From: Ensifer adhaerens
Lineage (GTDB): Bacteria; Pseudomonadota; Alphaproteobacteria; Rhizobiales; Rhizobiaceae
Assembly (NCBI RefSeq): GCF_002007205.1
Contig: NZ_LAZS01000005.1
Span: 806,001-870,000 of the forward strand
DNA length: 64,000 nt
Direction of reading: 5' to 3'
Part shown: positions 1 through 64,000 of the stretch, piece after piece
How positions within the stretch are numbered: the stretch's first letter is position 1
Layout: each line of letters begins with the position of its first letter
Program-made: the position numbers and the translations under genes
The notes under the pieces: model-generated
The model's database searches: none
What the model was told of the DNA's origin: nothing
The model's input: the letters and a program-made list of their open reading frames with translations, nothing else

Positions 1-38
1 GAATTCGGCGACAACGCGATACGGGGACGTAGTTTCAT

Positions 39-1925
39 ATGAGAGTTCTTAAGACGGCAGCGATCGTAGCGCTCATGAGCGGCTGTGCGATCGCGACCAT
101 GGACGCGCGGCCGGCTTCGGCCTTCACGTTCGGCGATTTCATTCGGGCGGGCAGAAAGAAGCCCGAGGCGCAGGTGCAGCCGACCCAGCCGCTCCCCGGT
201 GTCGGCACGATGGCTGACCCGCAGCAGGCGGCCAGGCCGCTGCCGAAGATCACCGGCCCGAAATACTATACCTACAAGGCCGAACCGCTGCGCCGGATTT
301 CAACCGACAAGCTGCTCGATCCTGTCGTTACCGGTTCCGTGCGCAACGATGCGCTGCCGCCGATGCTGCGCACGCCGCTTGCCGACGCGCGGCAGTTCCT
401 TCCCGGGATCAACGTGCGGACCTCGGGCGATGTCGCAAAAGCGGTCGAAGCCCATTACGGCGCCCGCATGGACTACATCTGGATCGGCGCCGAAGGCGTC
501 AACGCCAAGGCGAAGGCGGCGGTCGCCGTTCTTGCCGACGCGGCCAAGGTCGGTCTCGACCCGCAGGACTACGCCGTCAACGTGCCCTCCGATACGTTCG
601 ATCGCGGCGACATGATCGCCCGCGAAAAGGAGCTGGTACAGTTCGAGATCGCGCTTTCGGCAGCAGCGCTCAGCTACGTGCAGGATACCGTGCGCGGCCG
701 CATCGATCCGAACAAAATCTCCGGCTACCACGACTTCAAGCGCAAGACGGTCGAGCTGTTGCCGCTTCTCGACAAGATGTCGACGAGCAGCGACATGACC
801 GCGCTTCTCAATGAGCAGAACCCGAAGAGCGCGCAATTTGCCGCTCTCTCCGCCGAACTGGTGAAGCTGCGCTCCGAGCAGAGCGTCGAGCAACGCGTCG
901 AAATCGCGCCCGGCACGCTGCTGAAGCCGGGCCAGAGCAATCCTGAACTCGCGAATATCATCGCGGGTATCCGGCTCAAAGGCTCGGAAAAGCTGAAGAC
1001 CGATCATGCCACGGTTCTTGCCGCCTACCAGGGCACGCCGGAATACACGCCGGAGCTGGTTGCCGTGGTCGAGGCCTTCCAGCAGGAGCACGGGCTCAAG
1101 GCCGACGGCGTCGTCGGCCAGGCGTCGCTTCGCATCCTGACCGGCGGCGACACGATTGCCTCCAAGATCAACAAGCTCGAAATCGCCATGGAGCAGGCGC
1201 GCTGGCTGCCCGATGGCCTTGGCGACCGCTATGTTTTCATCAACCAGCCGGCCTTTACCGCCACCTATGCCGACAAGGGCGCGGAGCAGTTCTCCATGCG
1301 CGTCGTCGTCGGCTCGAAGGCGAACCAGACCTACTTCTTCCAGGACGAGATCCAGACGGTCGAGGTCAATCCCTATTGGGGCGTGCCGCAGTCGATCATC
1401 GTCAACGAGATGCTGCCGAAGCTCAGGAGCGATCCGAACTATCTCGACCGCATGGGCTACCAGGTCGAGGTTGGCGGCCGACCGGTGCCGTCGGCATCGG
1501 TGAACTGGAACGGCTCGACCGCTTCGGTCGCGGTGCGCCAGCCGCCGAGCAGCGACAATGCGCTCGGCGAGTTGAAGATCCTGTTCCCCAACAGCCACGC
1601 GATCTACATGCACGACACGCCGTCGAAGAGCTTCTTCAAGCGTGACAACCGCGCGCTCAGCCATGGCTGCGTGCGGCTTGCCGATCCGCGCCTGATGGCG
1701 GCGGCCGTGCTCGGCACGAGTGTCGACGATGTCGGCAAGGAGATCGCCGGCGGCCGCAACAAGGCGCTGCAGGTTCCGGTGAAGGTTCCGGTCTACGTCG
1801 CCTACTTCACGGCTTGGCCGAACAAGGACGGCGTCGTCGAGTACTTCAACGACGTCTATGAGCGCGACATGTACATGAACCGGGCCTTCGATGCGACGCG
1901 CGGCGCGCGCCGGGCGGAAGGATAA
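39..1925 (+). CDS. L,D-transpeptidase (YkuD fold) with peptidoglycan-binding domain
   Basis: A 628-aa exported enzyme that should form or modify 3-3 cross-links in periplasmic peptidoglycan. Residues 1-28 form a signal peptide (a basic start, a hydrophobic stretch, then a likely cleavage after ARPASA). A PG_binding_1-like segment lies near residues 337-368. The YkuD catalytic motif SHGCVRL places the nucleophile at C544 with H542 beside it. The size and domain order match the long YcbB-like class, not the short ErfK type. Polar-growing Rhizobiales depend heavily on L,D-transpeptidases, so a housekeeping wall role is likely, but the exact reaction cannot be read from sequence. The ATG at 39 is the first in the frame and has GGGGACG about 9 bases upstream. 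The gene converges on gph and shares a terminator with it. Confidence 0.9.
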   Translation: MRVLKTAAIVALMSGCAIATMDARPASAFTFGDFIRAGRKKPEAQVQPTQPLPGVGTMADPQQAARPLPKITGPKYYTYKAEPLRRISTDKLLDPVVTGSVRNDALPPMLRTPLADARQFLPGINVRTSGDVAKAVEAHYGARMDYIWIGAEGVNAKAKAAVAVLADAAKVGLDPQDYAVNVPSDTFDRGDMIAREKELVQFEIALSAAALSYVQDTVRGRIDPNKISGYHDFKRKTVELLPLLDKMSTSSDMTALLNEQNPKSAQFAALSAELVKLRSEQSVEQRVEIAPGTLLKPGQSNPELANIIAGIRLKGSEKLKTDHATVLAAYQGTPEYTPELVAVVEAFQQEHGLKADGVVGQASLRILTGGDTIASKINKLEIAMEQARWLPDGLGDRYVFINQPAFTATYADKGAEQFSMRVVVGSKANQTYFFQDEIQTVEVNPYWGVPQSIIVNEMLPKLRSDPNYLDRMGYQVEVGGRPVPSASVNWNGSTASVAVRQPPSSDNALGELKILFPNSHAIYMHDTPSKSFFKRDNRALSHGCVRLADPRLMAAAVLGTSVDDVGKEIAGGRNKALQVPVKVPVYVAYFTAWPNKDGVVEYFNDVYERDMYMNRAFDATRGARRAEG

Positions 1926-1926
1926 G

Positions 1927-1961
1927 CAAGAAAAAGGCCGCTTCGAGCGGCCTTTTTCTTG
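1927..1961. terminator. bidirectional intrinsic terminator
   Basis: A perfect 16-bp stem with a 3-base loop. A-rich and T-rich outer arms (AAGAAAAAGGCC and GGCCTTTTTCTT) give a U-tract in both directions. It sits between the convergent stops of the L,D-transpeptidase gene and gph and can serve both. Confidence 0.9.
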
Positions 1962-1965
1962 TCTG

Positions 1966-2640
1966 CTATTTGGAAAACAGGCCCGAGACCAGATCCGGGG
2001 TCAGCTCGTCGAAGTGGCTGATGACAACGGTGGGGTCGAGGCTTTCGACCGGTACATCGGAATAGCCGAAGGGAACGGCGATCGAGGGCACCTGAGCATT
2101 GCGGGCGACGAGGAAGTCGTTGAGGCTGTCGCCAACCATCACGGTGCGGGTCGCCAGGCCGCCGGCATTGCTGACCGTCCGCAGGAGGTGCTCGGCATTG
2201 GGCTTGCGCACTTCAAAGGTATCGCCGCCCGAGATCGCCGCGAAGCGCTCGATCAGGCCGAGGCGCTCGAGCAGGCGGGTGGCGAGCTTTTCCGGCTTGT
2301 TGGTGCACACGGCAAGCTTGAAGCCGGCGCCCGAGAGGCGGTCGAGCGCGTCGATCAGGCCCGGATAGGGCAGCGATTCGCCCGGCATCGAGCCGTGGTA
2401 GAAATCGACGAACTCCTTCAGCTGCCATTCCAGCATGTCTTCGGCGAGCGGTTTCTGCCTGAGCGCAAAGGTGCGCTCGATCATGGCGCGCGCGCCATGG
2501 CCGACAAGATGCGTGAGGTCGCCATAGGTAACCGGCTCGACGCCGGCCTGGGTGACCGCATGGTTGAGGCTGGCGACCAGGTCCGGCGCCGTGTCGACGA
2601 GCGTTCCGTCGAGATCGAAGACGACAATGGGAGAAGACAA
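1966..2640 (-). CDS. gph: phosphoglycolate phosphatase (HAD family)
   Basis: A 224-aa cytosolic HAD hydrolase. The N-terminal motif FDLDGTLVDT gives the Asp nucleophile D9 and acid/base D11. The second motif is a Thr in AVCTNKPEKL, and the C-terminal MVGDSLND supplies the Mg-binding acids. It should dephosphorylate 2-phosphoglycolate, which is formed by Rubisco oxygenation or DNA repair. The frame stays open well upstream, but no good ATG lies there. The TTG at 2640 is preceded by AAGAGG at 8 bases and gives a protein of normal family length starting just before the first HAD motif, so I chose it. Divergent from rpiA. Confidence 0.88.
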   Translation of the reverse strand: MSSPIVVFDLDGTLVDTAPDLVASLNHAVTQAGVEPVTYGDLTHLVGHGARAMIERTFALRQKPLAEDMLEWQLKEFVDFYHGSMPGESLPYPGLIDALDRLSGAGFKLAVCTNKPEKLATRLLERLGLIERFAAISGGDTFEVRKPNAEHLLRTVSNAGGLATRTVMVGDSLNDFLVARNAQVPSIAVPFGYSDVPVESLDPTVVISHFDELTPDLVSGLFSK

Positions 2641-2864
2641 GGAGAAAACCTCTTGGTGCTGAAAACCGTTGCTGATCGGGTAGGCGAACTCATCGGCGAT
2701 TGCAATGGCAAGCCGGCGCGGCCAGCCATGCGGAATCCTGAACGCCGGTTTCATTTTGACTTTTGTTTGCGTCGTCGGGCGTGTAAGTGTCACAGCGGAA
2801 AACGGGCGGCCGTTCGCTGATTGCGGCCTGCTGCCCGTGCGAATCACAAGGGAGCGACCGGCGC

Positions 2865-3560
2865 ATGGACGCCCGCGAAATGAAAATCAAAGCCGCGGCC
2901 GCGGCGCTGGAATATGTCGAGGACGGCATGCGTCTCGGCATCGGTACGGGCTCGACGGCCGAGGAGTTTGTCCGGCTCTTGGCCGAGAAGGTCGCCGCCG
3001 GCTTTCGCATCGAAGGCGTTCCCACCTCGGAGCGCACCGCGCGTCTCTGCCTCGAACTGGGCGTTCCGCTGAAATCGCTCGATGAACTGCCGGAGCTCGA
3101 TCTGACGATCGACGGAGCCGACGAGGTCGATGGCCGATTGCGGCTGATCAAGGGCGGCGGCGGTGCGCTGCTGCGCGAAAAGATCGTCGCGGCCGCCTCC
3201 AACCGGATGATCGTGATTGCCGACGAGACGAAGGTCGTCGATGTTCTCGGCGCTTTCAAACTGCCGATCGAGGTCAATCCTTTCGGTCAGGTGGCAACCC
3301 GGATCGCGATCGAAAAGGTCGCCTCGCGCCTCGGCCTTTCCGGCGATATCACTGTCCGCCAGTCCCATGACGGCGCCTTCCTGACGGACGGCGGGCACCT
3401 CATTCTCGATGCATCTTTTGGCCGTATTCCTGATGCAGATGCGCTCGCGGGGGAGCTGAATGCCATTCCCGGTGTCGTCGAGCACGGGCTTTTCATCGGT
3501 ATCGCTTCGCTGGCAATCATTGCCGGGCCGCAAGGGGCACGCACGCTGACGGCGTCCTGA
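2865..3560 (+). CDS. rpiA: ribose-5-phosphate isomerase A
   Basis: A 231-aa enzyme interconverting ribose 5-phosphate and ribulose 5-phosphate in the pentose phosphate pathway. Recognised by the N-terminal phosphate loop GTGSTAEEF (about residue 27), the catalytic-region motif DGADEVDG and the following [11 protein letters not shown], in the expected order. The length is typical of RpiA. The frame is open upstream, but the ATG at 2865 has AAGGGAG about 10 bases ahead and starts just before the conserved region. Its neighbour gph on the opposite strand is also a sugar-phosphate enzyme. Confidence 0.95.
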
Positions 3561-3679
3561 GCCGGCCTCGTTGTCCCTTGAGGGGCAGGGGCGGTGAAGA
3601 CAACAGGTTTCCATACATGCGGGCCTTGCGGCGGCAATCGCCCGGGCAGCATGCGACAAACACAGGAGCAAGGGTAAAA

Positions 3680-4228
3680 ATGAACAAACTCGCAGGTCTT
3701 GTCCGCACTTTCGCTGCCACCGCGGTTCTGCTGTCCGCGTCCGTTCCGGCGGTCAAGGCCCAGGATGTCTCCGAAGACCAGATCAAGGCGGCGCGCGCGA
3801 CGATCGCCGCTCTCGGCGTGACCAACAGCTTCGACAACATTCTGCCGAACCTTGCCGAGCGCCTGAAGAACACGCTGATCCAGGCGTCGCCGAACCATCA
3901 GGAACTGATCACCGCGACCGTCGACGAGAAGGCGCTGACCCTCGCCGCCCGCCGCGCCGATCTCGAAAACGAAGCAGCGACGATCTACGCCAAGACCTTT
4001 TCGCTCGAAGAGCTGAACGCCATCACCGAGTTCTACAACTCTGCCGCCGGCAAGAAGCTGTTGAACGACGGTCCGATCGCCTCGCGCGAGCTCCTCAAGG
4101 CCGCCGACATCTGGGCGTCCGGCGTTTCGCGCGATCTGACCCAGGAAGCGACCAAGTCGCTCGACGAAAAGGTCGGCAGCACCCAGCCGGCTGCAGCCGA
4201 AGGCGCAGTTCAGGCACCGGCACAATAA
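3680..4228 (+). CDS. exported DUF2059 domain protein
   Basis: A 182-aa protein with a clear signal peptide (MNKLAGLVRTF, hydrophobic core, cleavage near VKAQ at residue 28) and a helical DUF2059 domain around residues 85-150. That domain includes the typical stretch in which the C-terminal half favours FYNSAAGKKLL. A short Ala/Pro/Gln-rich tail follows. Members of this family in Rhizobiales are periplasmic and of unknown function. The ATG at 3680 has AGGAGCAAGGG upstream. It follows rpiA by 119 bases on the same strand, and a strong terminator follows the gene. Confidence 0.82.
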   Translation: MNKLAGLVRTFAATAVLLSASVPAVKAQDVSEDQIKAARATIAALGVTNSFDNILPNLAERLKNTLIQASPNHQELITATVDEKALTLAARRADLENEAATIYAKTFSLEELNAITEFYNSAAGKKLLNDGPIASRELLKAADIWASGVSRDLTQEATKSLDEKVGSTQPAAAEGAVQAPAQ

Positions 4229-4263
4229 GCTGCGGCGCCGAGCGCCTTCATCACGTTTCGAGG

Positions 4264-4290
4264 AGCCCGGAGCGATCCGGGCTTTTCTTT
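4264..4290 (+). terminator. intrinsic terminator after the DUF2059 gene
   Basis: Stem AGCCCGGA / TCCGGGCT (8 bp) with loop GCGA, followed directly by TTTCTTTT. It lies 36 bases past the stop of the DUF2059 gene and ahead of gor. Confidence 0.85.
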
Positions 4291-4420
4291 TGCCCGGGGG
4301 CTCCACTATATGTGCCTGCGGCGCGGCCCTTCGCTGCGCCCGGTTGCGTGTCGCCGCCAAGATCGGCCGGCGCGCTTTTCAGATCGCCAATTCGGCCCGC
4401 TTGCTTTCAGGAGACTGCCC

Positions 4421-5809
4421 ATGCCCGCTTTCGACTATGACCTTTTCGTAATCGGCGGCGGTTCGGGTGGCGTCAGAAGCGGGCGCCTGGCCGCAAGCCT
4501 CGGCAAGAAGGTCGCGATCGCCGAAGAATTTCGTTACGGCGGCACCTGCGTCATTCGCGGCTGCGTGCCGAAGAAGCTCTATGTCTACGCGTCGCAATAT
4601 TCGGAGCACTTCGAGGATGCGGCCGGCTTCGGCTGGACGGTCGGCGAAAGCCGGTTCGACTGGAAGAAGCTGGTCGCCGCCAAGGAACAGGAAATCACCC
4701 GGCTCGAAGGGCTCTACCAGAAGGGCTTGAACAATGCCGGCGCCGAAATCCTGCATACGCGCGCCGAGCTTGTCGGCCCGAACACGGTTCGTCTGGCGTT
4801 TAGCGGCAAGACCGTGACGGCCGAGCGCATCGTGATTGCCGTCGGCGGCCATCCGACGCCGCATGACGCGCTGCCGGGCCACGAGCATTGCATCTCCTCC
4901 AACGAGGCGTTCGACCTCGCCGAACTGCCGAAGTCGATCCTGATCGCCGGCGGCGGCTACATCGCCGTCGAATTCGCCAACGTCTTCCACGGCCTCGGCG
5001 TCGAAACGACGCTGATCTATCGCGGCAAGGAAATTCTCTCGCGCTTCGACCAGGACCTGCGTCGCGGGCTGCATGCGGCGATGGAAGAGAAGGGCATCCG
5101 CATCCTTTGCGAAGACATCATCCAGTCGGTCACGCTCGATGCCGACGGCAAGCGCGTCGCGCACACGATGAAGCATGGCGATATCGCCGTCGACCAGGTG
5201 ATGCTGGCGCTCGGTCGCGTGCCGAACACGAAGGGACTTGGCCTCGAAGCTGCAGGTGTGAAGACCGACGAGCGTGGCGCCATCGTCGTCGACGCCTTCT
5301 CGCGCACCAGCGCACCCGGTATCTACGCGCTCGGTGACGTCACCGACCGCGTGCAGCTGACGCCGGTCGCAATCCACGAGGCGATGTGCTTCATCGAGAC
5401 CGAGTACAGGAACAATCCGGTGTCGCCGGACCACGACCTGATCGCGACCGCCGTCTTCTCGCAGCCGGAAATCGGTACCGTCGGTCTGACGGAAGAGGAA
5501 GCGGCGCGCCGGTTCGACGAACTCGAAGTCTACCGCGCCGAGTTCCGGCCGATGAAGGCGACGCTTTCGGGCCGCAAGGAAAAGATGATCATGAAGCTGA
5601 TCGTCAATGCCGCCGACCGCAAGGTGCTCGGCGCCCATATCCTCGGTCACGACGCCGGCGAAATGGCGCAGCTGCTGGGCATTTCGCTGAAGGCCGGCTG
5701 CACCAAGGACGATTTCGACCGGACGATGGCGGTGCACCCGACGGCGGCGGAAGAATTGGTGACGATGTATTCGCCCTCCTACCGCATCCGCAAGGGCGAG
5801 CGGGTCTGA
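4421..5809 (+). CDS. gor: glutathione-disulfide reductase
   Basis: A 462-aa FAD flavoprotein that reduces glutathione disulfide with NADPH in the cytosol. The FAD-binding GGGSGG is at residues 12-17. The redox-active disulfide is in GGTCVIRGCVPKK (C43 and C48), and a second GGGY motif (residues about 172-175) starts the NAD(P) domain. The dimer interface carries the catalytic HPTAAEE near the C-terminus. The motif VIRGCVPKK favours glutathione reductase over lipoamide dehydrogenase, which has NVGCIPSK. The ATG at 4421 has TCAGGAG upstream. The stop is 6 bases from the stop of the convergent LysR gene, with no obvious terminator between them. Confidence 0.95.
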   Translation: MPAFDYDLFVIGGGSGGVRSGRLAASLGKKVAIAEEFRYGGTCVIRGCVPKKLYVYASQYSEHFEDAAGFGWTVGESRFDWKKLVAAKEQEITRLEGLYQKGLNNAGAEILHTRAELVGPNTVRLAFSGKTVTAERIVIAVGGHPTPHDALPGHEHCISSNEAFDLAELPKSILIAGGGYIAVEFANVFHGLGVETTLIYRGKEILSRFDQDLRRGLHAAMEEKGIRILCEDIIQSVTLDADGKRVAHTMKHGDIAVDQVMLALGRVPNTKGLGLEAAGVKTDERGAIVVDAFSRTSAPGIYALGDVTDRVQLTPVAIHEAMCFIETEYRNNPVSPDHDLIATAVFSQPEIGTVGLTEEEAARRFDELEVYRAEFRPMKATLSGRKEKMIMKLIVNAADRKVLGAHILGHDAGEMAQLLGISLKAGCTKDDFDRTMAVHPTAAEELVTMYSPSYRIRKGERV

Positions 5810-5815
5810 CCCGCT

Positions 5816-6679
5816 TCAGGCGGTCGCGCCCGCAAACCGTGCTTCCTCACGCTTGAAAAGATCGGCGAGTCGATCGATGACCGTCCGGACTTCCGGGCGG
5901 CGACGGTCGTCGTCGTTGGCCGCAATCCACAACGGATGCGTCAGGCCCTCAATCAACCCGCCTTCGCGCCTGAGGAGCGGATCACCGTCGCCGACGAAGG
6001 CGGGCAGGACGCCGCGTCCGGCGCCGTTGCGGATCAGCCGCACGAGAAGGGCGGGACTGTCGGTCCACGTGTGGATCTGCTGCTCGCGGTTTTCAAAGAC
6101 CCATCTCTCGGCCGGCGAACCGGCGACTTCGGTACCGATCGATATCCAGGGAAAGTCGTCGCGCTCCGGCATGTTGGCGGGACGATAGACGGCATAGGCG
6201 ATGTTCACCGAGCGGCGTACCGCCACGTTGCCCGAGTGCGGCTTTTCGTGCAGCACGGCGACATCGGCCTCTCTGAAGGTCAGGTCGAGGCCGCGATGCG
6301 CGTGCTTGCAGCAGAAGCGAAAACCGTCGCCGGCGGCGCGGATGTCGGTTGAGTGATCGGCGACGAAGCCTGAGACCCAGGCGTCGCTTGCGACCGAGAC
6401 GACCGGCAGCGCGAAAGCGTCGCGGTGCCAGTCGGAGATGTTCGCGGCGGCATTCCGCATGGCACGGACATGTTCGAGGAGGATCTGGCCATCGTGGGCG
6501 AGGCGATAGCCTTGCTGGCTGCGGATGAAGAGTGCCCTGCCGGTCGCTCGCTCGAGCGCGAGCATGCGGCGGCCGATGGTCGGCGCGCTCAAGCCTGTCC
6601 GCATGGCAGCACCGCTCAAGCCGCCCTCGGTCGCGACGTGATAGAACAGTTTCAAATCGTCCCAGGCTGCCTCGGCCAT
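5816..6679 (-). CDS. LysR-family transcriptional regulator
   Basis: A 287-aa regulator. An N-terminal winged helix-turn-helix (about residues 6-65, with the LSAPTIGRRMLALE recognition region) is followed by a type 2 periplasmic-binding-like effector domain. The ATG at 6679 has GGAG at 5 bases. A GTG two codons upstream is less well supported. It is convergent with gor and divergent from a small gene at 6833, and a perfect 16-bp palindrome lies between the divergent starts. By the usual LysR arrangement the small gene, or the regulator itself, is the likely target. The effector is unknown. Confidence 0.85.
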   Translation of the reverse strand: MAEAAWDDLKLFYHVATEGGLSGAAMRTGLSAPTIGRRMLALERATGRALFIRSQQGYRLAHDGQILLEHVRAMRNAAANISDWHRDAFALPVVSVASDAWVSGFVADHSTDIRAAGDGFRFCCKHAHRGLDLTFREADVAVLHEKPHSGNVAVRRSVNIAYAVYRPANMPERDDFPWISIGTEVAGSPAERWVFENREQQIHTWTDSPALLVRLIRNGAGRGVLPAFVGDGDPLLRREGGLIEGLTHPLWIAANDDDRRRPEVRTVIDRLADLFKREEARFAGATA

Positions 6680-6745
6680 AAGCACTCCATGGCGGTCTTC
6701 GTCTCGTACTAACGCGGGTCGCCCGCCTTGGCTTCCGTTCGCGGA

Positions 6746-6761
6746 TGAAAGACGTCTTTCA
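6746..6761. promoter_or_regulatory. 16-bp perfect palindrome, candidate LysR operator
   Basis: TGAAAGACGTCTTTCA is self-complementary over all 16 bases. It sits between the start of the LysR gene (6679) and the start of the divergent small gene (6833). The position fits an operator. The LysR T-N11-A rule is only loosely met, so assignment to this regulator is inference. Confidence 0.5.
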
Positions 6762-6832
6762 GCAGTGCGCCTACAACGCTGCCGGCAAAGACATTAGGTC
6801 TCCGATTGTCTCAAGGCAAAGGAGGCAAGACC

Positions 6833-7087
6833 ATGCTTGAACATTGGGCAGTCATGTGGACGGTTCTGCAACGCGAAAGCCGCCGCGGGCAGCGCAGCGG
6901 CCTGGATGATCCGCTGGACGCGCCGGAGTGGCGCGGCCTGCACTGGGTGCTGCCGTTCATCTCTTTCCTGTTTGGTCGGCGCAGGCCGGACGCTCGCCCG
7001 ACACGCGCCACTGCGACGCCCGCCAGGGCGCACAAGGACGGGAGGGCCAGCCGTTGCGGGCCGCAGGCCGTCGGGCACCATCGATGA
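6833..7087 (+). CDS. small hypothetical protein, 84 aa
   Basis: A small gene I do not recognise. Support comes from a near-perfect Shine-Dalgarno (AAAGGAGG, 8 bases before the ATG at 6833) and from its place opposite a LysR regulator across a palindrome. The product has a short hydrophobic patch (WVLPFISFLFG, about residues 42-52) followed by a strongly basic Arg-rich tail (RRRP, then many R/K). That suggests membrane association or nucleic-acid contact but proves neither. The 3' half is Arg/Ala/Pro-rich, as any GC-rich open frame would be, so the end of the real protein is less certain than its start. Confidence 0.5.
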   Translation: MLEHWAVMWTVLQRESRRGQRSGLDDPLDAPEWRGLHWVLPFISFLFGRRRPDARPTRATATPARAHKDGRASRCGPQAVGHHR

Positions 7088-7466
7088 ACGCACCGTTGCC
7101 TATCTCGGCCGCGTTGCCGCGCAGCTGCCGCGGCAGCGCGCGGACGCCACTATCCTATTGAAACCGCGCACAGTTCTTTCGATATACATGGTCGTGCTTT
7201 CGGGATCGTGCGCCCTGCGGACATATCCTTGCGCTCCGGGCGTCCTGCAAAGCAATGAATTCTGATAGGATGGCTTTCCAAGCGTTTCCTTAACGTCTAT
7301 AAGCCCGCATTCCGCGGCGTTTTCGGCTGGGCGGGCACGAGGCTTGGCCGAGTGACCGGGGCAGGGCCTGCGGATGTTGAGTGAAATTTCCGAATACCGG
7401 GCGGCCGCGTTGGCCGCCGGGCGCGACCCGCGCGGTTGGTTCCGCGGCAGACAACAGGTGATCGAA
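7088..7466. other. 379-bp intergenic leader of the DAHP synthase gene
   Basis: No convincing gene. It holds a 14-bp GC palindrome GCTGCCGCGGCAGC at 7124-7137, which can fold and may end transcription of the small upstream gene. It also holds a promoter-like pair at 7158-7186. An ATG-started 25-codon frame (7188-7265) overlaps the predicted transcription start, has no ribosome site and carries no run of aromatic codons, so I do not call it an attenuator peptide. Confidence 0.5.
7158..7186 (+). promoter_or_regulatory. sigma-70-like promoter for the DAHP synthase gene
   Basis: TTGAAA, a 17-base spacer, then GATATA. If used, it gives a leader of about 270 bases before the start at 7467. Assigned by eye only. 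Confidence 0.4.
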
Positions 7467-8840
7467 ATGGCACAGACTTGGACTCCAAACAGCTGGCGGC
7501 AGAAACCCATCCAGCAGGTGCCGGACTATCCGGACCTGGCAGCGCTTGAGGCGACCGAAGCACGCCTCGCGAAGTATCCGCCGCTGGTGTTTGCGGGTGA
7601 AGCACGCCGCCTGAAGAGCGCCCTTGCCAATGTCGCCGAAGGCCGCGGCTTCCTGCTGCAGGGCGGCGACTGCGCCGAAAGCTTCGCCGAACACGGCGCC
7701 GATACGATCCGCGACTTCTTCCGCGCCTTCCTGCAGATGGCCGTCGTCCTGACTTTCGGCGCACAGCAGCCGGTGGTGAAGGTCGGCCGTATTGCCGGCC
7801 AGTTCGCCAAGCCCCGTTCGTCGGGCATCGAGAAGCAGGGCGACGTGACGCTGCCATCCTACCGCGGCGACATCATCAACGGCATCGAGTTCACCGAGGA
7901 AGCGCGCATTCCGAACCCGGAACGCCAGATCATGGCTTACCGCCAGTCGGCCGCGACGCTGAACCTTCTGCGCGCCTTCGCGATGGGTGGCTATGCCAAC
8001 CTCGACAACGTGCACCAGTGGATGCTCGGCTTCGTCAAGGACAGCCCGCAGGCCGAGCGCTACCGCAAGCTCGCCGACCGCATCTCCGAAACCATGGACT
8101 TCATGAAGGCAATCGGCATCACCTCGGAAAACCATCCGAGCCTGCGCGAGACCGATTTCTTCACCAGCCACGAGGCGCTGCTGCTCGGCTACGAGCAGGC
8201 GCTGACGCGTGTCGATTCGACCTCGGGCGATTGGTACGCCACGTCCGGCCACATGATCTGGATCGGCGACCGTACCCGCCAGCCCGACCATGCGCATATC
8301 GAATACTGCCGCGGCATCAAGAACCCGCTCGGCCTGAAGTGTGGTCCGTCGCTGACGGCCGACGGTCTCTTGGAGCTGATCGATCTGCTCAACCCGGCCA
8401 ACGAAGCTGGCCGTCTGACGCTGATTTGCCGCTTCGGCCACGACAAGGTGGCCGAGCATCTGCCGCGCCTCATCCGTGCGGTCGAGCGCGAAGGCAAGAA
8501 GGTCGTCTGGTCCTGCGACCCGATGCACGGCAACACGATCACGCTCAACAACTACAAGACCCGTCCGTTCGAGCGGATCCTGTCGGAAGTCGAGAGCTTC
8601 TTCCAGATCCACCGTGCCGAAGGCTCGCATCCGGGCGGTATCCACATCGAGATGACCGGCAACGACGTGACAGAATGCACCGGCGGCGCCCGCGCGCTTT
8701 CCGGCGACGATCTCGCCGACCGCTACCACACCCATTGCGACCCGCGCCTCAACGCGGACCAGGCGCTGGAACTCGCCTTCCTGCTCGCCGAACGCATGAA
8801 GGGCGGCCGCGACGAGAAGAGGATGGTCGTCAACGGCTGA
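7467..8840 (+). CDS. class II 3-deoxy-7-phosphoheptulonate synthase
   Basis: A 457-aa enzyme for the first step of the shikimate pathway: phosphoenolpyruvate plus erythrose 4-phosphate gives DAHP. It belongs to the plant-like class II family (AroAII), recognised by the N-terminal [11 protein letters not shown], then [10 protein letters not shown] (substrate and metal Cys), [26 protein letters not shown] and [15 protein letters not shown]. The length is normal for the family. The frame is open further upstream, but the ATG at 7467 is where family members begin. AGGTG precedes it at 7 bases. A single promoter-like site lies in the long leader, and a terminator follows the gene. Confidence 0.93.
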
Positions 8841-8899
8841 TCTAAATCTCTGGCATTGTTCAGGTTTTCTGAACGTCGCTTGGATGCTTTGAATTTGAC

Positions 8900-8937
8900 A
8901 ATGCCGGGCCGGCTCTGGAAGCTAGCCCGGCATTTTC
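8900..8937 (+). terminator. intrinsic terminator after the DAHP synthase gene
   Basis: Stem AATGCCGGGC / GCCCGGCATT (10 bp) with a 15-base loop, ending in TTTT. It starts 59 bases after the stop codon. Confidence 0.75.
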
Positions 8938-9025
8938 GTGTCTGGAGCAGGGCGCGGCGCGGGCTGTCGCTTGCGTCGGCACGCTCCATGGCACGATCGA
9001 GGGGTCATGAACTTGGGGAGGGGCA

Positions 9026-9424
9026 ATGCAGGACATTCATCACGGGGGCTGCCTTTGTGGCGGCATTCGCTTCAAAGCGCGCGGCGAGCTGCGCGAACTG
9101 ATCTTCTGCCACTGCAGCCAATGCCGGAAGCAGACCGGGCTGTATTACGCCGCAACCAACGTTCAGGACCAGGACTTCGAGATCGAGGGGGCGGAGAACG
9201 TAACCTGGTACAGGGCCAGTGATAGCGCCAGCCGGGGCTTTTGCCGGCAATGCGGGTCGGCGCTGTTCTGGAAGGCGGATGGCTCGGACTACACCTCGAT
9301 CCTTGCGGGCGCCTTCGAGAAGCCGACCGAGCTGAAGGCGGGCTATCACATCTTCTGCGAAGATCAGGGCGATTTCTACGAGATCAAGGACGGCCTGCCG
9401 AAATTTGCGGCCGGGCGCGTCTGA
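9026..9424 (+). CDS. GFA-fold zinc protein (CENP-V/GFA family)
   Basis: A 132-aa protein with the GFA zinc-cysteine pattern: GGCLCGG (C9, C11), then CHCSQC (C28, C30, C33), then FCRQCGS. The fold is that of glutathione-dependent formaldehyde-activating enzyme and CENP-V. Most stand-alone bacterial members have no proven activity, so formaldehyde activation should not be assumed. The ATG at 9026 has GGGGAGGGG 5 bases upstream. It stands alone between the DAHP synthase terminator and a convergent minus-strand gene. Confidence 0.85.
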   Translation: MQDIHHGGCLCGGIRFKARGELRELIFCHCSQCRKQTGLYYAATNVQDQDFEIEGAENVTWYRASDSASRGFCRQCGSALFWKADGSDYTSILAGAFEKPTELKAGYHIFCEDQGDFYEIKDGLPKFAAGRV

Positions 9425-9529
9425 TACATGCCGCAGAAAAGCGTGCAGCGGTTTGCGGCAACGGCATGCATAAAAACAAGAGCTTAGAACCCGGCGGGTG
9501 ATGGCTCTTTCATGCGACAGCTTTGAGCC

Positions 9530-10498
9530 TCACGCCGGCGGGCTTGCCGCCTGCCGTTCGGCCTGCTCGATGCCATTGGCGAGGCCCGCCAGCTTGACGG
9601 CCTGCCAGTGGCAATATTCGTCGATCAGCCGCGCGCTCAGCCAGAACAGGCCGCGCTGACCCTGGTCGGCCCTCCCAAGGAAGCCGAGGTCCTGCGCCCG
9701 CGTGAAGATGCGCCGGATATGGGTGTTCGAAATCATGTAATGCGTGGCGAGATCCGAGAGGTTCGCCTCCAGCCAGACCTTGCCGTCCACGGGCTCCAGG
9801 CTTTTCGGCCGCGCCATCAGGTCGTCGAGCAGCAGACCGCCACACTCTGTCCAGACGAAAGCCGCGACACCTTCCGGCGGATCCGTCCACCGGCGATCCG
9901 AAAGCAGCAGGCGCGCGGCGATCGGCTGCGCCCGCTCGAAAACCGTACGGTCGGCTTCGACGCGAGCGACACGGCAATCGCCGTCGAAGCGATCGAGCGT
10001 TCCCATCTGGCTCATGAACCAGCGCAGCATCGCGCCTTCGCTGACCTCCGTCGGTTCAAGCGGGCGGATCTTCTTGCGTGCGCGTCCGCCTTCCGCGTCG
10101 CGCAGGAGCTTGTAGGTGACGAGCTCGGCGATAAAGGCCGCAGCCGTGTTGCGGCTGGCGCCGCCGGTCTCGTGGATGAACTTCAGGAGGCGCGCGGTCG
10201 TGATCCCCGTTTCGGGATTGCCGGGCTCACGCTCGAGGTGCAGGGCGTAGACGGCCTGGCTGAGCGTCCATTTCTGATGGGAGGCGACAAGGCGAGCGAT
10301 GCGGGGGAACATGTCGTAGGCGGCCATGAGATCGCGCGCGCTCGCCTGCAGCACGCTACGCAACTCCGGATGACGAAGAAAGCCTTCTGCGGTGAAGGCG
10401 AGCGAGCCATCCCGCGCTGCGCCTTCCTGCTCTGCCATCACATGCATCTGCTGCGCATACCCCCAATGCTCGCGCGGCTTTTCCAATGCCCGATACAA
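9530..10498 (-). CDS. hypothetical protein with two helix-turn-helix regions
   Basis: A 322-aa soluble protein I cannot name. Residues about 75-140 look like a winged helix (a helical WTLSQAVYALHLE, then ARLLKFIHETGGASRNTAAAF). A second HTH-like stretch, LSDLATHYMISNTHIRRIF, lies near residues 250-268. No catalytic motif is visible. That architecture suggests a DNA-binding regulator. The start is uncertain: TTG at 10498 or ATG at 10447, and neither has a strong ribosome site. It lies downstream of the tadG-like gene on the same strand with a 139-base gap, so it may have its own promoter. Confidence 0.6.
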   Translation of the reverse strand: MYRALEKPREHWGYAQQMHVMAEQEGAARDGSLAFTAEGFLRHPELRSVLQASARDLMAAYDMFPRIARLVASHQKWTLSQAVYALHLEREPGNPETGITTARLLKFIHETGGASRNTAAAFIAELVTYKLLRDAEGGRARKKIRPLEPTEVSEGAMLRWFMSQMGTLDRFDGDCRVARVEADRTVFERAQPIAARLLLSDRRWTDPPEGVAAFVWTECGGLLLDDLMARPKSLEPVDGKVWLEANLSDLATHYMISNTHIRRIFTRAQDLGFLGRADQGQRGLFWLSARLIDEYCHWQAVKLAGLANGIEQAERQAASPPA

Positions 10499-10637
10499 GG
10501 TGCCCGGTCACAGATCGCCACTCAGCTCCGCCCGTCCTAACAGGGCTACCTTGCGCATAACGTGTCAACTCACGAAATTGTTCATCGGGGCTCCCGACGG
10601 TCTGCCGTGGGACGCCCGATCACGCGTTCGCTGTTGC

Positions 10638-12371
10638 TTACTGAACAAGCACGGGTGGCTGGCACTTGACGCCGGTGACGCGGACATCGGCCTCTCCGAC
10701 CCGGACGCCCACCAGAAGCAGCAGGTTGTAGAGCAGATCGTCGACCGGCTTGGTGACGGCTCCGAGTGTCTGGGCCAGCGCCTGCTGCACGATCGTCGGG
10801 CTGCCGAGCGTCAGGAACAGGACCTGGATGTTCAGGTCGAGATTGTTGAGCAGCGTCTGCGTCGTCGACGTCAGGATGTCCTTGGTCGAAACGGTCTTGA
10901 TCGACCGGGCGGCGACCTCGGACGGACTGAAACTCAGGCGCGTTGGCTTGAGGTTCTGTGCCTCGACATGGGCGAGGGCATCGATCTTGACCACCAGGGC
11001 GTCGACGAGCTTGGCTCTTTGCACGCGCGCGTCGGACGAGAAGTTGGACAGAACCGCCGGATCGACGTCGCCGATCGCGATCTCAGCGACGCCAGGCACC
11101 GCATCGACGCTGACCGACGCATTCTCCGGCGTGCCGCCATAGCATCTGATATCGGCGAGCTTGGCTTCCGCATAGGCGAGCTCGACATAGATCGGCAGGC
11201 GAATGCGAATGCCCGCAAGTGCTGCAAGTCCATCGACGTTGACCTCGACGGCAAGGCGCGTCTGGGCGGTGCGAACCGCCGCGCCCGGCGTGCCGAGGCG
11301 GTGGCTGGGCGTTTCTACGGGTGGTTCGCCGATCGCGAGCTTGACCTTGGCAGACGCAATGCCGGGAAGGCCGGCCACGGCGTTGAGCGCGATCTGGTTT
11401 TGGCCATTGGCGATCGCCGCAGCCGCAGACACGATCTGCAGCGCGCTCACCCGCATTGCCCAATTGGAACCGGCGTCGATCTGCAGGCTCTTCTTCGGAT
11501 CGAGGTTGAGGATCTGCGCCAGGGTGAAGGTGCGCTTGTCGCTTGCGGTGGAAAGCTCGATGCTCCTGAGGGCCGCCGTCACGGTTCCGGACAGCCCCTG
11601 AACGAGCCGCATGGAGGCGAGCAACTGCGGCATCGTCAGCTTGGCCTTGAGCACGTCCTCATAGGACGCAGTTGTGAGGCTGAGACGGGTCGCAATGATC
11701 TTCAGGAACGGCTGAATATCGATGTCGGCATCGATCAGCGCCCGGTAGTCCATGACCTTCAGCGAAATCGTCGTGCCGAGCATCTGCCCGAGGATGGAGT
11801 TGAGCAGCCCCTCGTTCAGGCTGGCAAGGCGCGAGCCGACGGAGAACGCTGCGATCTTCGAACTCGCCGCCGTACCGTAGACGGCCAGGTCCGGCGCGGT
11901 GGTGAAGATCGAGGCGAGGAAGATATCGCCCTTCCTTTCGAGCAGCACCTGCACGGCGTCGGTCGGCGTTGCATCCTTGACGAAGCGCTGACCGGCATCG
12001 ACCGACGGATCGGGGACGTATCGCCCGCGCGCAACGGTTGCAACGCCGTCAACCTTGGCGATGTTGACGTCGCCAGGCGCCAAGACCTTGCCGTCGACGG
12101 TCATCAATCCGCTCGGCGTCATCACGCCGTAGTTCAGGCCATTGTTGGCGAAGTGATTGAGCACCGCCTTCTCGGCGGTGGTGACGTTGGCGGCCGCCGC
12201 AATGGCAGCAAGATCGGCCGTCGACTGCATTTCACGCTTCTGGACCGTGAGATAGCCGTAGTCGATCGCAAGGGCCATCGAGGTAATGACCAAGGGCATG
12301 GCGAGGGCGGCCGAGATCCCGATATTGCCGCTATGCTCTCGGGAAAGGGCCCGCATGGGTTTCCACAGCAT
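10638..12371 (-). CDS. TadG-like pilus assembly / Flp-type membrane protein
   Basis: A 577-aa protein with one N-terminal membrane segment (about residues 15-38) in the TadE/TadG-type leader (SREHSGNIGISAALAMPLV), then a long extracytoplasmic domain with no VWA motif that I can see. The ATG at 12371 starts one base after the stop of the TadE-like gene, so translation is probably coupled. The frame is open upstream of this ATG, but that part overlaps the preceding gene. TadG-type proteins accompany Flp pilus secretion systems. No tadA, tadB, tadC, cpaA or flp gene is present in the window, so this pair is an orphan or works with a locus elsewhere. Confidence 0.78.
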   Translation of the reverse strand: MLWKPMRALSREHSGNIGISAALAMPLVITSMALAIDYGYLTVQKREMQSTADLAAIAAAANVTTAEKAVLNHFANNGLNYGVMTPSGLMTVDGKVLAPGDVNIAKVDGVATVARGRYVPDPSVDAGQRFVKDATPTDAVQVLLERKGDIFLASIFTTAPDLAVYGTAASSKIAAFSVGSRLASLNEGLLNSILGQMLGTTISLKVMDYRALIDADIDIQPFLKIIATRLSLTTASYEDVLKAKLTMPQLLASMRLVQGLSGTVTAALRSIELSTASDKRTFTLAQILNLDPKKSLQIDAGSNWAMRVSALQIVSAAAAIANGQNQIALNAVAGLPGIASAKVKLAIGEPPVETPSHRLGTPGAAVRTAQTRLAVEVNVDGLAALAGIRIRLPIYVELAYAEAKLADIRCYGGTPENASVSVDAVPGVAEIAIGDVDPAVLSNFSSDARVQRAKLVDALVVKIDALAHVEAQNLKPTRLSFSPSEVAARSIKTVSTKDILTSTTQTLLNNLDLNIQVLFLTLGSPTIVQQALAQTLGAVTKPVDDLLYNLLLLVGVRVGEADVRVTGVKCQPPVLVQ

Positions 12372-12372
12372 A

Positions 12373-12795
12373 TCAGACCCCCCCGATGCGTATCGTTGCG
12401 AAGCGCTCGATCTGTTCGCTCGGCATGGCGAACGTGAACAGGTTGAAGATCGGCAGGTCGCCGGCGTCGTACTTGATGCGGACGGTGAACTGGTTCGTGT
12501 TGTTGGCGTCATCCTTGACGGTGACGGTCATGCGTGACGGCGTGATAAAGGTCTGATCCATCGTCGTGCGACGGATATAGTCGGTCGCGAGCCGTTCACG
12601 CTCGGTTTCGGAAAGGCCGGCGATTGCGGTGCGGGCGGCATCGGCCGCGATCTGCTGGATGGAATGGGCGGCACTGAGGTAGATGCCGTAGGCGATCAAG
12701 GTCAGCACGCACATGAAGAACAGCGGTGCAATGATTGCAAACTCGATCGCGGCGGCCCCGTCTCGGCCACCTAACAGGCGCTTGAAGTTGGACAT
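12373..12795 (-). CDS. TadE-like pseudopilin family protein
   Basis: A 140-aa protein with a TadE-type N-terminus: short basic MSNFKRLLGGRDG, then GAAAIEFAIIAPLFF starting a single hydrophobic helix (about residues 14-40). The Glu within that helix start matches the conserved position of TadE-like pseudopilins. The C-terminal 100 residues are extracytoplasmic. The ATG at 12795 has GGAGATG upstream and gives the normal length. It is first of a two-gene operon with the TadG-like gene. The 280-base AT-rich region upstream should hold the promoter. Confidence 0.8.
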   Translation of the reverse strand: MSNFKRLLGGRDGAAAIEFAIIAPLFFMCVLTLIAYGIYLSAAHSIQQIAADAARTAIAGLSETERERLATDYIRRTTMDQTFITPSRMTVTVKDDANNTNQFTVRIKYDAGDLPIFNLFTFAMPSEQIERFATIRIGGV

Positions 12796-13076
12796 TGCAG
12801 CATCTCCGCGTACCCACGTTGCTGTATTTTTCGAATGTCCCTGCACCCATAACCTGATCCTCAAATATTAATTTTTTCATACTCCGATAAGTTGTTGAAA
12901 CAGCGTGATTTTCGCACTTGTTGCAAAATGTGTAGCCATGGTTGAATTAGGGTTTATGAAAGTGAGCCAGTTCTCGCCCTGTCGCGCGGGCTGCGCGCGC
13001 CCTGTCCGTGGCGCTGAAATGCGCGCAGAGCTACCCCCTTTCACCTGCGCGCCGGCCGGTCTCTGTCGGTGCCCGG

Positions 13077-13625
13077 TCACTCCTGTGCGGGGGGCGAGCG
13101 GTGACGTTCGAGCTGACGGTTGAGCGCCGACAGGTCCGCGCGCAGCTCAGAGATCTCGCGGAGCAGCACGTCGTCCACCTTGTGGTGCAGCGCGATAAGT
13201 TCGACTTCCGATTTGAGATTGACCTCGTAGTCCTTCGAGGCAGCGAAGCGATCACGCTCGGCCTGGCGGTTCTGCGACATCATGATGACCGGCGCCTGGA
13301 GCGCTGCAAGCATCGAAAGCACCAGGTTGAGGAAGATGTAGGGGTAGGGATCGAAGGCGCCGGTGAGGAGCAGCACCGAATTCAACAGAACCCAGAAAAC
13401 GAGAAAACCGCAGAAGCCGATGATGAAGCTCCAGGACCCGCCGACGCGGGCGATGTTGTCGGCGAGCCTGTCGCCGAAGGAGAGCCCGGCCGTAAACGCT
13501 GCGTGAGAATCCGTGGAAAGGGTGCGGCGGTCGCGCGCGTGGGCGAGGATGCGGGCTTCGATCTCGCCGAGCTCGCTGAGCGGCTTGCCGAAAAGCTGTT
13601 TCGAGATGTCGTTGAAATGCGGCAT
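13077..13625 (-). CDS. DUF1003 inner-membrane protein
   Basis: A 182-aa protein with two adjacent membrane helices (about residues 65-85 and 95-115, around FIIGFCGFLVFWVLLNSVLLL and PYIFLNLVLSMLAALQAPVIMMSQNRQ). The motif APVIMMSQNRQAERDR is characteristic of DUF1003. A coiled C-terminal tail contains LREISELRADLSALNRQLE. The function of the family is unknown. The ATG at 13625 has CGGAGA 7 bases upstream. A longer frame upstream lacks a ribosome site and overlaps the next gene's end, so I reject it. It lies downstream of the phosphoglycerol transferase gene, separated by a terminator-like hairpin. Confidence 0.83.
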   Translation of the reverse strand: MPHFNDISKQLFGKPLSELGEIEARILAHARDRRTLSTDSHAAFTAGLSFGDRLADNIARVGGSWSFIIGFCGFLVFWVLLNSVLLLTGAFDPYPYIFLNLVLSMLAALQAPVIMMSQNRQAERDRFAASKDYEVNLKSEVELIALHHKVDDVLLREISELRADLSALNRQLERHRSPPAQE

Positions 13626-13722
13626 GGCGATCTCCGGTGTTGGCCGGAAGAAATCTAGGGCATGCCGCGCAAAAATCCGCAGGGGTTTTGCGATGCCGGT
13701 GTGCGAAACATCGCGGAAAGCC

Positions 13723-13753
13723 GAAGCCGGACCGTTGCGACCGGTCCGGCTTC
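13723..13753 (-). terminator. hairpin after the phosphoglycerol transferase gene
   Basis: Perfect 11-bp arms GAAGCCGGACC / GGTCCGGCTTC with a 9-base loop, 6 bases past the stop codon at 13759. In the minus-strand transcript it is followed by a weak U-tract (GGCTTTCC), so termination may be incomplete. Confidence 0.6.
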
Positions 13754-13758
13754 TCGCG

Positions 13759-15693
13759 TCAGTGGGTTTCAGCCGCGCTTGCGTAGAGATCCGCATGCGA
13801 CTTGAAGAACCGATCGGTCGAGAACCGTTCGCCGAACATCATGTCGTGCTGCAGGAAGCGATAGTCGCGCAGCAGTGCGGGCACCTTCGGCTGGCGCGAC
13901 CACTCGGCGACTTCCTTGCCGTTCTTGCGGATCAGCATGTAGCGGTCGACGACGCGGTACTGGTCGAAAACCTTGCCGAGGAAGCCGGTGTAATAGGGGT
14001 GCTCGTAGCCGGACTGCTTGAGGATCTGGTAGGAGAGGAAGGCCGGGCTGATGGTGCCGACGTTTTTCTTCGGGCCGGTCTTGTTCGACCAGACCACCAG
14101 CGGCGTTTCATGCTGCGCCTTCATCTGCTCCTTCGAACCTTTGCGTTCCGCCGTCACACCCTTCATGAAACCGGTGCTGGTATAGACCGTGTTGAGCGGC
14201 GGCAGGTGATCACCGAAAAGCACGATGATCGTTTCGCGATCGCGCTTCTTCGCCCAGTCCATCAGCATCTTCAGGCTGTCGTCGGCCTCCTTGATGCCTT
14301 GCGCATAGGTGGCGAGCACCTGACGGTCCGCCTCCGGCAGGTCGCCTTCGACCTTGATGGTGTTCTTGGCGTAGCGGTTCGCCTCATAGGGGCCGTGGCC
14401 CTGGAGCGTGACGGCGAAGAAGAAGAACGGATCGTCCATCGCGTCGGCCTGATGGATAATCTCCTTCGTCAGCGATTCATCCGAGGCGAAGATGCCGCGT
14501 TTCTGCATCGCCGGCATGTTCTCCTCCGACTTGAACATGTCGAAGCCGAAGGCCTTGTAGACGGCGGTGCGGTTCCAGAACCAGCTCTGGAAGGGGTGGA
14601 TGGCGCGCGAGACATAGCCTTCGCCGCGGAAGAAGGTGGCGAGCGACGGGATCGGGTTGCGGATGTACTGCTGGTAGGGAATGCTGCCATAGGGCAGGAA
14701 CGCGTTGGAGAAGCCGGTCAGCGCCTCGAATTCGACATTGGCGGTCATGCCGCCGAATTCCGGCGAGAAGACATTGCCCGACTGCATTTCGCGGATGGTC
14801 GGCATCGGGTCGGGCGACAGCTTGACGTTCGGCAGGCGCGTCGGATCCCAGAAGGATTCGCTCATCAGCACGATAACGTCGGGCTTGCCGCGATGGGAGG
14901 TGCCGGCCGGAAGCGGCTTGACCGGAATGCGGTCGATCGCGTCGACCATGTAGCCGGCGGGCGCACTGACATTGGCCATCGGCAAGTTGATGGCAAAGGC
15001 AAGCGCAAAGCCGTTGTGCTTATAGTTCTCGGTCTGATCCCACATGATCGGGATGACCTTCAGGCGATCACGGATCCAGGAGAACTGGTTGTAGTCCATG
15101 ATGTTCCAGAAGGCGACGAGCATCGGCAGAGCGAAGGCGAGGCGGGCGACGCGCTCGCGCTTCGAAAGTTTCGGAAAGGTGCGCCAGGCGAAGCGCAGGA
15201 GGAGCGCAATTGCGGCGACGGTGACGACGAGGCCGACCGCGATGCCGACGGCCGTCCACGGGCGATCCTTCACCAGAACGGGCATCAGTTCCATGATCTG
15301 GCGGCCGAACAGGAAGTCGGTCGGGTAGAGCGGGTCGGACAGGAAGACCTGTTTCTGCTGGCAGATGACGGCCGGCAGGAGCGCGAGCGGCGCGATCACC
15401 ACGGCGGACTTGTGCTCGCGGCCGAAAAGGCCGTCGACAGCGAGCAGAATGAGAAAGAATATGCCGATGGTCGTCAGCGCCGGGCGCGTGGGGTCGAGGA
15501 CATAGGCGACGGTATCGGTCAGCGACTGGCGGACGATGAGTTCAACGACGAAGACAAGGCTAGCTGCAACGAACAGGGAGAACAGTGCGCTGCGCGTGGA
15601 AGCGAGCGTCTTGGCGTGCCGCGCGGTGAAGCCGGGTCGGTCGACATAGACACGTGAGCCTCTCGCGACAGCGGAATCGATACTGGCCAACAT
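13759..15693 (-). CDS. LtaS-type sulfatase-fold phosphoglycerol transferase
   Basis: A 644-aa inner-membrane enzyme. Five N-terminal membrane helices (about 36-54, 72-88, 97-112, 147-167, 183-198) precede a periplasmic sulfatase-fold domain. Family motifs are VIVLMSESFWDPTRL, GGMTANVEFEALTGF (nucleophile candidate T317), HPFQSWFWNR, TLQGHGPY and LFGDHLPP (metal ligands). In Rhizobiaceae, proteins of this architecture (CgmB-like) transfer phosphoglycerol from phosphatidylglycerol to periplasmic cyclic beta-1,2-glucan. That substrate is an inference from lineage. I start at the ATG at 15693, with GGAG 3 bases ahead. An in-frame ATG at 15708 has no ribosome site. A PHO-box-like element lies immediately upstream in reverse orientation. 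Confidence 0.85.
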   Translation of the reverse strand: MLASIDSAVARGSRVYVDRPGFTARHAKTLASTRSALFSLFVAASLVFVVELIVRQSLTDTVAYVLDPTRPALTTIGIFFLILLAVDGLFGREHKSAVVIAPLALLPAVICQQKQVFLSDPLYPTDFLFGRQIMELMPVLVKDRPWTAVGIAVGLVVTVAAIALLLRFAWRTFPKLSKRERVARLAFALPMLVAFWNIMDYNQFSWIRDRLKVIPIMWDQTENYKHNGFALAFAINLPMANVSAPAGYMVDAIDRIPVKPLPAGTSHRGKPDVIVLMSESFWDPTRLPNVKLSPDPMPTIREMQSGNVFSPEFGGMTANVEFEALTGFSNAFLPYGSIPYQQYIRNPIPSLATFFRGEGYVSRAIHPFQSWFWNRTAVYKAFGFDMFKSEENMPAMQKRGIFASDESLTKEIIHQADAMDDPFFFFAVTLQGHGPYEANRYAKNTIKVEGDLPEADRQVLATYAQGIKEADDSLKMLMDWAKKRDRETIIVLFGDHLPPLNTVYTSTGFMKGVTAERKGSKEQMKAQHETPLVVWSNKTGPKKNVGTISPAFLSYQILKQSGYEHPYYTGFLGKVFDQYRVVDRYMLIRKNGKEVAEWSRQPKVPALLRDYRFLQHDMMFGERFSTDRFFKSHADLYASAAETH

Positions 15694-15723
15694 ATTCTCC
15701 AATTTCATAAATGCGTCGTGTAA

Positions 15724-15741
15724 CTGTCATACGCCCGTCAT
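15724..15741 (+). promoter_or_regulatory. PHO-box-like element (reverse to the adjacent gene)
   Basis: CTGTCAT-ACGC-CCGTCAT on the plus strand: two 7-mers in direct repeat, 4 bases apart, matching CTGTCAT at 13 of 14 positions. It ends 31-48 bases from the start of the minus-strand phosphoglycerol transferase and points the other way, towards nadE about 220 bases off. In this orientation it is better placed to block than to activate the adjacent gene. Confidence 0.6.
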
Positions 15742-15958
15742 TTTGAACAGGGGATGAATGGTTTCTTAACCGGGATCGAGGGTGGCTTTTCGTGGCGTAA
15801 AGGCGCGCGAACAGCCGGGTATAAGGACCGGGAAAAACAGAATTTTTCGGATTTTTTCGCGTGGCGGCGATTGCCTGTGGGTATTTTCCCGCAGATTGCG
15901 CTAAAGAACATTGCGAAAGTCAGATGCAATCGTTCAGAACAGACCGACAGGCCCGCTC

Positions 15959-17641
15959 ATGACCGCCCATAAAAACGCCCCCTCGCTCCTTCGCATCGCC
16001 GTTGCCCAGCTCAATCCGACCGTGGGCGACATCGCCGGAAACCTGGCCAAAGCGCGCGAGGCGCGCGCCGACGCGGCGCGACAGGGCGCCGATCTCCTGC
16101 TTTTGACGGAACTGTTCATTTCCGGCTATCCGCCGGAAGATCTCGTGCTGAAGCCGGCATTCCTCAAGGCCTGCTACCAGGCGGTCGAAAAGCTGGCGGC
16201 GGAAACGGTCGATGGCGGGCCGGGCGTCATCATCGGCTTCCCGCGGCTTGCCAAGACCGGGCGCCACAACGCGGTGGCAGTGCTCGACGACGGCAAGGTG
16301 ATCGCGATCCGCGACAAGGTCGATCTGCCGAATTATGGCGAGTTCGACGAGAAGCGCGTCTTCGATCCGGGCGAGATGCCGGGACCGGTCAATTTCCGCG
16401 GCGTGCGCATCGGCATTCCGATCTGCGAGGATATCTGGGGCGATCTCGGCGTCTGCGAGACTTTGGCTGAAAGCGGCGCTGAAATCCTGCTGTCGCCGAA
16501 CGGTTCGCCCTATTATCGTGGCAAGGTCGACGTGCGCCATCAGGTGGTCCTGAAGCAGGTGATCGAGACCGGCCTGCCGATGATCTACGCCAACCAGCTG
16601 GGCGGCCAGGACGAACTGGTGTTCGACGGCGCAAGCTTCGCCTTCAATACGGACAAGTCGCTCGCCTTCCAGATGAGCCAGTTCGAAGAGGCGATCTCGA
16701 TCGTCGAATGGAAGAAGGGCGAGAGCGGTTGGCACTGCGAGGCCGGGCTGAAGTCGCGGCTGCCGGAGCGGGAGGAGGCGGACTACCGAGCCTGCATGCT
16801 CGGCTTCCGTGACTACGTCAACAAGAACGGCTTCAAGAACGTGGTGCTCGGCCTTTCCGGCGGCATCGATTCCGCCATCTGCGCGGCGCTGGCGGTCGAT
16901 GCGCTCGGCGAGGAACGGGTGCGCACCGTCATGCTGCCTTACCGTTACACCTCGCAGGAATCGCTGAAGGACGCCAAGGAGTGCGCTGCAGCGCTTGGCT
17001 GCCGCTACGACATCGTGCCGATCTCGGAGCCGGTCGAAGGGTTCCTTAGCGCGCTCTCCGATACGTTCGAAGGCACCGAATCCGGGATCACCGAGGAGAA
17101 CCTGCAGAGCCGCGCGCGCGGCACGATCCTGATGGCGATCTCCAACAAGTTCGGCTCGATGGTGGTGACCACGGGCAACAAGTCCGAGATGTCGGTCGGC
17201 TACGCCACGCTCTACGGCGACATGAACGGCGGCTTCAACCCGATCAAGGACCTCTACAAGATGCAGGTCTATGCGATCTCGCGCTGGCGCAACACCACGG
17301 TGCCTCCGGGCGCGCTCGGTTCTTCCGGCATCGTCATTCCGCAGAACATCATCGACAAGGCGCCTTCGGCCGAGCTTCGTCCCAACCAGACGGACCAGGA
17401 TTCGCTGCCACCCTATCCGGTGCTCGACGACATTCTCGAATGCCTGGTGGAAAAGGAAATGGGAACCGACGAGATCGTCGCCCGCGGCCATGACGAAGCG
17501 ACGGTTCACCGGGTCGAGCACCTGCTCTACATCGCCGAATACAAGCGCCGGCAGTCGGCGCCGGGCGTCAAGATCACCAAGAAGAACTTCGGCCGCGACC
17601 GCCGCTACCCGATCACCAACCGCTTCCGCGATCGGGGCTAG
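15959..17641 (+). CDS. nadE: glutamine-dependent NAD+ synthetase
   Basis: A 560-aa two-domain enzyme that makes NAD+ from deamido-NAD+, ATP and glutamine. The N-terminal nitrilase-fold glutaminase has its Glu-Lys-Cys triad visible at E51 (LLLTELFISGYPP), K120 (RDKVDLPN) and C156 (PICEDIWG). The C-terminal synthetase has the ATP loop LSGGIDSA at about S300 and the motif TTGNKSEMSVGYATLYGDMN. The length and domain order are standard for the glutamine-dependent type. The ATG at 15959 is at the expected family start, though the ribosome site is weak. The stop is followed 3 bases later by a small membrane protein gene. Confidence 0.95.
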   Translation: MTAHKNAPSLLRIAVAQLNPTVGDIAGNLAKAREARADAARQGADLLLLTELFISGYPPEDLVLKPAFLKACYQAVEKLAAETVDGGPGVIIGFPRLAKTGRHNAVAVLDDGKVIAIRDKVDLPNYGEFDEKRVFDPGEMPGPVNFRGVRIGIPICEDIWGDLGVCETLAESGAEILLSPNGSPYYRGKVDVRHQVVLKQVIETGLPMIYANQLGGQDELVFDGASFAFNTDKSLAFQMSQFEEAISIVEWKKGESGWHCEAGLKSRLPEREEADYRACMLGFRDYVNKNGFKNVVLGLSGGIDSAICAALAVDALGEERVRTVMLPYRYTSQESLKDAKECAAALGCRYDIVPISEPVEGFLSALSDTFEGTESGITEENLQSRARGTILMAISNKFGSMVVTTGNKSEMSVGYATLYGDMNGGFNPIKDLYKMQVYAISRWRNTTVPPGALGSSGIVIPQNIIDKAPSAELRPNQTDQDSLPPYPVLDDILECLVEKEMGTDEIVARGHDEATVHRVEHLLYIAEYKRRQSAPGVKITKKNFGRDRRYPITNRFRDRG

Positions 17642-17644
17642 TCG

Positions 17645-17980
17645 ATGGAGGCCCCCTCCGAAGAGACGGACGGCCGGCAAGGCCGTCCAGCGTTCACGGA
17701 CGAGGAAATCCGGCTCATGCGACTATGGTCGGTCAGCGACATCTCCGCCGGCAGGCAGCTTTCGGCGCAGATTGCCTATTTCGCGACGCCGGCCGTCTTC
17801 GGGACCTATGGCCTTGCGACCGGCAGCCTGACCATGCTCGGCGTTGCCTTCGTCTGCATCCTGCTGCTGCTCGCCTGGGGCCTGGCCTCGACGTGGCGCG
17901 AGCGGCGCGATTCCGTCCTGATGCAATCGGTCTGCGCCAAGGTTCTGGCAACACTGTCGTCTGGTGAAGAACGCAAGTAG
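17645..17980 (+). CDS. small membrane protein, 111 aa
   Basis: A hypothetical protein with an acidic soluble N-terminus (about 40 residues) and two hydrophobic segments (about 41-62 and 65-84, including FVCILLLLAWGLAS), then a basic tail. It begins 3 bases after nadE and is followed closely by the TolB-like gene, so the three probably share a transcript. No family is recognised. The tight spacing and membrane pattern make it a real gene, but its role is unknown. Confidence 0.65.
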   Translation: MEAPSEETDGRQGRPAFTDEEIRLMRLWSVSDISAGRQLSAQIAYFATPAVFGTYGLATGSLTMLGVAFVCILLLLAWGLASTWRERRDSVLMQSVCAKVLATLSSGEERK

Positions 17981-18007
17981 CCGTCCTTGCGGCGGCGGGA
18001 GATGAAA

Positions 18008-18835
18008 ATGCGCAGTTCCGTCGAAATCCATGACATCGTGACCGGTGAAACGCAGATCGTCTGGCAGACGGACAGGCTCGTCGAGGCGCCGAACTGGTCG
18101 CGGGACGGTTCGCATCTGGTGATCAATGGCGACGGCCGCCTGTATCGGCTCGGCCTGGACGGTGCCGGCCCCGTGGAGATCGACACGGACTTTGCCACGC
18201 TCTGCAACAACGACCACGGCATCTCGCCGGATGGCCGCACGATTGCGATCAGCGACAAGGTCGAGTTCGGAAAATCGGCAATCTATCTGCTGCCGGCGGA
18301 AGGCGGCAGGCCGCGGCTCGTCACCCGCAACCTGCCGTCCTATTGGCATGGCTGGTCGCCGGACGGGCGGACGCTCACCTATTGCGGCATCCGCGACCAG
18401 GTCTTCGACATCTACACGATCTCGGTCGATGGCGGCGAGGAGACGCGCCTGACCCATGGCGAAGGGCGCAATGACGGGCCCGACTGGTCGGCGGATGGAG
18501 AATGGATCTATTTCAACTCCAGCCGCACCGGCCGGATGCAGATCTGGCGCGTGCGCCCTGATGGCAGCGACGTCACGCGGATCACCGACAGCCCCTATGG
18601 CGACTGGTTTCCGCATCCGTCGCCTGACGGCAAGCATCTGCTGGTGCTTTCCTATGACGGCGATGTCTTCGATCATCCAAGGGACCTCGACGTCCGGCTG
18701 AGGCTGATGGACATGGACGGCGGCAATGCGCGGGTGCTGTTCGAGCTTTTCGGCGGGCAGGGAACGATCAACGTTCCCAACTGGTCGCCGACGGGCGACC
18801 GCTTCGCCTTCGTGCGCTACGAACCGGAAAGCTGA
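18008..18835 (+). CDS. TolB-like beta-propeller protein
   Basis: A 275-aa protein made of PD40/TolB-like blades. Recurrent motifs of the form (N/D)WSxDGxxL occur at APNWSRDGSHL, GISPDGRTIA, HGWSPDGRTLTY, PDWSADGEWIYFNS and PHPSPDGKHLLVLS, about 45 residues apart. It has no signal peptide, unlike TolB itself, so it is probably cytoplasmic and is not part of the Tol-Pal system. The start at 18008 has GGGAG 6 bases upstream. An ATG at 18002 overlaps that site. It forms the end of the nadE operon. Confidence 0.8.
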   Translation: MRSSVEIHDIVTGETQIVWQTDRLVEAPNWSRDGSHLVINGDGRLYRLGLDGAGPVEIDTDFATLCNNDHGISPDGRTIAISDKVEFGKSAIYLLPAEGGRPRLVTRNLPSYWHGWSPDGRTLTYCGIRDQVFDIYTISVDGGEETRLTHGEGRNDGPDWSADGEWIYFNSSRTGRMQIWRVRPDGSDVTRITDSPYGDWFPHPSPDGKHLLVLSYDGDVFDHPRDLDVRLRLMDMDGGNARVLFELFGGQGTINVPNWSPTGDRFAFVRYEPES

Positions 18836-19000
18836 GAAAGCTGGACAAGAATACCGCCGGCGTGCTAGCGCTTCGTTCGTTCGCAGGGCGCATCCGATCC
18901 GCGGGAAGGGCACGGCCCACCTGTCTCACTGAACTTGGTTGCCACACCTCTTTTCAGTCTGTGGGCGCGGATACCGGACGTGAATGAAAGGAGGTCTTTC

Positions 19001-20737
19001 ATGATCACGCGCGATCTTTCCGCGAACCTTACCCTCGATACGATCCGCAAGCAGGCCAAGGCTTTTCTGAAAGCCGTAAAGGCCGGCGATGCCGGTGCCC
19101 GCCAGAGGGCGTTTCTCTATTTCTCCGATCCCGCCGCAATGGGTCTCCAGGATGCGCAACTCGTGCTTGCCCGCGAATTCGGCTTTGCGAGCTGGACGCG
19201 GCTGAAGCGGCACTTTGAAACGGCAGGCGCCGCACAGCCGGCGACGGAGCAGCTTGCCAATCGTTTTCTCGGTCTCGCATCGGTCTCTTATTTCAGTGAC
19301 ATAGCGGCGGATCCTGAACGGTTTTCTCAGGCGCTTGCCCTGCTGGACGAACACCCTGGGATCGCCGACGACAGCATTCATGTGGCAGCAGCTCTCGGCG
19401 ACGCCGAGGCGATTGACCATTGGCTCGACCGCGACCCCAAGCTCGTAAACAAGCGCGGCGGTCCGCACGACTGGGAACCTCTGCTCTACGCCGCCTATGC
19501 CCGTGTCCCCAGCCATTCCTCATTTTCCGCCGGGGCACGGCTGATCGCACGGGGCGCCGACCCGAACGCTTACTGGCTCGACGACGGCCAGTATCGTTTC
19601 ACGGCGTTGACCGGCGTCTTCGGCGAGGGCGAAGCCGGGCCTGAACGGCAGCCGCCGCATCCAGATTGCGTCGCCTTTGCGCGGCTGCTGCTATCTGCCG
19701 GTGCCCGGGCCAATGACAGCCAGGCGCTCTACAACCGGATGTTCGAAGCCGACAACACCTGCCTCGAGCTGCTGCTCGCTCACGGCCTCAATGCCGACGA
19801 CCGCAACAACTGGCTGGTGCGCAACGATGGCCAACTGGTCGAAAACGGCGAGCGCGTCTTCGACTATCAACTTGCGTGGGCCTTGGAAAAGCGCATGGCC
19901 GATCGGGTGCGGCTGCTCGTCGAGCACGGCGCCGACGTCAACCGTGCCATCAAGGGCCGCACGCCCTATCAATGGGCGGAGCTCGGCGGCGATCCGGCGC
20001 TGGCACAGTACCTCGTTTCGCGCGGTGCGACAGCGGCGCCCCTCGATGATGCCGACCGGCTGGCCCGTGCCATTGCCGAAGTGAAGGATGACGAGGCGAA
20101 GGCGCTCGTGGACGCGGATCCGACGCTTGTCGCCCGGACTGAAGCCGCGCATCCGGCCATGCTGCACGAGGCGGCGGGCGAGGATCGGCATCGTGCGGTC
20201 GCGCTGATGCTGTCGCTTGGCTTCGACGTCAACCGCATGACGTCGCGCACGCCGTTGCACGAGGCGGCGCTGCATGGGCATATCGAAATGGCAAGGCGCC
20301 TGCTCGATCACGGCGCCGATGCCATGGCCCGTGACCCTTACCACCACGCGCCGCCGATCGGCTGGGCGCAATATAACGGCAAGGCGGAGATGGTGCGCTT
20401 CCTCAAGGAGCAGCCGCTCGATGTCTTTGCCGCCGCATCCTTTGGCGTGACCGGGCGGCTGGCGGAGATCCTCGACCGGCAGCCGCCACTGATCGAGACG
20501 CCGTTCGGCTCTTTCCGGGGGCATGGGAGGCCGGAGCCGCAGCACGACTGGATGACGCCGCTCGCCTTTGCCGTCATCAACGGGCAGGCGGATGCGGTGC
20601 GGCTGCTTCTCGACAGGGGAGCGAATGCGCGCTTGCGCGATGGCGCTGCCGGCCCGTCGATCAGCGAGCTCGCCCAGGAACGAGGCAATGAGGAGATCAT
20701 CGCCTTGCTGCGCGCTTCAAGGGCGGCTCGAGAATAA
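19001..20737 (+). CDS. ankyrin-repeat protein
   Basis: A 578-aa cytoplasmic protein. The N-terminal ~75 residues form the helical leader common in this bacterial ankyrin group (LVLAREFGFASWTRLKRHFE). Ankyrin units follow, for example RTPYQWAELGGDPALAQYL, RTPLHEAALHGHIEMARRLL and MTPLAFAVINGQADAVRLLL, with DHGAD or DRGAN turns. The repeats in the middle are degenerate. The ATG at 19001 has an unusually strong ribosome site (AAAGGAGGT, 5 bases upstream), so abundant translation is likely. The binding partner is unknown. It stands alone, 165 bases after the TolB-like gene. Confidence 0.85.
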   Translation: MITRDLSANLTLDTIRKQAKAFLKAVKAGDAGARQRAFLYFSDPAAMGLQDAQLVLAREFGFASWTRLKRHFETAGAAQPATEQLANRFLGLASVSYFSDIAADPERFSQALALLDEHPGIADDSIHVAAALGDAEAIDHWLDRDPKLVNKRGGPHDWEPLLYAAYARVPSHSSFSAGARLIARGADPNAYWLDDGQYRFTALTGVFGEGEAGPERQPPHPDCVAFARLLLSAGARANDSQALYNRMFEADNTCLELLLAHGLNADDRNNWLVRNDGQLVENGERVFDYQLAWALEKRMADRVRLLVEHGADVNRAIKGRTPYQWAELGGDPALAQYLVSRGATAAPLDDADRLARAIAEVKDDEAKALVDADPTLVARTEAAHPAMLHEAAGEDRHRAVALMLSLGFDVNRMTSRTPLHEAALHGHIEMARRLLDHGADAMARDPYHHAPPIGWAQYNGKAEMVRFLKEQPLDVFAAASFGVTGRLAEILDRQPPLIETPFGSFRGHGRPEPQHDWMTPLAFAVINGQADAVRLLLDRGANARLRDGAAGPSISELAQERGNEEIIALLRASRAARE

Positions 20738-20818
20738 CGATGCCAGGAGGAGGGCACGGACGTTGGCCCGCGCTCTCTTCCACCCCCTGCGACCGCTGAT
20801 TGTCGGCAGAATCAGCCG

Positions 20819-20842
20819 GTTGAAATCGTTAAGTATTTCAAC
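20819..20842. promoter_or_regulatory. inverted repeat upstream of the diguanylate cyclase gene
   Basis: GTTGAAAT, 8 bases, ATTTCAAC: perfect 8-bp arms in the AT-rich part of the 234-bp region before the GGDEF gene. It could be an operator. No U-tract follows, and I do not recognise the motif. Confidence 0.45.
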
Positions 20843-20971
20843 ACCAGCTTATTTAAGCCAAACTTCGATTTTGACCGCTAGGGTGCGGCAGTACCGGCTG
20901 CCGTCGTCGCGCATCGCACTCCACAAGTGCTAGAATGCCCGGCATGGCCGGTACGGACGAGGGGGACTGGC

Positions 20972-22474
20972 GTGGTGGAAAAGGCGTTGCGGCAGGCAAA
21001 ACGGGACAAGACGGTCTGGGCGATCCATGCCGCCTGTACTCTGGTCGCGGTCCTGATCATCGCGAGCCTCATCTATGTCCTCGACCGATCGGTCACGGAG
21101 GCCGATCGCTTCGGGCTATCCGCCGAGCGACGGTTGGTCGCCAACGAATTGCGCCACCAGATGGATGCAGTCGTTCAGTTCCAAGCCCAAATCTCCTTCT
21201 GGGACAAAACCTACAACGAATTGGCGGCGGGCCAGGTCAGCGACAGCTTTGTGATTGACGAGCTGTCGGGCTGGCTTTGGGAAGACTACGGTTTCTCCTG
21301 GCTCATCTTCACGGATCCGGAACGTAATGTTTCCACCGTTCTGAAGGACGGCGTGGCTTTGTCTACGGAGGCCGCGCGGGTGCCCCTCGAAGGGGTCGAC
21401 GATCTCATCGACGAGGCCAGGCGCCGCTATGACAATGCGCTCAGAAACAACCATGGCAGCTTTCAGCTGGATGTCATGACACCGGATCCGCAGTCCGTGA
21501 TGCCGGCCGTACCGGGAATCCATGCGGTAGACCTGCGTGAGATCGACGGGCGCATGAGCGTGGTGGTCGTGCAGGCGGTGATCCCCGAGACGCTGGTCGT
21601 TCCGACGAACCGCCGCGTCCCGGTGCTGATGGTTTCCATCCGGCCGGTTACGCCGAAGATGACGCGCGAGATCGCCGCACGACTGGGCATTCGAGGATTG
21701 ACCTTCGTTCCCCTCAACGAGCGCCCGGCAGGCAGCGCCTATGCGTCGGTCGGGCGCTGCTCGGATTCGTCCTGTCTCGTGGCGGCCTGGATGCCGAAAT
21801 CACCCGGAGGGTTCGTGCGCGCCGAGCTGTTGCCGAGCGTCATCATCATGGCGATCGTCGCAGCGCTGCTGATGGCCTTCGTGGCGCTGCGCTTCTCGAC
21901 GCTCTTTGCCGCCCTGCAGCAGAGCGAAGCGCTGAACCGGCACCTCGCCAAGCATGATCGCCTGACCGGGCTGATGAACCGCAGCGGCTTCGACGACATG
22001 CTGGCAGCGGCCCTGCTGCGGGCAACGACGCATCCGTTCACGCTCGTCTATGCCGACCTCGACGAATTCAAGGCGGTCAACGACCGCTACGGTCACGCCG
22101 CCGGCGACGCCGTCCTGGTCGCCATGGCCGAGCGCTTTCGCAACCGCGCGGGGCCGAAGGGCACGGTCGCTCGGCTCGGGGGCGACGAGTTCGCGGTCAT
22201 TCTCGGCGATTGCAGCGAGGCTGACGCCCGCAGCCTGACCGCCGGCCTGATCGCCGATGCGCAGACGCCGGTCGCCTTCGAGGGCCAGATGCTGGTCGTC
22301 GGCGGCAGCGCCGGCATCGCCTTTGCGCCACGGCACGGGCTGACGGCGCGCCAGTTGCTGCTGGCTGCGGACGAGGCGCTCTATCTCGCCAAGCGGCGCG
22401 GCCGCAATCGCTTCGAAACGGCAGATGACATGGTGCTGCCGGCGGAGAAGGACGGCGATCAGTCGGCCGCCTGA
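20972..22474 (+). CDS. membrane diguanylate cyclase (CHASE4-type sensor, GGDEF)
   Basis: A 500-aa inner-membrane protein. TM1 (about 17-38) and TM2 (about 287-308) flank a ~250-residue periplasmic sensor domain with the CHASE4-like start (HQMDAVVQFQAQISFWDKTYN). The cytosolic GGDEF domain contains HDRLTGLMNRSGF, YADLDEFKAVND and RLGGDEFAV, all intact, so it should synthesise c-di-GMP. The RxxD inhibitory site normally five residues before GGDEF is absent (GPKG in that place), so product inhibition is probably missing. The GTG at 20972 has GAGGGGGA about 6 bases upstream. An ATG 15 codons earlier has no ribosome site. Convergent with the LacI gene, 22 bases apart. Confidence 0.88.
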   Translation: MVEKALRQAKRDKTVWAIHAACTLVAVLIIASLIYVLDRSVTEADRFGLSAERRLVANELRHQMDAVVQFQAQISFWDKTYNELAAGQVSDSFVIDELSGWLWEDYGFSWLIFTDPERNVSTVLKDGVALSTEAARVPLEGVDDLIDEARRRYDNALRNNHGSFQLDVMTPDPQSVMPAVPGIHAVDLREIDGRMSVVVVQAVIPETLVVPTNRRVPVLMVSIRPVTPKMTREIAARLGIRGLTFVPLNERPAGSAYASVGRCSDSSCLVAAWMPKSPGGFVRAELLPSVIIMAIVAALLMAFVALRFSTLFAALQQSEALNRHLAKHDRLTGLMNRSGFDDMLAAALLRATTHPFTLVYADLDEFKAVNDRYGHAAGDAVLVAMAERFRNRAGPKGTVARLGGDEFAVILGDCSEADARSLTAGLIADAQTPVAFEGQMLVVGGSAGIAFAPRHGLTARQLLLAADEALYLAKRRGRNRFETADDMVLPAEKDGDQSAA

Positions 22475-22496
22475 ACGCCGCTGGCCGGCGGGAGCG

Positions 22497-23516
22497 TTAC
22501 TCCGGAACATTGTAGGGCGTGATGACCACGACGGCGGAAAGCTGCCGACCGATCGCCGGCGCTTGTGTACCCGGCCGGCGCATCATCGTTCGAAAGGCAG
22601 TGCGGGCATCTGTCCTGAGGTCATGATGCAGCACGAAGTGAATTCGCCGATCGCGCAGCAGCGCCAGATTGTCCTCGTCGAGGTCATGGGCGATGTAGAG
22701 CGTGCAGTGGCGGCCGAGGCGTTCGAAGGCCGCCAGCACCGAGCGGTTGCCACCACCGATCGAATAGGCCGCATTGATATCGGGATTGGCCGCGAGCGCC
22801 ACATGCGCAAGGGTGCCGGTCTCGATATCCCGCCCGTGCCCCTCGCTGATCTCGACGATGCGGATCGCCGGGTAGCGCTCGCGCAATACGCGGCGAAAGC
22901 CGATCTCTCGCTCCTCCTCGCCGCGGAAACGGCCACTCGAGAGGGTCACCAGCACGGTCGCCGGCGCGCCCGCGAAGCGTTCGCCGATCAGATAGGCGGC
23001 CGTTTCTCCTGCCGCCCGGTTGTCCGCGCCGGCATAGGCGGTTCGCTGCGAGTGGGGCAGGTCGGTCACCAGCGTGACGACGGGAATGCCGCCTGTCTCG
23101 AAGCGGGCGACGGCGGCGACGATCTCCGGTACATCGGGCGCCTTCAGCACCAGGCCGTCGGTCCCTCTCAGCCTGATGCGGTCGAGCAGTTGCACGGTGT
23201 CCTGCGGGCGCATCGTCTCGGCGAAATGGAACCGGCAGCGAAAGACGGTGGGCGCGAAGGTCAGCGCCTCGCTCTCGAACGCACGGCGCACCGCGTCGGT
23301 GAAGCGTTCCGGCGCCTCCATGACGATATCGATCGCGAACTTGCGGCCCGGGATGTCGAGGCCGGCCTGCTGCTTTTCCAGCTCCTCGATCGCCGCGCGA
23401 ACCCTGGCGATCGTCTGCCGACGCACGCCCGGGCGCTCGTTGAGCACGCGATCGACCGTCGCGGTGCTGAGACCGGCCTGAAAGGCGATGTCCTTGACCA
23501 GAAACGGATGCGCCAT
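22497..23516 (-). CDS. LacI-family transcriptional regulator
   Basis: A 339-aa regulator. The N-terminal LacI HTH (VKDIAFQAGLSTATVDRVLN, with a hinge region after it) is followed by a periplasmic-binding-protein type 1 ligand domain including YAGADNRAAGETAAYLI and FEETERGFR-like features near RGEEEREIGF. Ligands of this class are usually sugars or sugar alcohols. It is divergent from the dioxygenase-SDR genes, which are its likely targets. A direct repeat in the intergenic region may be the operator. Confidence 0.88.
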   Translation of the reverse strand: MAHPFLVKDIAFQAGLSTATVDRVLNERPGVRRQTIARVRAAIEELEKQQAGLDIPGRKFAIDIVMEAPERFTDAVRRAFESEALTFAPTVFRCRFHFAETMRPQDTVQLLDRIRLRGTDGLVLKAPDVPEIVAAVARFETGGIPVVTLVTDLPHSQRTAYAGADNRAAGETAAYLIGERFAGAPATVLVTLSSGRFRGEEEREIGFRRVLRERYPAIRIVEISEGHGRDIETGTLAHVALAANPDINAAYSIGGGNRSVLAAFERLGRHCTLYIAHDLDEDNLALLRDRRIHFVLHHDLRTDARTAFRTMMRRPGTQAPAIGRQLSAVVVITPYNVPE

Positions 23517-23530
23517 CGCCTCGCTCTGCT

Positions 23531-23549
23531 GATGGATTTTTGATGGATT
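23531..23549. promoter_or_regulatory. 11-bp-spaced direct repeat between lacI-type gene and dioxygenase gene
   Basis: GATGGATT occurs at 23531-23538 and again at 23542-23549, one helical turn apart, in the 103-bp divergent region. Possible -10 sequences (TATATC near 23557, TATAGT near 23579) lie just downstream towards the dioxygenase gene. Most LacI operators are palindromes, so assignment is tentative. Confidence 0.35.
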
Positions 23550-23619
23550 CTTGCTCTATATCATGTTTTGCCGCCGCCTATAGTCGTGTTCATCGGAAGG
23601 TTCCAGAGGAGGAAACGGG

Positions 23620-24813
23620 ATGAAGACCGACAACAGGGCGCGCCAGCGGATCGAACGCGTCTGGCTCACCGAAGAGGCCTGCGACCTCGAAGCGTTCCGG
23701 GCTGAAGTCGAACGCAGTACCAGCCTGGCCGACTATCCCCATGCGTCAGGCTGCGAAAAGAACGTCCTCATCTATGACAGCGCCGAACTGATTGCGGCCT
23801 GCCACGATGCCGAAACGCGGCGGGCGGTGCTGGCGGAAATCTGCGAGGTGCTGGCAACGGGGCCGGGCGTCGCGGTCTTCAAGCGCGCCTTTGCCGATAC
23901 GGCGCCGATCGATGTCGCAAGTGCCGTCTTCGACGCGATCATCGAGGAGCAGCACCGCAGCAACAGCGGCGGTGGCGATCATTTCGCCAAACCCGGCGCC
24001 AATGACCGCATCTGGAACTCGCTGGAAAAACACTGCCTGAAGGCGCCGGAGAATTTCGCCGCCTATTACGGCAATGCCATCACCGCGCTCGTCAGCGAAG
24101 CCTGGCTCGGGCCGAACTACCAGATGACGGCGCAGGTGAACCGCGTCAATCCGGGCGGCGCGGCGCAATCGGCGCATCGGGACTACCATCTCGGCTTCCA
24201 GACGGCGGCCGTGATCGAACAGTATCCAGCTCACGTGCACAAGCTTCCGCCGGTGCTGACGCTGCAGGGGGCAGTTGCCCATTGCGACATGCCGCTCGAA
24301 AGCGGGCCGACGCTGTTCCTGCCCTATAGCCAGACCTATGTGCCGGGCTACCTGGCGCTCAACCGGCCGGAATTCCGCGCCTATTTCGACGAACATCACG
24401 TGCAGCTTCCGCTCGAAAAAGGCGATGTGGTCTTCTTCAATCCGGCGCTCTTCCATGCCGCCGGCACCAACCGGTCCGCCGGCATCCGCCGGGTGGCCAA
24501 CCTGCTGCAGGTGTCCTCGGCCTTTGGCCGGGCGATGGAGACGGTCGATAGACTGACGATGAGTGCGACGCTCTATCCGGCGCTGAAAACCTTGCTGTCG
24601 GAGGGCAGGTTGAGCGAGGGTGAAGCGGCCAATGCGATCGCCTCCTGTGCCGAAGGCTATTCCTTCCCGACCAATCTCGATCGCGATCCGCCGCTCGGCG
24701 GGCTGGCGCCGAAGACGCAGGCGCAATTGATGCGCGAGGCACTGGCGGCCGGAACGGATGAGGCGGACTTTCGCGCGGCGCTCGAGGCGCAGGCCAAACG
24801 CAAGCTGAGCTGA
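23620..24813 (+). CDS. phytanoyl-CoA dioxygenase-family oxygenase
   Basis: A 397-aa Fe(II)/2-oxoglutarate oxygenase of the PhyH superfamily. The facial triad is visible as H186-x-D188 (SAHRDYHLGF) and H279 (ALFHAAGTNRS), and an Arg a few residues later in SAGIRRVAN fits the 2-oxoglutarate contact. It is longer than human PhyH, with an extra N-terminal ~90 residues. The ATG at 23620 follows AGAGGAGGAAAC. It is followed after 89 bases by an SDR gene and divergent from a LacI regulator. The substrate is unknown. The context suggests oxidative breakdown of a small polyol- or sugar-like compound. Confidence 0.82.
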   Translation: MKTDNRARQRIERVWLTEEACDLEAFRAEVERSTSLADYPHASGCEKNVLIYDSAELIAACHDAETRRAVLAEICEVLATGPGVAVFKRAFADTAPIDVASAVFDAIIEEQHRSNSGGGDHFAKPGANDRIWNSLEKHCLKAPENFAAYYGNAITALVSEAWLGPNYQMTAQVNRVNPGGAAQSAHRDYHLGFQTAAVIEQYPAHVHKLPPVLTLQGAVAHCDMPLESGPTLFLPYSQTYVPGYLALNRPEFRAYFDEHHVQLPLEKGDVVFFNPALFHAAGTNRSAGIRRVANLLQVSSAFGRAMETVDRLTMSATLYPALKTLLSEGRLSEGEAANAIASCAEGYSFPTNLDRDPPLGGLAPKTQAQLMREALAAGTDEADFRAALEAQAKRKLS

Positions 24814-24902
24814 TGGTTCAGCCTCGCATTCGACCGGCTCCCGGCGTGCTTCGACCGGGAGCCGCAGCTGTTTCCAACGATCATTTCCAAGGGAGGAATT
24901 CG

Positions 24903-25715
24903 ATGAGCGGACAATTGCAAGGCAAGATCGCCATCGTCACCGGGGGTACGCAGGGGCTGGGCGGGGCGATTGCCGGCCTCTTTGCCGAACGCGGTGCTGA
25001 AGGCATCGTCATTTGCGGACGCAACGCCGCCAAGGGGCGCGCCAAGGCTGAGCAGATCGGCAAGGCGAGCGGCGCGAAGGTTGTCTATGTCGAGGCCGAT
25101 CTGGAAAAAGTGGAGGACGCCCGCAAGGTGGTCGCCGCCTGCGATAAAGAATTCGGCCGGGTCGATGCGCTGGTGAATGCCGCCGCCATCACCGACCGCG
25201 GCACGATCCTCGACACGACACCGGAACTGTTCGACCGCATGTTCGCGATCAATGTGCGGGCGCCGTTCTTCCTGATGCAGGAGGCGGTGAAGGTGATGCG
25301 GCGCGAGAAGACGGAAGGCACGATCGTCAATATCGGCTCGATGTCGGCGATGGCCGGCCAGCCGTTCATCGCTGCCTATTGTTCCTCGAAGGGGGCGCTC
25401 GAAACGCTCACCAAGAACACGGCTTATGCGCTCCTGCGCAACCGCATCCGCGTCAACGGGCTCAATATCGGCTGGATGGCGTCCGAAGGCGAGGACCGGA
25501 TCCAGCGCGAGTTTCACGGTGCGGCCCCCGACTGGCTCGAAAAGGCGGCCGCCAGCCAGCCGTTCGGTCGGCTCGTCGATCCGGCGGAGGTGGCTCGCGC
25601 CTGCGCCTACCTGTCGTCGGCCGAGTCCGGGCTGATGACCGGATCGGTGATCTGCTTCGACCAGTCCGTCTGGGGTGGCTATGACGGTTCGCCGCACCCG
25701 GTGGCGCCGCTCTGA
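24903..25715 (+). CDS. short-chain dehydrogenase/reductase
   Basis: A 270-aa classical SDR: TGGTQGLG cofactor loop near residue 14, the NAAAI motif in the middle, a catalytic Ser in IGSMSAMAG, and Y159-x3-K163 (AAYCSSKGA). The sequence after the cofactor loop (VICGRNAAKGRAKA) has an Arg/Lys pattern that would suit NADP, but this is weak. The ATG at 24903 has AAGGGAGG upstream. It is the second gene after the dioxygenase gene and likely co-transcribed with it. Its substrate may be the product of the dioxygenase, which is inference. Confidence 0.87.
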   Translation: MSGQLQGKIAIVTGGTQGLGGAIAGLFAERGAEGIVICGRNAAKGRAKAEQIGKASGAKVVYVEADLEKVEDARKVVAACDKEFGRVDALVNAAAITDRGTILDTTPELFDRMFAINVRAPFFLMQEAVKVMRREKTEGTIVNIGSMSAMAGQPFIAAYCSSKGALETLTKNTAYALLRNRIRVNGLNIGWMASEGEDRIQREFHGAAPDWLEKAAASQPFGRLVDPAEVARACAYLSSAESGLMTGSVICFDQSVWGGYDGSPHPVAPL

Positions 25716-25756
25716 GCTGCGCTTGTCTTTCCGCCGGCGCTGTGCCCTTATGGCGC

Positions 25757-26693
<937 letters not shown>

Positions 26694-26706
26694 GGCGGCG
26701 GCGCGA

Positions 26707-27786
26707 TCAGTTCTGGACCGGCTGATAGGCCGGTCCTTTCGGGTGCTTGAGGTCGATCGAGGTTTCTTCCTGCGGCAGGTAGGTCGGGCCGACGACACGC
26801 ACGTTGTCCTTCGCGGGATCGTAGGGACGTTCTTCGGCGGGCGCTGCGGCCGTCGGGGTATCGGCGGGTTTCTTCGTCTCGATGACGATGATGGACGACT
26901 GGTCGTCTCCGATCTTCGTTCCTGATGCCTTCGGCGAGGTCGCGGCCGTCTGCGGTATCTGGCAGCCGCACTGGCCGGGCTTGCCGACCGCGCGGGTGCG
27001 ATAGGCAAAGGCATTGGGCATGTCGGCATAGGGGCGCCCGGTCACGGCCGAGATCATCTTGTCGCTCTCTTCCGTGTTGAGGTCATGGAAATAGAGCTCG
27101 GTCTCGGCACCCGGGCAGCGCGCCCGGCAGGCCTGTTCGTCGCGCGGGAAATCCGCCGGTGTCGCGTCGGACGAGATCGGGAAGAAGGCGCCGTCGCAGG
27201 TGCGCACGCACATGGTTCTGAGCGTGCCGCCGTAGTAGCGATCCTGCGGCGCGTAACCGTCTTCGCCATGCCCGAGCATCGGCCCATAGGCGTCTTCAGG
27301 CGGCAGGTCGGCAATGATGTTGCGGTGGGTTTCCGGTACGTCCGGTTCGACGCTCGCGAACTCCTCGCGGTCGCCATAGCAGCCGTTGATCTCGAGCGCG
27401 GCAAGAATGCGGCGACGGCTGTCATCGCTGCCGCCGGCGACGATCTGCTCGCGCTCGGACTTCAGCATGCGCAGATTGTCTTCCATCTCGGCGATGAGGC
27501 CGTTGAGCCCGCTGCAGGTGTCGGGGTCGCCGCTATCGATGACGAGGGCGTTGCCGCCACCGCAACCGGCGCGGCGGCGGTCGTTCTTCGCTCGCCGCAG
27601 TTCGATGTTCTGCCGCGAGATGGCGCTCGCATAGTCTCGCGCATCGGCATTGCTGGCGACGTAATCAGGCAGGTGCGCAAGCCGGGCGTTCAGGCGGTCG
27701 CAGACCGTCGATGCCAGTGACGGACTGGCACCGATCAGAACCAAAGGCACAAGGGCCGCTGCGACGTGTTTCAGGCGCGTGAACAC
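26707..27786 (-). CDS. exported DUF2865 protein
   Basis: A 359-aa secreted or periplasmic protein of a Rhizobiales family of unknown function. A signal peptide follows the GTG start at 27786 (FTRLKHVAAALVPLVLIGASPSLAS). The mature part has a Cys-containing region with CDRLNARL, then GGTLRTMCVRTCDGAFFP and DEQACRARCPGAETELYF, the core of DUF2865. The C-terminus is Pro/Ala-rich. The frame remains open to an ATG at 27870, which would add 28 residues before the signal peptide, so I prefer the GTG. It is separated from the sinI stop by about 150 bases on the same strand. Confidence 0.8.
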   Translation of the reverse strand: MFTRLKHVAAALVPLVLIGASPSLASTVCDRLNARLAHLPDYVASNADARDYASAISRQNIELRRAKNDRRRAGCGGGNALVIDSGDPDTCSGLNGLIAEMEDNLRMLKSEREQIVAGGSDDSRRRILAALEINGCYGDREEFASVEPDVPETHRNIIADLPPEDAYGPMLGHGEDGYAPQDRYYGGTLRTMCVRTCDGAFFPISSDATPADFPRDEQACRARCPGAETELYFHDLNTEESDKMISAVTGRPYADMPNAFAYRTRAVGKPGQCGCQIPQTAATSPKASGTKIGDDQSSIIVIETKKPADTPTAAAPAEERPYDPAKDNVRVVGPTYLPQEETSIDLKHPKGPAYQPVQN

Positions 27787-27938
27787 GGGGCGAAAGTCTC
27801 TTCCTGTTGCCAGGTCGGCGCCAACTTCTGCGGGTGGCTGCCAGCGGCATTCCTGTTTCGCCCCCATCATAGAACTTGTCGGTGATCGTGCAACGACAAG
27901 CGACGGTTTGCGTTAACAGCGCCGATCGACTGACGCAC

Positions 27939-28583
27939 TCAGGCGGCGCGGGCGGTTTCAAGCGACATCGGACGATCAAGCACCGTGCCTTCGATGGCGG
28001 CGACCGCCTTCATCCGCGAAAGCAGGTCCGGGGTTACTTCCCAGGCAACGGCGACGGCAAAGACCGAGCCGATGCGATGCGGTTCGGCGATGCGTTCGCC
28101 GGGGCATCCCATGCGGCGGAACATGCGCTCGAGGAACACGTCCGTCACCGTGACGATGTGACTGATGCCGGAAGCAAGGCCCAGCTCGCCGACGCCGCAC
28201 ATCAGTTCGGCAGCCGCGACCGTCACCTGGTTGGAGGCGCGGTCCTGCGAAATCTCCGGCTCGATGCAGAAGCGGCTGGACTCCCAGACCGAAGCGCTGC
28301 GGATTTCCGGATTGTCGCCGAGCAGGATCGGGAAGGTATCGTCCAGCATGTTGGGGCCAAGCGTCGGCAGGAGCCGTAGCGCGCCACGCAGCCGGCCGGT
28401 GTCGGGCGCATAGGACAGGACGTAGAGCGGGTTGGCCTGATCGTAATTGTCGATCTCCCATTCGCCCTCCGTCTTGACGTCCCATTTCAGGAAGTCGTGG
28501 AAGACGCGCTTGCGCAGCCGGAACATGTCGTCGACGGCCTCAGGGTGTTGTCCGCGGGTCTTTCCGTTCAGGATCCTGATCAT
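27939..28583 (-). CDS. sinI: acyl-homoserine-lactone synthase
   Basis: A 214-aa LuxI-family autoinducer synthase making N-acyl homoserine lactones from SAM and acyl-ACP. Family residues are visible: R and F in LRKRVFHDFLKWDV, W in EWEIDNYDQ, and LRLLPTLGPNMLDDTFP and ESSRFCIEP in the middle (E and R of the active site). The place beside a LuxR-type gene and dme matches sinI of S. meliloti, which makes long-chain AHLs. The ATG at 28583 has GGAG 6 bases upstream. A 20-bp lux-box palindrome lies about 60 bases upstream, as expected for positive feedback. Confidence 0.93.
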   Translation of the reverse strand: MIRILNGKTRGQHPEAVDDMFRLRKRVFHDFLKWDVKTEGEWEIDNYDQANPLYVLSYAPDTGRLRGALRLLPTLGPNMLDDTFPILLGDNPEIRSASVWESSRFCIEPEISQDRASNQVTVAAAELMCGVGELGLASGISHIVTVTDVFLERMFRRMGCPGERIAEPHRIGSVFAVAVAWEVTPDLLSRMKAVAAIEGTVLDRPMSLETARAA

Positions 28584-28642
28584 CGTTTTCTCCATCCGAG
28601 TTTGGGGATGGGGCGATGCTGTCAGGCTCGCGGCGGTTGCGT

Positions 28643-28662
28643 AACTGTCAGTAGCGACAGTT
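28643..28662 (-). promoter_or_regulatory. lux-box-like palindrome before sinI
   Basis: On the sinI strand AACTGTCGCTACTGACAGTT: a 20-bp dyad with 7-bp perfect arms and a 6-base centre, matching the ACCTGT-N8-ACAGGT lux-box layout. Its centre is about 70 bases from the sinI start, so it would sit near -42 of a promoter with a short leader. Probably bound by SinR. Confidence 0.75.
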
Positions 28663-28722
28663 CAAATGCGCCGTATTTGCCACTAGATTTCGAGGGGTTT
28701 CGGTGGAGGCGTCTTGTCGGTG

Positions 28723-29460
28723 TCAAACGGTGGGGATCAGCGCGTGCCGCACGGCCTGCGCTACGGCCTGGGTGTTGGAAACAACGTTCAGCTTGCGTCG
28801 CGCATTGGTCATGAAGAAACGCACCGTGCGCTCGGAAATGCCGAGGATCGTGGCGATTTCCCAATAGCTCTTGCCGGCGGCAGCCCAGGTCAGAACCTCG
28901 GTTTCGCGGCCGGTCAAGCGCATGTCGCGGGTCGTGATGCTGCCGGCCATGGCGCCGTGCTCCAGCATGGCGGCATGGAAGAGATTGGCGGCGAGCTGGA
29001 AATCGCGCAGGTGATGCCGGCGATAGGTGGACCACTCGCTCGCCGACATGTTGACGTTGATCGCCAGAAGCGCCATGCGCCCGGCGGGCGAGGGCAACGG
29101 CAGGGCGACGCCCTCGGTGGAAATGCCGATCTCCTGGGCCGCCTGGAACAGCGGTTCGCATTCGGGGAAGCGATGCCGCGCCATCGTCCATTCCACCGGG
29201 CGCACGCCGCCAAGGGCCAGCTTCAGGATCGGATCGATTCGGTGAAGGCCGCGCGAGCGGTAGATCTCGGCGGCATAGGCACCGAACGTGTGATGCAGCC
29301 GGCAGACCTTGAGTTCGTCGGCGTAGGGCTCGGCCTCGAGGTAAAGGAGATGGGCGATGCGGAAGGTCCGGCGCATCAGTGTGAAGAAATGAGCGGGCTC
29401 GACGCAGCCGCCGCATTCCAGGATTTCCAGCATGTCGAGGACAGCCTGCTGCTCAGTCAT
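28723..29460 (-). CDS. sinR: LuxR-type quorum-sensing regulator
   Basis: A 245-aa regulator with an N-terminal autoinducer-binding domain (about residues 15-160, including WSTYRRHHL and the substrate-site W/Y/D pattern) and a C-terminal LuxR HTH (LTGRETEVLTWAAAGKSYWEIATILG, residues about 180-235). It lies directly upstream of sinI on the same strand, 139 bases apart, the sinR-sinI order of S. meliloti. SinR is known to activate sinI. In S. meliloti its own gene is reported to respond to phosphate, but I could not find a convincing PHO box upstream here. Confidence 0.9.
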   Translation of the reverse strand: MTEQQAVLDMLEILECGGCVEPAHFFTLMRRTFRIAHLLYLEAEPYADELKVCRLHHTFGAYAAEIYRSRGLHRIDPILKLALGGVRPVEWTMARHRFPECEPLFQAAQEIGISTEGVALPLPSPAGRMALLAINVNMSASEWSTYRRHHLRDFQLAANLFHAAMLEHGAMAGSITTRDMRLTGRETEVLTWAAAGKSYWEIATILGISERTVRFFMTNARRKLNVVSNTQAVAQAVRHALIPTV

Positions 29461-29730
29461 GCCACAACACCGAATCTCGCGCGAGGTCCCAGCATGGTTA
29501 GAGGTTCACCTTTTGTCCAGCGCAAACTTTCCGGATTGGTGTGTAATACCAATTGTGCACGCCTTGATTGCGGCCTGCAATCGGCCGCGTGACGGGGGCT
29601 GATTGGCGGGTGATCCGCAAAATCAGCGATGCCGCGCCCGAAGCAGGCGCGGCGTCCGGATACGGTTTTGCCGGCGCCGGCATGGCGCCCGAATGCAGCG
29701 AAGACCGGTGGCGATCTCCGCGCTGCCATC
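29461..29730. other. 270-bp region upstream of sinR
   Basis: No gene. It contains an inverted repeat at 29535-29553 (ATTGGT, 7 bases, ACCAAT) about 75 bases before the sinR start, and a GC hairpin at 29570-29588 (GCGGCC / GGCCGC, 7-base loop). No clear sigma-70 pair is visible. The hairpin may end dme transcription, but it lacks a U-tract. Confidence 0.5.
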
Positions 29731-32043
29731 TCAACCCGGATGGCTGGCTTCGACGACCGCAAGAGCCGCCATGTTGACAACGCCGCGCGAGGTCACCGAC
29801 GGCGACAGGATATGCGCCGGAAGCGCCGAGCCGAGCAGGATCGGGCCGACATGCAGGCTGTCGGTCATGGTCTTGACGACGCCGAGCGTGACGTTGGCGG
29901 CATCGAGATTCGGGAAGACCAGCAGGTTGGCTTCGCCCGTCAGGCTGCTGTCCGGCATGACGCGCTGACGCAGCGCTTCCGAGATCGCCGCATCGCCGTG
30001 CATTTCACCATCGACCTCGAGGTCGGGCGCAAGTTCGCGCACGAGTTGCAACGCCTTGCGCATCTTGGTGGCGCTTTCCGAATCACGCGAACCGAAGTTC
30101 GAATGCGACACGAGGGCTGCGCGCGGCGTGATGCCGAACCGGCGGATTTCCTGCGCCGCCATGACAGTCGTCTGCGCGATCTCTTCGGCGCTCGGGCAGT
30201 AGCTCACATAGGTGTCGGTAAAGAAGGTGGCGCCGCGCTGCGAGATCAGCAGGCTCAAGGCCGAGAAATCGAGCACGCCGTCACGCTTGCCGATGATCTG
30301 CGACACGTCGCGCAGGTGCTTGCTGTAGCGGCCTTCGACGCCGCAGATCAGCGCATCCGCTTCGCCGCGCTTGACGGCCAGCGCGCCGATGACGGTCGTG
30401 TTGGTGCGAACGATGGTGCGGGCGGCTTCCGGGATGACACCGAGGCGGCCGACGAGAGCGAAGTAATCCTCGACATAGTCGCGGTAGCGCGGATCGCCTT
30501 CGGGGTTCACCACCTCGAAATCGGTATCCGGGCGGATGCGCAGGCCATAGCGGCGCAGGCGCGTCTCGATGATCTGCGGACGGCCGATCAGGATCGGCTG
30601 GGCCGTGCCTTCTTCGAGCAGCACCTGGGCTGCGCGCAGCACGCGCTCATCTTCGCCTTCGGCAAAGATCACGCGGTTCTTCTGGGCGTTCTTGGCCGCG
30701 GCGAAAACCGGCTTCATGATGAAGCCCGAGCGGAAGACAAAACGGTTCAGCTTGTCGAGATAGGCGTCGTAGTCCTGGATCGGACGGGTGGCGACGCCGC
30801 TTTCCTCGGCGGCCTTGGCAACCGCCGGCGCGATCCTGAGGATCAGGCGCTGATCGAAGGGCGAGGGGATCAGGTAGTCGGGGCCGAAGACCGGGGTCTC
30901 GCCGGAATAGGCGCGGGCGGCGACGTCAGACGGCTCCTCGCGGGCAAGGCCGGCAATGGCGCGCACGGCGGCCATCTTCATTTCTTCGTTGATCGTGCTT
31001 GCGCCGCAGTCGAGCGCGCCGCGGAAGATATGCGGGAAGCAAAGCACGTTGTTGACCTGGTTGGGGAAGTCCGAGCGGCCGGTGCAGATCATGGCGTCCG
31101 GACGGGCGGCGCGGGCTGCCTCCGGCATGATTTCCGGCGTCGGGTTGGCAAGCGCCATGATCAGCGGCTTTTCCGCCATCTGGACCAGCAATTCGGGCTT
31201 CAGCACGCCGGCTGCGGAAAGGCCGAGGAAGACGTCGGCGCCGCCGATGCTGTCGGCGAGAACGCGGTTGCTGCTATCCTGCGCGTAGATGGACTTCCAC
31301 TCGTCCATCAGCACCTCGCGGCCCTTGTAGACCAGGCCTTCGAGGTCGTGGACCCAGATGTTCTCGCGCTTGGCGCCGAGCGTCACCAGCAGGTTGAGGC
31401 AGGCAAGGGCGGCCGCACCCGCGCCCGACGTGACGATCTTCGCCTTGGCGATGTCCTTGCCGGCGAGTTCGAGGCCGTTGAGGATCGCGGCGGCGACGAT
31501 GATGGCGGTTCCATGCTGGTCGTCGTGGAAGACCGGGATCTTCATCTTCTCGCGCAGCTGGCGCTCGACCTCGAAGCATTCGGGCGCCTTGATGTCTTCA
31601 AGGTTGATGCCGCCGAAGGTCGGCTCGAGCGCCGAGATTACGTCGACCATGCGTTCGATGCTGGACGCATCGATCTCGATGTCGAAGACGTCGATGCCGG
31701 CGAATTTCTTGAAGAGGACCGCCTTGCCTTCCATCACAGGCTTCGATGCCAGCGGGCCGATATTGCCGAGACCGAGCACGGCCGTGCCGTTGGAAATGAC
31801 CGCAACCAGGTTGGCGCGGGCGGTAAAATCGGCGGCCGTTTCCGGGTTGTCGCGGATGGCGATGCAAGGGGCGGCAACACCAGGCGAATAGGCCAGTGCC
31901 AGGTCACGCTGGTTGCCGAGCGGCTTGGTGGGCTGGATTTCGAGCTTTCCCGGGCGGGGATAACGGTGGAAGAAAAGGGCCTGCTGGTCGATGTCGCCGC
32001 TAGCCGGACCGGTATGGGGTTTCGTCTTGTCGCCCGTATTCAT
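29731..32043 (-). CDS. dme: NAD-dependent malic enzyme with phosphotransacetylase-like domain
   Basis: A 770-aa enzyme that decarboxylates malate to pyruvate with NAD+. The N-terminal malic domain has the malic catalytic region ([16 protein letters not shown], the tyrosine and lysine region [17 protein letters not shown]), followed by a Rossmann domain ([11 protein letters not shown]). The last ~330 residues form a phosphotransacetylase-like domain ([35 protein letters not shown]). In S. meliloti this extra domain has no transacetylase activity and takes part in regulation by acetyl-CoA. The length matches the known DME. DME is required for nitrogen fixation on alfalfa. The start is divergent from plcP. 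Confidence 0.95.
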
Positions 32044-32146
32044 GCTCTCACATTCCTCATTCGTGGTCGTGCCTTTTGGCATGAATTCGGAGCAAGGTAC
32101 AGTTTGCAGTGCTGAATTCAGCGGGCGGACCAGTGACGCAATGCTG

Positions 32147-32164
32147 ATGTCATCTTCCTGAAAC
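32147..32164 (+). promoter_or_regulatory. PHO-box-like element before the plcP-type gene
   Basis: ATGTCAT-CTTC-CTGAAAC, two 7-mers with a 4-base gap, matching the CTGTCAT direct repeat at 6 and 5 of 7 positions. It points towards the phospholipase gene and ends 53 bases before its ATG, where a PhoB-activated promoter would place it. Confidence 0.6.
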
Positions 32165-32216
32165 ACGAGTCTGGTTTTCACGAGGGCAGAAAGCGTAACC
32201 TTAGGACGAGGCTGGC

Positions 32217-33056
32217 ATGATGGCGGCACAGCAAGACAACTCCGTACGAAAGCTCAGGACGTTGTTCCTCTCCGACGTCCATCTCGGCTCGAAGGCCGCC
32301 AAGACCGACTATCTGCTCGATTTCCTGCGGCATCATGAAGCGGAGACGATCGTGCTCGTCGGCGACATCGTCGACGGATGGCGGCTGAAGCGCAGCTGGT
32401 ACTGGCCGCAGAACTGCAACGACGTCGTGCAGAAGCTCCTGCGCAAGGCGCGCAAGGGTACCCGCATCGTCTATATCCCGGGCAATCACGACGAGTTCCT
32501 GCGCGACTTTCCCGGCGTGCATTTCGGCGGCATCGAAGTGGCGCAGCGCTACATGCACGAGGGAGCCGACGGCCGTAAGTATCTCGTGCTGCATGGCGAC
32601 GAATTCGACGTCGTCGTGCGCAATGCCCGCGTGCTCGCCTACCTCGGCGACTGGGCCTATGACACGGCGATCGCCATCAATATCGGCCTCGCCGCCGTCC
32701 GCCGGCGTCTCGGCATGCCCTACTGGTCGTTCTCGTCCTGGGCGAAGCTCCAGGTCAAGCATGCCGTCAACTTCATCGGCGAGTTCCAGAAGGTGGTCGC
32801 CGAGGAGGCGCGCCGCCACGATGCCCAGGGCGTGATCTGCGGTCACATCCACCATGCCGTGATCGAGGAGATCGGCGACATCCGCTACATCAACACCGGT
32901 GACTGGGTGGAAAGCTGCACGGCGATCGCCGAGCACCACGACGGCACGATGGAGCTCATCACCTGGCACCAGATGCGTGGCGGCGCCAGCGAAGGCGAAG
33001 CTTCCGGCGAAGCCGACAAGCTGCTCGCCCAACTCCTGACCCAGCGCGCGGCCTGA
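32217..33056 (+). CDS. plcP: metallophosphoesterase, PlcP-type phospholipase C
   Basis: A 279-aa calcineurin-like phosphoesterase with all metal ligands: D20-x-H22 (FLSDVHLGSK), GDIVDGW, GNHDE, HGDEFD and CGHIHHA. By sequence it resembles LpxH (UDP-diacylglucosamine hydrolase), but the position next to dme and the PHO-box-like site match S. meliloti PlcP, which cleaves phospholipids during phosphate limitation. The LpxH alternative cannot be excluded from sequence alone. No signal peptide or membrane helix is seen. The start at 32217 has GGACGAGG upstream, with a second ATG following directly. Confidence 0.82.
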   Translation: MMAAQQDNSVRKLRTLFLSDVHLGSKAAKTDYLLDFLRHHEAETIVLVGDIVDGWRLKRSWYWPQNCNDVVQKLLRKARKGTRIVYIPGNHDEFLRDFPGVHFGGIEVAQRYMHEGADGRKYLVLHGDEFDVVVRNARVLAYLGDWAYDTAIAINIGLAAVRRRLGMPYWSFSSWAKLQVKHAVNFIGEFQKVVAEEARRHDAQGVICGHIHHAVIEEIGDIRYINTGDWVESCTAIAEHHDGTMELITWHQMRGGASEGEASGEADKLLAQLLTQRAA

Positions 33057-33152
33057 CGTTCGCGCCGCACGGAAAGCCTGTCGCGAAATCTAGGTTATGG
33101 CGAGAGGCGCCCGGCTCGTGCTAGAGGTTGGGCACAGCCATCAGGTCAGACG

Positions 33153-34373
33153 ATGATTCCCTCCCAAGCGCCCGCCTATGTGGGCCCTCCGCCGCGCCAT
33201 TTTGCGCTTCGCATTGCCTTGCTCTTCTGTGCGCCGCTGATCGTCAACGGCTTCGCGATGCCGTATTTTCCGATGTGGCTGCACACGCTGTCGATGAGCG
33301 ACTTCGAGATCGGCGTGGTGCTGGCTCTGCCGATGTTCGTGCGCGTCATCACCGCGCCGATCGCCGGCGTGATCGCCGATCGGCTCGGCGAGCGGGCGAT
33401 CGTCCTGATCTGGTCCGGGTTCCTGTCGCTTGGCACCGCGCTCGTGCTGTTTTACTTCCGCGATTTCTGGCCGGTGCTGGTCATCTATACGCTGCAGTCG
33501 GCGGTCTATTCGCCCTATGTGCCGATCGTCGAGGCGATTGCGCTTTCGGGCGTGCGGCGCTGGGGCTTCGACTATGCCCATATGCGGCTTTGGGGTTCCG
33601 TCGCCTTCATCGGCGCGACCATGCTCGGCGGCTGGATGGTCGGCATTTTCGGCAGCGACATGGTGCTGCCGGCGATGGCGGTCGGCTTTGGCCTGACCAT
33701 CGCCATGGCCTATGGCGCGCCGCGCGTCGGCAAGCCGCGGCGGCCGTCGCCGATCACCGCGCTCACCGAGCCGCCGCCGAAGTCGCTCCGGCAGCTCGAC
33801 CTGCAACTGCTTCTGATCGGCGTGACGCTGGTCAATGCCAGCCACGCGATGCTCTTTGCGTTCTCGGCGATTTATTGGCAGCAGATCGGCTACAGAGGCA
33901 CCGAGATCGGCCTGCTCTGGAGCGCAGGGGTTGCAGCGGAGGTGACGATGTTCATCTTCGCCAAGGCGATCAGCCGCCGTTTCAGCGTCTGGGTGATGAT
34001 CCTGTCCGGCTGCTTTCTCGCGGTCGTGCGCTGGATCATCTTCCCGATGGATCTCGGCTTCGGCGGCTATTTCATCCTGCAGTGCTTCCACGCGTTTACC
34101 TATGCGATCATGCACACCGGCATGCAGCACAAGCTTGTCGAGCGGGTGGTCGAATCCCAGGAAGCCTCCGCCCAGGGGCTCTATTTCTTCTACACCGGCA
34201 TCTTCACTGCGATCTTCACGTTCCTGTCAGGCTATTTCTACGCCTGGTACGGTGTGAATGGCTTCTATTCGATGTCGGTCGTCGCCTTCGCCGGCTGCTG
34301 CTTTGCCGTTTCGGCCTGGTATCTTCAGCCCCAGAGGCGCGGTTCCGGCGGAAAGACCAGCGAGGCTTCGTAG
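33153..34373 (+). CDS. MFS permease (PPP/HcaT-like)
   Basis: A 406-aa integral membrane protein with 12 predicted helices. It is related to the 3-phenylpropionate permease (HcaT) group of the major facilitator superfamily: an early cytoplasmic loop VITAPIAGVIADRLGER gives the family A motif, and the second half has VTLVNASHAMLFAFSAIYWQ. The substrate is unknown. It starts about 96 bases after the plcP-type gene on the same strand, so both may be transcribed together under phosphate control. The last 49 bases overlap the convergent epimerase gene. The codon pattern is that of an ordinary chromosomal gene. Confidence 0.83.
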   Translation: MIPSQAPAYVGPPPRHFALRIALLFCAPLIVNGFAMPYFPMWLHTLSMSDFEIGVVLALPMFVRVITAPIAGVIADRLGERAIVLIWSGFLSLGTALVLFYFRDFWPVLVIYTLQSAVYSPYVPIVEAIALSGVRRWGFDYAHMRLWGSVAFIGATMLGGWMVGIFGSDMVLPAMAVGFGLTIAMAYGAPRVGKPRRPSPITALTEPPPKSLRQLDLQLLLIGVTLVNASHAMLFAFSAIYWQQIGYRGTEIGLLWSAGVAAEVTMFIFAKAISRRFSVWVMILSGCFLAVVRWIIFPMDLGFGGYFILQCFHAFTYAIMHTGMQHKLVERVVESQEASAQGLYFFYTGIFTAIFTFLSGYFYAWYGVNGFYSMSVVAFAGCCFAVSAWYLQPQRRGSGGKTSEAS

Positions 34374-35308
34374 CGCAGGCCAGGCTCGCGATCCTGCGCC
34401 AGCAGCAACGGCCCGTCGAGATCGACGAAATCCGCCCCTTGGGCAACCAGGATCGCCGGCGCCATCGCCAGCGAACTGCCGACCATGCACCCGACCATGA
34501 CCTTCAGCCCGAGGGATACGGCCTCGTCGCGCATGCGCAGCGCCTCGGTGAGGCCGCCGGTCTTGTCGAGCTTGATGTTGACCGCATCATAGCGGCCGAC
34601 GAGAGAGGCGAGGTCCTTGGTCGCGTGTACGCTTTCATCCGCACAAATGGGGACGGGGCGGGCGATCGTCGCCAGAGCCTCGTCGCGCCCGGCCGGCAGC
34701 GGCTGCTCGATCAGGTCGATCAGGGCCTCGGCGCAGATCGAAAAATGGTAGGCAAGCGTCTCCGGTGTCCAGCCCTCGTTGGCGTCGAGGATGATGCGGC
34801 TGTCCGGTGCGCCGGCCCTGACGGCGCGGATGCGGGCGGCATCATCCGCCGTTCCGACCTTGACCTTGAGCAACGCGCGGTGAGCGTATCTGGCGGCCTG
34901 CGCGCGCATCGCGTCGGGTTCTGCAAGCGAGAGCGTATAGGCCGTCGTCAATGCGCCGGGTGAGGCTATGCCCGCAAGCGCATGAACGGGCTTGCTTTTC
35001 TGCTTTGCTTCCAGGTCCCAAAGGGCGCAATCGACGGCGTTGCGGGCCGCGCCGGGCTTCATTTGATGCTGAAGGTCGGCGCGGCTGAGGCCAGCCTCGA
35101 TGCGCGGGCGGATGGCGGCGATTTCGGCGAGCACCATCTCGATCGTCTCGCCGTAGCGGCCGTAGGGAACGCATTCGCCGGAGCCCAGGTGGACGCCGTC
35201 GCCGATGCGGCAGGTGACGACGCTTGCCGTCGTCTTGGAGCCGCGCGAGATCGTAAAGGTGCCTGCAATCGGGAAGTGCTCCACTGCGGCGTCGAGGGAA
35301 AGTGACAT
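34325..35308 (-). CDS. dipeptide epimerase (enolase superfamily)
   Basis: A 327-aa enolase-superfamily enzyme of the muconate lactonising/dipeptide epimerase group. Seen are the second-sphere Lys motif LLKVKVG (K-x-K), metal ligands D and E in ILDANEGW, LIEQPLP and ICADESVH, and the C-terminal Lys in VNIKLDKTGG. K-x-K plus the later Lys is the pattern of L-Ala-D/L-Glu epimerases acting on peptidoglycan-derived dipeptides. The exact substrate is inferred. The stop overlaps the end of the MFS gene by 49 bases. The start at 35308 is divergent from the Mla operon. Confidence 0.85.
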   Translation of the reverse strand: MSLSLDAAVEHFPIAGTFTISRGSKTTASVVTCRIGDGVHLGSGECVPYGRYGETIEMVLAEIAAIRPRIEAGLSRADLQHQMKPGAARNAVDCALWDLEAKQKSKPVHALAGIASPGALTTAYTLSLAEPDAMRAQAARYAHRALLKVKVGTADDAARIRAVRAGAPDSRIILDANEGWTPETLAYHFSICAEALIDLIEQPLPAGRDEALATIARPVPICADESVHATKDLASLVGRYDAVNIKLDKTGGLTEALRMRDEAVSLGLKVMVGCMVGSSLAMAPAILVAQGADFVDLDGPLLLAQDREPGLRYEASLVFPPEPRLWG

Positions 35309-35391
35309 GAAAGTGTCTCCGGCAGGTAATCTGGTGGCCCGGCGTCATCGCGCCGCAACGTTCGGGTGACAGCAAAGGTGCGAGCCGTTAT

Positions 35392-35425
35392 GACGGTGTA
35401 AGGATTTACGAATCTTTACACCGTC
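35392..35425. repeat. long hairpin in the epimerase/mlaE intergenic region
   Basis: Arms of 14 bases (GACGGTGTAAGGAT and ATCTTTACACCGTC) with a 6-base loop TTACGA. Only one position is unpaired or wobble. It lies between divergent genes and has no U-tract, so it is a poor terminator. It could be an operator for a dimeric regulator or an RNA structure in a 5' leader of mlaE. Confidence 0.6.
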
Positions 35426-35546
35426 GTTGCGTCCGGTCGGGCCTGCAATGGTCGCGATAACACTTTAGGTCTGCTGCATAATTTTGTCCTCAATTCCAGC
35501 GAGATTGGAGGCGTTGTGCAGAGGCAATTAGGATAACGGAAGACAC

Positions 35547-36695
35547 GTGCCGCAAGCCGCCCGCAAGATGACCGCCGATGTCGCGCTGGCCGAAAGTGGC
35601 AGCGGACGAAGCTATGTCTTCACCGGCGCGTGGCGGCACGAGACGGCCGAGGCCATGGCCGCAAAGCTCGACGCCCTTGCGCGCAAGGGCGACGGTGTCG
35701 CCCGGTTCGATCTGTCCGGCGTGACGGCGATGGATACCGCAGGCGCCTGGATCATCCGCCGCTTCATGACCCGCGTCGCCGGTGCGTCGCGCGACGACGT
35801 TCATTTTGCCGAGGGCGGGCAGCGCTATGTCGAACTGATCGACGCCCTGCCGGCGGAGCTGCGTTCGCCGGAAAAAAACGGCGAGCGGCTGCCGCTGTTC
35901 CAGCGCATCTTCGCCCCGGTCGGCGAAGTGATGGCTGTGACGTGGGAAGATATCGTCGCTGCCATGTACATTCTGGGCTCCGCAGTTCGCGGTGCCCAGC
36001 TCAAGCTCGGGCGGCACAGCGGCGTCTCGCCTGCGGCGATCGTGCACCAGATCGACCGCATGGGCGTGATGGCGGTTCCGATCATCACGCTGATGTCGTT
36101 CCTGATCGGCGCCATCATCGCGCAGCAGGGCGCGTTCCAGCTGCGTTATTTCGGTGCCGAGGTCTTCGTCGTCGATCTCGTCGGCATCCTGCAACTGCGC
36201 GAAATCGGCGTGCTCCTGACGGCGATCATGATTGCCGGCCGCTCCGGCAGCGCGATTACCGCCGAAATCGGCTCGATGAAGATGCGCGAAGAGGTGGATG
36301 CGCTGAAGGTGATGGGGCTGAGCCCGGTCGGCGTTCTCGTATTCCCGCGCCTCGTGGCGCTGACCATCGCGCTGCCGCTTTTGACGATCATCGCGAACTT
36401 CGCGGCCCTCGCCGGCGCAGCTCTCGTCGCCTGGGGCTATTCGGGCATCACGATCCCGACATTCCTTGCCCGGCTGCAGGAGGCCGTCGATTTTTCGTCG
36501 GTGGCCGCCGGCATGATCAAGGCGCCGTTCATGGCGCTGATCATCGGCGTCGTGGCGGCCGTCGAGGGGCTGAAGGTCGGCGGCAGCGCGGAGTCGCTCG
36601 GCCGCCACGTGACGTCCTCCGTGGTCAAGTCGATCTTCGTCGTGATCCTCATCGACGGCCTCTTCGCCATGTTCTACGCGGCCATTGATTTCTGA
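35547..36695 (+). CDS. mlaE: MlaE-type ABC permease with N-terminal STAS domain
   Basis: A 382-aa fusion: an N-terminal STAS domain (about residues 20-105, FDLSGVTAMDTAGAWII) followed by the MlaE permease (about 125-382, with five to six membrane helices and the motif FGAEVFVVDLVGILQLREIGVLLTA). In enteric bacteria STAS (MlaB) and MlaE are separate. The fusion is usual in Rhizobiales. Part of an inner-membrane MCE complex that moves phospholipids between membranes. The start is GTG at 35547, with GGAAGA upstream. An ATG at 35565 is a possible alternative. First gene of a four-gene operon. Confidence 0.92.
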   Translation: MPQAARKMTADVALAESGSGRSYVFTGAWRHETAEAMAAKLDALARKGDGVARFDLSGVTAMDTAGAWIIRRFMTRVAGASRDDVHFAEGGQRYVELIDALPAELRSPEKNGERLPLFQRIFAPVGEVMAVTWEDIVAAMYILGSAVRGAQLKLGRHSGVSPAAIVHQIDRMGVMAVPIITLMSFLIGAIIAQQGAFQLRYFGAEVFVVDLVGILQLREIGVLLTAIMIAGRSGSAITAEIGSMKMREEVDALKVMGLSPVGVLVFPRLVALTIALPLLTIIANFAALAGAALVAWGYSGITIPTFLARLQEAVDFSSVAAGMIKAPFMALIIGVVAAVEGLKVGGSAESLGRHVTSSVVKSIFVVILIDGLFAMFYAAIDF

Positions 36696-36708
36696 TGCGG
36701 AGAACAGC

Positions 36709-37527
36709 GTGAACCCAGTCGAAAAGAGGCACGAGGAATACCAGGCGACCGAGGCGAACGGACGCGAATCGGTGCTTTCCGTTCGCGACCTGACGGTCGG
36801 TTTCGGGTCCAACATCGTGCTCGACAAACTGAACCTCGAGATCTACCGCGGCGAAATCCTCGGCTTCGTCGGGGCGTCGGGCACCGGCAAGTCGGTGCTG
36901 ATGCGCACCGTGCTCAGGCTGCTTGCAAAACGCTCCGGCAAGATCGAGATTCTTGGCGCGGATTACGATAAAATCACCGAGGGCGAACGCATTGCTCTCG
37001 ACATGCGTCTTGGTGTTCTCTTCCAGCACGGGGCGCTGTTTTCGGCGCTGACGGTGCGCGAGAACATCCAGGTGCCTATGCGCGAGTATCTGGACCTTCC
37101 GCAGAGCCTGATGGACGAGCTGGCGCGGGTGAAGATCGAACTGGTCGGCCTGGCGCCGGAGGCGGCGGAAAAGTACCCGTCGGAGCTCTCGGGCGGCATG
37201 ATCAAGCGCGCCGCACTCGCCCGCGCGCTGGCGCTCGATCCGGACCTCGTTTTCTTGGACGAACCGACGTCGGGGCTCGATCCGATCGGGGCTGCGGAGT
37301 TCGACGAGTTGATCGCCAAGCTGCGCGACACGCTGGGATTGACCGTGTATATGGTGACTCACGACCTCGACAGCCTCTTTTCCGTCTGCGACCGCATCGC
37401 GGTTCTCGGCAAGAAGAAGGTTCTGGTCGAGGGGACGGTAGAAGACATGCTGGCCTGCGACGATCCCTGGGTGCAGTCCTACTTCCGTGGCAAGCGGGCA
37501 CGTTCGATCGTGCGGAACGATCAATGA
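36709..37527 (+). CDS. mlaF: MlaF-type ABC ATPase
   Basis: A 272-aa ATPase subunit: Walker A GASGTGKSVL (about residue 53), signature LSGGMIKRAALARALA, Walker B DLVFLDEPTSGLDP, and the H-loop VTHDLDS. The signature SGGMIKR and the overall pattern are those of the MlaF/MCE ATPases. GTG at 36709 has CGGAG 7 bases upstream and starts 13 bases after the mlaE stop. A TTG in the same frame inside mlaE has no ribosome site. Powers lipid movement through MlaE. Confidence 0.92.
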   Translation: MNPVEKRHEEYQATEANGRESVLSVRDLTVGFGSNIVLDKLNLEIYRGEILGFVGASGTGKSVLMRTVLRLLAKRSGKIEILGADYDKITEGERIALDMRLGVLFQHGALFSALTVRENIQVPMREYLDLPQSLMDELARVKIELVGLAPEAAEKYPSELSGGMIKRAALARALALDPDLVFLDEPTSGLDPIGAAEFDELIAKLRDTLGLTVYMVTHDLDSLFSVCDRIAVLGKKKVLVEGTVEDMLACDDPWVQSYFRGKRARSIVRNDQ

Positions 37528-37609
37528 GTTTTGAGAATGCGATCTTGATGCCCAGGCGTCGAGATCGGAGGAAGAGCCGGTGAAGCGGCCACGAAGGTAG
37601 TCGGTACGA

Positions 37610-38980
37610 ATGGAAACGAAAGCGAACTACGCCATTGTCGGTTTCTTCACGGTGTTCGTGGTCGCGGCCGCATTCGGCTTCGTCTACTGGATGTCGCAGT
37701 ATGGCCGAAGCGGCGAGATGATCGAGCTGGTGGTCAATATTCCGGGCTCAGCCAACGGACTTTCCGTCGGTTCGCCGGTGCGCTTCAACGGCATCCCCGT
37801 CGGCACGGTCCGCAACCTTGCGATCGATGCCAACGATCCGCGCTATTCGATCGCGCTGACCGAGGTTTCGGTGGATGCGCCGGTGCTGAAGTCGACCAAG
37901 GCGACGCTGGAGGTGCAGGGCCTGACGGGTGCCGCCTATATCGAGCTCAGCGGCGGCCACAAGGGCGACGAGAACATACTGAAGACCGCGATCGAGAAGG
38001 GCACGCAGGCGCGCATCCTTGCGGATCAGTCGAGCGTCACCAGCCTGCTTGCAACGGCCGACCAGATCATGGACCGCGCCAACAGCGCCATTACGGACAT
38101 CCAGGGTTTCGTGACAGACGTGCGCGGTCCGCTGACGAAGACCATCGGCAATGCCGAGACGTTTTCCAACGCGCTTGCGAACAATTCCGGCGCGATCGAC
38201 GATTTCCTGAAGAGCGTCACGGAACTTTCCGGCTCGGTCAGCGCGGCGTCGAAGAAGCTCGATTCGACCCTTGAGTCCGCCGAGACCCTGGTGAAGTCGG
38301 TGGATCCGAAGAAGATCGATCAGATCGTCTCGAACGTCGCGCAAATCAGCAACGACCTGAAGGCGGCCTCGGGCGGCGTTTCCGAAACCATCGCCGCCTT
38401 CCGGCGGACGGTCGAAACCTACGAGCAGTTCGGCAAGAACGCCCAGAAGACACTGGAGCGGGTCGAGACGCTGGTGGCCGCGGTCGACAAGCAGAAGGTC
38501 GAGCTCGCCGTCAACGACATCACCGCGGCGACTGCCGACGCGCGCAGGACCGTGGCCGACATTTCGCAGTTCGCCGCCAAGATCACGGCGCGCCAGCAGG
38601 ACATCGACCGCACGATTACCGACGTTACGCAGCTGGCGAGCAAGCTGAACGCTTCGGCCAACCGGGTCGACAGCATTCTCGTCAAGGTCGACGGTTTCCT
38701 CGGCGATGCGGACGCACCGTCGCTTTCGGCCGACGCCCGCGCGACGCTCGCCTCGTTCCGCAAGATGGCTGACAATCTGAACGCCCAGATCGGCCCGATT
38801 GCGGAGAACCTCAAGCGTTTCTCGAATTCGGGGCTGCGCGACGTCGAGGCGCTCGTCACCGATACGCGCCGCACGGTGCAGAGCCTGGAGAACACGATCT
38901 CGACGTTCGACAAGGATCCGCAACGTCTTCTCTTTGGCGGCGAGACAGTAAAGCAATATGATGGCCGCACCCGACGCTGA
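37610..38980 (+). CDS. mlaD: MlaD-type MCE substrate-binding protein
   Basis: A 456-aa periplasmic protein anchored by one N-terminal helix (about 7-27, YAIVGFFTVFVVAAAFGFV). The MCE domain covers about residues 38-116 (PGSANGLSVGSPVRFNGIPVGTVR, then LTGAAYIELSGG). The remaining ~330 residues are predicted helical coiled coil rich in Ser/Thr/Ala. That is much longer than the E. coli MlaD (about 180 aa) and closer to Mce/PqiB-like tunnels. It could bridge part of the periplasm. It is the third gene in the operon, 82 bases after mlaF. Confidence 0.88.
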   Translation: METKANYAIVGFFTVFVVAAAFGFVYWMSQYGRSGEMIELVVNIPGSANGLSVGSPVRFNGIPVGTVRNLAIDANDPRYSIALTEVSVDAPVLKSTKATLEVQGLTGAAYIELSGGHKGDENILKTAIEKGTQARILADQSSVTSLLATADQIMDRANSAITDIQGFVTDVRGPLTKTIGNAETFSNALANNSGAIDDFLKSVTELSGSVSAASKKLDSTLESAETLVKSVDPKKIDQIVSNVAQISNDLKAASGGVSETIAAFRRTVETYEQFGKNAQKTLERVETLVAAVDKQKVELAVNDITAATADARRTVADISQFAAKITARQQDIDRTITDVTQLASKLNASANRVDSILVKVDGFLGDADAPSLSADARATLASFRKMADNLNAQIGPIAENLKRFSNSGLRDVEALVTDTRRTVQSLENTISTFDKDPQRLLFGGETVKQYDGRTRR

Positions 38981-39066
38981 GTCGGTGGGCACAGCCGGCG
39001 TGGGGCCGGGCGGTGTGTTTCGATCAGGAATGCGCTCAGGTTGTGTGGGACAAGGGTAACGGCAGT

Positions 39067-39681
39067 ATGAGTTTTCCAGGGCTGGTGGGCGTGCGAGTGA
39101 CGGGAGCGTGGCGCTCCGCCCTGATTTTCATGCTGGCAGCGGGACTTGCTGGCTGCGGCACCAAAGCGGTCAATGACACATACAGTCTTTCGGCAAGGCC
39201 GACGGTCGAAGGTCGCGCATCCACCGGCAAGCAGATCCTCGTGCCGGAGCCGACTGCCCTGAAGGCGCTCGACAGCGATCAGGTCGTGATCCGCCTGTCC
39301 GCGGCGGAACTGCAATATCTCTCCAAGGCGCAATGGAGCGACCGGCTGCCGAAGCTGGTGCAGGCGAAGCTCGTCCAGGCTTTCGAGGATACGGGCAAGA
39401 TCGGAGGCGTCGGCAAGCCGGGCCAGGGGCTCGCGATCGACTATCAGATCATCACCGAAATCCGCGCCTTCGAGATCTCGACGGAAGGCGCCGATACGGC
39501 CGTCGTCGAAATCTTCGCCAAGATCCTCAACGACCGCAACGGCACGGTGGGCGCGCAACGGGCATTTCGCGCGACGGCCGGCGTGAAGGGCACGGGCAAC
39601 CCGGCCTTCATCAAGGCGATGGACCAGGCCTTTGCCAATGTTTCCGCTGAAATCGTCAGCTGGACGCTCGGCTCGATCTGA
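39067..39681 (+). CDS. ABC transport auxiliary lipoprotein (PqiC-like)
   Basis: A 204-aa lipoprotein. Its lipobox LAAGLAGC gives C30 as the acylated residue after a hydrophobic leader. The mature part resembles the ABC-type auxiliary (PqiC/YmbA) domain, with YSLSARP near the start and LPKLVQAKLVQAFEDTG in the centre. Such lipoproteins act with MCE proteins at the outer membrane. It is the last gene of the mla operon, 86 bases after mlaD. ATG at 39067 has a weak AAGGG-type site. The stop is 9 bases from the convergent BON gene. Confidence 0.82.
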   Translation: MSFPGLVGVRVTGAWRSALIFMLAAGLAGCGTKAVNDTYSLSARPTVEGRASTGKQILVPEPTALKALDSDQVVIRLSAAELQYLSKAQWSDRLPKLVQAKLVQAFEDTGKIGGVGKPGQGLAIDYQIITEIRAFEISTEGADTAVVEIFAKILNDRNGTVGAQRAFRATAGVKGTGNPAFIKAMDQAFANVSAEIVSWTLGSI

Positions 39682-39690
39682 CGACGCGCC

Positions 39691-39963
39691 TTATTTCGCG
39701 ACGATCGTCTCGATCCGGTTGATCACTTCCGCGACGCCTTGAACGTTCCTTGCCGCCTCTTCGGCGCGCGAGGCTTCGGCAGCGGTCGCCACGAAGCCGG
39801 CAAGCACCATGGTGTTGCCCTTGCCGGTCACTGTGACATCGGCCGCATCGAGGCCGGGCGTTACCGCCAGGAGATGGGCGACGCGGCGCTCCAGCTCCGC
39901 CGGGTGCTCCGCGGCCTGCCGCTCCGGCTCGTCGCCGTAGAATGTCCGTTTCTTGAAGATCAT
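39691..39963 (-). CDS. BON-domain protein
   Basis: A 90-aa protein with a single BON domain (about residues 25-90, DVTVTGKGNTMVLAGFVATAAEASRAEEAARNV and GVAEVINRIE). BON domains bind membranes or phospholipids and are usual in periplasmic stress proteins, but no signal peptide is visible here, so it may be cytoplasmic. The ATG at 39963 has GAGGTG 6 bases upstream. A GTG at 39972 is an alternative. Convergent with the MCE lipoprotein gene. Confidence 0.75.
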   Translation of the reverse strand: MIFKKRTFYGDEPERQAAEHPAELERRVAHLLAVTPGLDAADVTVTGKGNTMVLAGFVATAAEASRAEEAARNVQGVAEVINRIETIVAK

Positions 39964-40016
39964 CGCATTCACCTCGCTCGACGATGGTGAAACGCCTGAT
40001 AGCGCGCTTTGTTCGC

Positions 40017-40034
40017 CTGTTTCATTCGAAACAG
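40017..40034. promoter_or_regulatory. 18-bp inverted repeat between BON gene and exported peptide gene
   Basis: CTGTTTC-ATTC-GAAACAG: perfect 7-bp arms and a 4-base centre in the 153-bp divergent region. Candidate operator. I do not recognise the regulator. Confidence 0.4.
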
Positions 40035-40116
40035 CAGGATGTGACCGATCCGTGCGATGGCTCGTTTCAGGCGACGGGTTCTGCGTCGCACTTGGATCAC
40101 ACGGGGATACACAAAA

Positions 40117-40293
40117 ATGCGCCGTTCTTGCCTCGCCATGGCTCTGGCGATGACATCAGCACTTGCCTTCGCTATGCCGGCAAAGGCCGCAAACTACAGT
40201 TACGGCTGCAAGCCGAGTTGCATCGTCAAGACCGGGAAGACTTACGGCGCCTTCGGCAGGGTCGTGATCAGGAAGGTGCGCGTCTGCAATTGA
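40117..40293 (+). CDS. 58-aa exported cysteine-containing peptide
   Basis: A small protein with a convincing signal peptide (MRRSCLAMALAMTSALAF, cleavage after AKA at about residue 24). The mature part is ~34 residues: ANYSYGCKPSC near its start and a lone Cys at the second-last residue, with six basic residues in the second half. It has three mature Cys, an odd number. That suggests a disulfide plus one free Cys or dimer formation. The function is unknown. The frame is open for 20 codons upstream, but GGGGATA at 8 bases before the ATG at 40117 and the signal peptide fix this start. Confidence 0.65.
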   Translation: MRRSCLAMALAMTSALAFAMPAKAANYSYGCKPSCIVKTGKTYGAFGRVVIRKVRVCN

Positions 40294-40301
40294 GGCCTGC
40301 G

Positions 40302-40331
40302 GGTCTTCGGTCTCCCGGTCTTCGGTCTCCG
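40302..40331. repeat. tandem 15-bp repeat, two copies
   Basis: GGTCTTCGGTCTCCC followed directly by GGTCTTCGGTCTCCG, just after the stop of the exported-peptide gene. Each unit itself contains a GGTCT repeat. It probably arose by slippage. Confidence 0.7.
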
Positions 40332-40388
40332 GGCGTCGTTCTCACGAGCGTCCCGGTAACGCTCCAATCCACGGGATGCTGAGCGACT

Positions 40389-41861
40389 TCAGCCGGAGGG
40401 GCCATCGGTCGCGAGCGCGTCCAGGACGATCGACATCACCCGGTCCTTGCCCGCCAGGTAGTCGGCAAAGGTCGGCTGGGCAACAACATCAGGTTCGAGG
40501 CTGCCGGCCGGCACGTCATAGAGGTAATTCAGGATAAAGCACGTTTTGATCTGCGACAGGCTGCAGCCATGTTCCCAGTCGTGAAATCCGGTGGTGTATT
40601 GGACCGCAAGCTTGGAATTCGGGAGGATGGCAGCGCCGCCTTCGGCCCAGAATTGCATGCGATCGCCGATGTTCTCGCCGACGATTGTCACCCGTGCACC
40701 GCCATAATACTTCAGCCACGCGGCGGTGCTGATGCCCGCGGAGAATGTGTTGGCGGTGGTCAGGACGAACAACCGCCCCGTCGATGGCAGAAGCTCCGGC
40801 AAACGTCGGGCGAAATCCGCGGAAAGCAGGTAGTTGCCACCGTTGTTGAACCTGAGGTCGACGACGGCGTCGCGAACGCGCTTTTCAGCCGCTTCAGCGA
40901 GCACGTCGGCAAGGTATTGCGATAGAGCAATCGGTGCCTGGTCCCTGACGCGGTTGATCTGAACATAGAGCAGGTCTGGCCTGGGATAGGAATGCCAATA
41001 GTTGCGATCGGGCTGGGCGAGATAGGCCGGTGGCGCCACGCCATCAAGCACATGTCGCCAACCCGCTGGCTGGTCAGCCCTAGCAATCGGGCTCAGGTCA
41101 CGGGCGGGCCAGAAGGTGTGTTTCAGCGGCCCCTGCGTGCCGGGACGTGCTGCGAGCTCGACCGCAAGGGCACTGCCATCGGCAAGGCGCATGTCGTAGC
41201 GGCTGCTTCCTGCCGTTTCGGCGAGGCCGGCCGCATGGAGAAGCTCCGGCGAAATGAGAAAGTTCGGCGCCAGCTCCTTGGCAAGGTTGGCAGGCCCGCC
41301 GACATATGGCCGCAGGGCCGCAAGCAGGGCGTCCGTCGCCTTGCCGTTTGCGCCGAGCACTTGTGCTGCAAGCAGGTGAGCCTGGTCTTCGGCAGCGGCT
41401 ATCACGAACAGCCCGTCGGCAAACCAGCCTAGACGAATGGGCACGGCGTTGAAACCGCGGTCACCGACAAGTCCGAGCACGTTGGTATGGCCGTTGTCTA
41501 CCAGCGCCACTGCCTTTGCGGCGCCCATGGCGAGATCGGCCCGGTCCATATCGCCCGCGCGCTGCTCCATTGCACTCAGCGCCCGTTTGAACTCGTCCTC
41601 GGTTTGCGGCGTGAAGCTTCGTTCGAAATCGACGAAATGCCGCAAATGTTCAAGGTCCTGCATGTTTTGCTCGAGCTGCGAAACGGCCGGCTTCGCAGGA
41701 GGTTCGGGGTAGGATTTCAGCTCCGGATAAAGCAGCAGGAAGGCAAGGGCTCCAACAGTAAGGACGAGCAACGACGCAAGGACGATTGCGGATACCTTGA
41801 GCCATCGCCTGGAACGACCCCGGCTTTGGTTGTTTTCCGGCGCAGCGTTCTCCTTCGACAT
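40389..41861 (-). CDS. membrane-anchored S41-type protein
   Basis: A 490-aa protein with a cytoplasmic N-terminus, one membrane helix (about 23-45, VSAIVLASLLVLTVGALAFLLL) and a large periplasmic domain. The last ~200 residues have the tail-specific protease (S41) fold: AVVDLRFNNGGNYLLS, then TTANTFSAGISTAAWL with the likely nucleophile Ser. The usual Lys of Ctp-type dyads is not clearly in place, so peptidase activity is uncertain. The ATG at 41861 starts a normal N-terminal tail. It is unrelated in context to the second S41 gene at 54.6 kb. Confidence 0.7.
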   Translation of the reverse strand: MSKENAAPENNQSRGRSRRWLKVSAIVLASLLVLTVGALAFLLLYPELKSYPEPPAKPAVSQLEQNMQDLEHLRHFVDFERSFTPQTEDEFKRALSAMEQRAGDMDRADLAMGAAKAVALVDNGHTNVLGLVGDRGFNAVPIRLGWFADGLFVIAAAEDQAHLLAAQVLGANGKATDALLAALRPYVGGPANLAKELAPNFLISPELLHAAGLAETAGSSRYDMRLADGSALAVELAARPGTQGPLKHTFWPARDLSPIARADQPAGWRHVLDGVAPPAYLAQPDRNYWHSYPRPDLLYVQINRVRDQAPIALSQYLADVLAEAAEKRVRDAVVDLRFNNGGNYLLSADFARRLPELLPSTGRLFVLTTANTFSAGISTAAWLKYYGGARVTIVGENIGDRMQFWAEGGAAILPNSKLAVQYTTGFHDWEHGCSLSQIKTCFILNYLYDVPAGSLEPDVVAQPTFADYLAGKDRVMSIVLDALATDGPSG

Positions 41862-42152
41862 GCATTCGTCCTTCTCGCTCGCGCCAGGGTTTACCGACAG
41901 TACGTCCTGTAGATGTTTATGGGGCTGGAAAAGTACAATAGGTTGCAGAGAATTTTCGAGACGTGAGCGCGAAAGATGCTTGCGGCAACCAGAGGTGCGG
42001 TGAAGGTCGGTCCTGCAAACCGGCTGCCAGCGTTGTCGACGCGGGCTCGTTTGCCGCGATCGGTCACATGCGGCGTTCGTCAGCTGCCGGCTTCCAATCT
42101 GCCGACAGCATGATCACGTGGCCGGATCTGACCGGTATATCCTGAAACGCCG
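41862..42152. other. 291-bp intergenic region
   Basis: Between the S41-type gene and the hemF stop, both on the minus strand. I see no convincing gene, terminator or regulatory motif. The part next to the S41-type start is AT-richer and may contain its promoter. Confidence 0.5.
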
Positions 42153-43064
42153 CTACGGCCAGCGCACCACCGGGGGCAGGGACGACAGGATGGACTCGAC
42201 ATTGCCGCCGGTCTTCAGGCCGAAGATGGTGCCGCGATCGTAGAGCAGGTTGAACTCGACATAGCGCCCGCGGCGCACGAGCTGTTCGTCGCGGTCGTCC
42301 TCGGTCCAGGGCGTATTGAAATTGGTGCGCACGATCTTCGGATAGACGATGGCGAAAGCCTTGCCGACGTCGCGGGTGAAGGCGAAATCGGCGTCCCAGC
42401 CGCCTTGCTCTTCCGGTGAATGCAGCCAGTCGTAGAAGATGCCGCCGGTCCCGCGCGGTTCGTTGCGATGGGGCAGGAAGAAGTAGTCGTCGCACCACTT
42501 CTTGAACTTGGCATGGTCGGCGACCGCATGGCGGCCGCAGGTGATCTCCATCGCCCGGTGGAAGAGCTGCGTGTCCGGATCCGTCATGACGCGGCGGCGA
42601 TCGAGAACCGGGGTGAGATCGGCGCCGCCGCCGAACCAGTTGCTGGTCGTCACCACCATGCGCGTGTTCATGTGCACGGCCGGAACGTTGGGGTTCACCG
42701 GGTGACCGATCAGCGAAATGCCGGACGCCCAGAAGCGCGGATCTTCGGCCGCACCCGGAATCTGGCTGCGGAATTCGGGCGAAAACTCGCCATAGACGGT
42801 CGAGGTATGGACGCCGACCTTTTCGAAGACGCGGCCTTCCATCATCGACATGCGGCCACCGCCGCCCTTGCCATCCTCACGGCTCCAGTCCTTGGCAACG
42901 AAGCGGCCGGGGGCCCGGTCGGAAAGCGGCCCGGTCAGTTCGTCCTCCACCGCTTCGAAGGCCGCGCAGATGGTGTCGCGCAGCCCCTCGAACCAGGCGC
43001 GCGCCTCCGCCTTCTTGTCTTCGATGTCTGCGGGGAGCCCCTGGGGTAGCTGCGGTCGTTCCAT
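42153..43064 (-). CDS. hemF: oxygen-dependent coproporphyrinogen III oxidase
   Basis: A 303-aa haem-biosynthesis enzyme that oxidatively decarboxylates coproporphyrinogen III to protoporphyrinogen IX using O2. Recognised by the family signature around [19 protein letters not shown], with HMNTRMVV before it and [16 protein letters not shown] and [19 protein letters not shown] after it. The length is exactly normal. The ATG at 43064 is at the family start, although the frame stays open upstream. AGGACG precedes it at about 9 bases. I found no FNR/FixK box upstream. Confidence 0.96.
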
Positions 43065-43272
43065 GAAAATTGCGTCCTGTTGGCGGGATTTCCCGATGAA
43101 ATGCCGCCGATTCGATTGAAGTCGCCACAGTTCACACTTTGGCGCTGATGGCAACGGCGGTCCAGCGCCTTGGCCACTCTGTCGCGGCTGGCGCTTCGGT
43201 CCCGACCAAACCGCACAAAGCTCTGGCAAAGGCGAGGTTGCGCCCCTATCTTACAAGCCAGAGGTATAGCCC

Positions 43273-43533
43273 ATGGCAAGAATACCTGCAGGCCCGCCGC
43301 TGGATGGATTGCGACGGCAGATCGCCCGGCACCGCCGGGACAATCCGACACGAGGCGACGGCCTTTTCGTGCGGGAAACCTTTCGGCTCGATCGCAGTGC
43401 CGCCCGCGCGAAAGCCCGGGAATGGTTCGACACCTGGCCCAAGGCCGCCTACTGGACCGAAGTGGAAAGCTGGCGGCAGCTCGACGGCGACGAGATCGAG
43501 TTTACCATGCGCCGCCTGCCGAGCGCGGATTGA
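43273..43533 (+). CDS. small hypothetical protein, 86 aa
   Basis: A basic soluble protein with no recognised family, divergent from hemF. Support: GAGG about 8 bases before the ATG at 43273, codon use like its neighbours, and a plausible domain-like core (RETFRLDRSAARAKAREWFDTWPKAAYWTEVESW). The function is unknown. An alternative reading in other frames here is not supported. Confidence 0.6.
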   Translation: MARIPAGPPLDGLRRQIARHRRDNPTRGDGLFVRETFRLDRSAARAKAREWFDTWPKAAYWTEVESWRQLDGDEIEFTMRRLPSAD

Positions 43534-43674
43534 CCACAGGCGCCCTGGTGGTGACGGTGCAGCAGCCTAACGTCCTTGCAAATCCCCCGATCTGTCGACC
43601 TGCGGTCGCAACAGTGTCACAACCGCAGAGCTAGAAGGAGGGGCGCCGCGTCCCTCTTTCCCTTCGGCCCTTTC

Positions 43675-44862
43675 ATGCCCGTCCTTCGCTCCGTTGCCGT
43701 TCTCTCTGTCACCCAGATCATCGCCTGGGGCGTAATGTTCATGGCTGTCTCGGTGACGGCCGCGCATATGGCGCGCGATCTCGCGCTCAGCCCCTCGACC
43801 GTCTATCTCGGCCCGACCGTCATGCTGGTCGCGATGGCGCTGGCGTCGCCGCTCCTGGCGCCGCTCTACGGGCGTTACGGCGCACGGTTGATACTGACGG
43901 CGGGCTCGACATTGGCCGCACCGGGACTTTGGCTTCTTTCCATCTCCACGGGGGCGATCACATACTTTCCTGCTTGGGCAATCCTCGGCGTCGCAGGGGC
44001 GGCGACGCTGACGACATCGGCGCATATCTTTCTGAGCGAGATCGCTGGCGCCGGCGCACGGCGGGCAATCGGAGCGCAGATGCTGGCGATGGCTCTGGCA
44101 CCGAGCATCTCCTGGCCGGTTACGGTCCTCCTGCAATCGCTGCTCGGCTGGCGCCCAACGCTGTTTGCCTATGGCTGCGCGATGCTGCTCGTCTGCGCGC
44201 CGTTGCATCTGCTCGCGCTGCCGCGTGCATCACAGGGCAAGACGGCGACGGGCAGTGCGCGGGCCGATCAGACTGGCGCGATTGCCACACCGTCCCGACG
44301 TGTTGCCGTGCTGATCACGATCGCCGTCGCGCTCAACGGCTTCAATACCTGGGGCTTTCAATTGGTGGCGATTGATCTCTTTCGCAGCTTCTCCGTGCCC
44401 GAACATCTGGCGGTCGGCTTTGGATCGGCGATCGGCGTCGTGCAGCTTTCGGCGCGGCTCTTCGATTTCCTCGGCGGCAATCGCTGGGACGGGCTTTCAA
44501 CGGGCCTCGTCGCTGCGATCATCATGCCACTGGCACTGATTGCGCTGATCGCCGGCAACGGCAGCGAATGGTCGATCGTCCTTTTCCTGCTTCTCTATGG
44601 GCTGTCGAGCGGCGCCATGTCGGTTAGCCGTGCGACCATGCCCCTCGTGTTCTTTTCGGCCGGAGACTATGCCTCGGTCATGGCCCGGCTCGGCCTGCCG
44701 CTCAATCTGGCCTTTGCCGTCGCAGCGCCCTTCTTCTCCTATGTGCTTGGCTCTGCCGGCAATCGGTGGGCGCTGGTCATCGCGATCCTGTTTTCGCTCG
44801 GGACGCTCGCAAGCATGGTCGCGCTCACGCGGCTCAGGCCGAAGAACGAAACGCTGTCGTAG
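43675..44862 (+). CDS. MFS transporter
   Basis: A 395-aa membrane protein with about 12 helices and the MFS loop-2 motif in degenerate form (LAPLYGRYGARLIL). The first helix contains VLSVTQIIAWGVMFMAVSVTAAHMARDL, typical of the permease group near the OFA/YbfB branch, so the substrate is unknown. The ATG at 43675 has no obvious ribosome site nearby. An AAGGAGGGG lies 32 bases upstream, without any start codon behind it. The stop is 23 bases from the convergent soxR stop. Confidence 0.82.
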   Translation: MPVLRSVAVLSVTQIIAWGVMFMAVSVTAAHMARDLALSPSTVYLGPTVMLVAMALASPLLAPLYGRYGARLILTAGSTLAAPGLWLLSISTGAITYFPAWAILGVAGAATLTTSAHIFLSEIAGAGARRAIGAQMLAMALAPSISWPVTVLLQSLLGWRPTLFAYGCAMLLVCAPLHLLALPRASQGKTATGSARADQTGAIATPSRRVAVLITIAVALNGFNTWGFQLVAIDLFRSFSVPEHLAVGFGSAIGVVQLSARLFDFLGGNRWDGLSTGLVAAIIMPLALIALIAGNGSEWSIVLFLLLYGLSSGAMSVSRATMPLVFFSAGDYASVMARLGLPLNLAFAVAAPFFSYVLGSAGNRWALVIAILFSLGTLASMVALTRLRPKNETLS

Positions 44863-44884
44863 CTCGCGTGGTCGCGGCTCTTTC

Positions 44885-45355
44885 TCAAGGGCGGCTGTCT
44901 TCATCCATCAGTCGTGGACCGGCGCCCTCCATCGACAGCACGTCATGCGGATTGCGCAGCGGACATTCGCGCAAGGACAGGCAGCCGCAGCCGATGCAAC
45001 TCGTCAGGTGGTCGCGCAAGGCCATCAGGCTGGTGATGCGTTCGTTCAGCTGTTCGCGCCAGCTTTCGGACAATCTGCCCCAATCCTCGACCGTCAGCGG
45101 ACGATCGTCCGGCAGGACAGACAAAGCGTCCTGGATTTCCGACAATGGAATGCCCGTGCGCTGCGCCACCTTGATCACCGCGACGCGCCGGAGCACGCCG
45201 CGCGGGTAGCGGCGCTGGTTGCCGCGGGTGCGGTTGCTGCGGATCAGTCCCTTGGTCTCGTAGAAGTGCAGGGTGGAGACGGCGACGCCGCTGCGCTCTG
45301 CCACTTCGCCTACGGTCAGTTCACGGCGCAGTTCGGTATTCTTCACGATCGTCAT
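44885..45355 (-). CDS. soxR: redox-sensing MerR-family regulator SoxR
   Basis: A 156-aa MerR-family regulator: HTH about residues 14-35 (LTVGEVAERSGVAVSTLHFYE), a long dimerisation helix, and a C-terminal [2Fe-2S] cluster motif C120-x2-C123-x-C125-x5-C131, exactly the SoxR spacing. The ATG at 45355 is the natural start. It is oxidised by redox-cycling compounds and then activates promoters with 19-bp spacers. Such a promoter lies just upstream, pointing at the FMN reductase gene, so the flavin enzyme is the likely target. Confidence 0.94.
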   Translation of the reverse strand: MTIVKNTELRRELTVGEVAERSGVAVSTLHFYETKGLIRSNRTRGNQRRYPRGVLRRVAVIKVAQRTGIPLSEIQDALSVLPDDRPLTVEDWGRLSESWREQLNERITSLMALRDHLTSCIGCGCLSLRECPLRNPHDVLSMEGAGPRLMDEDSRP

Positions 45356-45363
45356 GGGAGCTA

Positions 45364-45394
45364 TTGACCTCAACTATTGTTGAGGTTTTATAGC
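45364..45394 (+). promoter_or_regulatory. SoxR-type promoter with soxbox
   Basis: TTGACC (-35), a 19-base spacer, TATAGC (-10). The spacer holds the 18-bp dyad CCTCAACTATTGTTGAGG (45368-45385), matching the E. coli soxS site layout CCTCAA-N6-TTGAGG. The long 19-base spacing is the MerR-family signature. Drives the FMN reductase gene. Confidence 0.88.
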
Positions 45395-45432
45395 ATTGGC
45401 TCCATGATCCAGACAACAGGAGCCTGACCCCC

Positions 45433-46008
45433 ATGACTGAGAAAATGACCCTTGCCGTAATCTATGGCAGCGCGCGCCAGGGTCGCTTCTGCGATACGGT
45501 CGCCAACTGGCTGATCCGGGAGCTTTCGGCTTCCGAGACCTTCACCCTGACGATCATCGATCCGGCGCGGCTCAGAACCTCCCGCGGTCTTGGCGCGGCG
45601 GTCAATCCCGGCGAATGGCTGGAGCGCAAGATCGCCGAGGCCGATGCCTTCATCATCGTCACGCCCGAATACAATCACGGCTATCCGGCGGCGCTGAAGG
45701 AACTGATCGATTCGGTCTACGAGCCCTGGCATGCCAAGCCCGTTGCCTTCGTCTCCTATGGCGGCGCCTCGGGCGGCATTCGCGCCGTCGAGCAATTGCG
45801 CCAGGTCTTTGGAGAGCTGCACACCGTGACGCTGCGCGACGGGGTGACCTTCCCGAAGGCATGGTCGAAGTTCGACGCTGCCGGCAACCTCTACAAGCCC
45901 GAGGAACTGCGCGCGCCGCTGTTCCTGATGATGGATCGGCTGACCTGGTGGGCGCGCGTGCTGAAGCAGGCGCGCAAGAGCAGGCCATACAACGAAGTTG
46001 CGGCGTGA
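45433..46008 (+). CDS. NADPH-dependent FMN reductase / flavodoxin-fold quinone reductase
   Basis: A 191-aa flavodoxin-like enzyme: the FMN phosphate loop GSARQGRF near residue 12, and the second flavin-contact motif TPEYNHGYPAALKELID about residue 77, both typical of the NAD(P)H:FMN reductase family. It probably reduces quinones or redox-cycling drugs. ATG at 45433 has CAGGAG upstream. It is transcribed from the SoxR-type promoter, which suits a role in tolerance to redox-cycling agents. Confidence 0.9.
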   Translation: MTEKMTLAVIYGSARQGRFCDTVANWLIRELSASETFTLTIIDPARLRTSRGLGAAVNPGEWLERKIAEADAFIIVTPEYNHGYPAALKELIDSVYEPWHAKPVAFVSYGGASGGIRAVEQLRQVFGELHTVTLRDGVTFPKAWSKFDAAGNLYKPEELRAPLFLMMDRLTWWARVLKQARKSRPYNEVAA

Positions 46009-46082
46009 CGTCGGGCACGAGGGCCGTCGTCGGACATTCCGACGCTCGGCCTGCCGCCAAGGAGACGGCTATGGAGACAGCA

Positions 46083-46544
46083 TCAGACCGGCGAAACCTG
46101 CCGGATCGCTTCGCCGGCGATCATCGCGGCGGAGATCGCGATGTTGAGCGAGCGCTGGCCCTCGGCCATCGGAATGAGGATGCGGCCGTCGGCGTGTTCG
46201 TGCACGTGATCGGGCACGCCGGCGCTCTCCCGTCCGAAGAGCAGGATGTCGTCGGGACGGAAGTCAAAACGGGTATAGGGCAGGGCGGCCCTGGTGGAGG
46301 CGAGCACCAGGCGCCGGCCGCTTTCCGCACGCCATTCTTCGAAGCGCTCCCAGTTGACGTGGCGGGTGAGCGCCACCGAAGCGATGTAGTCCATGCCGGC
46401 GCGCTTCAGGTTGCGGTCGGAAAGGTCGAAGCCGGCCGGCTCGATCACGTCGACGCCAAGTCCGAGGCAGGCGGCCATGCGCAGGATCGTACCGGTGTTG
46501 CCGGGAATGTCGGGCTGGTAGAGGGCGATGCGCAGGTTGCTCAC
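46083..46544 (-). CDS. trmL: tRNA (cytidine/uridine-2'-O-)-methyltransferase TrmL
   Basis: A 153-aa SPOUT methyltransferase that 2'-O-methylates the wobble nucleotide (position 34) of tRNA-Leu isoacceptors. Seen are the N-terminal LYQPDIPGNTGTILRMAAC and the C-terminal knot motifs LLFGRESAGVPDHV and IPMAEGQRSLNIAISA. Length is standard for TrmL. Start is GTG at 46544. It begins 6 bases after the GNAT gene, and together they form an operon. Confidence 0.93.
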   Translation of the reverse strand: MSNLRIALYQPDIPGNTGTILRMAACLGLGVDVIEPAGFDLSDRNLKRAGMDYIASVALTRHVNWERFEEWRAESGRRLVLASTRAALPYTRFDFRPDDILLFGRESAGVPDHVHEHADGRILIPMAEGQRSLNIAISAAMIAGEAIRQVSPV

Positions 46545-46550
46545 GTCAGG

Positions 46551-47123
46551 TCACTCGTTTCCGGGGGCATCACGGCGCGCGTCGAATTCCGCGGCCAGGA
46601 TGCCCATCATGATGTCGTCATGCCACTCGCCGTCGATCAGGGCCGACTCGCGTTCGCGCCCCTCGATGGAGAAGCCGGACTTGCGGTAGGCGGCGATCGC
46701 CCGCTCGTTGAAGGCGAGCACCCTCAAGGAGACCCGGTGGAGGGCAAGCTCATCGAAGGCATAGGCCAATACCCGCTTGGTGACCGCCGTGCCAAGCCCC
46801 TTGCCGAGGAGCTGCGGATCGAAGATGCCGATGGCGAAGCTCGCGCGGCGGTCCTGATGATTGATACTGTCGAGCCTGACTTCGCCGATGAGACCGCCCT
46901 GGTCGATGATCCAGGCCGCCGGATGTCCGGCGATGCGGGCAACCCAGGAGGTTGCCTCGCCGTGACTGAAGAGACCGGGAAGCGACCTGCCCGCACCGAA
47001 CATCCGGTAGATTTCCGGATGGCGGCCGAGCCTCAGGCGCGATTCGGCATCACCGTCGCGGGGACGCCGAAGGACGAAGCCGATACCGTGAAGGTCAGGA
47101 GGCGTATCCGATGAAACATTCAT
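46551..47123 (-). CDS. GNAT-family N-acetyltransferase (RimJ-like)
   Basis: A 190-aa acetyltransferase. The acetyl-CoA loop is GKGLGTAV near residue 108, preceded by the beta-4 strand ASFAIGIFDPQLLGKG and followed by LRVLAFNERAIAAYRKSGF, which is the RimJ/RimL group signature. The substrate is unknown (protein N-terminus, drug or small metabolite). The start is ATG at 47123. It is the first gene of a two-gene operon with trmL. Confidence 0.85.
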   Translation of the reverse strand: MNVSSDTPPDLHGIGFVLRRPRDGDAESRLRLGRHPEIYRMFGAGRSLPGLFSHGEATSWVARIAGHPAAWIIDQGGLIGEVRLDSINHQDRRASFAIGIFDPQLLGKGLGTAVTKRVLAYAFDELALHRVSLRVLAFNERAIAAYRKSGFSIEGRERESALIDGEWHDDIMMGILAAEFDARRDAPGNE

Positions 47124-47321
47124 ACGTGTTCTCCACTGGGAAAGGCTGGACGTTTCCTGGAATTGCGGTCGCTGATTTTGCTGGTGCTAATCTGTGCCGA
47201 AACGGCAACAGATGCGCGAACGATGAAAAAATGTGCATGAAACAGCCTGCGACAATCTGGCATGGCGGCGCGAATAAGGGTAGAGATCGAGCCTCTTCAA
47301 CGCGAACCGACGGAGGCAAAC

Positions 47322-47378
47322 ATGACTGTATTGATGTTGACACGCCTTCCAGGAGTAGTGGGCCACCGTTTGGCCTGA
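47322..47378 (+). CDS. 18-aa leader ORF
   Basis: ATG at 47322 with CGGAGG at 6 bases upstream, an 18-residue frame MTVLMLTRLPGVVGHRLA, then TGA. It is too short to be a typical protein. Its position about 160 bases before an ABC exporter, followed by hairpins that can hide the exporter's ribosome site, suggests a leader peptide. It could also be chance. Confidence 0.4.
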   Translation: MTVLMLTRLPGVVGHRLA

Positions 47379-47426
47379 CCGGTTCCGCGACCTATCTTTT
47401 AACCGAGATCGACGCGCTTCCGGGAC

Positions 47427-47529
47427 TCCGGAAGACGAAGCCCTCTTTCGGGCTGCATTTCCGGACTGACCTTTTCATCATAAGAATGCGGGGCGAAATC
47501 CCGCTTTCCTTCAAAATACTCTGAAGGAG
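47427..47529 (+). promoter_or_regulatory. nested hairpins in the ABC exporter leader
   Basis: Three stems can form: TCCGGAA/TTCCGGA (47427-47465) enclosing AGCCC/GGGCT, GCGGG/CCCGC followed by TTTCCTT (47488-47510), and CCTTC (47508-47512) pairing with GAAGG (47523-47527). The last pairing covers the ribosome site GAAGGAG of the exporter. The layout fits transcription or translation attenuation, by inspection only. Confidence 0.45.
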
Positions 47530-47536
47530 CAATGCA

Positions 47537-49390
47537 ATGTTTGGCTGGTTTGAATCCCGCCTCAATCCCTATCCCGCGGAGGAGCCGACGGTCCCTCCGA
47601 AGACCCTGTTCGGCTTCTGCTGGCACTATTCCAAGCCGGCTGCGCCGTGGCTCGTCATCATGTCCGTCTGCACGGCGCTGATCGCCATCGGCGAAGTGGC
47701 GCTGTTCCAGTTCCTCGGCAACATGGTCGACTGGCTGTCGAGTGCCAACCGCAATACGTTCCTCGCGGCCGAAGGCGGCCGGTTGTTCTGGATGGGCGCG
47801 CTCGTCCTTATCGGCCTGCCAGGTCTTGTGGCGATCGATTCGCTGATCATGCACCAGGTGCTGCTCGGCAATTACCCGATGATCGCCCGCTGGCAGATGC
47901 ACCGCTACCTGCTGCGCCAGAGCATGACCTTCTTTGCCAACGAATTCGCCGGACGCGTGGCGACGAAGGTGATGCAGACCTCGCTTGCGGTGCGCGAAAC
48001 GGTGATGAAGATCCTCGATGTCTTCGTCTACGTCGTCAGCTATTTCGTCACCATGCTTGCCGTCGTCGCCACCGCCGACTGGCGGCTCGTCATCCCGCTT
48101 GCCATCTGGCTGGCGATCTATATCTGCATCGTCAGCTACTTTGTGCCGCGGCTGCAGAAGATCTCCAAGGAGCAGGCGGACGCGCGTTCGATGATGACCG
48201 GCCGGATCGTCGACAGCTACACCAATATCGGCACGGTCAAACTGTTCTCGCATGCCGGCCGCGAGGAAGGCTATGCACGCGACGGCATGGACGGCTTCCT
48301 GAACACCGTGCATCGGCAGATGCGCAAGGTGACGCTGTTCCATATCCTGGTCTATGCCAACAACTCCATCGCGCTCTTTGCCATTGCCGCACTTGGCATT
48401 CACCTCTGGCTGACGAGCGCGATCTCGGTCGGCGCGATTGCGATCGCCGTTGGTCTCGCAATGCGCATCAACGGCATGTCGCAATGGATCATGTGGGAAG
48501 TCTCTGCGCTGTTTGAAAACATCGGCACGGTCTATGACGGCATCGGCATGATGACCAAGGCGCACGACATCGTCGACGAGCCGGATGCCAAGGCGCTGAC
48601 AGCGGACAAGGGGGCAATCGCCTTCGACAACATCCGCTTCCACTACGGCAAGGCCAAGGGCGTCATCGATCACCTGTCGCTTGACATCAAGCCGGGCGAG
48701 AAGATCGGCCTCGTCGGCCGGTCGGGTGCGGGCAAGACGACGCTGATGAACCTGCTGCTGCGCTTCTACGACCTGGAGGACGGCGCGATCCGCATCGACG
48801 GCAAGGATATTTCCACCGTCACCCAGGACAGCCTGCGCTCGCAGATCGGCGTCGTGACGCAGGATACCTCGCTGCTTCACCGCTCCATTCGCGACAACAT
48901 CGCCTATGGCCATCCGGAAGCGGACGACGAGGCGATCATCGCCGCGGCCAAGAAGGCGAACGCCTGGGACTTCGTCCAGGGGCTCGAAGACAACCAGGGT
49001 CGCAAGGGCCTGGATGCCCAGGTCGGCGAACGCGGCGTCAAGCTGTCCGGTGGCCAGCGTCAGCGTATCGCGATCGCGCGTGTGTTTCTGAAGGACGCGC
49101 CGATCCTGATCCTCGACGAGGCGACCTCGGCGCTCGACTCCGAAGTCGAACAGGCGATCCAGGAAAACCTGTTCGCGCTGATGGCGGGCAAGACGGTGAT
49201 CGCCATCGCCCACCGCCTGTCGACGCTGACGGAGATGGACCGGCTGGTGATCCTCGAAGCGGGCCGCATCGTGGAAACGGGCTCGCATGCCGAACTCGTT
49301 GCCCATGGCGGGCTTTACGCCGACCTCTGGTCGCGCCAGTCGGGTGGTTTCATCGCCGACGACGTCGAGAAGGAAGACGCCGCGGAGTAA
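47537..49390 (+). CDS. ABC exporter (fused membrane and ATPase domains)
   Basis: A 617-aa half-exporter: six membrane helices in the first ~320 residues, then an ATPase with Walker A GRSGAGKTT (about residue 395), signature LSGGQRQRIA, Walker B ILILDEATSALDSE and H-loop AHRLSTL. It belongs to the MsbA/multidrug family of rhizobia. The ATG at 47537 has GAAGGAG 7 bases upstream. It is followed by a terminator and then by a paralogue of the same architecture, and each may work as a homodimer or together as a heterodimer. Confidence 0.92.
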   Translation: MFGWFESRLNPYPAEEPTVPPKTLFGFCWHYSKPAAPWLVIMSVCTALIAIGEVALFQFLGNMVDWLSSANRNTFLAAEGGRLFWMGALVLIGLPGLVAIDSLIMHQVLLGNYPMIARWQMHRYLLRQSMTFFANEFAGRVATKVMQTSLAVRETVMKILDVFVYVVSYFVTMLAVVATADWRLVIPLAIWLAIYICIVSYFVPRLQKISKEQADARSMMTGRIVDSYTNIGTVKLFSHAGREEGYARDGMDGFLNTVHRQMRKVTLFHILVYANNSIALFAIAALGIHLWLTSAISVGAIAIAVGLAMRINGMSQWIMWEVSALFENIGTVYDGIGMMTKAHDIVDEPDAKALTADKGAIAFDNIRFHYGKAKGVIDHLSLDIKPGEKIGLVGRSGAGKTTLMNLLLRFYDLEDGAIRIDGKDISTVTQDSLRSQIGVVTQDTSLLHRSIRDNIAYGHPEADDEAIIAAAKKANAWDFVQGLEDNQGRKGLDAQVGERGVKLSGGQRQRIAIARVFLKDAPILILDEATSALDSEVEQAIQENLFALMAGKTVIAIAHRLSTLTEMDRLVILEAGRIVETGSHAELVAHGGLYADLWSRQSGGFIADDVEKEDAAE

Positions 49391-49398
49391 GCAACCAA

Positions 49399-49434
49399 AG
49401 GCCCGCCGTTCGAAAGAGCGGCGGGCCTCTTTGT
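49399..49434 (+). terminator. intrinsic terminator after the first ABC exporter
   Basis: Stem AGGCCCGCCG / CGGCGGGCCT (10 bp), 10-base loop, followed by CTTTGTT. It separates the two ABC exporter genes, which argues against one simple operon. Confidence 0.85.
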
Positions 49435-49510
49435 TAGACGTTACGCATTTGTAATCTGCAATTGTGTCGAAACCGATTGCTGTTCCCGCCGAACCGCCTA
49501 TATCGGAACC

Positions 49511-51376
49511 ATGCTCAGCGCCATCGTCAGCCTCTTCGAGAACTGGATCAAGCCTTTCGCGCCGCGCGAGCGCCTGCAGCCGCCGCAATCGCTCTCAGGC
49601 TTCGCCTGGTTCTATGCGAGCCAGGCCAAGGGGCCGTTCATTGCGATGGCCGTGCTCGGCGGGCTCGTCGCCATGCTGGAGGCGGGGCTCTTCTACTTCG
49701 TCGGCAGGCTTGTCGATGTGCTCGACACCGTGAAGCCCGAGGCCGGCTGGAACGGCCTGATCGCGGTCAACGGGCCGGAGCTGCTCTTCATGCTCCTGAC
49801 CGTGCTGGTATTCCGCTTCGTGGCGGTGTCGCTGGCAGCCCTTGTCGAGGAGCAATCGATCACGACAGGGTTTCTCAACCTGGTGCGCTGGCAGTCCTAT
49901 GTGCACGTCGCGCGCCAGTCCCTGACCTTCTTCCAGAACGACTTTTCCGGGCGGATCGTCACCAAGGTCTGGTCCGGGGCGCAGGCGACGAGCGACCTCA
50001 TCGTTTCGCTGCTGCAGGTCGTGTGGTTCATCGTCATCTACACGGCCTCGACCATGGCGCTGGTGGCGCAGCTCGATTGGCGTCTGGCGGCGATGGTCGG
50101 ATTCTGGATCGTCGTCTTCCTGTCGCTGGCGCGCTATTTCGTCCCGCGCATCCGCAAGCACGCGCGCGACACGGCCGAAATGGCCTCGATGCTGAACGGC
50201 CGCATGGTCGATGCCTATTCCAACATCCAGACCTTGAAGCTCTTCGGACGCGACGAGGAGAACGACCGCTACATCCGCTCCGGCTTTGACAGGTTCCAGC
50301 GCGCAGTAATCCCGTTCACGCGGCTGCTGACGGCGGTGCGCGCTTCGCTGGCACTGCTTTCGGGCCTGATGATCACGGCGATCGCCGTCTATGCCATCCA
50401 CCTCTGGCTCGCGGGCTCGATCAGTTCCGGTGCCGTCGCCTTTACGCTGGCGCTGGTGCTCAGGCTCAACATGCTGCTCGGCCGCATGATGACGCAGTTC
50501 AACTCGATCATGCGCAACATCGGCACGATCCAGAATTCGGCCGAACTGGTTTCGCAACCGATCGGCCTCGTGGACCGGCCCGATGCGACGGAACTTGCCG
50601 TGAGCAAGCCGGAAATCCGCTTCGAACATGTGCGCTTCCACTACGGCACGGGGGAGAGCGTCATCGACGATTTCTCGCTCGTGGTGCGCCCGGGCGAGAA
50701 GGTGGGAATCGTCGGCCGCTCCGGCGCCGGCAAGTCGACGCTCGTCAACCTCTTGCTGCGCTTCTACGATCTTGAAAGCGGGCGCATCCTGATCGACGGC
50801 CAGGACATTGCTACCGTCAGGCAGGAATCGCTGCGTGCGCAGGTCGGCATGGTCAGCCAGGATACCTCGCTCCTGCACCGCTCGATCCGCGACAACATCC
50901 TCTTCGGCCGACCGGACGCAGACGAGGAGCAACTGATTGCCGCCGCACGGAAAGCCGAAGCCTATGACTTCATCGTCGACCTTGAGGACCAGCGCGGCCG
51001 CAAGGGGCTCGACGCCCATGTCGGCGAGCGCGGCGTCAAGCTTTCGGGTGGCCAGCGGCAGCGCATTGCCATTGCCCGGGTGATGCTGAAGGATGCGCCG
51101 ATTCTCGTGCTCGACGAGGCGACCTCGGCGCTCGACTCCGAAGTGGAAGCGGCGATCCAGTCCAATCTCGACCGGCTGATGCAGGGCAAGACGGTGCTCG
51201 CGATTGCACACCGTCTGTCGACGATCGCGGCGCTCGACCGGCTTGTCGTCATGGACAAGGGCCGGATCGTCGAAGAGGGCACGCACACCGAACTCGTTGC
51301 CCGCGGCGGTCTTTACGCCGGGCTCTGGTCCCGCCAGTCCGGCGGTTTTCTGGCGCGGGAAGAGGCGGCGGAGTAG
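49511..51376 (+). CDS. second ABC exporter, paralogue of the preceding gene
   Basis: A 621-aa half-exporter with the same domain order: membrane part to about residue 330, Walker A GRSGAGKST (about residue 402), LSGGQRQRIA, Walker B ILVLDEATSALDSE, and AHRLSTI. The two proteins share long identical blocks in the ATPase but diverge in the membrane part (for example the first carries LFENIGTVYDG, the second FNSIMRNIGTIQ), so they arose by an old tandem duplication. ATG at 49511, weak ribosome site. The substrate is unknown. Confidence 0.92.
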   Translation: MLSAIVSLFENWIKPFAPRERLQPPQSLSGFAWFYASQAKGPFIAMAVLGGLVAMLEAGLFYFVGRLVDVLDTVKPEAGWNGLIAVNGPELLFMLLTVLVFRFVAVSLAALVEEQSITTGFLNLVRWQSYVHVARQSLTFFQNDFSGRIVTKVWSGAQATSDLIVSLLQVVWFIVIYTASTMALVAQLDWRLAAMVGFWIVVFLSLARYFVPRIRKHARDTAEMASMLNGRMVDAYSNIQTLKLFGRDEENDRYIRSGFDRFQRAVIPFTRLLTAVRASLALLSGLMITAIAVYAIHLWLAGSISSGAVAFTLALVLRLNMLLGRMMTQFNSIMRNIGTIQNSAELVSQPIGLVDRPDATELAVSKPEIRFEHVRFHYGTGESVIDDFSLVVRPGEKVGIVGRSGAGKSTLVNLLLRFYDLESGRILIDGQDIATVRQESLRAQVGMVSQDTSLLHRSIRDNILFGRPDADEEQLIAAARKAEAYDFIVDLEDQRGRKGLDAHVGERGVKLSGGQRQRIAIARVMLKDAPILVLDEATSALDSEVEAAIQSNLDRLMQGKTVLAIAHRLSTIAALDRLVVMDKGRIVEEGTHTELVARGGLYAGLWSRQSGGFLAREEAAE

Positions 51377-51398
51377 GGCGCTTCAAGGGCACCTTCGC

Positions 51399-51420
51399 GC
51401 CCGCCCGGCGGGCACAAATT
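51399..51420 (+). terminator. weak hairpin after the second ABC exporter
   Basis: GCCCGC / GCGGGC (6 bp) with a 3-base loop, followed by ACAAATTT. It is 22 bases past the stop. A weak U-tract makes this only a possible terminator. Confidence 0.4.
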
Positions 51421-51657
51421 TCGCCTAACTGATGGCCGTCAAGTCCTTGTGCCAATTGGCCGCGCTTTTCCCCGCGACAATCTGCCCACATCCCCTTGTC
51501 AAGGCTGGACATAATTTGCGATCAAGCATAGAACGCGCCGGATTGACGGGGATTCTGCGGGCCGTGTGCTCGCAGAGTTTTTCCGGATTCTGGTGCCGGT
51601 GTCGCTTTGCAACTGCGGGGCGACGGAGCATCAGCACTATGAATAGGGCGTGGTTCC

Positions 51658-51671
51658 TTGACCTGTATCAA
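51658..51671 (+). promoter_or_regulatory. FNR/FixK-like box before petA
   Basis: TTGAC-CTGT-ATCAA, matching TTGAY-N4-RTCAA at all fixed positions. It lies about 73 bases before the petA start, a distance suiting activation from near -41.5. It may place the cytochrome bc1 operon under FixK or FnrN control in low oxygen. Confidence 0.55.
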
Positions 51672-51743
51672 GTCGCAAGGGGCAGGAATTTCGCCGGGGG
51701 CGGATGCGGTTTCCGCAATATTGCGTGAGAGGATGGTTTAGCC

Positions 51744-52322
51744 GTGAGCGAACACGACACTTCAAGCGAGGCCTTGGGCGAGCCCACACGCCGCGATTTC
51801 CTTTATCTGGCCACCGGCATGGCAGGCGTCGTCGGCGCTGGTGCCGTCGCCTGGCCCTTCATCGATCAGATGCGTCCGGATGCGTCCACGCTCGCGCTCG
51901 CCTCGATCGAGGTTGACGTTTCGAGCCTGCAGCCCGGCATGTCGCTGACGGCGAAATGGCGCGGCAAGCCGATCTTCATCCGCAACCGTACAGAGAAGGA
52001 AGTCGAGGAGGCAAAGGCCGTCAAGCTCGACGAGCTGAAGGACCAGGTTGCGCGCAACGCCAACCTTCCGGCCGACGCGAGCGCGAGCGACCTCGATCGC
52101 TCCGCCGGCGAAGGCAAGGAGAACTGGATCGTCATGATCGGTTCCTGCACCCATCTCGGCTGCGTGCCGCTTGGCCAGGCCGGTGATTTCGGTGGCTGGT
52201 TCTGTCCCTGCCACGGTTCGCACTACGATACGGCCGGCCGCATCCGTAAGGGTCCGGCGCCGGAGAACCTTCACGTGCCGACCTTCTCGTTCGTATCCGA
52301 CACAGTTATCAAGATCGGTTGA
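51744..52322 (+). CDS. petA: cytochrome bc1 Rieske iron-sulfur protein
   Basis: A 192-aa Rieske subunit (FbcF). A twin-arginine motif (TRRDFLYLA) and one helix (about 18-38) target it to the membrane by Tat. The [2Fe-2S] ligands are C135 and H137 in SCTHLGC and C154 and H157 in CPCHGS, with C140 and C156 as the expected disulfide. Start is GTG at 51744 with GAGAGGATGG upstream. First gene of petABC, which takes electrons from quinol to cytochrome c. Confidence 0.96.
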
Positions 52323-52336
52323 GGGGACTACTGATA

Positions 52337-53617
52337 ATGAGTGCTGAACATTCAACCTACACGCCGACGACTGGCATTGAGAAATGGGTTGATTCCCGTC
52401 TGCCGTTGCCGCGTCTCGTTCACGATAGCTTCATCAGCTATCCGGTTCCCCGGAACCTGAACTACGCCTACACCTTCGGTGCGATGCTTTCGGTCATGCT
52501 GGTCGTGCAGATCCTGACCGGTATCGTGCTTGCGATGCACTACGCCGCTGAAACGTCCGTCGCCTTCAACTCGGTCGAAAAGATCATGCGCGACGTCAAC
52601 CACGGCTGGCTGCTGCGCTACATGCACGCCAACGGCGCATCCTTCTTCTTCATCGCGGTCTACCTGCACATCGCCCGTGGTCTCTACTACGGCTCCTACA
52701 AGGCTCCGCGCGAAATCCTCTGGATCCTCGGCGTGGTCATCTATCTCCTGATGATGGCGACCGGCTTCATGGGCTACGTTCTGCCCTGGGGTCAGATGTC
52801 CTTCTGGGGCGCGACCGTTATCACCGGCTTCTTCACCGCCTTCCCGTTGGTGGGTGAGTGGATCCAGCAGTTCCTGCTCGGTGGCTTCGCCGTCGACCAG
52901 CCGACGCTGAACCGCTTCTTCTCGCTGCACTACCTGCTGCCCTTCATGATCGCGGGCGTCGTCGTCCTGCACGTCTGGGCCCTGCATGTCACCGGCCAGA
53001 CCAACCCGACCGGCGTTGAAGTGAAGTCCAAGACCGACACCGTTCCCTTCACGCCCTATGCGACGCTGAAGGATGCGCTCGGCGTTTCCGTCTTCCTGAT
53101 CATCTATGCCTGGTTCGTCTTCTATCAGCCGAACTTCCTCGGCCATCCGGACAACTACATTCCGGCTGACGCCCTGAAGACGCCTGCTCACATCGTTCCG
53201 GAATGGTACTACCTGCCGTTCTACGCGATGCTGCGCGCCATCACCTTCAACATCGGCCCGATCGACTCCAAGCTCGGCGGCGTTCTGGTGATGTTCGGCT
53301 CGATCATCATCCTGTTCTTCCTGCCCTGGCTCGATACGTCCAAGGTTCGCTCGGCCGTCTACCGTCCGTGGTACAAGCTGTTCTTCTGGATCTTCGTCGC
53401 CAACTCCATCCTGCTCGGCTGGCTCGGCTCGCGTCCGGCGGAAGGCCTGTACGTCGTGATGTCGCAGATCGGTACGCTGTACTACTTCGGCTTCTTCCTC
53501 GTCATCATGCCGGTTCTCGGCCTGATCGAAACGCCGAAGCGCATTCCGAATTCCATCACCGAAGCGGTCTTGGAAAAGAAGAATGGCAAGGCGCAGCCGG
53601 CTGCCGTACGCGCCTGA
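52337..53617 (+). CDS. petB: cytochrome b of the bc1 complex
   Basis: A 426-aa integral membrane subunit with eight helices. The haem-ligand His pairs lie in helices B and D, in [12 protein letters not shown] / [15 protein letters not shown] and [23 protein letters not shown], and the quinol-oxidation motif [13 protein letters not shown] is intact (PEWY). ATG at 52337 with GAGGGGAC upstream starts about 15 bases after petA. Here cytochrome b and c1 are separate genes, unlike the fused fbcH of Bradyrhizobium. Confidence 0.96.
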
Positions 53618-53649
53618 TCAGAACAGCGATTGATAAGGAACCCACAACA

Positions 53650-54519
53650 ATGAAAAAGCTTGTTACAGGCATTCTGTCACTCGCTGTCGTCGCTGGTCTC
53701 GGTCTCGGTGCGGCTGTTGCCGAAGAGGCTGCAGGCGGCGAGGAGCATGGCGGCGGTACGCCCCACTACCCGATCCACAAGCCGGAACAGCAGGGCTGGA
53801 GCTTTGCCGGTCCCTTCGGTCACTACGACAAGGGCCAGCTGCAGCGCGGCCTGAAGGTCTACACCGAAGTCTGTTCGGCCTGCCACTCGATGGAACTGGT
53901 GGCCTTCCGCACGCTCGAGGGCCTCGGCTACTCGGACGCGCAGGTGAAGGCCTTCGCGGCGAACTACGAAGTCCAGGACGGCCCGAACGCCGACGGCGAG
54001 ATGTTCACCCGCAAGGCCGTTGCCTCGGATCACTTCCCGTCGCCTTACGCCAACAAGGAAGCCGCTGCCGCATCGAACAACGGTGCAGCTCCGCCGGACT
54101 TCTCGCTGATCGCCAAGGCGCGCGGCATCGAGCGCGGTTTCCCGCAGTTCATCTTCGACATGTTCTGGCCCTACCAGGAAGGTGGCCCGGACTACATCCA
54201 CGCGCTGCTGACCGGCTACCAGGACCCGCCGCAGGGCGTGGAAGTCGCCGAAGGCACGCACTACAACCCGTACTTCGCGAACGCCGCCGCTCTGGCGATG
54301 GCCCAGCCGATCTCCGCCGACCAGGTCACCTATGACGATGGCACGCCGCAGACCGTCGACCAGTACGCCAAGGACGTTTCGGCCTTCCTGATGTGGGCAG
54401 CCGAGCCGCACCTCGAAGATCGCAAGCGCACCGGCTTCATGGTCATGGTGTTCCTGCTGATCTTCACCGGCCTGATCTACCTCACGAAGAAGTCGGTCTA
54501 CGCCAACAAGGAACATTGA
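53650..54519 (+). CDS. petC: cytochrome c1 of the bc1 complex
   Basis: A 289-aa membrane-anchored cytochrome. It has an N-terminal signal peptide (KKLVTGILSLAVVAGLGLG), the haem motif C75-S-A-C78-H79, and a C-terminal membrane anchor (about 262-281, FMVMVFLLIFTGLIYLTKK). The axial Met candidate lies in the PPxAMAQ-like region (AALAMAQPISADQV). ATG at 53650 has AAGGA upstream, 32 bases after petB. The terminator after the gene closes the petABC transcript. Confidence 0.95.
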   Translation: MKKLVTGILSLAVVAGLGLGAAVAEEAAGGEEHGGGTPHYPIHKPEQQGWSFAGPFGHYDKGQLQRGLKVYTEVCSACHSMELVAFRTLEGLGYSDAQVKAFAANYEVQDGPNADGEMFTRKAVASDHFPSPYANKEAAAASNNGAAPPDFSLIAKARGIERGFPQFIFDMFWPYQEGGPDYIHALLTGYQDPPQGVEVAEGTHYNPYFANAAALAMAQPISADQVTYDDGTPQTVDQYAKDVSAFLMWAAEPHLEDRKRTGFMVMVFLLIFTGLIYLTKKSVYANKEH

Positions 54520-54560
54520 TCGCCGGTCGGCTTGAGCCGGCGCTGATCAATACCAAAACG

Positions 54561-54590
54561 AAGGCCCCGGTTCGTCCGGGGCCTTTGTCG
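54561..54590 (+). terminator. terminator after petC
   Basis: AAGGCCCCGG / CCGGGGCCTT (10 bp), loop TTCGT, then TGTCG. It is 41 bases past the petC stop and lies before the convergent S41 gene. The U-tract is short, so efficiency is unclear. Confidence 0.65.
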
Positions 54591-54643
54591 TTTCAGGATA
54601 GCGGACCAGTCGTCGCAGGTTGACGTTCTGTATGAAACGGCCG

Positions 54644-55795
54644 TCATCCGGAGGCGAGTGCGATGGCCTTTTCCAGGAAACGGTCGCGGCCGGATTCGAT
54701 GTCGTGCGTCGTCATCGCCATCGGCACGTCAGGGACAATGCCTACGCCTTCGAATTCGGTCCCATCCGGAAAGTACTGCCGTTTGGCACCGACCCAGAGA
54801 CGCATGCCGGCTCCGAGGTCCTGAAAAAACGGTTGGCCGCTCGATCCCATTGTCGTCTCGCCAACGATCATCCCGCGTCCGTTGTCCTTAAACGGCATCA
54901 GGAAATCTTCTGCGGCCGATCCCGTGTCGCGATCCGCCAACAGAACGATGCGGCCCGTGTAGTGGTCACGAATTGGCTCGATCGTCTCCGAGGGAACGGT
55001 GATCTGGGTGCTCGCCATGCCCCTGGCGATTTCGAGCCCAGTGTGTCTTGGCGTGGTCGCCTTCCAGGTGCGATAAGGTCTGTCCATCAGTCGCGCCAAG
55101 AGCTTGAACGGTGTGTTTCCGCCGCCGTTCCCGCGGAGATCGACGATGAGCGCCGGCCGGTGCTGCACCTGATCGACAAAGTGGACGGCAGTTGCTTCGA
55201 GCTCGTCGGCCTCGAAACTCGGAATTTTCAGGACCGGAATGCCGGTAACCAGCTTCAGCGCCGTCGCTGGAGTGCTCTGCGGCAAGACGAACTCGCCCTT
55301 TCGGATACTGGCCCGTTTTCCGTCCGATAACTGAAGCGAGACACTGTCCGGGAACAGGTAGGGGCGCCGAAACAGGTTTGCGCGCGCGGCGCGGCCACTG
55401 GACGCAGAAAGATACGGCTGCTTCGCGGCCACGAAATCTTCTACAGGCTGATCGTCGATCTCGACGATCCTTGTCCCAATCGGTACCGAGGGCTGAGCGG
55501 AGCGGAGAACTGTCCAGCCCTCAGAGAGGTCGTGGACTGCAATGCCGAGACATGCTCCGTGGCTGCGCCACAGCCATTCGTCATCAAACGCGGTGTGTCC
55601 ATTGCGCAGTGCTGCTACCAATCGCATGGTCGCCAGATCAAATTCGCGCCGATCCCCAAGACCCACGATTTCGGCCAGGTAAGCGCCGAAGAGGTCATCG
55701 AAGGCGGAAATGCTCTCGCAATGCGCAAAGCACAGTCTTACTGCCGTGTGTATCCGTGCCGGAACAAGTGTTCGCATGATGTCGGATACGTTCAC
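54644..55795 (-). CDS. S41-family peptidase-like protein
   Basis: A 383-aa protein with a helical N-terminal region, then PDZ-like and S41-core features: ALIVDLRGNGGGNTPFKLL, LLADRDTGSAAEDFLMPF (candidate nucleophile Ser) and GMIVGETTMGSSGQPF. The Lys of Ctp-type catalytic dyads is absent, so it resembles the tricorn-like or inactive branches. No clear signal peptide. GTG at 55795 has GGAG 7 bases upstream and fits better than the TTG at 55855. Codon use looks less GC-biased than its neighbours by eye. Converges with petC. Confidence 0.7.
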   Translation of the reverse strand: MNVSDIMRTLVPARIHTAVRLCFAHCESISAFDDLFGAYLAEIVGLGDRREFDLATMRLVAALRNGHTAFDDEWLWRSHGACLGIAVHDLSEGWTVLRSAQPSVPIGTRIVEIDDQPVEDFVAAKQPYLSASSGRAARANLFRRPYLFPDSVSLQLSDGKRASIRKGEFVLPQSTPATALKLVTGIPVLKIPSFEADELEATAVHFVDQVQHRPALIVDLRGNGGGNTPFKLLARLMDRPYRTWKATTPRHTGLEIARGMASTQITVPSETIEPIRDHYTGRIVLLADRDTGSAAEDFLMPFKDNGRGMIVGETTMGSSGQPFFQDLGAGMRLWVGAKRQYFPDGTEFEGVGIVPDVPMAMTTHDIESGRDRFLEKAIALASG

Positions 55796-56026
55796 CACCT
55801 GTCTCCGCCAGTCACTGATTCTCGGAGAAGCTTGCCATGGCCAGTCGCTGCGCAACAGTCGCGGCCGGTCCTGTTCCCGACGCCAGCGCTTTGTGGATGG
55901 CAGCCACAGGGCGGGCCGTTCGAAAAGCGCTCGCGCGTGTTAAGCAATTTTTCATATTAAAGTTGTGCTTGGCGCGCGCACGCGTAAAAGGGCGCGTCAC
56001 TAGTACATTCAGGGGATTGATATCCG

Positions 56027-56410
56027 ATGTCTATTTTATTCAGGCGGCTGGCGACGGCCGCAGCGATTGGTCTTGCCTTCGTTCCGGGCATTGCCCAGGC
56101 GGAAAGTTATTCCACGCTCACCAACCAGGGCTATGCCACCGGCAAGCTTTCCAGAGGCAAATCCGGCGCCTGGGGTTGGGTCGTTGGCAACGGCGAGAAG
56201 AAGTTCTTCTGCCGGATGAATGTCGCCTCGGCCTACGTCAGCAAGAAGGAGATGGTGAGCTTCACCTCAAGCGGCCGAATGCTCAAGATCGACCGTGCGA
56301 CCTATGACGGCATGCTCGGCGGGCCGGACCCGGACAAGCCCTATTTGAAGGATCTTCAGGCCGGTCGCGTCAAGGCCGCTCACGTGGGCGGTTGCTCGCC
56401 GCTGCGCTGA
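56027..56410 (+). CDS. small exported protein, 127 aa
   Basis: A hypothetical exported protein with a signal peptide (SILFRRLATAAAIGLAFVPG, cleavage near AQA at about residue 25). The mature ~102 residues include aromatic residues (WGWVVG), a Cys in FFCRMNVAS and another in the final GGCSPLR, able to form one disulfide. No known family recognised. The ATG at 56027 has GGGGATTG upstream. A small, separate gene in a 1-kb stretch otherwise lacking genes. Confidence 0.7.
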   Translation: MSILFRRLATAAAIGLAFVPGIAQAESYSTLTNQGYATGKLSRGKSGAWGWVVGNGEKKFFCRMNVASAYVSKKEMVSFTSSGRMLKIDRATYDGMLGGPDPDKPYLKDLQAGRVKAAHVGGCSPLR

Positions 56411-56715
56411 ACCGGCTCGGCCTGCCGCGCGATTCCCGGAACCGTAGGCGGCCGGAACCGGAAAGCATTGTGAAGTTCGAAGCACTACAGCTTCCGCTGG
56501 GCCTTTGAAGTGAAGACAGCGTGGGCCGCCGGCTAGGCGTCGCGCGGTAGATCGCCCCGACAATTTCGGCGCACCTTCGCCGTACCTGCTGGCGGTTCGA
56601 TCGCGTCGCTGTGCGGATCGGAAGCGATCGGTCGCTTTTCTTCCCTGATATCCCGCAAACGAAAACGGCCCCATCGCAAGACGGGGCCGTTTTCTTTTTG
56701 CTTCTTCGAAGCCGG
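56411..56715. other. 305-bp region between exported protein gene and rgsE
   Basis: No gene. It contains a weak hairpin at 56622-56637 (AAGCGA / TCGCTT) followed by TTCTTCC, and the strong terminator at 56661-56700. Otherwise plain GC-rich spacer sequence. Confidence 0.6.
56661..56700. terminator. terminator shared by the exported protein gene and rgsE
   Basis: GAAAACGGCCCC / GGGGCCGTTTTC (12 bp, perfect) with a 10-base loop, then TTTTTG on the plus strand and GTTTGC on the minus strand. Strong U-tract for plus-strand transcripts, and a fair one for the convergent rgsE transcript. Confidence 0.85.
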
Positions 56716-59700
56716 TTAGCTGAAGCGGCCGGCGGCGTGGGCGAGCATCGTGTAGACCTTGCCGGTATCCGACGTCAGGTAGGTCTGAGTGATGCGCTTG
56801 TCCGGGTCGTTGCGGGCAACGTCGGCAAGCAGCTTCTCGAAATCGGCGATGTAGCGGTCGACGGCGGTGCGGAATTCCGGTTCGCGGTCGTACTTGCGCT
56901 TGATCTCGTCGAAGGTCTGCTGGCCCTTCAGCGTGTAGAGGCGACGGGTGAACACGTCGCGCTCGCCGCGCTGGTAGCGGCGCCACAGCTCGACCGAGGC
57001 ATCGTGATCGATGGCGCGGGCGATATCGACCGAAAGCGAGTTCAGCGATTCAACCACGTGGCGCGGGTTGCGGCTGTCGCCGGTGCGGGCCGTCGGCTGG
57101 GCCTCGGCCGGGCGCTGGGGTGCCGGCGAGGGTGCTTCCTCGCGCGAGGCCGCACGCAGCAGATCCCGCATCCAGCCGCCGCCTTCGGCGACCTCGTTGC
57201 TGACCGCCTGCGACGGCGCCGGTTGGCGAACGGCAGGCTGTTCGATGCCGAGGCTGCCGCGCAGCGCCGGAGCCGGCTCCTGGCGGCGTGGCTGCTCGAC
57301 GACGGGCTGCTGGGCGACGGGCTGCTGGACGAGGGGCTGCTGCGTCACCTGGGCGGCCGGCTGCGGCTGCGGCGCTGGCTGTTGCTGCTGCACCGGACGG
57401 GCGACCGGAGCGGCGGCCGGCTGCTGGCGCAGCGGCTGGGCCACTTCGAGCTGCGTCGAGGACTTGCCGATGATGTCGGACAGTTCCTGCAGCGCCTTGA
57501 TCTGCTCGCCGACGGCGCGGCGCATGACAGCCGCATTTTCCTTGGCTTCTTCCGGCAGGTCGAAGGCGCCGCGCTTCAGCTCTTCGCGGGTCATGTCGAG
57601 TTCCTTGCGGATCTCGCCGGCCGAGCGACGGATCTCGTCGGTAGCACCGCTGAAGCGGCCGATCGCCTCGTCGATCGCCACGCGAACGGCGTCACGAAGC
57701 TGGTCTGCAACGCCATCGGACTTCTTGCCGCTCTCGGCAAGCATGCGCTCGATGTCGGACACGGAGGCCGCAACGCTGCCGCGCAGACGCGAGGCGACTT
57801 CCTTGGAGCGCTCCTCGGCATTGGCAAAGGCGCCCTCGATCGACGCGCCGGCGTCTTCGCCGACCTTGGCGATCGCCTGGCGAAGGGCTTCCGATGCGCC
57901 GAGCGCACGGCCTTCGACCGAGGAGAGTGTCTTGTTCACGTCCGCAAACGAGGTCTCGACACCGGAACGAAGCGTATTGGCGATCTGGCGCGAACGCTCC
58001 TCGGCGCGGCTGAAGACCTGCTCCACCGAGGCACCGGCTTCGTCACCGGCCTGGGCCAGCGTGTTGCGCATCGCTTCTGCCGCTTCTGCCGCGCGCTGTT
58101 CGGCGCTGGTCAGAAGACGACCGACATCCGAGAAGGACTGCTGGATGCCGCTGCGCAGGTTGCCGGCAACGAGACCCGAACGCTCTTCGGCGCGTTGGAA
58201 GGCGCCGTCGACGAAGCCCTCGAGCGCACGCATCGTGCGTTCGATTTCTTCCGAGCGCTGCACGAGGCCGACCGACAGGGTGCGAAGGGCATCCTGGCGC
58301 TCCTCGAGCGTGCTGACGAGGTTCGACTGGGCGGCGCCGAGCAGGTCCGAGGCCTGGCCGAGCACCCGCGAGTGGTCCTCGAAGCGGCCGACGATGCCGC
58401 CGATCTGCGACAGCGTCGAGGCCGAGATATCCGAGAGCTTGTCGACCTTGCCTTCGATGAGGCGGGTGGAAGTCGACAGCATGTCGGAGGCCTGGCGGGT
58501 CGATTCCGATACGCGGGCAATCGTCGATTCCAGACGCTGGTCCATTTCGCCGAGGTTGCTGCTCGCCTGGTCGATGACCGTGGCGATGGCCGCATTGTTA
58601 TTGGCGAGCTGGTCGATCAGGCCCATGGCGGTCGACTGCAGACGGTTTTCGACCATCTTCATCGCCTTTGCCGTCTCTTCGGCGCGGTAGGAGATCGCGT
58701 TCAGCGTCTCGCCCGTGCGCTCGGCGATAGCGTTGACCAGAGCGGCGTTTTCCGCACGCAGGCGGTCGGCGCTTTCCTGGGTCACGGCGGCGATGCGTTC
58801 GGCTGCCTCGCGGCCGGTCGCGGCATACTGGTCGATGACCGGGCGTGCCTGCTCGTCGATCAGGCGCGACAGCTCCATCGAACGGCCGGCGAGCATCGAG
58901 TTGAGTTCGCGGGTGCGCTCGTCGAGCGTGTTGCGGATCGCGTCGCCACGGGCTTCCAGTGCCTTCTCGGTATTGGTGAGGCCCTGGTGGATGCTGTCGG
59001 CATGGTTGGCGATCTGGCTGTGCGTCGCGGCCAGCCGGGCGGACGCCGTATCCGCCGCATCGGCGATCGAGCGGGCGAGTTCGGCGTGACGGGCTGCGGT
59101 GGCTGCCGCCTTCTGCTCGATCGAGTTGGCAAGCTCGGCGTGACGGGTGGCCGTGGCGGCTGCCGTCTGGTCGATCGTGTTGGCGAAATCCGCCTGGCGA
59201 GCGGCAAGTGCGGAGGCGAAGTCGTCGCCGGCCTTCGACAGAAGCCCAGCCGAGCGGACGGCTTCCGCGTCGATATCCTGGGCGGCATCGTTGATTGCGC
59301 CACGAAGGCTGCTCACGAGGCCAGCGGCCTTGTCTTCGATGCGCACGGCTTCAGCGTCGAATTCCTGCGCGACATCGCCAACGGCGTTGCGAAGCGTGTT
59401 GACGAGGCCCGCAGCCTTGTCCTCGATGCGCACGGCTTCCGAGCCGAACTCTTCCGCCACGCCGCCAAACGCGCTGCGCAGGTGACCGACGATATCGGAC
59501 GTCTTGCCTTCGAGGCGGGCGGCCTCGGCGTCCAGATCCTGCGTTGCTTCGCTGACAGCGCCACGCAGGCTGCTGACCAGAACGGCCGCCTTGCCCTCGA
59601 TGGTGCGATTGACGTTGTCGAGGCCGATGTTGAGGGCACGATCCATCGTGCCGAGACGCTCGGCGATGCGTTCCGCACCAGACTCGATGGCGCCGGAGAT

Positions 59701-62700
59701 CCGGGTCGCCGCCATTTCGCTCATGCGATCGATGTCGCCAGCCCGTTCGCCGAGGCTGTCGGCGATGCGCTGTCCGGCGCCATTGACGATGTCACTGACG
59801 CTGCCGACGCTGTCGCGAACCCGGTCTTCGAGCGAGCTGAGGCTGACTTCCAGACGCAGGCCGGTATCATCGACCAGCGTGTTGACGTCGCTGACGCTGC
59901 CGCGAATGCGGTCCTGAAGGACGCCGAGGCTGTTTTCGATGAGCGTGCCGGTTTCGCCGACGATCGAGCCGACGCTGCTGACACTGCCGCGGATCCGGTC
60001 TTCAAGCGCGTTGAGGCCACCTTCGACGCGGGCTGCCGCGTCGTCGACGACGGAGCCGACATTGGTGACGCTGCCGCGAATGCGGTTTTCGAGCGCGCCG
60101 AGGTTGCTTTCGATCCGTGCGCCGGTGTCGTCGACCACTGCGCCGACATTGCCGACGGTGCCACGAATGCGGTCTTCCAGCACGCCGACGCGGGTTTCAA
60201 TATGCATGCCCGTTTCATCGACGATCGAGCCGATGTTGCCGGCGCTTTCGCGCATGCGTTCTTCAAGAGCGCCAAGGCTCGTCTCGACACGCAGGCCGGT
60301 ATCATCGAGCCGGTCGTTGATGCCGTTGATCGACATGTCGACGCGGTTGGTGAGGCTGTCGGCCGCCAGGCTGATCTGGGTGGCGGTTTCGGCCAGACGC
60401 TCGGCAATATGGCCCGTGGTCGAGCGCATGCGGCTGTCGAGCGCTTCGCCGCTGCGGTCGATGACGCCGGCGAGTGCCGACTGGCGCTCTTCGAGCGACA
60501 TTTCCAGCATGCTGGCGCTGGTGGCGAGCGTCGTGGCGATCGCCGTCGACTGATCGGCAAGCATGCCTTCGAGCTGGTCGCGGCCCTGGCCGACGGCAAG
60601 GTTGATGGCGTTGATGCGGTCGTCGAGCGTGACGCGGATCTGTTCGTGCGTCGACGACAGGGTGTCGCGCAGGTGTTCGGCCCGGCCGCTCAGCGTCTCC
60701 TCGATTTCAGCGGCCTTGCCGGCGAGCGACGCGGTCGCTTCGGTGGTGCGTGCCGTCAGAGCATCGGCGATGTGCGCGCTGGTCTCGGTCAGCGTGTCGG
60801 ATATCTTGCTGACACGGCCGCTCAGGTCCTCGGCAATGCGGGCGCTCGTCTGGGTAAGGGTGTCCGAAATCAGGCTGACGCGGCCGCCGAGGTTTTCGGC
60901 AATCGTGTTGACGCTCTCGGACAGCTTCTGCTCAATGTCGCCGACGCGATCGGTCATGGTTTCGGCCACGGCGGTTGCCCGGAAGGTCAGGCTGTCGGCC
61001 ACGTCTTCGGCGTGACGGCTCAGCGTGTTGGCCATCTCGTTGGCGCGCGACGACATAGTCGAGGTGATCGCGGCGGCGCGCTCGGCGAGCACGCCGTCAA
61101 GCGCCGACGTCTGGCTGGTGAGCGCATCGGAGATCGCTTCGCCGCGTTCGGAAAGTACGCGCTCCAGCCGGTCGGCCGTGCCGCTGACGGCGTTGTCGAT
61201 CGAATCCGCGCCCATGGAGAGGATGGTCGAAAGCGCGAGCGTGCGTTCCGACAGGGTGTTGTCGAGACGGTGCTGGCTGGCGGCGATCGCGCTGGTGATC
61301 TCGTCAGTCGAACCGCTGAGCGTCTGCTCGATGCGGGCATGCGCGGCCTGCAATCCGTCGACGAAGGCGGCGGTGCGGCTGTCGAGACCTTCGGTCAGGC
61401 GCTGTTCGCTCGTCGTCAGTGCGGTCGAAAGTGCGTCCGCACGCTGGCCGAAGCCGTTCTCGATGCGGTCCTGAGCCTGGGTGAGGGCGCCCATGAGGCC
61501 GCTGGTCTTTTCCGAGAGCACAGCGTCGATGCGGCTGTGCGCATCGCCGATCATGGTGCCGAGCTCGGTGGTGCGGCTCGCGATCGTTTCCTCGATAAAG
61601 TCCTGGGTCGCGCCGAGCGTGGTCGCAAGCGTCAGCGACTGATCGGAGAGCGCAGAGCCGATCTTCTCGATGCTGCTGTCGAGCGCGCCGCCGATCGCTT
61701 CCGAGCCGCCCGAGACGGTCTCGTTGATCCGGTGCAGGCTTTCCATGAGCTTGGTGTCGAGCAGGCTCGCGCGCTTGTCGAAGGCGGAGGCAAACTCGTG
61801 GAAGCGCTCATCGAAGGCCGTTGCCAGATGACCGACCGTCGTCTGCAGCTTTTCTTCGAAGAAGCCGCCGCGCAGGTCGAGGTCCATGATCGCGTCGTCG
61901 GCGCTGGAGCGCAGGCTCTGGCGGAAGCTCGCGCCCTTTTCGTCGAGCGTGGCGTTGAGGGAAGCGAGCACGTGGTCGAGGCCACCGGTGATCGCCTGCT
62001 GGCCGACGCTGAGGCTCTCGTTGAGGTCGCGGGTGCGGGCGATCAGCGTTTCGTTAAGCTGGCGCGCACGTTCGTTGAGCGCCGCATTCAGCTTCTCGGT
62101 GCTGGCATCGAGCGAGGAGGCGCGCGTTTCGAACTGGCTGAGCAGATCCTCGCCGCGCTTCGTCAGCGTGTCGCTCAGTTGGTCGAGCCGGGTGTCGAAT
62201 TCGGTGCTGAGGCCAAGGCCGGCTGCGGTGAGGCCTGAGAGCAGCGCATCGGTGCGGGTCGTCAGCATCGTGCCGATCGACTGCAGCGCGCCGTCGGACT
62301 TCTCGCTGAGGGCGGCGGCGCGGGTGTCGATCAGCGAGGCAAAGGCTTCGCCCGAGATCGCGATGCGCGAGGCGATGTCTTCGCTCGCCTGTTCCAGATC
62401 GTCCTTCAGCTTGCCATGGGCACCTGAAATTGCCGAGCGGATGCGCTCGGAATGGCCAATGATGGCTTCGCGCTCAAGGCCGAGTTCCTGCACCAGCGTG
62501 CGCACGCGCAGCTCGTTCTCGCTGTAGCTGCGTTCAAGGGCGTTGACCTCGGAATGCACGAGCGTTTCGAGTTCGGTGGCGCGGGCAATGGTGCGCTCGA
62601 TGCCTTCGTTCATCGCCGAAACTTCGCGGCGGACAGCCTGACCAACGGTCATGACGCGATCGGCAGCAGCCGTTTCCGGCTCGGCAAGGCGGAGTGCGAC

Positions 62701-63288
62701 TTCCGCCATCGAGCGCGCGGCGTTGCGCAGTTCCTGCGCGCGGGCGATCATGATGGCGAAGGAGAAGAACAGCATGATCGGCAGCACGATGCCGATCGCG
62801 ACGCCGACGGCGCCAGGGGTGGCGGCGAGGTCGCTCAGCGAGCGGATCTGCCAGATCTGCGGCCCGTAAAGAAGGTTGGCGACGCCAAGGCCGGCGACTG
62901 CCCAGACGACCGACACCAGCGCAGCAACGCGGATCGCGGCGCGATTGGAGCGCACGTCGAGCGCGCGCAGCATCGCAGCCGGCGAACGGCGGCCATCGTC
63001 GTTGGCGGCGGAAAGGGACGGGGACTTGGGCGCAGGTTCCGGAGCGAGCGTCTTGGCCGCTTCTGCAGCACGTGCCCCGCGGGACTGTTCCGGCTGAGGC
63101 CGTGCTTTCTTGTTCTGATCGGGCGTCGCCGCCTGATTGGTGGGCTGAGACACATTTTCCTCCGGATCATCCAAGGAAGTCTTGTCATTCGGGCTCGATG
63201 CAAGCTCGTCGAAATCAATCTTCAGGGCCGCTTCCAGAGCCTGGAACGCCTTTTCGTCGATCGACTCATTGCTCTTTTTCGTCGCCAT
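56716..63288 (-). CDS. rgsE: giant polar-growth ring protein (RgsE/GPR-like)
   Basis: A 2190-aa inner-membrane protein. It has a ~118-residue charged cytoplasmic N-terminus, two membrane helices (about 119-141 and 160-182), then ~1700 residues of almost continuous coiled-coil-like helix, a Gln/Pro-rich linker (QQPAAAPVARPVQQQQ), and a conserved ~110-residue C-terminal domain (from VESLNSLSVDIARAIDHDA to AAGRFS). The layout and length match Agrobacterium GPR (Growth Pole Ring, 2115 aa) and S. meliloti RgsE, which organise the growth pole with Tol-Pal. The start at 63288 has GAGG 9 bases upstream. An ATG five codons earlier has a badly spaced site. The helix is built from 22- and 29-residue repeats. 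Confidence 0.9.
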   Translation of the reverse strand: MATKKSNESIDEKAFQALEAALKIDFDELASSPNDKTSLDDPEENVSQPTNQAATPDQNKKARPQPEQSRGARAAEAAKTLAPEPAPKSPSLSAANDDGRRSPAAMLRALDVRSNRAAIRVAALVSVVWAVAGLGVANLLYGPQIWQIRSLSDLAATPGAVGVAIGIVLPIMLFFSFAIMIARAQELRNAARSMAEVALRLAEPETAAADRVMTVGQAVRREVSAMNEGIERTIARATELETLVHSEVNALERSYSENELRVRTLVQELGLEREAIIGHSERIRSAISGAHGKLKDDLEQASEDIASRIAISGEAFASLIDTRAAALSEKSDGALQSIGTMLTTRTDALLSGLTAAGLGLSTEFDTRLDQLSDTLTKRGEDLLSQFETRASSLDASTEKLNAALNERARQLNETLIARTRDLNESLSVGQQAITGGLDHVLASLNATLDEKGASFRQSLRSSADDAIMDLDLRGGFFEEKLQTTVGHLATAFDERFHEFASAFDKRASLLDTKLMESLHRINETVSGGSEAIGGALDSSIEKIGSALSDQSLTLATTLGATQDFIEETIASRTTELGTMIGDAHSRIDAVLSEKTSGLMGALTQAQDRIENGFGQRADALSTALTTSEQRLTEGLDSRTAAFVDGLQAAHARIEQTLSGSTDEITSAIAASQHRLDNTLSERTLALSTILSMGADSIDNAVSGTADRLERVLSERGEAISDALTSQTSALDGVLAERAAAITSTMSSRANEMANTLSRHAEDVADSLTFRATAVAETMTDRVGDIEQKLSESVNTIAENLGGRVSLISDTLTQTSARIAEDLSGRVSKISDTLTETSAHIADALTARTTEATASLAGKAAEIEETLSGRAEHLRDTLSSTHEQIRVTLDDRINAINLAVGQGRDQLEGMLADQSTAIATTLATSASMLEMSLEERQSALAGVIDRSGEALDSRMRSTTGHIAERLAETATQISLAADSLTNRVDMSINGINDRLDDTGLRVETSLGALEERMRESAGNIGSIVDETGMHIETRVGVLEDRIRGTVGNVGAVVDDTGARIESNLGALENRIRGSVTNVGSVVDDAAARVEGGLNALEDRIRGSVSSVGSIVGETGTLIENSLGVLQDRIRGSVSDVNTLVDDTGLRLEVSLSSLEDRVRDSVGSVSDIVNGAGQRIADSLGERAGDIDRMSEMAATRISGAIESGAERIAERLGTMDRALNIGLDNVNRTIEGKAAVLVSSLRGAVSEATQDLDAEAARLEGKTSDIVGHLRSAFGGVAEEFGSEAVRIEDKAAGLVNTLRNAVGDVAQEFDAEAVRIEDKAAGLVSSLRGAINDAAQDIDAEAVRSAGLLSKAGDDFASALAARQADFANTIDQTAAATATRHAELANSIEQKAAATAARHAELARSIADAADTASARLAATHSQIANHADSIHQGLTNTEKALEARGDAIRNTLDERTRELNSMLAGRSMELSRLIDEQARPVIDQYAATGREAAERIAAVTQESADRLRAENAALVNAIAERTGETLNAISYRAEETAKAMKMVENRLQSTAMGLIDQLANNNAAIATVIDQASSNLGEMDQRLESTIARVSESTRQASDMLSTSTRLIEGKVDKLSDISASTLSQIGGIVGRFEDHSRVLGQASDLLGAAQSNLVSTLEERQDALRTLSVGLVQRSEEIERTMRALEGFVDGAFQRAEERSGLVAGNLRSGIQQSFSDVGRLLTSAEQRAAEAAEAMRNTLAQAGDEAGASVEQVFSRAEERSRQIANTLRSGVETSFADVNKTLSSVEGRALGASEALRQAIAKVGEDAGASIEGAFANAEERSKEVASRLRGSVAASVSDIERMLAESGKKSDGVADQLRDAVRVAIDEAIGRFSGATDEIRRSAGEIRKELDMTREELKRGAFDLPEEAKENAAVMRRAVGEQIKALQELSDIIGKSSTQLEVAQPLRQQPAAAPVARPVQQQQPAPQPQPAAQVTQQPLVQQPVAQQPVVEQPRRQEPAPALRGSLGIEQPAVRQPAPSQAVSNEVAEGGGWMRDLLRAASREEAPSPAPQRPAEAQPTARTGDSRNPRHVVESLNSLSVDIARAIDHDASVELWRRYQRGERDVFTRRLYTLKGQQTFDEIKRKYDREPEFRTAVDRYIADFEKLLADVARNDPDKRITQTYLTSDTGKVYTMLAHAAGRFS
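59263..59523 (-). repeat. 29-residue (87-bp) repeat block B in rgsE
   Basis: Three units of exactly 87 bp (residues 1256-1342), each of the form AVRIEDKAAGLVxxLRxA plus (V/I)xDxAQxxDAE. A partial unit precedes (KAAVLVSSLRGAVSEATQ). The consensus differs from block A, so it is a separate amplification of the same length. Confidence 0.85.
59788..60309 (-). repeat. 29-residue (87-bp) repeat block A in rgsE
   Basis: Six units of exactly 87 bp (residues 994-1167), the first overlapping the end of the 22-residue array. Units are variants of VDDTGxRIExSLGALEDRIRG plus SVSSVGSI; positions of Val/Ile, Asp-Thr-Gly and Leu-Glu-Asp-Arg are kept. A partial seventh unit follows (VNGAGQRIADSLG). Four full turns of 7.25 residues fit a 29-mer. 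Confidence 0.9.
60280..61797 (-). repeat. 22-residue (66-bp) helical repeat array in rgsE
   Basis: Residues about 498-1003 divide without any gap into 23 units of exactly 22 residues. Units share a heptad-like start (for example RIDAVLSEKTSGLMGALTQA and RLTEGLDSRTAAFVDGLQAA): a hydrophobic residue at position 2, then Thr/Ser/Leu and a Leu/Ile near 13 and 17. This is the 2 x 11 pattern of apolipoprotein A1/E. Extra units without gaps are found further N-terminal. Confidence 0.85.
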
Positions 63289-63649
63289 AGGGATACGCCT
63301 CATTACCTTTTGCCCAGAATGGGAAACCAGCCTTTGGCCCGAACCGGGCAGGGCGTCTTCCTCATGGGCGGTGACGGCAAGATACGCGCATCGGATCTAC
63401 GCAATACCCTACTGATCACCCACTGCATTGCCTCGACGGATAGTCGCATTTGTGGCCGAAAGGGACCACGCGTCGAGCTTATCCACCGGAACGGTTGCCA
63501 TTTTCGTACGCGGGGCCGTTCCTAAGCGTATCGTAGTGACACATTAGCTGGGTTCTTACAATTAAGAGCGCTCGGGGTTGATTAAAATCCTAATGAAATC
63601 TTAATGGGATAGGGGCCTAAAAGCCCGAAAAGATAAGGAAATCAGGGAG

Positions 63650-63668
63650 TTTAACGGACGTTAACCAT
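63650..63668 (+). promoter_or_regulatory. CtrA-like site upstream of the Hpt gene
   Basis: TTTA, 7 bases, TTAACCAT: one mismatch to TTAA-N7-TTAA, and the second half equals the TTAACCAT half-site seen in alphaproteobacteria. A TATATT lies 19 bases after its TTAACC, so CtrA would sit over the -35 region. Confidence 0.55.
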
Positions 63669-63757
63669 TTCCCCAGAATCCTGCCTATATTGCGCCCGGT
63701 TTTAAGCCAATAGGTGCCGCGGCCCGCCGAAGATGGAAGTCTTGATAGTGCGGGCGG

Positions 63758-63785
63758 CGGCATCGCTCCTTGTGAAGCGATGCCG
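63758..63785 (+). repeat. hairpin in the Hpt gene leader
   Basis: CGGCATCGCT / AGCGATGCCG, 10 bp perfect with an 8-base loop, ending 41 bases before the ATG at 63827. No U-tract, so it is probably an RNA structure in the leader, not a terminator. Confidence 0.6.
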
Positions 63786-63826
63786 GAAACAGACCAACAT
63801 CAAACAAACAATAGGGAAATTGGCTC

Positions 63827-64000
63827 ATGGCGGCCCTCAGGATTGCCTTTGAAGCCCCGGATAGTCCGGGAAACTCTTCTGCGTCAGGCAAAAAGCCGAT
63901 CGACTTTGCGCATCTCGCCGTTCAGACGATGGGTGACAAGGCGCTCGAAATCGAAGTGCTGCAACTCTTTGCGCGCCAGGCGCGCCAGGTCTTGAAGGAG
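63827..64000 (+). CDS. Hpt-domain protein, 5' part
   Basis: The window ends within this gene; 58 codons are seen. The visible part (AALRIAFEAPDSPGNSSA, then IDFAHLAVQTMGDKALEIEVLQLFARQARQVL) matches the start of rhizobial histidine-phosphotransfer (Hpt) proteins, whose phospho-His comes after the point where the window stops. The ATG at 63827 has an AGGGAAA-type site about 9 bases ahead. It would relay phosphate in a two-component system. A CtrA-like site upstream hints at cell-cycle control. Confidence 0.7.
   Translation, partial: MAALRIAFEAPDSPGNSSASGKKPIDFAHLAVQTMGDKALEIEVLQLFARQARQVLKE

Follow-up and report, generated by a model that had tools for sequence, protein, structure and literature searches.

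The window, a 64,000-nucleotide stretch of the Ensifer adhaerens genome, carries on its minus strand a giant gene (P0001, 56716..63288) that encodes 2,190 amino acids counted from the start MATKKS. In its best segments, the protein shares 97% identity with an Ensifer adhaerens protein and 70% with a protein of Sinorhizobium meliloti 4H41 (L010, 2,094 aa), the latter match covering residues 1-2190 of the window protein. Judged by this full-length similarity, it is the ortholog of RgsE of S. meliloti and GPR of A. tumefaciens, and the gene is hereafter called rgsE. RgsE/GPR has been described as a giant protein of the growth pole with two membrane helices and its bulk in the cytoplasm (PMC7327166, PMC8262873), and depletion of rgsE is an established procedure in S. 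meliloti Rm2011 (PMC7327166). The genes next to it, at 52319-55855, encode cytochrome b, cytochrome c1, and an S41 peptidase, and no functional link between these neighbors and rgsE was evident. Antisense to rgsE, at 56611-62238 on the plus strand, runs an open reading frame that encodes 1,875 aa and may have arisen merely through codon use. Within the gene it is free of stops over 1,840 codons, a length equaled or surpassed on the antisense strand in 8 of 200 synonymous shuffles.

The protein can be divided into zones (all on the minus strand). AlphaFold2 places two N-terminal helices at residues 114-146 and 160-201; together with the loop that joins them (62686..62949), they are taken as the membrane anchor, in line with the topology given in PMC7327166 and PMC8262873. 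They are followed by a neck, predicted to be helical, at residues 191-272 (62473..62718), with a pitch of ~3.57 residues per turn. Residues 273-391 (62116..62472) have an 11-residue pitch in a single register, and the main shaft, residues 392-989 (60322..62115), holds an unbroken 11-residue register over 598 aa. Residues 990-1450 (58939..60321) have a pitch of ~3.63 and are built of 29-residue units, that is, 11+11+7; an 87-bp tandem repeat of 5.9 copies lies here, at 59797-60308, and indels among relatives measure 29, 87, 18, and multiples of 11 residues. The rod tail, residues 1541-1940 (57469..58668), has a pitch of ~3.57 and then 3.63-3.66 and few indel sites, and the Pro/Gln-rich linker, residues 1941-2090 (57019..57468), has plentiful indels. 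The C-terminal region, residues 2091-2190 (56719..57018), is 92-98% identical among 73 relatives. These 73 are our 74 near relatives minus one that is more than 95% identical to the window protein. Across them, conservation is 86-98% in the neck and C-terminal region, where no gap starts occur, and only 37-62% in most windows of residues 541-1440. The two conserved regions are likely partner sites.

The first-pass annotation had described 60280-61797 as 23 gapless units of 22 residues. These coordinates do correspond to residues 498-1003 counted from MATKKS, and the stretch does divide into 23 x 22. The regularity is real, and its basic unit is 11 residues rather than 22. Taking large hydrophobic residues as the signal, the best Fourier period of residues 498-1003 was 3.665, i.e., 11/3, with a power of 73; none of 500 shuffles went above 11.9. 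A period-11 profile of the same stretch held 9.95 bits compared with 2.65 in shuffled sequence (z 26), periods 22 and 33 scored as multiples of 11 (z 19.6 and 17.3), and periods 7-10, 12-15, 18, 25, and 29 gave no signal. Lags 22 and 44 did correlate better than lag 11, but the two halves of the 22-mer were indistinguishable (p = 0.29 by residue, 0.17 by hydrophobicity). We thus ruled out 22 as the basic unit, since the halves are alike and odd and even multiples of 11 are equally frequent among the indels described below.

The register was also said to run unbroken from residue 498 to 1003. An 11-state register path assigned residues 392-989 to one register and 273-391 to a different one; the former begins 106 residues before 498 and stops 14 before 1003, so that the claim stands up to residue 989 and the last 14 residues (990-1003) already lie outside. 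Past 989, the register switches every 17 to 50 residues over ~200 residues. The phase at 11/3 wobbles at 323-367, is roughly level over ~389-980, and from 983 on shows the steady drift that a period of 29/8 would give. The pitch observed along the rod is 3.57, 3.66, 3.63, and 3.57 by zone.

Such long registers were absent from the controls. In 75 proteins (the window protein and its 74 near relatives), the longest register spanned 345-988 residues (median 584), compared with at most 96 in 30 shuffled bodies and at most 175 in 30 phase-scrambled ones. The SMC protein of the same genome, with a near-heptad pitch, reached 55. Among stop-to-stop frames of at least 300 aa lying away from rgsE in the relatives' loci, 0 of 861 exceeded a power of 15 at 11/3, whereas the 76 rgsE frames of the relatives ranged from 36.7 to 49.4; other frames that overlap rgsE exceeded 15 in 109 of 374 cases. 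The shuffles, the phase-scrambled sequences, SMC, and the 861 frames rule out chance or a generic coiled coil, and the possibility raised at first pass, that a shuffled coiled-coil control might show the same periodicity, was not borne out.

The residues that make up the 11-mer point to a coiled-coil core. In the window protein, positions 2 and 6 are large and hydrophobic in 45 and 44 of 46 11-mers, respectively. Pooling 29 distant proteins, the same two positions are occupied by Leu/Ile/Val/Phe, position 10 is Gly/Ser/Ala/Thr in 76%, position 9 is Arg/Lys (net +44 per 100), and positions 1, 3, 4, 7, 8, and 11 are net acidic; a positive position 9 accompanied by a negative position 3 was found in 28 of the 29. 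The weakest core position of the window protein is 10, which is Ala/Thr/Ser in only 26 of 46. From its residue pattern, the 11-residue period with core positions a = 10, d = 2, and h = 6 fits a hendecad coiled coil. Small residues at the axis-facing core position of hendecads go with dimers (PMC9858780); here that position is small in 76% of the distant 11-mers and in 26/46 of those in the window protein.

The same stretch was noted at first pass to match the 2 x 11 repeat of apolipoproteins, and from this it was proposed that it lies on the membrane or forms an even-pitched rod. The match exists. PF01442 scored 251.5 bits for the whole protein and 113.4 bits for residues 498-1003, above the Pfam gathering cut-off of 90, and apoA-IV was the only PDB relative at an E value of 0.01 or better. 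However, of four controls made by shuffling residues within the 11 columns, the two that were run against PF01442 scored 92.0 and 92.4 bits, so both passed the cut-off; one full shuffle of 498-1003 matched no Pfam family. Against the apoA-IV fragment, the real stretch scored 29.9 bits, 200 column shuffles averaged 22.4 with 16 reaching the real score or more, and 200 full shuffles averaged 0.1. Because register-preserving shuffles still pass, the apolipoprotein match reflects mostly shared register and composition and is not evidence of kinship or lipid binding; the real sequence does score somewhat above the column shuffles, and common descent is neither supported nor contradicted by these scores. 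PF04513 also accepts a register-preserving shuffle of 60280-61797 (minus strand): one of two exceeded its cut-off, compared with two of two for PF01442. Since Pfam models of 11-residue helices accept such shuffles, other bacterial “apolipoprotein” annotations may likewise rest on register alone.

Could the shaft nevertheless be a giant amphipathic 11/3 helix running along the inner leaflet, in the manner of apolipoproteins, perilipin 4, and alpha-synuclein on lipid, with the register keeping one helix face on the membrane? Beyond the PF01442 match and the sole PDB relative, 11/3 helices of this kind are known to fold on lipid, perilipin 4 containing 29 gapless 33-mers (PMC5889406), and a membrane-lying helix would need quantized indels as well. 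We nonetheless consider both the inner-leaflet placement and this role of the register unlikely. The scores largely survive register-preserving shuffling; residues 498-1003 carry a net charge of -1.5 per 22 residues, 1.4% Lys, ~1% aromatics, and no Pro; positive charge lies on one flank only; and a pitch that varies along the rod is hardly matched by one flat surface. Class A apolipoprotein 22-mers are punctuated by proline, and their apolar face is flanked by basic residues on either side. That pattern was absent from 498-1003, which has 0 Pro and a positive flank at position 9 opposed by a negative one at position 3. A HeliQuest-like index never exceeded 1.34; the apoA-IV fragment fails this index too, so it does not discriminate, and we dropped it as an arbiter. 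Taken together, the core pattern, the pitch changes, and the one-sided charge favor a self-associating rod over a membrane-lying helix, as far as sequence can tell.

To follow the register through evolution, we turned to near relatives, namely the best 80 of 340 matches, which correspond to 75 loci. The window’s own locus (L001) was left out, and a truncated one (L076) was left out of pair counts. All 2,775 pairs among the window protein and its 74 near relatives were aligned, and residues 190-1880 were defined as the helical body. In pairs of at least 90% identity, all 64 distinct body gaps were multiples of 11 or 29, although such pairs are not independent. We drew 37 independent pairs from a UPGMA tree, 32 of them at 80% identity or more and five below. 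The 32 closer pairs contained 39 body gaps, of which 30 were multiples of 11 (binomial p = 5e-24), seven were multiples of 29, and the remaining two were 138 and 18 residues long; none was shorter than 11. Their lengths were 33 and 44 (seven each), 11 (six), 22 and 29 (five each), 66 (three), 87 (two), and 99, 154, 138, and 18 (one each). Outside the body, 75 of the 78 gaps in the same pairs were shorter than 11 (Fisher p = 7e-28), whereas residue identity was similar inside and outside. A FastTree topology (32 pairs) gave 42 body gaps, comprising 31 multiples of 11, seven multiples of 29, one of 138, one of 18, and two of 3, as against 68 of 72 gaps below 11 outside the body (p = 1e-23). The five UPGMA pairs below 80% identity had 23 of 35 body gaps at multiples of 11 and four under 11.

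Between residues 280 and 983, 21 of 22 gaps were multiples of 11, and all seven multiples of 29 fell where the pitch, measured with the insert included, is 3.625-3.64; one 11-residue gap and the 18-residue gap also fell in the 3.63-pitch zone. Gap starts in the 73 relatives were absent from residues 191-540, present in 541-1640 and 1741-1790, and plentiful in the Pro/Gln linker. In the shaft, copy number changes by 11-residue units starting near residue 541, and most of residues 498-1003 thus belongs to the section of the rod where units come and go. At first pass, a register that breaks in homologs had been named as counterevidence; among the near relatives it does not break, the indels being 11k or 29k. 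This quantization of indels in steps of 11 (or 29) residues is the new, evolutionary result of the present analysis.

Small indels in the body are rare. Across all 422 pairs of at least 80% identity, which are not independent and include repeat counts of one event, we counted 30 body gaps of 10 residues or fewer. Three residues was the commonest length (21 gaps), followed by 7 (four gaps) and 8 (three gaps); lengths of 4 and 1 were seen once each, and lengths of 2, 5, 6, 9, and 10 did not occur. Hence 28 of 30 measure 3, 7, or 8 residues, about one or two helix turns, and resemble stutters. We rejected the notion that they are split 11k events, as only 4 of 30 sum with their neighbors to a multiple of 11, and a few true small changes therefore do exist. 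An aligner artefact was ruled out as well: 180 simulated random single indels were recovered at their true lengths.

Quantized lengths could in principle be the footprint of tandem-repeat recombination alone, with no selection on the register. The DNA does bear the marks of such recombination: the gene holds a 66-bp tandem array besides the 87-bp one, inserts share with their neighbors a median DNA identity of 0.77 and up to 0.97, and exact direct repeats reach 39 bp. Many inserts are near-identical tandem copies, and part of the quantization is thus mutational; short-read assemblies can miscount near-identical copies, a caveat on counts of tandem-copy indels. Recombination alone, however, predicts ordinary small indels too, and body gaps below 11 number 0 of 39 or 2 of 42 depending on the tree. 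Furthermore, odd and even multiples of 11 are split 14 to 16 among 30, though lags 22 and 44 repeat better, and the gaps whose insert and neighbor share no more than 62% DNA identity (5 of 39, at a limit chosen after the table was seen) are still multiples of 11 in five of five cases. An account without selection on the register is consequently improbable in our estimation, and from the sequences, unit recombination and selection on register both seem to act.

We then asked how far these features extend. The N-terminal part of the protein was present in 119 of 121 genomes searched, and the helical body ranged from 450 to 2,369 aa in 115 proteins. We sampled 40 distant loci out of the 119 genomes with a match and observed the register recurring across the order. 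The first listed 110-residue window had a pitch of 3.555-3.59 in 40 of 40, and the middle of the protein mostly 3.64-3.69. A register of at least 250 residues was kept in 29 of the 40; the longest spanned 1,347 residues (L083), where 119 of 122 11-mers are distinct. The other 11 lack one of this length, their longest register being 53-233 residues, and in three proteins (L099, L100, and L102) the register was no better than in shuffles. In both sampled members of one genus of the same family (L110 and L111), the shaft has mostly a pitch of ~3.59-3.65, with best repeat lags that include 29, 36, 18, and 94 (7s and 11s), and looks as if its supercoil had been swapped. The Agrobacterium vitis protein (L075) has a repeat unit of larger size, its strongest self-similarity falling at lag 88 = 8 x 11.

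Structure prediction agrees with a continuous helix where it is confident. Using 25 alignment rows, AlphaFold2 modeled residues 206-419 as one 214-residue helix with a pLDDT of mostly 92-96, falling to 80-85 near the far end. For residues 480-1010, also with 25 rows, the model was nearly all helix at a pLDDT of 67 and a pTM of 0.22, too weak to distinguish a rod from a bundle, with low-confidence helix breaks at ~555-562, 705-707, and 811-817. These breaks, together with published SWISS-MODEL models of two GPR parts that resemble apoA-IV (PMC8262873), could suggest an apolipoprotein-like bundle of separate helices, or hairpins, in place of a single rod. We regard such a bundle as very unlikely. 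The register crosses all three predicted breaks with no change of phase, the better supported model, albeit of another part, is a single helix, and spuriously bent models are named as a limitation of AlphaFold on coiled coils (PMC11676326).

We therefore favor, as the probable state of affairs, that RgsE/GPR forms a hendecad coiled-coil rod that is anchored in the membrane and associates with itself. Two membrane helices would lead into a conserved neck of ~80 residues with a pitch of ~3.57, on the left-handed side; the neck would give way to the 11-residue units of the shaft, which at pitch 11/3 would be slightly right-handed, and the difference between 3.57 and 3.66 is one that supercoiling would easily absorb. 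The shaft would be followed by the nearly straight zone of 29-residue units (11+11+7), the tail, the flexible Pro/Gln linker, and the conserved C-terminal region. In the proposed hendecad core, a is small (Ala/Gly/Ser/Thr), d is Leu/Ile, and h is Leu; Arg occupies k, next to the core. Since the helix would have to stay in phase, most gains and losses of 1-10 residues would be removed by selection, whereas whole units, arising largely from recombination between neighboring repeats, would be tolerated, and shaft length would in consequence drift in quanta. All our models are of single chains, and the oligomeric state is therefore an inference; self-association is presumed, with a dimer as the likely form. 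The rod may keep cytoplasmic partners some way off the membrane ring of the growth pole and may carry the C-terminal region on its flexible linker, which would be consistent with the published GPR multimers and 200-nm ring (PMC8262873). The suggestion at first pass of an even-pitched rod in a growth-pole ring is supported in part, by the proline-free continuous register and the phase-keeping indels; the ring itself is already published (PMC8262873). Keeping the register seems to matter more than the length of the helix or its supposed kinship with lipid carriers.

This reading has consequences for published deletions. A deletion of a 20-residue coiled coil in GPR (elsewhere given as 21; residues 413-434 or 413-433) was described as the most severe in an interference assay, exceeding that of the surrounding domain (PMC8262873). 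Loss of register is a possible explanation, for an A. tumefaciens GPR that we know from that paper. It is only a suggestion, as the surrounding domain, residues 232-494 (PMC8262873), is by its stated borders 263 residues long and so is also out of register; the other domain, residues 1036-1381, has 346, and neither length is a multiple of 11 or 29. Lost register and lost domain may hence be confounded in these deletions, going by the stated borders. If the rod is indeed locked in register, GPR deletions may shift the helix face rather than remove a domain, and the main argument from sequence for the lipid idea falls away. RgsE/GPR, a candidate scaffold of unipolar growth in Hyphomicrobiales, has so far been read as an apolipoprotein. 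The rgsE gene would also lend itself to the study of protein-length evolution under selection for phase instead of length, with natural variants as the data.

A more speculative idea, and one we hold to be decidedly improbable, is that the rod serves the growth pole as a molecular ruler and sets the geometry of the growth ring by its hendecad-adjustable length. At 0.148 nm per residue, the helical body of the window protein would measure ~250 nm and its unbroken shaft ~88 nm. The six foci of GPR lie on a ring of 200 nm (PMC8262873), and the edge of the corresponding hexagon would be ~100 nm. If the ruler were real, bodies of 450 to 2,369 residues (67 to 351 nm) would be expected to go with rings or pole caps that differ in size.

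Some of these elements are already in print. The similarity to apolipoproteins and the term “repeat-containing” appear in the RgsE/GPR literature (PMC7327166, PMC8262873), which speaks of apolipoprotein domains and of coiled coils 20-22 residues long, whereas here we describe an 11-residue register, pitch zones, and quantized indels. The main texts of both papers do not contain the words “hendecad”, “heptad”, or “periodic”, and that of PMC8262873 does not contain “repeat” or “register”. Among papers on hendecads and on GPR, titles and the beginnings of abstracts mentioned no 11-residue register for GPR, and the survey of hendecad families by Martinez-Goikoetxea and Lupas (2023) may already list this one.

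Among known systems, perilipin 4 and the apolipoproteins, like RgsE, keep an 11-residue register without gaps for hundreds of residues (PMC5889406), but RgsE differs from them in being acidic and proline-free, with one-sided charge and a changing pitch, and homology between RgsE and apolipoproteins is unsupported once the register is controlled for. Scy and FilP of Streptomyces are hendecad-rich coiled-coil rods that have small core residues (PMC9858780). Both are dimeric, with Ala above all among the small core residues, and the Scy rod exceeds 1,000 residues (PMC9858780). They begin with a DivIVA-like N-terminus in contrast to the two membrane helices of the window protein, and the likeness, which is by description, is one of design only. 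Finally, the arms of SMC proteins likewise tolerate changes in coiled-coil length only in certain steps (PMC5344682); these arms are heptad-based, with length modes ~100 aa apart (PMC5344682), whereas the quantum of RgsE is 11 or 29 residues.
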